Below are positions 1-32,799 of a DNA stretch of 32,799 bases, in pieces. The notes beneath the pieces are model-generated. The model saw nothing but the letters and a program-made list of their open reading frames with translations, was not told the origin of the DNA and did not search any database. The stretch is from a candidate division FCPU426 bacterium (GTDB lineage Bacteria; Oederibacteriota; JAAXVQ01; JAUVAV01). The stretch is taken from NCBI GenBank assembly GCA_016929575.1, contig JAFGIQ010000291.1, positions 1 to 32,799 on the forward strand, written 5' to 3'. The position numbers were made by a program, and so were the translations under genes. Each line of letters begins with the position of its first letter. Within the stretch, counting starts at the first letter, position 1.

Positions 1-86
1 ACCTGATTTATTAGGATCAGCCAACCGGCTGTCCTTGATTGTTCATTTCCCTTGGGCTTGAGGTCACTGTCGCTGAAAAAACGGGT

Positions 87-180
87 GGGACACAATACTT
101 ATTAGAGCTATTTTGACAGACCTCATACAAACAATAATATTTTCACAATCCTCAAATAAAAGGATTAAGTATTGCGTCCC
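87..180. repeat. REP/MITE-like intergenic element, family A, copy 1
   Basis: GGGACACAATACTT (87-100) and AAGTATTGCGTCCC (167-180) form a 14-bp terminal inverted repeat with one mismatch; the same termini recur in the window. Confidence 0.75.
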
Positions 181-194
181 GGAAAATATGTGCC

Positions 195-758
195 TCAATC
201 CCAGATAATCCCATATTCACAAAATGTGTCTCCCCGGCGCTGGCAAAAATTATGGAAGGTTTTTGTATTTTTGGCCCCGGCCAGCCTGGCCCCTTCGGCC
301 AAATAAGACAGGTGGTTAATCTCATGGTATTCGGGAATGTCCGGCCAACCGGCGAGATGGTAGATCATTTTGTCTTTCTTCGATTCTGCCACAGACAGTA
401 TGCCCACATTATAATAAGTGTTCCAAATCCTGGGAACCCGGTTTAAAAAGAAGGAAGGTGTGCATACTGCCAAAAATATCTTATAAACTCCGCGCAGATT
501 CACCTGGGCCGCATACCGGGCGGCTTCACGGACAATTTCCATATCACCCCGTCCAAATATCTTGTCTGCTGCTACAATGAAGTGCAAATAAGAGCTGAAA
601 TTTACCCAGGAAACATCCAAAATGTGGCGCCCGAATATCTCCTCCAGATCTTCCTTGCTTAAAACTGATTTGATTTTTACCAAGCCCTCCGGACCCCATT
701 TATTATTCACAAATTCAAGACTGGTCAACCAGCCTGACCCTTTCAGACAACCTGCCAT
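195..758 (-). CDS. V4R/heme-NO-binding-like sensor fold protein (TIGR02265/DUF2378-like)
   Basis: Intact 187-aa ORF; 'AARYAAQVNLRGVYKIFLAVCTPSFFLNRVPRIWNTYYNVG' and C-terminal 'FCQRRGDTFCEYGIIWD' resemble this fold. Family assigned from memory of motifs. Confidence 0.55.
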   Translation of the reverse strand: MAGCLKGSGWLTSLEFVNNKWGPEGLVKIKSVLSKEDLEEIFGRHILDVSWVNFSSYLHFIVAADKIFGRGDMEIVREAARYAAQVNLRGVYKIFLAVCTPSFFLNRVPRIWNTYYNVGILSVAESKKDKMIYHLAGWPDIPEYHEINHLSYLAEGARLAGAKNTKTFHNFCQRRGDTFCEYGIIWD

Positions 759-1096
759 GATATCACCCTTTTACCAGCATCCAGTATCGGCATATGGCAG
801 TAATTGTATAATTCTGAAAATATTGTCTTTCGTTTTACAGCAGCAGAAGGGAAAGGAAAAGTGCGATCATTAAGTGTGGCGCTCCCGGAATTGGAAATGA
901 TAAAAAATGAATGGACAAATCAAAATGACTTGATGGAAAATATCTCTGCAATGAGCACGATATTCTTTGAAAAAAAAGGGGCGGTCCTGGATAAATATCC
1001 TCAGCTTGGAAATGGCGGACATGACATGACGTTTTGGAAAAATGGCGCTTAGGGATTGAACAAAGGAAAAAAGCAGCAAGGGGATGATATTGATCA

Positions 1097-1122
1097 AGCG
1101 GACCAAATATGGTTCGCTTTTT
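1097..1122 (+). terminator. Putative intrinsic terminator
   Basis: AGCGGACC-aaatat-GGTTCGCT followed by TTTT; 8-bp stem including one G-U pair. Confidence 0.5.
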
Positions 1123-1227
1123 GTGTATACAACAAAAAGCATATTTAACAACGGCGCATTGTTTCGAAGGCAGTGCGCTTTTGCGAAATGCCTGCACAAA
1201 AAGCCATGAAAGAGAGGACGGTTTAAT

Positions 1228-3786
1228 ATGAGCAATGGTAATCAGTTTGACCCGGTGTTCAGGTTTGTGGCATTGCGCGGAGTGCAAAAAATCCGGCCTG
1301 AGGTGAGGGAAAAAATGTTTTTTGCCCGGCCGCCGTTTTCCAGCACGCCTAATCCCAGCCAGGATGTGACTTCCGAGTTTCTGCGGGAATTGAATGATAT
1401 GACGGGATCAAAAACCAAATGGCCGCAAATCAAGGATTTTGCTGCGGGTTTTGCCAGAAATAAAAAGAGTTATTTTGATCAGCCGGATTTTGAGGTGTTT
1501 GAGGAATTGTCTCGGGTGTGTGGTCAGGCCTCGGAACCATGGGATAAGGAAAAGCTCCTGGAGCAGATGGCGGATGCCGTCGGTGAGACAAGATTCAATC
1601 AAACCGTCGGCAAAAATCTCGACAACTTTGTCAGACTGTTCTATCTCCGTGATGCCCAGAGCGCCAGTGTGGCAGATGTCGCATGGGATACCCTCTGTGC
1701 TTTGTCCATGGCTCCGGCGAGTTTTCCTTCGCTTTGCGAGAGGATCATCAAGATGCTCCGGATGCTTCATGTGCTGGCGCAGAGGGAGAACGTGAACTCG
1801 CTTGCTGATTTGCAAATGACAGCGAAAGCCCTGCCCCTGGTGCCGGCGCGACTGTTTCTCCTGGCCCCCAAACCAGTCTATGTCCCCATGTCCCTGGAGA
1901 TGGAGCGTTTTCGACTAAACAACCTGCCGCTATCCCTCGATTCCCTGGGATGCCTCAGGCCGCTTGGCATCGGGGATTTAAAAATTGTGCAGCAGACCTT
2001 GAAAAAATATGAAATGAGCGAGATTGCGTATGTTGAAAATGTGATGCGGACAGAATACCGGGAAAGAAAACACCGGCGACTTGATCAAACCCAGGAGACG
2101 GTGCTGACGGAAACTGAAGCTTCGGTGCAGCAGGAAAAGGACCTGCAGACTACTGAACGGTATGAGTTGCAGCGCGAGGTATCCAACACAATAGACACGG
2201 ACACAAAATATGACAATGGTTTAACCGTCAGTGCTGCCTATGGTCCGGTGTCCGCCACGGACACCTTCAATTTTACCAGTGAGAAATCGGTGGCTGAGTC
2301 GAATGATAATTCGACCCGTTTTGCCAAGGAAATCATCGATCGCTCGATTTCGGTTATCATGGACCGCGTGCAGCGGGAGCGCACCGTGACAACCCTGCGG
2401 GAAGTGGAGGAGACCAACACCCACGGATATGACAATAAAACCGGTGAAGGCCACGTGATCGGCATTTACCGCTGGTTGAACAAGATTTATAACGCCCGCG
2501 TGGTATGTTACGGCAAACGCCTTATGTACGAATTTATCATCCCCGAGCCGGCGGCCTTTTACATCCATTCGGAAAAAAACAGGCAGCGAAACGAAGTGGC
2601 TTTTCCTCAACCTCCAGCGCCCATGAGTTTGGCGAATCCCGGACAACCACTGGCGCCGGCGGAGATCAATGAGGGCAATTATCAGCACTGGGTAACCCAG
2701 TACGGCCTTGCGGATGTCACCCCTCCCCCTGCCAAATATCAGGAGGTCTCAATCAGCCTTCACTATCCCTCAGATGAGGCGGTTCAAATCAACGCTGACC
2801 GGGTATTCAATATCTCCAGAAAAATTAAAATACCCGAGCATTTCCAGGCGATCGAAGCCACGGTTTGCGGGACAGCCAGCCCCAAGGGGAATATACCTCC
2901 GCCTCCGGATCAAAATCCGATGTGGACTGTCTGGATCGGAAAACAGGGTGTGTCCAGCAGCGACCAAAGCTGGACCATTGCGCTTGACAGCCTGGCAGAT
3001 GAAATATCAATAGTGTTGTGGCTTTATTTCTGCTGGTACTTTGCTGTGAACATCACTGTGAAATGCCAATTGTCAAAGGAGTATTTTGAACAATGGCAGT
3101 TAAAAACCTATGCGGCGATTATCAGCGCCTACAAAAAAATGGAGCTGGATTATCAAAACGCGGTGTTAGACGGCGAAAACGCCAACCGGGCCATTCGCAT
3201 TGGCGGGCGCAATCCCGAGATGAACCGTTTTTTGGAACAGCAGGAATTGAAAAAAGGCTGCCTCGGCCTGCTACGACAGGCGATATTTGACTTTGACGCC
3301 ATCAATGATCCTGCCAAGAACGGCTATCCGGAAATCGACTTGAACCCGAAAAATCTCAAATCCTCCTGCCAAGCGCAGTTTTTTGAGCAGGCGTTCGAAT
3401 GGGAGCAGATGACCTATCTGTATTATCCTTATTTCTGGGGGCGCCGGGAAAACTGGCTGGCAGCTGTGTCCATGGATGATTCTGATCCTTTATTCACCAA
3501 ATTTCTCCAGGCCGGCGCAGCCCGGGTCGTGGTGCCCGTGCGGCCTGCCTATGAAGAGGCCCTGGTTTATTATCTAACCACCGGCGAGATTTGGAACGGC
3601 GGGGAAGCGCCGTTGCTGGAGGATGACGTGTTTGTGTCGATCATTGCCGAACTTAAGGCGGAAGCAGACGTGATTGATCCCCGGGCATATACCGGTGAAG
3701 AATGGGAAGTGAGCATTCCCACCACGCTGGTATTGCTTCAGGCAGATGACCAATTGCCGGAATGGGATCCACAACAACCGGAATAA
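1228..3786 (+). CDS. Large uncharacterised protein (852 aa)
   Basis: Long intact ORF with purine-rich upstream (gagagg). Glu/Thr/Arg-rich central region (ERKHRRLDQTQETVLTETEASVQQEKDLQTTERYELQREV) and C-terminal 'WEQMTYLYYPYFWGRRENW...FLQAGAARVVVPVRPAYEEALVYYLTTGEIWNGG'. Confidence 0.85.
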   Translation: MSNGNQFDPVFRFVALRGVQKIRPEVREKMFFARPPFSSTPNPSQDVTSEFLRELNDMTGSKTKWPQIKDFAAGFARNKKSYFDQPDFEVFEELSRVCGQASEPWDKEKLLEQMADAVGETRFNQTVGKNLDNFVRLFYLRDAQSASVADVAWDTLCALSMAPASFPSLCERIIKMLRMLHVLAQRENVNSLADLQMTAKALPLVPARLFLLAPKPVYVPMSLEMERFRLNNLPLSLDSLGCLRPLGIGDLKIVQQTLKKYEMSEIAYVENVMRTEYRERKHRRLDQTQETVLTETEASVQQEKDLQTTERYELQREVSNTIDTDTKYDNGLTVSAAYGPVSATDTFNFTSEKSVAESNDNSTRFAKEIIDRSISVIMDRVQRERTVTTLREVEETNTHGYDNKTGEGHVIGIYRWLNKIYNARVVCYGKRLMYEFIIPEPAAFYIHSEKNRQRNEVAFPQPPAPMSLANPGQPLAPAEINEGNYQHWVTQYGLADVTPPPAKYQEVSISLHYPSDEAVQINADRVFNISRKIKIPEHFQAIEATVCGTASPKGNIPPPPDQNPMWTVWIGKQGVSSSDQSWTIALDSLADEISIVLWLYFCWYFAVNITVKCQLSKEYFEQWQLKTYAAIISAYKKMELDYQNAVLDGENANRAIRIGGRNPEMNRFLEQQELKKGCLGLLRQAIFDFDAINDPAKNGYPEIDLNPKNLKSSCQAQFFEQAFEWEQMTYLYYPYFWGRRENWLAAVSMDDSDPLFTKFLQAGAARVVVPVRPAYEEALVYYLTTGEIWNGGEAPLLEDDVFVSIIAELKAEADVIDPRAYTGEEWEVSIPTTLVLLQADDQLPEWDPQQPE

Positions 3787-3795
3787 AGGTGAGAC

Positions 3796-4893
3796 ATGCC
3801 TACTATCGATCAGCTTAAAGACCAAGTGAAAACCAGCACACAATCCAGCGCCGCGAATATCGAAGCCTCAGTGGCGGTATTGCGCCAGTTGGCTGCAGAG
3901 CAGATGGAGGATATGTATACCCTGATGGACAGTGCGACATTGGCTGCCGAACAGGTTCAGGACAAACGGTTGGAAATCCTCGAACAGGGGCCCGAGGTCA
4001 GCGCTTGGGAGATTTTTTGGGATTTTTCCTTGACCTTTATACTGGAATCCCCTCTGGCAGGAAAAATCCTCCATATGTTTACCAAACATTTGTTTATCCG
4101 CCGAATCCGGGCCCATGCATTCGTAAAAGCTAGACTTATCAAGTCTATACATCCAAAAAACCGGGAATTCTTTAAGTACCTGGTCGCTGATTTGAAATCT
4201 GATTTGAAAAAAATGCATCGCTATATGAAAATATTGGGTGACGCCAATGGGTATGAGCGAGGGCCGTATCCCTATTTGGTCGCTTTGGGAAAAGCAGTCA
4301 AAGAAACCTATGAAGATCTTTCGCGTCCCTCCCCGGTTTTTGAAGCCAGCGATACTCCGGGGGTGTCGATTCTGGACATGGCGCAAACCTATCTCAGCCG
4401 GCAGAGGTTATCCATTCAACTTGAACTGGCTAACCTTGAATATGACCTGAGAACCGGGGGAATCTCGCCGGAAAAAGTAGCAGAACTGGCAGAGCAGGAG
4501 CCGCTGCAGCTGCAAGGCAGGATTGTATCCCGCCAGGAAATGAAAGATTATTTAAAACGGGTTTTTGAGCTTTTAATCTGGACCATGATGCTCTACCAGC
4601 GTCCTCTGACAGGCAAGTATGTAACCACGCCCAGGCAGGCTTTTACTTTAAAGGGCTATGTCCAACCGTCATTGATCAATTACTGGCTAAAAAGATTCTT
4701 AAATCCTGACACAGGGCAGCCTTTCTCAGAAACTCCGGCAATAAAAAGACCTGATGGCAAAATGGATTTGGAAATGGCGACCGGCGAACTGGGCAAGTAC
4801 ATGTGGAATATTGCTATGGCGGCCAAGGATAACAAGGTTTTTCTACAGTTAGCCGGGCCGCTCAGACCAAAAGAGAAACTGCTTAAGGAATAG
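3796..4893 (+). CDS. Uncharacterised protein (365 aa), probably co-transcribed with the upstream 852-aa gene
   Basis: Intact ORF starting 10 nt after the upstream stop, with aaaggtgag upstream of the ATG; mostly helical-looking sequence. Confidence 0.8.
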   Translation: MPTIDQLKDQVKTSTQSSAANIEASVAVLRQLAAEQMEDMYTLMDSATLAAEQVQDKRLEILEQGPEVSAWEIFWDFSLTFILESPLAGKILHMFTKHLFIRRIRAHAFVKARLIKSIHPKNREFFKYLVADLKSDLKKMHRYMKILGDANGYERGPYPYLVALGKAVKETYEDLSRPSPVFEASDTPGVSILDMAQTYLSRQRLSIQLELANLEYDLRTGGISPEKVAELAEQEPLQLQGRIVSRQEMKDYLKRVFELLIWTMMLYQRPLTGKYVTTPRQAFTLKGYVQPSLINYWLKRFLNPDTGQPFSETPAIKRPDGKMDLEMATGELGKYMWNIAMAAKDNKVFLQLAGPLRPKEKLLKE

Positions 4894-4901
4894 TTGTTCC
4901 T

Positions 4902-4979
4902 GGGACACAATACTCAGTGGAGTTGTTTTAAGTAATTCAAGAGGATATAACGAGAAATATCCAATAAGTTATATGTCAA
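4902..4979. repeat. Family A element, copy 2 (degenerate right arm)
   Basis: GGGACACAATACTC at 4902-4915; the following GGAGTTGTTTTAAGTAA aligns with the interior of copy 1 (AGAGCTATTTTGACAGA); weak right arm AATAAGTTATATGTC near 4963-4977. Confidence 0.5.
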
Positions 4980-5033
4980 CAGAAAGAAGGGGAAATGCCA
5001 AAGGATGCAAATCCGGAAAAAGTGGCATAAAAT

Positions 5034-5702
5034 ATGGCCCTGAATGTGCAAATGGCTGCAATTCCGCAGGGAGAAATAATGTTGCGGGACGCTAGAATAC
5101 AACGCACATGGAAAGAAAAAATATATCCTTTCCTTCTCGCCAGATATCCAGTAACCCAGAAACTATATTTTACTATTACCAAAAAATCCCCTTCTTCCCT
5201 AAAAGGTGATCAAAATCCGGTAGAAAATGTTTCGTGGAATGATGCAATGGAATTTTGCAATCTGCTTTCTCGGAAAACCGGATTAGACGAGTATTATTCC
5301 ATGAGTCATGATGGCCGAAATATCATCTGTAATTGCGAATCTGATGGCTTTAGACTCCCTTCTGAAGCCGAGTGGGAGTATGCTTGCAGAGCAGGGAATA
5401 AGGAAGTCAGATATGGCGAGCTTGACAGGATCGCCTGGTATAAAGAAAACTCAAACAGTAAAACACATGAAGTAGGGAAGAAGGAACCGAACACATGGGG
5501 ACTGTTTGATATGCTGGGAAATGTCTGGGAGTGGTGTTGGGATCTGTACGATGAGAAAGTATACGGCACCTATCGGGTTTTTCGCGGTGGCGGCTGGAAC
5601 GATCCGGCGAGAGGCTGCCTGGCTTCGAATCGCCGCCGCAGTCACCCGGAATTTCGAATCGATGACCTTGGATTCCGCCTCGCCAGATCTTTGAGAGCAT
5701 AA
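5034..5702 (+). CDS. Formylglycine-generating enzyme family (SUMF1/FGE-sulfatase) protein
   Basis: Motifs PVENVSWNDAMEFCNLLS, FRLPSEAEWEYACRAG, GLFDMLGNVWEWCWD, FRGGGWNDPA...GFRLA. Confidence 0.9.
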   Translation: MALNVQMAAIPQGEIMLRDARIQRTWKEKIYPFLLARYPVTQKLYFTITKKSPSSLKGDQNPVENVSWNDAMEFCNLLSRKTGLDEYYSMSHDGRNIICNCESDGFRLPSEAEWEYACRAGNKEVRYGELDRIAWYKENSNSKTHEVGKKEPNTWGLFDMLGNVWEWCWDLYDEKVYGTYRVFRGGGWNDPARGCLASNRRRSHPEFRIDDLGFRLARSLRA

Positions 5703-5779
5703 GCCGTGCACGAACTTGTCAGACCGCCAGTTCTGTCCGGCATCACGTTCGAGACGCCGTCCCGGGAATAGGTGTCAAT

Positions 5780-6346
5780 ATGGCAAAAGCATTGAAAGAA
5801 TATTATACAGTTGGATGTTGCGGAATTGATTGCGGGTTATGTCCGAGATTTTATACCAAAGGCGAATCTGTTTGTCCTGGATGCGGCGGAAAAAAATTCA
5901 AGGACAAGCATCCGTCGTGCGGATATCTGACTTGCTGTGTGACTGAAAAAGGCTTGGAAGTATGTTCGGAATGCAAAGAATACCCGTGCCGCCGGTTTGA
6001 TAAAGAAAGAAAAAACTATGATTCGTTTGTAACGCATGCCAGAGTATTCGCAAATCATGATTTTATTAGAAAAAACGGAATCGAAGGTTTTATTGTACAG
6101 CAAAGAATAAGAATGAATATTCTGAAAGATTGGTTGAAGAAATATGATGATGGACGTTCTAAAAGCTATTTTTGCCTCTGTTGTGCATTATTGCCATTGG
6201 ATGCATTGCGCACAGCACATAGTTTCATAGTGGACCTTGGCGGGCCATTTGATAGCAAAGAGAAAAACGCTCGACTTAAAGATAAATTGCGGGTCATGGC
6301 AGCAAAAATGAAATTAAAGCCACAATTAAATAATGCGGCAAAATGA
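5780..6346 (+). CDS. DUF3795 domain-containing protein
   Basis: Cys-rich N-terminus 'CCGIDCGLCPRFYTKGESVCPGCGG...CSECKEYPCRRFD'. Confidence 0.8.
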   Translation: MAKALKEYYTVGCCGIDCGLCPRFYTKGESVCPGCGGKKFKDKHPSCGYLTCCVTEKGLEVCSECKEYPCRRFDKERKNYDSFVTHARVFANHDFIRKNGIEGFIVQQRIRMNILKDWLKKYDDGRSKSYFCLCCALLPLDALRTAHSFIVDLGGPFDSKEKNARLKDKLRVMAAKMKLKPQLNNAAK

Positions 6347-6462
6347 AGCATGTAGAGTGACAATGATGGGAGAACAGCCCTCCGCCCCCGTAGAATCCCC
6401 TTAAATTAGCAAGTGGCTTTGATCCTGGCCTTGCCGTCCCCGGCTATGATTGTGTTTTACAC

Positions 6463-6493
6463 TTGACACCCCATAAATAGCATTTAATAATAT
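6463..6493 (+). promoter_or_regulatory. Possible sigma-70-type promoter upstream of fapR
   Basis: TTGACA at 6463-6468 followed by an AT-rich -10 region (AATAATAT) at suitable spacing. Confidence 0.35.
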
Positions 6494-6531
6494 GACAAAA
6501 TGATATAAGAAACTGATATGGCGGAGCGAGC

Positions 6532-7143
6532 ATGAACGGAAAGAGCAATTCAGAAGAAAGGCATGAACGGATAGAAACGGAAATTAAAAAAAATCCGTTC
6601 ATTTCCGATGAAGACCTGGCCACTCTCCTGCAGGTGAGCATCCATACCGTGCGGTCGGACCGGCGGAGAATGGGCATCCCGGAAGTAAGAAAAAGGGGAA
6701 AAGACATTACCCACAATCTTTTCGCCCAGTCCCGGGCTTTGTCCAATCAGGAAGTCATTGGCGAGATATTGGAAATCGAATCTGACAAAGAGGGCCTTTC
6801 TTTATTGGAAACCACCGAAGCGATGAGCTTGGAAAAAACCAAAATTGTCAGAGGGCATATCCTTTTTGCCCAGGCGAATACCATTGCCAATGCCGTGGTT
6901 GATGCAAAGATAGCCCTGACCGCGGAAGCGAAAATCGAATACATTGCGCCGGCTTATGCCGGGGACCGCATCCTCGCCAAGGCGAAAGTGGTTGGCTCAC
7001 ACAAAAGGAAAAGAGTGGTGGAAGTAGTGCTGAAGACTCAAAAAGATCTGGTATTGCATGGAACTTTCACCATCACTTGTCTCACCTATGAAGCGGCCGC
7101 CCATTTGCGGATCATCCATGAAAAGGAGTCGGGAGAAAAATGA
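6532..7143 (+). CDS. fapR: FapR-like fatty acid/phospholipid biosynthesis regulator (HTH + HotDog)
   Basis: N-terminal HTH (ISDEDLATLLQVSIHTVRSDRRRMGIPEVRKR) followed by a HotDog-like region (FAQANTIANAVVDAKIAL...EYIAPAYAGDRILAKAKVV); overlaps fabH by ATGA. Confidence 0.8.
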   Translation: MNGKSNSEERHERIETEIKKNPFISDEDLATLLQVSIHTVRSDRRRMGIPEVRKRGKDITHNLFAQSRALSNQEVIGEILEIESDKEGLSLLETTEAMSLEKTKIVRGHILFAQANTIANAVVDAKIALTAEAKIEYIAPAYAGDRILAKAKVVGSHKRKRVVEVVLKTQKDLVLHGTFTITCLTYEAAAHLRIIHEKESGEK

Positions 7144-8075
7144 CGAAGATAGGGTTGCTTTCCATCGGGGCTTTTGTTCCCGAACAAAAACTCACCAACC
7201 AGGATCTGGAGAAAATGGTCGACACTACGGACGATTGGATCGTCCAGCGCACGGGAATCCGTGAACGGCGGATTGCTCCCAAGGACATGCATGCCTCGGA
7301 TATGGCGCTGGAGGCAGCCCGAAATTGTCTGCGGGACACGGATATCACTCCGGATCTTTTCGTCGCGTCCAGCGGTACGAGTGAAAAGAGCTGCCCTTAT
7401 CAAGCCAGCATTGTCGCCAACCGGTTAAAATTAAAAAAACCGGCTTGTTTTGACATCAATGCCACTTGCTCAGGTCTGGTATACGGCCTGGCGGTCGCCA
7501 GCAGCATGATGGCCGCGGCGCAGTATCAGTATGGCCTGGTGACTGCCAGCGAAAAAATGTCCCTGTTTACAAATTATCGTGACCGGAGATCCTGTATTCT
7601 TTTCGGGGATGGCGCAGCTGCAATTCTTCTCTCGAAAGAAAACTGGGAGCATGAACTGCTTGCCGTTGAGTTGGGAAGCGATCCCGAAGGTTTCGAGTTC
7701 GTGACAATGGGAGCCCGGGAGGGAGATCCGTATTTTTGGCAGGATGGGCAAAAAATATTCCGGTTTGCGGTGAATACGATCAGCCGGCTAATCGATGCGC
7801 TGAAGGTCAAAGCCGGGCTGGAGGAACAGGATCATTTTTATATTGTTCCGCATCAGGCGAATTTAAGGATTGCGCAAGCAGTCGCCGATCGTAAGAATAT
7901 TCCTATGGACCGTTTTATTATGAATATTGAGAAATACGGCAACACCTCGTCGGCTTCCATAGGCTTGGCCTTGGAAGAAGCCTGGAGAAACAACCGCTTT
8001 AAAAAAGGCGATACTATATTTTTAATAGGATTCGGCGGCGGGTTAAGCTGGGCAGGCGCTGCCATACGATGGTGA
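7140..8075 (+). CDS. fabH: 3-oxoacyl-ACP synthase III (KASIII)
   Basis: DDWIVQRTGIRERRI; catalytic Cys (NATCSGLVYG), His (VPHQANLRI) and Asn (KYGNTSSASI) motifs. Confidence 0.92.
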   Translation: MTKIGLLSIGAFVPEQKLTNQDLEKMVDTTDDWIVQRTGIRERRIAPKDMHASDMALEAARNCLRDTDITPDLFVASSGTSEKSCPYQASIVANRLKLKKPACFDINATCSGLVYGLAVASSMMAAAQYQYGLVTASEKMSLFTNYRDRRSCILFGDGAAAILLSKENWEHELLAVELGSDPEGFEFVTMGAREGDPYFWQDGQKIFRFAVNTISRLIDALKVKAGLEEQDHFYIVPHQANLRIAQAVADRKNIPMDRFIMNIEKYGNTSSASIGLALEEAWRNNRFKKGDTIFLIGFGGGLSWAGAAIRW

Positions 8076-8226
8076 TATTCTGTTTTGGGGGAATTCAGGA
8101 GTGGGGAAGTTAGGATAACATATATTAAAACCCCGATCTTGTACACTGATATCATGATATAATCATTTCATCTTACTAAAACAAGCAGGAAATGCACCAT
8201 CAATCCAAGCGAGGGGAAAACTTCTT

Positions 8227-10515
8227 ATGAGGCGCCTGGGAAGCATTGGTTGGCTTGGGATGGCTTTACTCACTGTAGTGCCGGTTTTTGCATCTCCCGA
8301 CGGCTGGATTTATGACAAACGCCTGATCAACAATGCCGGACAATCCCAGTCTCCCTCCATAACCTGTGATGCCTCAGGCACTTCGATCTATGCAGTTTGG
8401 ACTGACGACCGGTCGGGAAACTGGAATTTGTATTTTTGCCGGAGCCTTGACTCAGGAAAGACATGGTCAGCAGAAAGCCAGCTTACCAATCAACCTGCCG
8501 ATTCGACCTGCCCCTATCTTACCTGGTACACGCCCAACCGGCTTTATCTTACTTGGCTTGATTACCGCGGTGGCTCAGGGGATATATATGCCATCATGAG
8601 CATTGACAACGGCTCAACCTGGACGGATTTGACCGGTGCGATTGGAGCGGCAACCAATGTTTCGGCCAGGTATAATGCCACCATTAATTTCAGCTGTCCC
8701 CGCGCCACGGTCAATGGCTTGGGGATGCATGTGGTATGGGCCGACAATTCATCCGGTTCGGCAAAGATCTATTACAGTAATGTCACCAGCGCCGCTGTGG
8801 TCAGTATTAAGCCAGATTCGGTGGGGGCCACGCTGCCAGCCATTGCCAGCCGGAATTATTCCTGGTTTCCGAGCAATGATTTGTTTTTGGTCTGGGAGGA
8901 AAACAGCGGGCCCAGCAGCAGCATTCTCTTCACCTGGAGCCAAGACGGCGTGACCTGGAATGATAATGCCGGCCTACCCGGGGCGAGCGACATCAGCTAC
9001 AAATGGGGCAGCTGCGCCTCTCGCCGGCCTGACCTATTTGTTTGCGGGGACACGGCTGCGGGGGTGGATGTCACGTTTTTGGATGACCGGCAGGGAACAG
9101 ATCAGGTCTACTGGGAGGCCGGGCGCTTGGGTGGCCCGCAAATTACCTGGGATCGTGGCTTCATGGACTTGGATTGCGCCCCCAATACCATTACTTCAGC
9201 GGCGGTTGGTCCGCAAAACCTCGGAATTTGCCCGAGGGACGGATCACACCAGGGCTTGGTATGGGCTGACAATCGCGACGGAAATTATGAGATTTATTAT
9301 GCAGAGGGCGGGGGCGGGGGCAACATCGCCTTCACGCCGCCGCTGCGGCTGACATCCGATTTGGGGATTTCAATTTTACCGGTTCAGACAGCCAAGGATC
9401 CTTCCAGCCCTGGCATGGCAACATATCATCTGGCATGGGCCGATGACCGCGACGGCAATTTCGAGATTTACTACAAAAGGACCGATTCCATCATGCCGGA
9501 TGCCATAAGTGATTTGGGATCCTCCACGGGAGCAAATCCCGGGGAAGTAAGCCTGATTTGGACCGCACCTGCAGATAATGCCACGTCCAGAGTGGCCCGG
9601 TATGCCATTGCCTATGACGGCGCGGTGATTGATTCGAATATAAAATTCAATGCTGCGGCCAAAGCGCCTCAGAGCATGATCCCGCAAACTTCGGGGCAGG
9701 TGGAAACGTTTACCGTTACTGGTTTGACTGCCGGGAGTTTCTATTATTTTGCCGTGGTTTCCGTGGATGAGGCCGGCAACACCGCCAATGTGTCCAATAG
9801 CCCACAGGCCATGGCCCAAAGTCCATTCACAGCCACAGCGACACTGACCCACTCGCAGACTTTTACCCAGACCGCAACGGTTTCACCCACCGCGACTTTT
9901 TCATCCACCCCCACGCCAACACCTTCGGTTTCAGAAACACCCAGCGCCTCGCCTTCCAATACGATGTCACCCACGCTGACCAGCACGCCCACCAGCACGC
10001 CGACAATGCCGACGCCTTCGGTTACGGAAACATCCAGCGCCTCGCCTTCCAATACAGTTTCACCCACGCTGACCAGCACGCCCACCAGCACGCCGACAAT
10101 GCCAACACCTTCGGTTACGGAAACACCCAGCGCCTCGCCTTCGATTACGGTTTCACCCACGCTGACACCTACGACGACTTGCACTTCCACATACACGGTA
10201 GCTCCTACATTTACGACCACGCCCCTGCATCCATTTTTGGGCGTGGATTTGGGCGGGAGGGCAGTGCTGGCGTTCCCCAACCCGGCCAAGGGATTAATGA
10301 CATTTGTATTTCACCTGGATGAAGCGGCCAGGGTTGAAATCCGGATTTATAATCTTGCCGGCGAACAGGTTGTGAGTTTGACCGATGATTTTCCAGCTGG
10401 CCGGGGGCAGAGCCTGAGATGGGATCTTACAGGCAGGGCTGCGGGAGTGTACCTGGCGCGGATGCTGGTCGATGGAACGGAAAAGTCCAAGCTTAAACTG
10501 GCGGTCGTGAAGTGA
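8227..10515 (+). CDS. Secreted/surface protein: BNR-like repeats, FnIII domain, Thr/Pro/Ser linker, C-terminal FlgD-like Ig/sorting-type domain
   Basis: Signal peptide; repeated 'VWTDDRSGNWNLYF', 'LTWLDYRGGSGDIYA', 'VWADNRDGNYEIYYAEG', 'AWADDRDGNFEIYY'; FnIII-like 'PGEVSLIWTAPADN...TVTGLTAGSFYYFAVVSVDEAGN'; C-terminus 'FPNPAKGLMTFVFHLDEAARVEIRIYNLAGEQV...GVYLARM'. Confidence 0.85.
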   Translation: MRRLGSIGWLGMALLTVVPVFASPDGWIYDKRLINNAGQSQSPSITCDASGTSIYAVWTDDRSGNWNLYFCRSLDSGKTWSAESQLTNQPADSTCPYLTWYTPNRLYLTWLDYRGGSGDIYAIMSIDNGSTWTDLTGAIGAATNVSARYNATINFSCPRATVNGLGMHVVWADNSSGSAKIYYSNVTSAAVVSIKPDSVGATLPAIASRNYSWFPSNDLFLVWEENSGPSSSILFTWSQDGVTWNDNAGLPGASDISYKWGSCASRRPDLFVCGDTAAGVDVTFLDDRQGTDQVYWEAGRLGGPQITWDRGFMDLDCAPNTITSAAVGPQNLGICPRDGSHQGLVWADNRDGNYEIYYAEGGGGGNIAFTPPLRLTSDLGISILPVQTAKDPSSPGMATYHLAWADDRDGNFEIYYKRTDSIMPDAISDLGSSTGANPGEVSLIWTAPADNATSRVARYAIAYDGAVIDSNIKFNAAAKAPQSMIPQTSGQVETFTVTGLTAGSFYYFAVVSVDEAGNTANVSNSPQAMAQSPFTATATLTHSQTFTQTATVSPTATFSSTPTPTPSVSETPSASPSNTMSPTLTSTPTSTPTMPTPSVTETSSASPSNTVSPTLTSTPTSTPTMPTPSVTETPSASPSITVSPTLTPTTTCTSTYTVAPTFTTTPLHPFLGVDLGGRAVLAFPNPAKGLMTFVFHLDEAARVEIRIYNLAGEQVVSLTDDFPAGRGQSLRWDLTGRAAGVYLARMLVDGTEKSKLKLAVVK
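9892..10175 (+). repeat. 93-bp-period in-frame tandem repeat encoding a 31-aa Thr/Pro/Ser linker unit
   Basis: 'tcacccacgctgac' starts at 9967, 10060 and 10153, exactly 93 bp apart; unit SPTLTSTPTSTPTMPTPSVTETxSASPSNTV. Confidence 0.9.
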
Positions 10516-10518
10516 TCT

Positions 10519-10615
10519 GGGACACAATACTTAATAGAACTTTTTTTGTAACTTTCATAAAACCAGGCATTTTTTAGCAAACCTTACGTAAAACGTAAAT
10601 TAAGTATTATGTCCC
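10519..10615. repeat. Family A element, copy 3
   Basis: GGGACACAATACTT (10519-10532) and AAGTATTATGTCCC (10602-10615), one mismatch; interior resembles copy 1 (AATAGAACTTTTTTTGTAACTTTCATAAAA). Confidence 0.75.
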
Positions 10616-10639
10616 AAAAAGCAAGGAGAGGTGCAGACA

Positions 10640-12397
10640 ATGCTAAATGGAGTGAAAGGCGTTTCATCCGGCGAACCGACTCAGCAAAAGCACCTCCGGC
10701 TGTGGCCGGGGGTGGTCATTGTGATTCTGCAATGGCTGATCAGGTTTGGTCTCCCTGTAGTCATGCCAGACGCAAATGGCGCTGCAGCGGCAATGATGAC
10801 CGGGCTTTTGGGTGGGATAGCGATAATGGCTTGGTGGGCCTTTTTCAGCCGGGCGCCGCGTTTCGAGCGCTGGGGGGCGGTTGCCCTCATGATCGTTACA
10901 CTCGCCGCGACATTTTTCATCAATGACACATCGATTCGGACAGGGATGATGGGGCTGATGTTTTTCATGTACGCCGTGCCGCTCGTGAGCCTTGCCTTTG
11001 TCGTTTGGGCAGTGGCTGCCCGGAGTCTGCCTGATACCCCCCGCCGCGTGATCATGGTGGCAGTCATACTGCTTGCATGCGGAGGATGGACCCTCGTGCG
11101 ATCCGAAGGAATTACCAGCGACGCTGGTGCGGATCTTACTTGGCGGTGGGCCCCTACTGCGGAAGAGCAGCTCTTGGCCACAAGCAGTGACGAGCCGGAA
11201 ACACTTGAGCCAGCAACCGATGCCAATGGCGCAGGTGTCAATTGGCCGGGTTTTCGCGGCCCCAACCGCGACAGCATTTTACATGGAACGAATATTGCGA
11301 CCGATTGGTCCGCTTCACCGCCGGAGAAGCTGTGGTCCAGAAAGATTGGTCCGGGCTGCTCATCATTTGCAGTGAAAGGATCTTTGCTCTATACCCAGGA
11401 GCAGCGCGGGAAATACGAGGTTGTTTCCTGTTATAACCTCAACACCGGCAAGCCGGTATGGAAACACCGCGACCAGGAGCGGTTCTGGGACTCTCATGCT
11501 GGCGCCGGGCCGCGTTCCACGCCGACTTTGTATAACGGCCGTGTATTTACATTTGGCCCTACCGGGGTTTTAAATGTACTTGATGAACAAGACGGATCCG
11601 TGGTGTGGTCGCGCCAGGTGGGCGTTGAAAACAAGGTGGATATCCCGGCCTGGGCGCTCACCAGCTCTCCTTTGGCAGTCGATGACAAGGTTATTATTGC
11701 CGTGGAGGGCATGCTGTTGGCGTATGACTGTGCTACTGGTGAGCCGCGCTGGCGCGGACCCAACGGCGGCAAAAGCTATAGCTCGCCACAGCTCTTGACC
11801 ATCGACGGAGTCGAACAGGTGCTGCTGATGAGTTCAGCCGGAGCAGTCGGTGTAAACGCGGCTGATGGTTCAGTGCTATGGGAGTACAAGTGGCCGAAGG
11901 GCGAGCGTATTGTGCAGCCGGCTTTGATGGAAAACGGCAGTCTTTTGGTCAGCTCAGGCGAGGGCATGGCCATACGCCGCGTAGCAATATCGCTGGGACC
12001 AGACGGTTGGATCACGGAAGAGAAATGGACATCCACGGACATAAAGCCCTACTTCAATGATATTGTTATACACAAAGGTCATGTGTATGGATTTGATGCT
12101 CCTGCTCTGGTGAGCATTAATGCCGAGGACGGCACGCTGAAGTGGCGGGGCGGACGCTATGGCGGCGGCCAGCTCATGCTATTGGCTGATCAGGATTTAT
12201 TCATTGTGATTTCCGAACAAGGCGAGCTGGCATTGGTCAAGGCCGAGCCTGAAAAGTTCACCGAACTTGCCCGCATCCAGGGAATCAAGGGCAGGGTCTG
12301 GAACCATCCGGCGCTGGTGAATGATATCCTGCTGGTTCGCAATAGTAAAGAGATGGTGGCTTACCGGTTGGCTGTGGGGGCGGAGACAAAAAATTAA
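10640..12397 (+). CDS. PQQ-like beta-propeller repeat membrane protein (BamB-like repeats, N-terminal TM helices)
   Basis: N-terminal hydrophobic segments, then repeats such as 'CYNLNTGKPVWKHRDQ', 'VLDEQDGSVVWSRQVG', 'AYDCATGEPRWRGPNGGKSYSSP', 'VNAADGSVLWEYKWPKG'. ATG at 10640 follows aaggagagg. Confidence 0.85.
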   Translation: MLNGVKGVSSGEPTQQKHLRLWPGVVIVILQWLIRFGLPVVMPDANGAAAAMMTGLLGGIAIMAWWAFFSRAPRFERWGAVALMIVTLAATFFINDTSIRTGMMGLMFFMYAVPLVSLAFVVWAVAARSLPDTPRRVIMVAVILLACGGWTLVRSEGITSDAGADLTWRWAPTAEEQLLATSSDEPETLEPATDANGAGVNWPGFRGPNRDSILHGTNIATDWSASPPEKLWSRKIGPGCSSFAVKGSLLYTQEQRGKYEVVSCYNLNTGKPVWKHRDQERFWDSHAGAGPRSTPTLYNGRVFTFGPTGVLNVLDEQDGSVVWSRQVGVENKVDIPAWALTSSPLAVDDKVIIAVEGMLLAYDCATGEPRWRGPNGGKSYSSPQLLTIDGVEQVLLMSSAGAVGVNAADGSVLWEYKWPKGERIVQPALMENGSLLVSSGEGMAIRRVAISLGPDGWITEEKWTSTDIKPYFNDIVIHKGHVYGFDAPALVSINAEDGTLKWRGGRYGGGQLMLLADQDLFIVISEQGELALVKAEPEKFTELARIQGIKGRVWNHPALVNDILLVRNSKEMVAYRLAVGAETKN

Positions 12398-12508
12398 AAT
12401 GACTGATTCTTACAACCACGAAGAGTTTTACGGGTCTGAACGGGGGTTATTCTCGTATTTTAACTTCTTCACTCTGTTCACGGCAGGAAAAACATAGGGG
12501 GAATAGTG

Positions 12509-13177
12509 ATGAGAATGAAGAAAATATTTTTACTTGTTGCAGGGGCAATGGTAGTCATATTTATGGGATTATTTGGAGTCTTATATCAGTTTGCCGCCGC
12601 CACCAAAGGAACGCCCATTCCCGCCTATCAGACGGATAAAGCCGCATTGTTGGTTATTGACATTCAAAAAGATTTGACGGAAAAGGATGGAAAGCATCCC
12701 TTGAATCTCGCCCAAACAGATGCCATGATCCCGGTCGTTAATTCCCTGATTAAAATTGCAGAAGAAAATGATTGGCTGGTGATTTATATTACCCATGAAT
12801 ATCGTAAAAACTCAATATTACGTTTGGTCACCAGGGATATTTTGCTGGAGGGAATGCCGGGTGCAAATATGGATCCCCGGATATTGACAGTCAGCCAGAA
12901 TCATTTTGTCAAGCATAGGATGGATGCTTTTACCAATAGTGATTTTGACGCTTTTTTACGGAAAAACGAGGTAAACCAACTGGTTCTGACCGGTATGGCA
13001 GCAGAGGCCTGTGTGGACCGGACTTGCCAAGGAGCTATAAACAGAGAATACGGCGTCAAGATAGTCCGCAATGCTGTTGCCGGAGAGTCGGATGAATCCC
13101 GGGAAGTGAAAATCAGGGACTATGAAAAGTATGGGGCGAAAATTGTATATGCTGAGGAACTCCTTCACACCCAGTAA
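12509..13177 (+). CDS. Isochorismatase-family cysteine hydrolase with N-terminal membrane segment
   Basis: LLVIDIQKDLT, VKHRMDAFTNSDFDAFLR and LVLTGMAAEACVDRTCQGA give the D/K/C triad context. Confidence 0.85.
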   Translation: MRMKKIFLLVAGAMVVIFMGLFGVLYQFAAATKGTPIPAYQTDKAALLVIDIQKDLTEKDGKHPLNLAQTDAMIPVVNSLIKIAEENDWLVIYITHEYRKNSILRLVTRDILLEGMPGANMDPRILTVSQNHFVKHRMDAFTNSDFDAFLRKNEVNQLVLTGMAAEACVDRTCQGAINREYGVKIVRNAVAGESDESREVKIRDYEKYGAKIVYAEELLHTQ

Positions 13178-13214
13178 AAACGGGCCATCCCTTGTGTCCG
13201 GTGATCCGGAGGCA

Positions 13215-13256
13215 GGAACCACAATACACATGATGCTCGAATAAGTATGGTGGCCC
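13215..13256. repeat. Degenerate short family A element
   Basis: GGAACCACAATACACAT (13215-13231) and AATAAGTATGGTGGCCC (13240-13256) resemble both family A termini. Confidence 0.4.
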
Positions 13257-13263
13257 GGAAAAA

Positions 13264-14952
13264 CTACTGTTGCCGGTTTAAAGCACTGATTACTGCTTTG
13301 ACTGCGGCCGTGCTTATGCTGTGGTCAATGCCGACGCCAAAAAATGAACGATTGCCATCGGCGCAAATTTGCACATAGGCCACTGCTTCAGCATCCGACC
13401 CGGACTTGAGGGCGTGCTCACTGTAATGAAGCAATGCGAAAGTTCCGAATCCCCGGCAATTAAGCCCGTTCATCAAAGCGTCCACCGGACCGTTTCCTTG
13501 CGCTTGGATGTGATGACGTTTGCCATGAACCAACATGTCGGCAGCGACGGACGTGGTCTCGCTACTTCCGTGATCTTCGGCAGGCCGGGAATGCACTGTG
13601 AATGATTCCAGGCAATAGGGCTTGTTTGTGGCCAAGTAGGCATCACGGAAACAGTTGAAAACTTCCTGAGAGGAAATTTCATTCCCCGACGCTTCAGTGC
13701 GCGCTTGGACGATTTGACCGAATTCGGGCTGCATATTTTTGGGAAGGGAAAACCCCCAGTCTTTTTCCAGGATAAACGCCGCGCCGCCTTTCCCGGACTG
13801 GCTGTTGATGCGGATGATGGATTCATAACTGCGGCCCACATCACGCGGATCAATGGGCAGATAGGGTACCTCCCACTTTGCACCATCCCCCTTGCTTTGC
13901 TGGGCCTTCATCCCCTTGTGAATGGCATCCTGGTGGGAACCTGAAAAAGCTGTGTAAACCAGGGCACCGGCATACGGGTGGCGGTCCGGGACAGGCATGC
14001 GGGTATATTTCTCATAGGCAGACTTGATCGTATCAATGCAGGAGAAATCCAATTCAGGATCCACTCCCTGGCTGAACAGATTCAAGGCCAGTGTGATCAA
14101 GTCCGCATTGCCGGTACGCTCGCCGTTTCCGAACAGGGTGCCCTCGACGCGTTGCGCTCCGGCTAAAAGTGCCAGTTCAGCCGCAGCCACGGCTGTTCCG
14201 CGGTCATTGTGGGTATGCACGCTCAGGATGGCTGCATCCGGCTGGCCCAAATGCCGGCCAAACCATTCAATCCGGTCAGCATACACATTGGGCGTGCTCA
14301 TTTCCACAGTGGCAGGGAGGTTGATGATCATGGGATCGTTTTTATCCGGCTGCCAGATGTCCATGACCGCCCGGCAGATATCCAGGCCAAAGTCCAGCTC
14401 GGTGCCGGTAAAACTTTCCGGAGAATACTCCAGCTGCACCGTGGTTCCAGGAAGCGTATTCCGCATGTTTTTTATGCAGGACGCACCCTCCTTGGCCATG
14501 CGCACGACCTGCTGTTTGTCCAGGTTGAATACGACCCGGCGCTGCAGCGCGGAGGTTGAGTGGTACAAATGCACAATAACCCGCTTGGCGCCCTGCAAGG
14601 CGGAAAAAGTTTTTTCGATCATGGGAAGGCGTGCAGGAGTCAATACCTGGATGACCACATCTTCAGGAATGCGTTTTTCCTCTATTAAACTGCGGATGAA
14701 GCCGTACTCCACGGTGGATGCGGCCGGAAACCCGACTTCTATTTCCTTGAAGCCGATGGACAGCAGCAACTCGAACATGGCGGTTTTTTCCGCCAGCTTC
14801 ATGGGTGTGCGCAGGGCCTGATTGCCGTCGCGCAGATCCACACTGCACCAGATCGGCGCCTGCCGTATGGTTCGGTCCGGCCAGGTCCGTTGGCTTAAGG
14901 CGACAACCGGGTAGGGGGAATAACGGTGATAAGGCATATGTTTCTTTTTCAT
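13264..14952 (-). CDS. leuA: 2-isopropylmalate synthase
   Basis: CSVDLRDGNQAL, IEVGFPAASTVEYGFIR, LSVHTHNDRGTAVAAAELALLAGAQRVEGTLFGNGERTGNADL, FSGSHQDAIHKG. Start set at the ATG at 14952 (MKKKHMPYHRY), preceded by AGGAGG; the longer ORF to 15033 crosses an intrinsic terminator. Confidence 0.93.
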   Translation of the reverse strand: MKKKHMPYHRYSPYPVVALSQRTWPDRTIRQAPIWCSVDLRDGNQALRTPMKLAEKTAMFELLLSIGFKEIEVGFPAASTVEYGFIRSLIEEKRIPEDVVIQVLTPARLPMIEKTFSALQGAKRVIVHLYHSTSALQRRVVFNLDKQQVVRMAKEGASCIKNMRNTLPGTTVQLEYSPESFTGTELDFGLDICRAVMDIWQPDKNDPMIINLPATVEMSTPNVYADRIEWFGRHLGQPDAAILSVHTHNDRGTAVAAAELALLAGAQRVEGTLFGNGERTGNADLITLALNLFSQGVDPELDFSCIDTIKSAYEKYTRMPVPDRHPYAGALVYTAFSGSHQDAIHKGMKAQQSKGDGAKWEVPYLPIDPRDVGRSYESIIRINSQSGKGGAAFILEKDWGFSLPKNMQPEFGQIVQARTEASGNEISSQEVFNCFRDAYLATNKPYCLESFTVHSRPAEDHGSSETTSVAADMLVHGKRHHIQAQGNGPVDALMNGLNCRGFGTFALLHYSEHALKSGSDAEAVAYVQICADGNRSFFGVGIDHSISTAAVKAVISALNRQQ

Positions 14953-15005
14953 GGCTGCAATCCTCCTCGGAATCAGCCGCGCCGCGGGCAAGGCCGGCAG
15001 CCGTA

Positions 15006-15046
15006 GAAAAAGAAAAAGCCACCAGCCTCGCAAGAGACGGTGGCTT
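15006..15046 (-). terminator. Intrinsic terminator (attenuator) in the leuA leader
   Basis: On the minus strand: AAGCCACC-gtctcttgcgaggct-GGTGGCTT followed by TTTCTTTTT; 8-bp perfect stem plus T-tract. Confidence 0.85.
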
Positions 15047-15065
15047 GGGTTTGTTCTATTCGCTC

Positions 15066-15152
15066 TTAGCGCACACCGCTCCCGTGGCTTGGTCCCAGAA
15101 GGGACAAGCTAAGCCCCAGCAGCAAGTTGTGCAGCAACGCATGCATGATCAT
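15066..15152 (-). CDS. Leucine-rich leader peptide (leuL-type), MIMHALLHNLLLGLSLSLLGPSHGSGVR, or starting at MHALL (15146)
   Basis: 9 Leu codons clustered upstream of the leuA attenuator terminator; stop at 15066-15068, followed by the terminator hairpin. Confidence 0.8.
   Translation of the reverse strand: MIMHALLHNLLLGLSLSLLGPSHGSGVR
15087..15109 (-). promoter_or_regulatory. Leader hairpin (1:2) overlapping the Leu codons
   Basis: Minus strand GCTTGTCCC-ttct-GGGACCAAGC, one-nt bulge; overlaps the 3' end of the leader peptide ORF. Confidence 0.6.
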
Positions 15153-15161
15153 AGTGCTGAT

Positions 15162-15190
15162 AGTATAGCACTGCACGGCGGATTTGTCAA
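15162..15190 (-). promoter_or_regulatory. Sigma-70-type promoter of the leuA leader
   Basis: Minus strand TTGACA (15190-15185), 17-bp spacer, TATACT (15167-15162). Confidence 0.75.
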
Positions 15191-15351
15191 ATGGATGAAA
15201 GTCAAGGAGGATAAAACCGTGCAATGTAAAAAAACAGAATAGGGATTGCATCCCCAATTCGTGCCTGCTAAAAGGGAGGCGGTTTTTGTCAAAATGTGAT
15301 ATTCTTACAAAAAAGCTGTATGAATATTTCCATGTCAATATGGAGGGTGGG

Positions 15352-15783
15352 ATGACACGTTTGCAAAGATCGGTTCTGGTCAGTTGTGTTTTGCTGGCGG
15401 GTGTGGTGCTGGCGGCAATTTTAGGCCACGAAAAAGCCGAAAAACTCCTCGCCGCCTCGGCTGTGCATGAATTGGTGGGGTTGATGGTGGCCGGCGGGAT
15501 GGCTTTGCACTTGGGATTATACTGGCAGCAAGTCCGCAAATCTCCGGCAGGAGCAGCCAGGAAGGTTTTTATGCTGCTGAGCAAGCTGATATGTGTGTTG
15601 GTAATTTTGTCCGTGCTCAGCGGCATCATTATCTCCCCGCAGCTTGGATTTGGGGCCATGCATACCCCTTGGCGGGCAGTGCATCATCTGGTCCCCAAAT
15701 TGGCGCTGATCCTGATACTGGTGCATGTTGTTTGGAATGCAAAAAAATTAAAAAATGTTATCTTGTCTGTGATGAAAAGATAA
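15352..15783 (+). CDS. DUF4405-like/cytochrome b-like small membrane protein
   Basis: Four hydrophobic segments with conserved-looking His (AVHELVGL, ALHLGLYW, WRAVHHLVPKL, LVHVVW). ORF is open from 15286; the ATG at 15352 has a GGAGG upstream. Confidence 0.6.
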   Translation: MTRLQRSVLVSCVLLAGVVLAAILGHEKAEKLLAASAVHELVGLMVAGGMALHLGLYWQQVRKSPAGAARKVFMLLSKLICVLVILSVLSGIIISPQLGFGAMHTPWRAVHHLVPKLALILILVHVVWNAKKLKNVILSVMKR

Positions 15784-15952
15784 ATATGCACTGAGTATTG
15801 CGCTCCGGGATCTGGGAAACAATGGCGAAAAAAGAGCAGGGTATTAAAGGCCGGAAGTTTTTCTGCGTGGTTGTGTCGCACGCGGAAGGCATTGGCCCTG
15901 CGGGGCCTCATGCTCCGCCTTTATATGATGCCGGTATTGATCCTCAATTATT

Positions 15953-16552
15953 ATGATACTAAGCGCTACCGCGTGCATAATATGTTTTAATGAAAACAAA
16001 CGAAGCAAACAGAAGGATGAATGCCCCGTGCCCAAATCACATGCAGAACACAGGATACCCGACCAGCGCAAGGCTGCGGTATGCGGACTGTTTTGCCCGG
16101 CTTGCACATTGTACATCGGGACCCAGGAAGATCCGGAACGGTTGAAACGACTGGCACAAGGCTTTGGGCGGCCGGTGGCGGAGGTTGCGTGCGACGGCTG
16201 CCGGGCGGAAAGAAGATGCTGGTATTGCCGGGCGTGTGCATTGGCCGCCTGTGCTGCAAAGCGGAATATAGAATATTGCGATGCGTGCGGGGAGTATCCA
16301 TGCCAAAACTTACGGCAATTCCAGGCTGCGCGCCCGCACCGCGCCGAACTCTGGGGCAATCTGGCGCGCATAAGGGAAGTGGGATATGAGACCTGGTATC
16401 AGGAGCAGTTGCAGCACTACTCCTGCCCGGAATGCCAGACGATCAATTCAGCCTACGACCTGGCCTGCAGGAATTGCGGGAATACTCCCGGCAGCGAATA
16501 CGCGGCCAGGCACAGGCGCCTGATTGAAGAATACCAACGGAAAGATACATGA
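15953..16552 (+). CDS. DUF3795 domain-containing protein (second copy)
   Basis: 'AAVCGLFCPACTLYIG...CDGCRAERRCWYC..CALAACAAKRNIEYCDACGEYPCQNLRQFQAARPHR'. True start may be GTG at 16028. Confidence 0.75.
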   Translation: MILSATACIICFNENKRSKQKDECPVPKSHAEHRIPDQRKAAVCGLFCPACTLYIGTQEDPERLKRLAQGFGRPVAEVACDGCRAERRCWYCRACALAACAAKRNIEYCDACGEYPCQNLRQFQAARPHRAELWGNLARIREVGYETWYQEQLQHYSCPECQTINSAYDLACRNCGNTPGSEYAARHRRLIEEYQRKDT

Positions 16553-16867
16553 TAAGCGGCGGAGAAGAGGCGGCATGGTATTTCGGGGTCAGCCCCCGCA
16601 TCTTGCGGTCACGAGGGATGGTGCCTACTTTGAAAAATATTGATGGGATTCAAAAAACAGGCGGCCAACAAGGAAAAAAGGAAAATATCCGTGATTTAGT
16701 CATTTATAAAAAGCCCAGAAGTGATAGAATCGTCAATGATCCGGTTTATGCCGCTTATCATTCCTGTCTATTTGCCGAAGATGATAGTAAAGCCCGGAAG
16801 GGGGGCGGGTTGACGGAGCACGCTGCTGCCGGAGGTGGTTTGTTTAATTCGGGAGAAAAATAATAGA

Positions 16868-17050
16868 ATGATCCAGAACCGGCAAACCCGCGTGCGATCT
16901 GAAAATGCTGCGCGGAATATGATGCTTAAAGGCAATGTCAATAAAACCATAGTGTTCATTCCTGATCAGGAATATAAAAACGCTGTCCAGACAGAGAGAA
17001 AGCAGGTGATGCTCGACACCCTCAAAGGGTTGTTAAAACCCAAAGAATAA
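16868..17050 (+). CDS. Possible small protein of unknown function
   Basis: Short ORF MIQNRQTRVRSENAARNMMLKGNVNKTIVFIPDQEYKNAVQTERKQVMLDTLKGLLKPKE in an otherwise empty region; no recognised family. Confidence 0.3.
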   Translation: MIQNRQTRVRSENAARNMMLKGNVNKTIVFIPDQEYKNAVQTERKQVMLDTLKGLLKPKE

Positions 17051-17396
17051 TCGCCCGTAAAAGGGGATGTTGACTGTAACCGAAAACGAAGTCATGTGGA
17101 CGGTTTATATCATGCCCCGCCAGAAAAAAATGGAGAGATGTGCTTGCCACGTGTCCCCGCTTTTTCAAAGCAATGGAAGAATAAATAACAGAAAACCATT
17201 GCGGTCAATCGCCGGTTGAACCATTATCTGCTGCAAGAAGTTGCCGTATAAAACGCAGCGAGCAGAGCGCAATACTTTACTAAAAATTGTTCGGGGTTGC
17301 CTCGAAAGAACAGGATGCCATGCATTGTAACCAAAAAGCCCCAATCAGTAGTTATATCCCCGGAATCCCGCGGGAAAATCACAGCTGTCGGAAAAG

Positions 17397-18743
17397 GTGA
17401 AAATGAAAATCCTATTGATTTCCCCAAGCATACAACTAGACCGAAAGACAGCACACGGACTCATGATCCCGCAGCTGGCGCTGCATATTTTGCAGGGGCT
17501 CACGAATCCCGAACATCAAGTGAAGATCGTGGAAGAAGAAACAGACACCGTTGATCTGGATGAGGATTGTGACTTGGTAGGGATCAGTTGCATGACCGCC
17601 AATGCCCCCCGGGCCTATAGGCTGGCCAGGGAGTTCAGGCAGCGGGGGAAAAAAGTGGTGCTGGGAGGAGTCCATCCCACGATCCTGCCCGACGAGGCCC
17701 TGTTGCACGCAGATTCCGTGGTTGTGGGGGAGGCGGAGGGGGTTTGGGAGCAGCTGCTCGAAGACCAACAAGCGGGCAGGCTGCAGCGCAAATATCACCA
17801 TCCCAATCTGCCTTTGGACAGGTATATTCCATTGAAGTATCGGGAGGAGACGAAAAAAAGGCTGTTCAATGTGATTCCGATTATGTCGACCCGCGGCTGT
17901 CCCTATCATTGCGATTTCTGTTGCGTTTCGAACCTGTTCGGAAATAAAATCCGCCATGTACCCGTGGCCAACGTGGTGAGGGATATCCAGGAATCCCGGG
18001 GGAAGGCCTACATCTTCCTGGATGACAACATTGTGGGCAATACTGTCTATGCCAAAGAATTGTTCCGGGCCATCAAACCGCTGAAGATAAAATGGGTGGG
18101 GCAGAGTTCGATTTCCTTTGTCCGGGACACCACACTCATGAAAATGGCGGCAGAGAGCGGATGCGTATCCTTGTTCTTTGGACTGGAAAGTGTTTCCGAA
18201 ATCCAACTGAAGACCATGCGCAAAAGCATCAAAGAGCTTTATAAAATCGAAGAGGCGATCAAGAAAGTGAAGGACATTGGCATTCATTTTCACGCCTCTA
18301 TGGTTTTTGGCTTTGACGGCGACACCCAGGCGATATTTCCCCAAACCCTCGAATTCCTGGCGAAGAACCGGATCGGGACCGCCTCTTTGAATATTCTTAC
18401 TCCCTATCCGGGGACAAAAACCTATGACCAGTATAAAAGAGAAGGGCGTTTGTTGACGGCGGATTGGCGATACTATGACCACTCGACCGTTGTCTTCAAG
18501 CCGAAAAGCATGACCTCCTACGAGTTGCAGACCGGAACCAACTGGGTGAAGAATGAGTACTCGAAATTATCGTCGATCCTGCACAGACTCCCGGGAAACC
18601 TGGCCCATCCATTATTGTTTCTGGCGATGAACCTCGCCGCCAAAAAAGGCGTGAAACACGATCAGGCGAGATTGCCCTTACTGGCCGGGGAGATCTTCAG
18701 TATGGAGGGGAAGGCTCCGGCATACGAATTCTCCCCCCGGTAG
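17397..18743 (+). CDS. B12-binding-domain radical SAM protein
   Basis: N-terminal cobalamin-binding-like 'DLVGISCMTANAPRAYRLAREFRQRGKKVVLGGVHPTILPDEAL' followed by 'RGCPYHCDFCCVS' (CxxxCxxC). Confidence 0.92.
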   Translation: MKMKILLISPSIQLDRKTAHGLMIPQLALHILQGLTNPEHQVKIVEEETDTVDLDEDCDLVGISCMTANAPRAYRLAREFRQRGKKVVLGGVHPTILPDEALLHADSVVVGEAEGVWEQLLEDQQAGRLQRKYHHPNLPLDRYIPLKYREETKKRLFNVIPIMSTRGCPYHCDFCCVSNLFGNKIRHVPVANVVRDIQESRGKAYIFLDDNIVGNTVYAKELFRAIKPLKIKWVGQSSISFVRDTTLMKMAAESGCVSLFFGLESVSEIQLKTMRKSIKELYKIEEAIKKVKDIGIHFHASMVFGFDGDTQAIFPQTLEFLAKNRIGTASLNILTPYPGTKTYDQYKREGRLLTADWRYYDHSTVVFKPKSMTSYELQTGTNWVKNEYSKLSSILHRLPGNLAHPLLFLAMNLAAKKGVKHDQARLPLLAGEIFSMEGKAPAYEFSPR

Positions 18744-18914
18744 GAAAAGGGGGCATGTTTCGGCGCGCGATCTGCGAGCACGGGAAATACACTACATGCT
18801 TGCAGCATGGTGTGGGGTTGGATGGAGAGAGGGTAGCACAACGCAAGTTGACAAGAAAGCTTGGGTGGGTGTTTGGTTTCCCCTGGACGCATAGGTTTGC
18901 CGGGAGGATTTTTC

Positions 18915-19643
18915 GTGATTGAAGTCAGGAATCTGACGAAGGTATTTAAAGCCGGATCGTGCAAAGCGGTTGACAGCGTGAGTTTTATTGTGCCCAAGGG
19001 GCAGGTGGTGTGCCTGCTGGGGGAAAACGGCGCAGGCAAAACCACCACGCTGAGAATGCTGGCCACGATGCTGCGGCCGACACAGGGGACGGCGGTGATG
19101 GATGGGATCGATCTATGCCTTCACCCCGCACAAGTCAGAGGCAGGATCGGCACTTTATTTGGCGGCGAAACCGGCCTGTATGACCGCCTGAGTGCCAGGG
19201 AAAACATCCGCTATTTTTCAGATTTGAACCAGATACCCGCAGCTGTCGCGAATGAACGCCTGGAACGGCTGATCCGGATGCTGGCTATGGAAGACTATAT
19301 TGATAAAAGGGCGGGCACGTTTTCCAAGGGCATGAAGCAAAAAACCGCCATTGCCCGCTCCATCATCCACAATCCTTCGATCATGCTTTTGGACGAGCCT
19401 ACCGCCGGCTTGGATATTGCTTCCTCGGAAATCATCTGGGCGTTTTTGCAGGACTGCAAATCGGAAAACAAGACCATTTTGTTTTCCAGCCACCATACGG
19501 AAGAAATTGAAAAACTGGGCGACCGGCTGGTCATCATCCACAGAGGCCGGCTGCTGGAAGACGGGACTGTATCGGATATTAAAGCCAGGCATGGGGGGAA
19601 TATCAAGAGCATATTTTTGCGTGTTACCGGAGATGGGCAATGA
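18915..19643 (+). CDS. ABC transporter ATP-binding protein (NatA-like)
   Basis: Walker A LLGENGAGKTTT, signature-like FSKGMKQKTAIAR, Walker B IMLLDEPTAGLD. GTG at 18915 preceded by gggagg. Confidence 0.88.
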   Translation: MIEVRNLTKVFKAGSCKAVDSVSFIVPKGQVVCLLGENGAGKTTTLRMLATMLRPTQGTAVMDGIDLCLHPAQVRGRIGTLFGGETGLYDRLSARENIRYFSDLNQIPAAVANERLERLIRMLAMEDYIDKRAGTFSKGMKQKTAIARSIIHNPSIMLLDEPTAGLDIASSEIIWAFLQDCKSENKTILFSSHHTEEIEKLGDRLVIIHRGRLLEDGTVSDIKARHGGNIKSIFLRVTGDGQ

Positions 19644-20824
19644 CAGCAAGGGCGGGAATAGTTGTTTTTCAAAAGGAGCTCAAGGAGCTGCTGCGGGATA
19701 AAAGGACCCTCGTGGTGGGAATTCTAATACCCATCGTCATTTTTCCCCTTGTTTTTGGTTTTATGAACCTGAATCAACGGCATAATATGCAGACAATGGA
19801 GAGAAATCTGAAAATCAGTCTGACGGGCAAAAGCAGCGCCTTGCAGGCATATTTGTCGGAACAAAGCGGCATGCATTTGGTCCTGACCCATGTTCCCGAG
19901 CGGGAGGTGGAGCAGGGGAAAGCCTACGCGGCATTGATTCTGCCCGATGATCTTGATGGCAGAATAGCGGCAGGTGAAACCGCGGAAGCCAGAATCGTAT
20001 TTGATGCATCACAGCAATTGTCGGTCAGAGCCGCGGCGCGCTTGAAGTCGCTGTTGGAGGCCTATGCGCAGGAGATTGTCCGCTTGCGCTGGGCAGAACA
20101 GGGGATGGATATCCGTTTGCTCGAACCGCTGGCCATCCGCGAGCAGGCCGCTGATGCGAAAACCGCCGGTGCGGGCCTGATGCTGCTTTCATTGATACTG
20201 CCTTTGCTGTTGGTGGTGTATTCGGCCACCAGCCCCTTGGCGGCGGCTGTTGACCTGGGAGCAGGCGAGAAAGAAAGAGCAACCATCGAGCCCCTGCTGG
20301 CCACTCCCGCCCGGCGCCTGGATTTGCTGTTGGGAAAATTTCTTGCCATCACCGTGACCGGCGTGATCGGCGTGATGGCATTTATGGTCGGGTTTGCCAT
20401 TTCCTACCAGATGAGCCCGGATTTGTTTGCGGGGGAAAAATTGCCTTTGCTTGTGCACCCCCTGTCTGTGACCGGCATTGCGCTTCTCACTGTCGTGCTG
20501 ACCATGATATTTGCAGCGGTCGAATTGGCCTTGAGCATTTACGCGCGCTCATCCAAAGAAGCGCAAACCTACCTCGCACCGCTGGCACTCATCAGCATGG
20601 CTGCGGGGTACAGCCCTTTTATGATGGATAGTAAAACCATAGGAATTCATTATTTTCACATCCCGCTGGTTAATATCAGCATGGTCATCAAAGAGCTGGT
20701 GCTGGGAGTATACCAGCCGTTGCATATAACCGTAACCCTGCTGTGGGCACTGGTCTATATTGTGTTGGCGCTCATCTTTGCCCGGTGGATGTTTTATCGG
20801 GAAGAGGTTATCTTCCGGAGTTAG
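19640..20824 (+). CDS. ABC-2 type permease (NatB-like)
   Basis: ATGA overlap with the ATPase; 'FQKELKELLRDKRTLVVGILIPIVIFPLVF' and 'GEKERATIEPLLATPARRLDLLLGKFLAI'. Confidence 0.85.
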   Translation: MTARAGIVVFQKELKELLRDKRTLVVGILIPIVIFPLVFGFMNLNQRHNMQTMERNLKISLTGKSSALQAYLSEQSGMHLVLTHVPEREVEQGKAYAALILPDDLDGRIAAGETAEARIVFDASQQLSVRAAARLKSLLEAYAQEIVRLRWAEQGMDIRLLEPLAIREQAADAKTAGAGLMLLSLILPLLLVVYSATSPLAAAVDLGAGEKERATIEPLLATPARRLDLLLGKFLAITVTGVIGVMAFMVGFAISYQMSPDLFAGEKLPLLVHPLSVTGIALLTVVLTMIFAAVELALSIYARSSKEAQTYLAPLALISMAAGYSPFMMDSKTIGIHYFHIPLVNISMVIKELVLGVYQPLHITVTLLWALVYIVLALIFARWMFYREEVIFRS

Positions 20825-20925
20825 GAGGGGTTTGTTATAATAAAGTAATCTCTGAAATCCAGGTTGATGCACGCCACTCCCCGGGGGGAGGGTGTGTAAA
20901 TTTAGAAGGGATATGTGTGTTTCAG

Positions 20926-20994
20926 TTAAATACGATGGGTTACCAAAAGAACAATAACCACTACCAAAACCACCACCAAAAGAAGCTCGACCAT
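20926..20994 (-). CDS. 22-aa hydrophobic membrane peptide MVELLLVVVLVVVIVLLVTHRI
   Basis: Not in the ORF track because of length. AAGGAG SD 6 nt before the ATG, TAA stop, near-complete TM segment, and upstream TTGAGC-17-TATTAT promoter. Confidence 0.65.
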   Translation of the reverse strand: MVELLLVVVLVVVIVLLVTHRI

Positions 20995-21039
20995 AATATT
21001 CTCCTTATCACGATGAAGATCATATGCAAGACTCGTTTA

Positions 21040-21068
21040 ATAATATCAAAAGATGCTCTTTAGCTCAA
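21040..21068 (-). promoter_or_regulatory. Putative sigma-70 promoter for the 22-aa peptide
   Basis: Minus strand TTGAGC (21068-21063), 17-bp spacer, TATTAT (21045-21040). Confidence 0.5.
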
Positions 21069-21093
21069 ATTAAAAAAACAAGATTCATGCAAA

Positions 21094-21142
21094 ATTGGGA
21101 CACAACACCTGATTCCGCAGGTAGTAGGAGTTGTGCCCCAAT
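21094..21142. repeat. Family A-related hairpin element (short variant)
   Basis: ATTGGGACACAACACCT (21094-21110) and AGGAGTTGTGCCCCAAT (21126-21142) pair over 17 bp with 2 mismatches. Confidence 0.65.
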
Positions 21143-21348
21143 GCAGGAAGAGCCGGGCGGGGATAAGGCCCTGGCAATGAAGATTTCCAGCGCAGGGGCA
21201 GGCGCGTCTCAAACCCGCGGAATGGCATACATCCGCAGGCACTGCGCAGAGAGGGGCATGCCCGGCTGAACCCCGGGCAATCCAAACCCTTGGCGGCAAA
21301 CGCGCGCAACGGGGAGGATAATGGACACCCTTTGGTTTTATCTGACAG

Positions 21349-22686
21349 TCAGCTCTCCCTGGGAGCTGAAGAAAGTTCGCTGGCAGTTGCCAACCCTTTA
21401 GCCACGGAGGGCAGAATGCCTTTTTGTTGATAAATGGGGCGGACCAGCAAACGCAGTTGCCGCAGTTTCCAGGCAAACAACCCCGACCCGAGCAGGCATA
21501 AAATACCACCCAGGGCAAGAGTGGCCGGAGCGCCGATCCTGGTTGAAAAGGTACCTGCCAACAAACAGCCAAAAGGCGCCATGCCAGCAAAGGCCAGGAC
21601 GTAAAAACTCATGAGCCGGCCGCGCTTGTCCTCATCGGCAATTGTCTGGAGGATGGTATTGCTGGCCGCCAGACTCACCATCATGCCAAAGCCCGCGAAA
21701 GCCAGCAGAACCAGGGAAAGCGCAAAATGGCGGGAGAAAGAGAAGCCGATCAGGCTCAGGGCAAAGCAGGCGGCGGCAAAAGGAATCCGCGCGCCCAAGC
21801 CGAGAATGGATTTGCGCGCAGCCAGGTACACCGCTCCAACCAATGCACCCACTCCGGTGCTGGCCATGAGAATGCCCAAAGTGTCCGGCCCGCCATGAAG
21901 AATGTCCTTGGCAAAAACAGGCATCAACACGGTGTACGGCATGCCGACCAGGCTGACCAACGACAGCAGCAGCAGGATATTCCGGATCGGCATGAAGCCG
22001 AATGCGTACCGGACGCCGACGTGCAAACCATGCAGGATGTTTTTTTCATAGGTTGGTGCCGTGGCCGGTGCAAGACGCATGGCCAGCAGGGCGAAGATCA
22101 CGGCGGTATAGCTGATGGCATTGATGAGGAAGCAGGTGCCTTCGCCCACCAGCGCGATTAAAATGCCGGCGATGGTAGGTCCGATCAGGCGTGAAACGTT
22201 GAAAAGCGATGAATTCAGGGCAATGGCATTGGCCAGATCTTCCTTGCGGTTGACCATTTCCAAAGTGAAAGCCTGGCGGGTTGGCATATCAAAGGAATTG
22301 ACCAAACCCAAAAAAACCGCCAGGGCCATCAGGTGCCAGATGCGGATCAAACCGGTAAGGGTTAAAAAGGCCAATATGAATGCCTGCAGCATGGCAAGGA
22401 TCTGCGTGGCCAGCAACACCCGGCGGCGCTGCCAGCGGTCGGAGAGCACGCCGGCAAAAGGGGTCAGGAAGACCATGGGGATCTGCCCCGCAAAGCCAAC
22501 CATGCCCAACAGGAACGGCGAATGGGTGAGACGGTATACCAGCCAGCCTATGGAAATGGTTTGCATCCAGGTTCCGATCAGGGATATGCCCTGCCCGAAG
22601 AAAAACAGGCGGTAATTGCGGTTGCTAAGGGCGCGGAAGACCCGGGCCAGCCCTGCAATACTCTTGTGATAAAACTGTGTTATCAT
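21349..22686 (-). CDS. MFS transporter (EntS/MFS_3-like)
   Basis: 'FRALSNRNYRLFFFGQGISLIGTWMQTISIGWLVYRLTHSPFLLG' and 'PFAGVLSDRWQRRRVLLATQ'. Confidence 0.9.
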   Translation of the reverse strand: MITQFYHKSIAGLARVFRALSNRNYRLFFFGQGISLIGTWMQTISIGWLVYRLTHSPFLLGMVGFAGQIPMVFLTPFAGVLSDRWQRRRVLLATQILAMLQAFILAFLTLTGLIRIWHLMALAVFLGLVNSFDMPTRQAFTLEMVNRKEDLANAIALNSSLFNVSRLIGPTIAGILIALVGEGTCFLINAISYTAVIFALLAMRLAPATAPTYEKNILHGLHVGVRYAFGFMPIRNILLLLSLVSLVGMPYTVLMPVFAKDILHGGPDTLGILMASTGVGALVGAVYLAARKSILGLGARIPFAAACFALSLIGFSFSRHFALSLVLLAFAGFGMMVSLAASNTILQTIADEDKRGRLMSFYVLAFAGMAPFGCLLAGTFSTRIGAPATLALGGILCLLGSGLFAWKLRQLRLLVRPIYQQKGILPSVAKGLATASELSSAPRES

Positions 22687-22777
22687 AAGCAGATCACATT
22701 TTCAGGGAGCATAACACCCGCAGAATTATTATTATGATGATGCAAAGTGCGCCCAACTACCTGATGCCACAGGAATT

Positions 22778-22791
22778 ATGTATTGTGTCCC
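22778..22791. repeat. Solo family A terminus
   Basis: ATGTATTGTGTCCC; reverse complement GGGACACAATACAT. Confidence 0.45.
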
Positions 22792-23095
22792 ACGTACAGG
22801 AATTAAAACAGGAATGATTGCGGATTATAGCACAAAGGCAGGCAATATACACAATGAAGTGTGGGGAGTTTTTATCCGCAGGGGGTGACAGGCAAATTGC
22901 GTATAAATTGCAAATAACGAATAGACCAATGGAGATTAAACGGGGGTTTTGATATAATGTCATTTTTAAAAAAGAGTGATTTGGGAAGCATCATTAAAGC
23001 AAAAGATGCGTTTATCATTTAACAACTGAGGAAAAAATCAGGTTATTCAATGCATGAACATGCTGTTTCATCGATCAGTTTAATCAGGAGACGCC

Positions 23096-23884
23096 ATGCA
23101 GGGATTGTTGTGTTATTATTCAGGTTCGGGCAATACAAAACTTGCCTGCAAATATATGGCTAAAAAAGTGACCCATGTTCAGTGGAAACTGTTTGATGTG
23201 CAGCGGGATGTTCTGCCGGATCTGGGTTCCTTTGATATTATTGGATTTGCCACTTTTACCGATTTTTGGGGCGTGCCCCAGCGCATGATTCAATTCCTGC
23301 GCGCAATCCCCGAGCAAAAAGGCCGCCTGGCGTTTACGTTCGTGACATATGGCATGTTTTTGGGATTTGCCCTGCGCGACGTAAGCCGCTTGGCGCGGTC
23401 GCGCGGTTTTAAAACCATTGCCGGCCATGCTTTGCATACTCCGGAAAACTACCCGCCGATGATATGCAATGGCATGGGCATGACCGATGCGCCCAATCCC
23501 AAGGAATTGAATGCATTTCAACGTTTCCTCTTGCAGCTCAACAACTTGTGCGGCGACCGGTCTGCTGGCAGGAAAATCAAGCTGAGAAAAATCGGCGAGA
23601 ATATATTATTTTTAATTCCCGCACCCAAGCGCACTATGGCCAGAAAGCAGATGGGCACTAAAAATGTGGATCAACGCTTGTGCACGAAATGCCGGACTTG
23701 TGAAAAAGGCTGCCCTTACAAAGCCATTGCCTTAAATCCCTATCCGGTATTTAACCAGGATATCTGTTATGGGTGTTGGGCTTGTTTTCACCATTGCCCC
23801 CAAAAAGCCATTTATACCAGTAAATTCCGCGGTCGCGGACATTACCCGAGACCGATCAAACAACTGGAAGAAAAACTGCTTTAA
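23096..23884 (+). CDS. EFR1-type flavodoxin-like/ferredoxin protein
   Basis: N-terminal flavodoxin loop 'YYSGSGNTKLAC'; C-terminal two [4Fe-4S] motifs 'CTKCRTCEKGCPYKAI' and 'CYGCWACFHHCPQKAI'. Confidence 0.9.
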   Translation: MQGLLCYYSGSGNTKLACKYMAKKVTHVQWKLFDVQRDVLPDLGSFDIIGFATFTDFWGVPQRMIQFLRAIPEQKGRLAFTFVTYGMFLGFALRDVSRLARSRGFKTIAGHALHTPENYPPMICNGMGMTDAPNPKELNAFQRFLLQLNNLCGDRSAGRKIKLRKIGENILFLIPAPKRTMARKQMGTKNVDQRLCTKCRTCEKGCPYKAIALNPYPVFNQDICYGCWACFHHCPQKAIYTSKFRGRGHYPRPIKQLEEKLL

Positions 23885-23954
23885 AATAAAAGGACGCAAT
23901 CCGGGGGCAAAGCATTAAAAAACTCACAGGCCCAGCGTCAATAAGGGGGGGACC

Positions 23955-24872
23955 ATGATTTCACAAAAAGTACTCTGGCATGGGATGATGGCAATGCATA
24001 TTTTATTGGCAACAACCGCATTTGCGGAAGAAACAGTGGCACTGTCTCCCGATGCAGGAGCTGCGCCGCCGGCAGGAGAGGCATTGCCGGCAAAAGATGC
24101 GGCGGCATACGGAATGAAGCCGACGGCGGTTGCGAATATCAACATCACACAGAACGCCTTCAGCAATTGGGCGGCCGGAGGCACTGATTCCTTAAGTTGG
24201 CAGGCAAATGTGATGATGGGATTGACGGATATGCAGGAAGCCTTTACGTGGGCTACCACGGGGAAGTTTGTTTACGGACAAGCCAAGGTGGGGGACATGG
24301 ATTACCGTAAAAGCGCGGATGAAATCCGCTTGGAAAGCGTGTTGACGTACAGCCTCCCCTGGATTGTAAAACCTTATGCCGCAATATTAGGGCAAACCCA
24401 ATTTGCCGAGGGGTATCAGTACGCGGACGAAGCGCGCACGGCGATATCCAATTTCATGGATCCGGGATACTTGACGGAAAGCCTCGGCGTAGGGTATGGG
24501 GATGAAGAGATAAAGACCCGCCTTGGATTCGCAGTCAAGGAAACCTATACCCGTGACCATCCGGTGCCGTATACGGATGATCCGAAAACTGCGGAGATAG
24601 AGAGGAGCAAAGTCGAACCGGGTCTGGAGTCAGTCACTGATATCAAACTCGCATTGAGCGAGCTCCTGGTTTTTACCAGCCAGTTGAACATCTTTTCCAA
24701 TACCAAAACCATGGCTGAGGTGGTGGCGCGCTGGGAAAACATGCTGAATGCGAATGTGGCAAAATACATCACTGTAAGTTTTCATTTGATCCTTTATTAC
24801 GATAAAACCCAGTCCAGCAGACGCCAACTCAACCAAACTATGGCTGCGGGCTTGACCTATACCCTTTTCTAG
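23955..24872 (+). CDS. DUF3078 domain-containing protein (exported)
   Basis: Signal peptide and 'NITQNAFSNWAAGGTDSLSWQANVMMGL', which is typical of DUF3078. Confidence 0.8.
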   Translation: MISQKVLWHGMMAMHILLATTAFAEETVALSPDAGAAPPAGEALPAKDAAAYGMKPTAVANINITQNAFSNWAAGGTDSLSWQANVMMGLTDMQEAFTWATTGKFVYGQAKVGDMDYRKSADEIRLESVLTYSLPWIVKPYAAILGQTQFAEGYQYADEARTAISNFMDPGYLTESLGVGYGDEEIKTRLGFAVKETYTRDHPVPYTDDPKTAEIERSKVEPGLESVTDIKLALSELLVFTSQLNIFSNTKTMAEVVARWENMLNANVAKYITVSFHLILYYDKTQSSRRQLNQTMAAGLTYTLF

Positions 24873-25019
24873 AAAGGGGGAGGCCAGGTGTGGTTTTCCC
24901 TGGAAACAGGCATTGTCTCCCGGGCCTGGGCATGCATTCCTGAAAAAGTAAAACCAAACCTGACATAGGGCCGTCTCCGGCGATTGCTATACTGTTCAAA
25001 ACCGTTCGAGGAGGCAGCC

Positions 25020-25928
25020 ATGACCATCCGCAAATCTACACCTTTTCAAGGCCGGCACTGTGAAACAACGGCATTGGGAAACTTGCCGCAACCTGCCCCG
25101 GCCTGGAATTTACAGAACCCATGATTTTCGGATTGGGACAGGGCCTGGGCTTTATTTATTGGGATATGAAAAAAACGGGCTTTCCTTTCATCGGCGGCAG
25201 AGCCAAACCAGACGCGATGATGAGAACATTCTGCACGGTGATGAAAATACCATTGGAGATGTCACAAACAACTTCGGCCAGCAAGGCTTGGAAAAACATC
25301 CGGGGGATATTGGAAAAAGGCCGGCCGGTCGGACTCAAACTGGATTGTTATTACCTGGATTATTTGGGCACAAAATTCATTTTGCCGCGCATTATGCCGT
25401 CATCTACGGATATGACGATACCCACGCCTATATGGCAGACACCCGCCAACAAGGGCTCCTGGTAAAAACGACATTGGCCGGTCTGGCGGAAGCCAGAAAA
25501 GCCAAAGACTTCATGTCCTTGCCCAATATATCCTTCAGCCTTGTGCGGAGGACGAATTGCCAAACTTGAAAGATTGCCTTCGCCGTGCCATCAGGGAAAG
25601 TGCGGCAGCGTATATCGGCGCGCCGATCCAAAACCCGGGTTATCGTGGAATTGAAAAGCTGAGACGTGAGGTCTTGGGCTGGTTTAAACGCAGCCGGAAC
25701 ATAGCAGCGGAATTAAATATTTTTACCATGCTGATGGAACGCGGAGGCACTGGCGGAGGGCTGTTTAGGAGAGTATATCGCGATTTTTTACGCGCAGCCG
25801 GAGAACATCTCCGGGATCAGCGTTTACGACAAGGCGCAGAGGATTTTGATCGTATTGCCCAGGAATGGAGCAGGGCTGCCGGGCTCATTAGCTTGGCCGG
25901 CAAAACCAGGGAGAATAGACATTTATAA
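25020..25928 (+). pseudogene. Frameshifted BtrH-like (butirosin biosynthesis H N-terminal/DUF4872-type) gene
   Basis: Consecutive homologous-looking pieces in different frames: RKSTPFQGRHCETTALGN (25020 frame), LEFTEPMIFGLGQGLGFIYWDMKK...KPDAMM (25121 frame), HFAAHYAVIYGYDDTHAYMADTRQQG (25060 frame), EDELPNLKDCLRRAIRESAAAYIGAPIQNPGYRGIEKLRREV (25557 frame). Confidence 0.75.
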
Positions 25929-26068
25929 ACATTATCCGGACTTTTACTGCGCCTGTCTCAGGCTGAAAAGCAGGTCATGACCAGGTTGGAGGCTGTATAG
26001 GGAAGAAGGGGATACAGCATTTACGTTTTGCAGGGAATATTTCGCACGCCCTTGCCTGTAATAACGCA

Positions 26069-26509
26069 TCAGCGCAATTGCAGCAATTTGATCCTGGCTT
26101 TGGGGTCCAGGGCTTTGTGCGCCTTGGTTCCCTTGATTTCATACAGCATCGCCTCCGCCACAATGAAAACCCTGCCGTTTTTCCGCAAGCAGCCGGTTTT
26201 TGCCAGGGAGCCTTTGCCCACAGCGGTATGCAGATGAATGCCAACGGCGGTTTCGTCATCAGGGAAAATGCTGCCCACACCGAGCATTTCCCAGCCATCC
26301 TTGAGCTTGACCCAATTGGGAGTGGGCGGGATGACGGGTTTTTTGGGGCCGGTGACAATGGCGCCGGATTGGAGTCCGCCCAAAAGAGCGAAAAAAGCGG
26401 ATCTGACCCCGGTTGTTTTACAAAAATTGCGCAACGCATCAAGAATGTTGTCGCCATGCATGAATTTTAAAAGAAAAATGCGTCCTGGTTTACATTCCAC
26501 AAAATCCAT
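26069..26509 (-). CDS. PPC/DUF296 domain protein
   Basis: 'MHGDNILDALRNFCKTTGVRSAFFALLGGLQSGAIVTG...GIHLHTAVGK'. Confidence 0.85.
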   Translation of the reverse strand: MDFVECKPGRIFLLKFMHGDNILDALRNFCKTTGVRSAFFALLGGLQSGAIVTGPKKPVIPPTPNWVKLKDGWEMLGVGSIFPDDETAVGIHLHTAVGKGSLAKTGCLRKNGRVFIVAEAMLYEIKGTKAHKALDPKARIKLLQLR

Positions 26510-26754
26510 AGCACACCTCGGGGAGAATATGGCTGCTTGCTCAGAGACTCAGTATAACCAAACCAAGGCGGGTGCACAAGCCGGTAAACGGTTTAAAAAT
26601 GCGGACCCATATTATCAGAAAGCTTATTTTTCGAAGGCTTGCGCAGGCCTTGACATTAATATGGAACGAAGAATAGTATTGTAAAATTCATTAAAACCGC
26701 GGGCATTTCATGGCCACCTCGATAAAAGGCGGAATACTAGTTTTTTAAGAATAC

Positions 26755-26796
26755 GTGTCCAAATTGGGATTGAGAAAAACACGTTAACTATTGATA
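26755..26796 (+). repeat. Family B repeat, copy 1
   Basis: GTGTCCAAATTGGGATTGAGAAAAACACGTTAACTATTGATA; about 37/42 identical to 32732-32773. Confidence 0.8.
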
Positions 26797-26898
26797 CAGT
26801 GGTGCCGGCAGTCCTGACCGGATGGATTATTCGGAAGAAAAAGGACGTCTTTCCAAAGGGAGAGAAACTTTGGCTTTAGCCGGAGAGGTTAATTTCAC

Positions 26899-26927
26899 TT
26901 GACAATGACTGACAATCAGTCATAATA
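26899..26927 (+). promoter_or_regulatory. Promoter with embedded palindromic operator for the TetR-type regulator
   Basis: TTGACA (26899-26904), perfect inverted repeat ATGACTGA-caa-TCAGTCAT (26905-26923), then ATAATA 17 bp after the -35; ATG at 26935. Confidence 0.75.
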
Positions 26928-26934
26928 ATATATT

Positions 26935-27567
26935 ATGGCGGCTTCCAGGAGGATAAAAGAGCCGGAAACTCGGCGCAATGACTTAATTACAGCTGCGAGA
27001 AAAGTATTCTCAACCAAAGGCGTTGCCTGTTCCGCAGTAAGTGACATTGTCAAGGCTGCAGGGGTGGCGCAAGGGACTTTTTACCTTTATTTTAAGGCTA
27101 AAAATGACATTGTCAATGCCGTGGCGGAGCAGATGGCAGATGAAATGGTTGAAGTGATAGAAAAATCAGTGACTGCGCGCAACTCCGGTGCAATTGGCAG
27201 TCTTTTAGCTTTGCGCGATGCAATACTTGCCCTTCTCAGTGAGAAGGCAGGGCGGGAACTCACGGAAATTTATCACAGGCCCGAGAACAGGGCGGTCCAT
27301 GACCGCATGGCTGACAGATTGTTGCCGCGCCTGGCTCCTCTGGTCGAGCGGCTTGTACAACAGGGCGTGGCTGAAGGTGTCTTTATGGTTGAGGACCCGC
27401 AGGTTGCAGCCTGGTTTGTCATGGGCGGCTTGCATGCGCTTGAACTTGGCTTTACGGACCGTTCCAAATTTCAAAGCGCTATTGTGCATGCGACCAACAA
27501 CGCCTTGCGCGCACTTGGCTATGCAGGCCCACTTAAGGGGTCTGGACGCCTATCTCCAGGTTTTTAA
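26935..27567 (+). CDS. TetR/AcrR family transcriptional regulator
   Basis: N-terminal HTH 'RRNDLITAARKVFSTKGVACSAVSDIVKAAGVAQGTFYLYFKAKNDIVNAV'. Confidence 0.93.
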   Translation: MAASRRIKEPETRRNDLITAARKVFSTKGVACSAVSDIVKAAGVAQGTFYLYFKAKNDIVNAVAEQMADEMVEVIEKSVTARNSGAIGSLLALRDAILALLSEKAGRELTEIYHRPENRAVHDRMADRLLPRLAPLVERLVQQGVAEGVFMVEDPQVAAWFVMGGLHALELGFTDRSKFQSAIVHATNNALRALGYAGPLKGSGRLSPGF

Positions 27568-27576
27568 GGAGGACAC

Positions 27577-28494
27577 ATGCCTGCGGAGACCATTATCGCG
27601 ACCCACCGGCTTGCCAAGCATTACGGAGAGGTGCGCGCGGTCGACGGCATTGATTTCACAGTCCGGCGGGGGGAAATCTACGGTTTTCTGGGACGCAACG
27701 GGGCAGGCAAAACCACGACCATCCGCATGCTGCTCGGGCTGGTGAGGCCGAGTGCAGGCGATGTCACCATGCTCGGCACCCGCATCAGGCCTGGTCAGCA
27801 GTCGGTGTTTGCACGCGTAGGATGCCTGGTCGAAACAGCGACAGACTACCCCAATCTTACAGTGCGCGAGAACCTCAACATTCAGTGCAAGTTAACCCGC
27901 ACGCCTTATCCGGCGGTTGACCGGGCTATTGCGCTTTTACACCTCCATGAATATGCCAAGCGTCCGGCAGGGCAATTGTCGCTGGGGAACAAGCAGCGCT
28001 TGTCTCTTGCCCGCGCGCTTTTACATGATCCCGAGGTTTTGGTGCTGGATGAGCCCGCCAATGCACTTGATCCTGCCGGGATAGTAGAAATCAGGGATCT
28101 TCTGCGCCATTTGGCGGACAAGCGCGGAGTCACTATTTTTATGTCCAGCCATATTCTCACCGAGGTTGCGCATCTTGCGGACCGCATTGGCATCGTTCAC
28201 GAGGGGAGGCTCATCGAGGAGCTGGATTACGATGAGTTGCGCGCCAAAGCCCGGCAATACGTGGAGGTTGTTGTCTCGCAACCTGAACGGGCCATTGCGC
28301 TGCTGCAACAACAATTGGGAATCACGCGCATCGAGCAGACTGTCGAGCAGAGGCTGCGGATGTTCGACGGCCTTGACCGCGTAGCTGAAATCGCCCGCGC
28401 GCTTGTCAACGACGGTCTTGAACTCACGGGTTTGTGCGCCCGGGAGGAAGACCTTGAGGATTACTTCATGAGGATGACAGGAGGTGCGGCATAA
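27577..28494 (+). CDS. ABC transporter ATP-binding protein
   Basis: Walker A GFLGRNGAGKTTTIRMLLGL, LSLGNKQRLSLARALL, Walker B VLVLDEPANALDPAG. Confidence 0.93.
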   Translation: MPAETIIATHRLAKHYGEVRAVDGIDFTVRRGEIYGFLGRNGAGKTTTIRMLLGLVRPSAGDVTMLGTRIRPGQQSVFARVGCLVETATDYPNLTVRENLNIQCKLTRTPYPAVDRAIALLHLHEYAKRPAGQLSLGNKQRLSLARALLHDPEVLVLDEPANALDPAGIVEIRDLLRHLADKRGVTIFMSSHILTEVAHLADRIGIVHEGRLIEELDYDELRAKARQYVEVVVSQPERAIALLQQQLGITRIEQTVEQRLRMFDGLDRVAEIARALVNDGLELTGLCAREEDLEDYFMRMTGGAA

Positions 28495-29276
28495 TGTTGG
28501 AACGCGTTCTTGCCGCCGAGTTTTTAAAACTGCGCCGCAGCAAGATCACCTGGATTTCGTGGCTTGCCTTTTCCATCATGCCCCTGGCAACTGGTTTATT
28601 TGTCTGGATTGTTAAAGAACCCGGACGCGCCGCCCAGCTCGGGCTTTTGGGCCAAAAGGCGAGCCTGACAGGCGTCACCGCCGACTGGCCGGGGTATTTT
28701 AAGCTGCTCAATCAGGCGGCCTGCGCCGGCAGCATGGTCCTGCTTGCCATCATTGTGGCTTATATTTTCGGCCGGGAATATTCGGACGGCACCGCCAAAA
28801 ATATGCTTACTCTGCCTGTGGGCCGCCATTGGTTTGCCATCGCCAAGCTGATCGTGGCCATTGTCTGGTTTGGCGCCCTGCTGGCATCCATCATCGCCGA
28901 GGGGTTTTTGGTGGGGACCTGGCTGGGACTGCCGGGATTGACTTTTACGCTTGCTGCGGCCGCCACTGGCCGCATACTGTTTGCAGGACTGATCGGATAC
29001 CTGCTGGTGCCGATGGTGGCCTGGATGGCAACACTTGGCCGGGGGTACCTGCCGCCAATCGGCTTTACCATCTTCATGCTGCTGATGGGCAATATACTGG
29101 GCGCAACCGGGTGGGGCAAATGGTTCCCCTGGGCGATTGTGCCCATGCTGGCCGGCATGGCAGGCCCGCGGGTCGAGGTGCTCGCGCCCGGGAGCCTGGC
29201 GGTTGTTGGGATCACGTTTTTCGCCGGCGTGGCCTTGACGATATGGCAACTACGCTTCGGTGACAATACCCAGTAA
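28494..29276 (+). CDS. ABC-2 family permease
   Basis: Immediately overlapping the ATPase stop; 'LAAEFLKLRRSKITWISWLAF', 'FGREYSDGTAKNMLTLPVGRHWFAIAKL'. Confidence 0.88.
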   Translation: MLERVLAAEFLKLRRSKITWISWLAFSIMPLATGLFVWIVKEPGRAAQLGLLGQKASLTGVTADWPGYFKLLNQAACAGSMVLLAIIVAYIFGREYSDGTAKNMLTLPVGRHWFAIAKLIVAIVWFGALLASIIAEGFLVGTWLGLPGLTFTLAAAATGRILFAGLIGYLLVPMVAWMATLGRGYLPPIGFTIFMLLMGNILGATGWGKWFPWAIVPMLAGMAGPRVEVLAPGSLAVVGITFFAGVALTIWQLRFGDNTQ

Positions 29277-29483
29277 GAGTAAAAGTGGGACACATTGCTG
29301 TCCGAATTACGCGAATACCGCCGTAGGCGTCCTTTTACTTCCGAATAATCCATCCGGCAGTCTGGTTGCCTGCTGGCGCCCATATATTAATATGCCACCG
29401 CGAATTCCCGGTTTTAAGACCAGGGACATCTCCGCCATAAGCGGAGATGCGGCATAAGATAATGCCTTTCTACAATTCAGATC

Positions 29484-29516
29484 AAAAATCACCGCTCTTT
29501 AAGAGCGGGGATTTTT
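29484..29516. terminator. Bidirectional intrinsic terminator between convergent genes
   Basis: AAAAATC-a-CCGCTC-tttaa-GAGCGG-g-GATTTTT; A-tract and T-tract on both sides. Confidence 0.8.
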
Positions 29517-29535
29517 AATTTGGACACCCGTGGGT

Positions 29536-29765
29536 GGGACACAATACTTCATTCTTTAGGAATTAACAGGGTGATGAAAAAACCCGGTTGTTCGGTTATG
29601 GCAGCATGAATAATAAAGGCAGCCACCAGTGGGAGGGTGGCCTTCACGTGAAAAAGTGGAAAAATAAGTCTTTTTCGCGAGGACTTTATTATTTATGCTG
29701 CCATAACCTTATCCTGTCCAGGCGGAAAGAGGTTTTTCAGCAGCAAGTTAAGTATTGTGTCTCCC
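29536..29765. repeat. Large family A element with nested palindrome
   Basis: GGGACACAATACTT (29536-29549) and AAGTATTGTGTCTCCC (29750-29765); 18 nt GGGTGGGACACAATACTT is identical to the copy at 83-100. Confidence 0.7.
29594..29708. repeat. Long imperfect palindrome / structured element
   Basis: GGTTATGGCAGCATGAATAATAAAG (29594-29618) vs reverse complement of CTTTATTATTTATGCTGCCATAACC (29684-29708): 24/25 matches; inner hairpin GCCACC-8-GGTGGC at 29622-29641. Confidence 0.85.
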
Positions 29766-29787
29766 TTGCGGCGGCGGGGATGTTGTT

Positions 29788-32244
29788 CTATTCCAGGATC
29801 AGGCTCGATTCAACCATGAATTTTTCCTTGATTGCCAAGGCGGGATCCCTGAATACCAGAGCCTTGGAGTGATCCAGAGAAAAAAGCTCCTGAAAGGCTG
29901 TTTCCCAATCAAAACGGATGACCACATGCTGCCTGCAGAAACGGCGCATGGAAAGATAGGATTCGGGTATCTTTTCCTTCATGTCCGCCACTTCCAAGAT
30001 CTTTTCCGACCAGTCCGAAGGATTGTTGGCAGGCAGCGCCCAGCCCGTGATGTTATCAATAATGATTTCCTGGGGGCCTCCCTGGTCCGTCACCAACGCC
30101 GGCAGGCCGCACGACTGGGCTTCCAGCACCACCATCCCGAACGTGTCACAGCAGCTTGGAAAAACCAGCAGATCGGCCGATGAGTAGATATACGGCAATT
30201 CTTCATAGGGAAGGCTGCCGGTGAAGTGAATACCCGGCCGGTTTTCAAGCCTGCTTTTCAAATCCGCAAGATAAGGCCCGTCGCCGACCAGGGTCAGGTT
30301 CACCCTGCTGTTTTTCATCAGCAACTGCTCATAAATGTCAGCTAAAAAGGAGAGGTTTTTTTCCTTGGAAATGCGTCCCACATATAAGAGATTAAACCCT
30401 TCGTCAGTCCAATATGTTTGCCGGTGCTGCGGTGACCTGATGTTTTTAGGCGAGAATTTCTGGGAGTCGATACCCCGCGGGAATATTTTCAGTTTGTTCG
30501 TTTCGTATTCCCGTTTTTTCAGGATCTCAATATAGGCCTTGGACGGCACCCGGATTTCGTCCATGAAGGAGTAAAACCAATGAACAAACCCCTCCACCGC
30601 ACGCACCACACTTTCGTCGGTCAATATTTGTTGCGTGAAACCATGAAAATCGGTGTGATAGATTCCAACATGTTTGACTTTGAGCAGCTGGGAGGCCAAT
30701 AGACCAATCCAGCCGACCGGCCCCGGGGTAGAGATCATGATGAGATCCGGTTCGCAGTTGTAAATGAGTTCGATGGAGCGAAGCACAGAGGGGATCTTAA
30801 GGGTGTAGTCTTTGTATTCGGTCGGCGTATAATGATGAAGGCACGGCAGCTTTAAGGTGTTGGGCGGCACGGGCTTGTCCTTTTCATGCTCGGCAAGAGC
30901 GGTAACAATACGAAGCTCCAAGCCGCTGTTTTGCGTCAGCCAGCCTATGCTGTTGAGTGTGGATGAAACACCATTGAGATCTGTGAGCGTGTCTGTGAAC
31001 CATAATACTCTTTTGCGGCTCAGATCCTGACTGCCGCCAAATCTGGCCTGCAGCTGTTCAACGAGATCTCGGTCCTTGTATAAGTGCCCCAAAGTATTGA
31101 AAAAAGGCAGGGAGAGAAAAACACCGGGCAGTGAGGAGGAGAGACTCATGAGCAGCTCGAGGAAATTGCCGGTGTGCAGGTTGTGCTCCAGGGATTTTAA
31201 AAAAACTTTAATGAATTCGTCAGAGATGTCGGCAAGTTTGTCATACACTATTTCCAGCTTGCGTTCAGAATCGAGTGTGATGCCCGCGCGCAGATTCGTG
31301 ATCAAATCAGCCAGCAATTGCCGGGCGCCATCGTCCTTGTCCTTGCGGCCGTATTGGATGGAGTTGAGCAGCAGCCGATTTTTGAAACCCGGTTGCTTTT
31401 TATCGAAGACGAGATCATGCAGTGCAGACAGAAAAGAACCGGAATCGCGGGTGGCCTTGGATCTGGAAAAGTCACAGGCGATTTTATATAACGCAAAGGC
31501 GAAGGATTTGTAGTCGTTGTGCCGTCCGGCTGCGCGGGTTTGCCTGAGTTTCAGTTTTTCAAGAAAATCAGGCATGGTGTTTGCTTTGGCAATGGTATGG
31601 GCCTTGGCGATGTACAGCCCGGAATGATCGTCCGAACCGCCGACAAAACCTTTTTTCCAAGGAGTGTCTGAACAAGGGTCGATCCGATATTTATGGTAGA
31701 GCATATCGATGTTTTCCGGTGTCAGCCCGTCCAAAGTATCGGACCAAACCTGATTGTGCATCCGGTTCCGGGTGCCATTGATGCCTTCAAATACATCAAA
31801 AAGGAGAATAAGCTTTTCCAGATGTTCAAGGGTGAGTTTGCCGTTTTCCGAATAGGTGGCATGTGCCACAGCGTGCGCCAGCTTCTGCTCCTGAAGATAG
31901 CCACGCATCTCGTAAATATTGAGACGCAACTGCTGGATATCGGAAAACTGTTTTTCGTTCAGCCCGTATACCAGGATGTGTATTTTACAATGATCCTCCG
32001 GGAAATATGTCGTGGATTCCAACCCCAGAAAAAAATCCTCCGGATGACGGGATTGCAGCAACAATCCGCCGTCAATGCAGTTGTGGTCTGTGAGCGTGAC
32101 ATAAGTCATGCCCTTGGCTTTTGCTTCCTGGTAGATAAACTCGGGTTCAATATAAGACTCGTTGGCCCCAATTCGCTGTAAAAACCATTCTGATGGATGT
32201 TCGGAGTATTTGGAATGGACGTGCAAATCAGCTTTGGCAAACAT
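29788..32244 (-). CDS. PHP-domain / GT4 glycosyltransferase fusion protein
   Basis: N-terminal PHP motifs 'ADLHVHSKYSEHP', 'YVTLTDHNCIDGG', 'GGSDDHSGLYIAKAHT'; C-terminal GT4 'LLYVGRISKEKNLSFLADIY', 'LTLVGDGPYLADL', 'DLLVFPSCCDTFGMVVLEAQSCGLPALVTDQGGPQEII'. Confidence 0.9.
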   Translation of the reverse strand: MFAKADLHVHSKYSEHPSEWFLQRIGANESYIEPEFIYQEAKAKGMTYVTLTDHNCIDGGLLLQSRHPEDFFLGLESTTYFPEDHCKIHILVYGLNEKQFSDIQQLRLNIYEMRGYLQEQKLAHAVAHATYSENGKLTLEHLEKLILLFDVFEGINGTRNRMHNQVWSDTLDGLTPENIDMLYHKYRIDPCSDTPWKKGFVGGSDDHSGLYIAKAHTIAKANTMPDFLEKLKLRQTRAAGRHNDYKSFAFALYKIACDFSRSKATRDSGSFLSALHDLVFDKKQPGFKNRLLLNSIQYGRKDKDDGARQLLADLITNLRAGITLDSERKLEIVYDKLADISDEFIKVFLKSLEHNLHTGNFLELLMSLSSSLPGVFLSLPFFNTLGHLYKDRDLVEQLQARFGGSQDLSRKRVLWFTDTLTDLNGVSSTLNSIGWLTQNSGLELRIVTALAEHEKDKPVPPNTLKLPCLHHYTPTEYKDYTLKIPSVLRSIELIYNCEPDLIMISTPGPVGWIGLLASQLLKVKHVGIYHTDFHGFTQQILTDESVVRAVEGFVHWFYSFMDEIRVPSKAYIEILKKREYETNKLKIFPRGIDSQKFSPKNIRSPQHRQTYWTDEGFNLLYVGRISKEKNLSFLADIYEQLLMKNSRVNLTLVGDGPYLADLKSRLENRPGIHFTGSLPYEELPYIYSSADLLVFPSCCDTFGMVVLEAQSCGLPALVTDQGGPQEIIIDNITGWALPANNPSDWSEKILEVADMKEKIPESYLSMRRFCRQHVVIRFDWETAFQELFSLDHSKALVFRDPALAIKEKFMVESSLILE

Positions 32245-32506
32245 GAAAAATCACCTCGTTTCAGTATAGGATGGCTTGCAAACACGACGCGGCTATATAA
32301 TAGGAGACATTCATTTGGATAATGTTATGAAGGGATTATTTTTCAATAAGCACTGCAGGAGGCGGGCTATTGACGAAACTATCATTTCGAAAATAGCCGT
32401 TTGAAACCTGAAAAACTGATTCGTTGAACGCCGCCTCATCCCCATCTCAAAAACGTTAAGGAAGACGGCTAGAAAACCTTTTTCAGTTTTATTAAATAAT
32501 ATCGGA

Positions 32507-32695
32507 CACTCTTGTCCAAATTAAATCAAAACCCTATCTGCAGATTTCACAGATTACACAGATTTATAAAGCTTAAAATATTTGCATTGCATGTTTTAAT
32601 TTTTTAGACATCCTCTGCGAAATCGGCGACATCTGCGGATAAAGCCTTTATTTCACAAGTTTATAAAAAAATTATTGATTATTTGGACAACAGTG
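32507..32695. repeat. MITE-like nested inverted-repeat element (family B related)
   Basis: Outer arms CACTCTTGTCCAAATTAAATC (32507-32527) and GATTATTTGGACAACAGTG (32677-32695); inner arms 32535-32562 and 32614-32641 pair over 28 nt with 6 mismatches. Confidence 0.75.
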
Positions 32696-32731
32696 AATAT
32701 CGGATATTTCTAGAAATATAAAACTTCACAA

Positions 32732-32773
32732 GTGTCCAAATTGGGCTTGAGAAAGACGCGATAACTATTAATA
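32732..32773 (+). repeat. Family B repeat, copy 2
   Basis: GTGTCCAAATTGGGCTTGAGAAAGACGCGATAACTATTAATA; about 37/42 identical to 26755-26796. Confidence 0.8.
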
Positions 32774-32799
32774 AATCTGCGTCAGCAGGCCACCAGACT

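Follow-up and report, generated by a model that had tools for sequence, protein, structure and literature searches.

Upstream of the long-type leuA gene in the window (the whole stretch of DNA analysed here, 32,799 nt of contig JAFGIQ010000291.1 from a candidate division FCPU426 bacterium) lies an element that we read, going by sequence, as a ribosome-mediated attenuator sensing leucyl-tRNA and controlling leuA as a monocistronic gene, with a probability of about 0.88. This reading is the best-supported one because the window holds the complete anatomy of such a switch, because the arrangement recurs ahead of long-type leuA in several distant phyla, and because both of its hairpins are conserved in the Chlorobiaceae. 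In kind the element is ordinary, being of a known class of switch; it is nearly leaderless and has no Rfam family. A textbook switch is hereby placed in a phylum represented by only 45 genomes in our set.

All features of the element lie on the minus strand. The gene itself (13264-14952) encodes a long-type 2-isopropylmalate synthase of 562 aa (TIGR00970, 724.8 bits against a cutoff of 697.4; NF002991, 816 bits), and direct reading placed its ATG at 14952 and its Shine-Dalgarno sequence, AGGAGG, at 14967-14962, just where a first-pass annotation of this DNA had put them. The promoter described in that annotation was likewise recovered, by direct reading and by a consensus scan: a sigma-70-like TTGACA-17-TATACT (15190-15162, 11/12 consensus matches), with the -35 at 15190-15185, the -10 at 15167-15162 and a TG ahead of the -10. 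It is the sole promoter-like site that the scan returned between 14500 and 15600. The first in-frame ATG of the leader, at 15152, lies 9 nt past the -10, and transcription is expected to start roughly 3-6 nt ahead of this ATG. Upstream of the promoter, between the divergent genes, a small hairpin followed by a T-run was also seen (15256-15240, minus strand).

The leader ORF (15152-15066, stop codon at 15068-15066), MIMHALLHNLLLGLSLSLLGPSHGSGVR, is rich in codons of the amino acid that leuA serves to make, with 9 Leu among 28 aa, all written with common codons (CTG, TTG and CTT). The first-pass annotation had found this Leu-rich ORF in its correct place and had started it at 15146; that alternative ATG is preceded in frame by the one at 15152, which is the most likely start and gives the 28-aa length. 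Neither start has a Shine-Dalgarno sequence, in contrast to the AGGAGG of leuA. We searched for a promoter matching at least 10 of 12 consensus positions, 5-16 nt before the start of an ORF in which 12 codons include 6 or more Leu. Dinucleotide shuffling of the 400-nt upstream region yielded this combination in 0 of 3,000 trials, a figure that serves only as a guide since the thresholds were chosen after the element had been seen. Elsewhere in the window no second such combination was found on either strand. The leader frame stays open back to 15659 and thus falls within a mechanically called 197-aa ORF (15659-15066), so that the leader could be the 3′ end of a real gene; we consider this very improbable, as the ORF has no Pfam match and runs antisense to a DUF4405-like gene, on which grounds it is probably not a gene, and the promoter interrupts its frame.

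Folding of the leader RNA predicted three hairpins. The predicted protector, hairpin 1:2 (15125-15076, -24.4 kcal/mol), pairs the Leu codons at 15125-15111 with 15090-15076 and encloses GTCCC/GGGAC; folding thereby extends the hairpin that the first-pass annotation had placed over the Leu codons. An intrinsic terminator with a T-tract (hairpin 3:4, 15046-15006, -20.3 kcal/mol) stands ahead of the structural gene, its arms being AAGCCACC (15046-15039) and GGTGGCTT (15023-15016) and its T-tract reaching to about 15006. This hairpin, evident in direct folding and located as first annotated, was not listed by a consensus terminator scan, probably owing to the bulged base of its stem. The candidate antiterminator would be mutually exclusive with the terminator, whose 5′ arm it shares: as originally proposed, GAGCGGTG (15081-15074) can pair with CACCGTCTC (15042-15034), within a longer segment 2 in the last leader codons (GGGAGCGGTGTGC, 15083-15071) and a segment 3 common to antiterminator and terminator (AAGCCACCGTCTC, 15046-15034). 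The duplex of segments 2 and 3 was estimated at -14.9 kcal/mol, which for the window alone is not significant (p 0.08).

In the free leader fold, hairpin 1:2 sequesters most of the antiterminator arm. With the upstream RNA assumed to be occupied up to roughly the last Leu codons, the nascent transcript instead paired 15083-15071 with 15044-15034, at -12.4 kcal/mol. This predicted antiterminator is weaker than the terminator (-20.3 kcal/mol), and once the terminator's 3′ arm was included the terminator won in every case folded, so antitermination must be kinetic, a matter of timing. Such kinetic antitermination is the expected logic of this class of attenuator, but the energies should not by themselves be taken as proof of a switch.

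For the transcription start, leader translation, stalling and leucine response of this organism, we infer the following course. Transcription would begin just a few nucleotides ahead of the leader ATG, and the ribosome would load onto a nearly or fully leaderless RNA with no Shine-Dalgarno sequence. With leucine plentiful, the ribosome would reach the stop codon and cover segment 2, allowing the terminator to form. With leucyl-tRNA short, it would stall on the Leu codons, most usefully those at 15125-15096, and hairpin 1:2 would open; segment 2 could then pair with segment 3, blocking the terminator so that leuA is transcribed.

The modest statistics of the fold (z -2.16 for the whole leader, a small gain over shuffles) and of the antiterminator taken alone would also suit a plain promoter and terminator without regulation, or a small RNA, with the Leu-rich ORF arising by chance. 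This we judge unlikely, in view of the absence of the combined promoter and Leu-rich ORF from all shuffles and of the recurrence of Leu leaders before the same gene. Applying a leader rule blind to promoters, we found a Leu-rich candidate leader at 44 of 83 long-type leuA loci, a count that takes in the short leaders of Actinobacteria and a number of weak candidates with just 4 Leu. An alignment-based contig scan had supplied 80 loci and a single-protein contig scan none; the upstream regions of these 80 were cut at the aligned position instead of the true leuA start, and their distances to leuA are approximate. A sigma-70-like promoter scoring 8 or more, with its end 5-10 nt ahead of the leader start, was found at 13 of the 44, where shuffles gave 1.3 (sd 1.1); because the rule takes the nearest ATG, it puts the window's leader at its second ATG and the window falls outside these 13. 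A Shine-Dalgarno-like motif accompanies just 2 of the 44. Among the 16 loci with clear terminators, pairing between the leader end and the terminator's 5′ arm was jointly above shuffles (Fisher p 2e-4, approximate, the loci being related), the pairing sites mostly falling in the 20 nt that precede the leader stop.

The Chlorobiaceae provided a set in which the candidate attenuator could be followed: long-type leuA was present in 61 of the 61 genomes searched, and a Leu-rich leader, roughly 19-30 aa long, stood at each of the 30 loci examined. In an alignment of 28 of these sequences, the terminator was paired in 89.0% of cells (28-63% when slid) and the antiterminator structure in 83.5% (44-66% when slid), though the structure came from a member of the alignment and is to that extent favoured over the slid controls. 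A counterpart of segment 3 is common to both conserved hairpins, and helix 2 of the antiterminator structure is a local hairpin within the loop. The first-pass annotation had suggested a covariation alignment of relatives as a check, and here the outcome was divided: beyond the conservation of both hairpins, covariation scores were matched in 0 of 500 shuffles for the terminator and 2 of 500 for the antiterminator, yet the number of antiterminator cells changed on both sides was not above chance (243 of 500). Overall, the covariation in the two hairpins is moderate. A covariance model built from the Chlorobiaceae, in which the terminator is the only paired structure, found a locus of the window's own phylum (L002, in genome G013) at E 6.8e-7, and matched the window weakly but at full length and in the expected place (15091-15009, E 0.011, a rough value); the latter match could reflect a similar terminator instead of descent. 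The model also picked up a similar element in genome G069 (L142, minus strand 4262-4165, E 1.4e-4), ahead of a methyltransferase-like gene that is itself upstream of long-type leuA; just upstream of it, TTGACA-17-TATATT is followed 6 nt on by the ATG of a leader, MMHVKALQTRRLQIAAWLTIAVAEGGSS, with only 3 Leu.

Enterobacterial leu attenuators have, ahead of leuA, a Leu-rich leader ORF, alternative hairpins and an intrinsic terminator; the window element has counterparts to these, its antiterminator being a candidate one. The first-pass annotation had likened the two, and we retain the mechanism, though not the likeness of family or enzyme: no Rfam 15 leader family, nor a T-box, reached a match in the window (at the gathering score for the leader families), the only Rfam match among 20 related loci was a tRNA, and the gene is of the long type. 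From the classical leucine attenuators, enterobacterial leu and Campylobacter jejuni leuL, the element further differs in being nearly leaderless, in using common Leu codons and in preceding a single gene. C. jejuni LeuL, likewise a Leu-rich leader before leuA, has the same length, 28 aa (PMC3847290, PMC11955535), with rare Leu codons reported. Leaders that begin at the transcription start without a Shine-Dalgarno sequence are known for Streptomyces lividans leuL1, leuL2, ilvL and trpL (PMC8079986), Corynebacterium diphtheriae ilvB (PMC5784534) and Sinorhizobium meliloti trpL, the last with Ribo-seq support (PMC10117765). Of these, leuL1 precedes leuA as in the window, though with no typical terminator, leuL2 stands before leuS, and the others sense other amino acids. 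The 5′ UTR of the leader would indeed be very short, as first noted; in light of these precedents and of its recurrence in relatives, it should not be called unusual.

In the actinobacterial LEU element, too, an ORF containing a Leu-codon run precedes leuA, there likewise of the long type, and a pseudoknot has been proposed in which the Leu run pairs with the leuA Shine-Dalgarno sequence, with no obvious terminator. By analogy, the window's leader might be translated and exert control at the level of leuA translation or by way of a pseudoknot, its terminator hairpin being secondary, and mutations in the Streptomyces coelicolor leuA leader did not fit classical attenuation. We give this little credence, since in the window a strong terminator with its T-tract, some 50 nt ahead of leuA, leaves the leuA Shine-Dalgarno sequence outside it, and since terminators go with many non-actinobacterial leuA leaders. 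We found no published description of such an arrangement for long-type leuA outside Actinobacteria, in literature thinly covered for subscription journals and comparative attenuator surveys.

The recurrence suggests that a leucine switch without a Shine-Dalgarno sequence accompanies long-type leuA across phyla. Only four of the 45 genomes of the phylum have long-type leuA, and the genomes searched included no second species of this genus. In a FastTree tree the window's copy groups neither with the same-order copies nor with that of G013, so separate acquisition is likely, though the branch of the window's copy is long and arises at an open fork. One same-order copy (G006) has no such Leu leader, and in the other (G007) the contig ends too near leuA for the leader to be judged; in G013 the -10 ends 6 nt before the leader ATG. 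A joint spread of attenuator and gene from one phylum to another is plausible, and we tentatively entertain, at somewhat less than even odds, the idea that long-type leuA travels with a family of leucine attenuators that is nearly leaderless, uncatalogued and shared between phyla. If so, the gene would bring its own leucine switch into each new host, a switch that would need just the host's RNA polymerase, ribosomes and leucyl-tRNA.

The same genome carries a second, short-type leuA on contig C83, close behind other genes; we saw no attenuator or Leu leader before this leuA. It is followed by an ORF for an HTH-cupin-like regulator and, as the reading frames suggest, a leuC-like ORF (L111, L122); the promoter of the regulator ORF is near-leaderless to a 4-codon ORF. 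A genome-wide habit of near-leaderless starts was unsupported: promoter matches numbered 26, 30 and 19 where the ATG lay 5-11, 12-18 and 25-31 nt away, respectively. Among these matches a Phe-rich and a Cys-rich ORF were considered as further amino-acid leaders and set aside, no recognisable biosynthesis genes following them; the Cys-rich one (MMLCKYFMMHTCCFLQVC..., contig C165, 4907-4968, L129) lies ahead of an apparent extracellular solute-binding protein.
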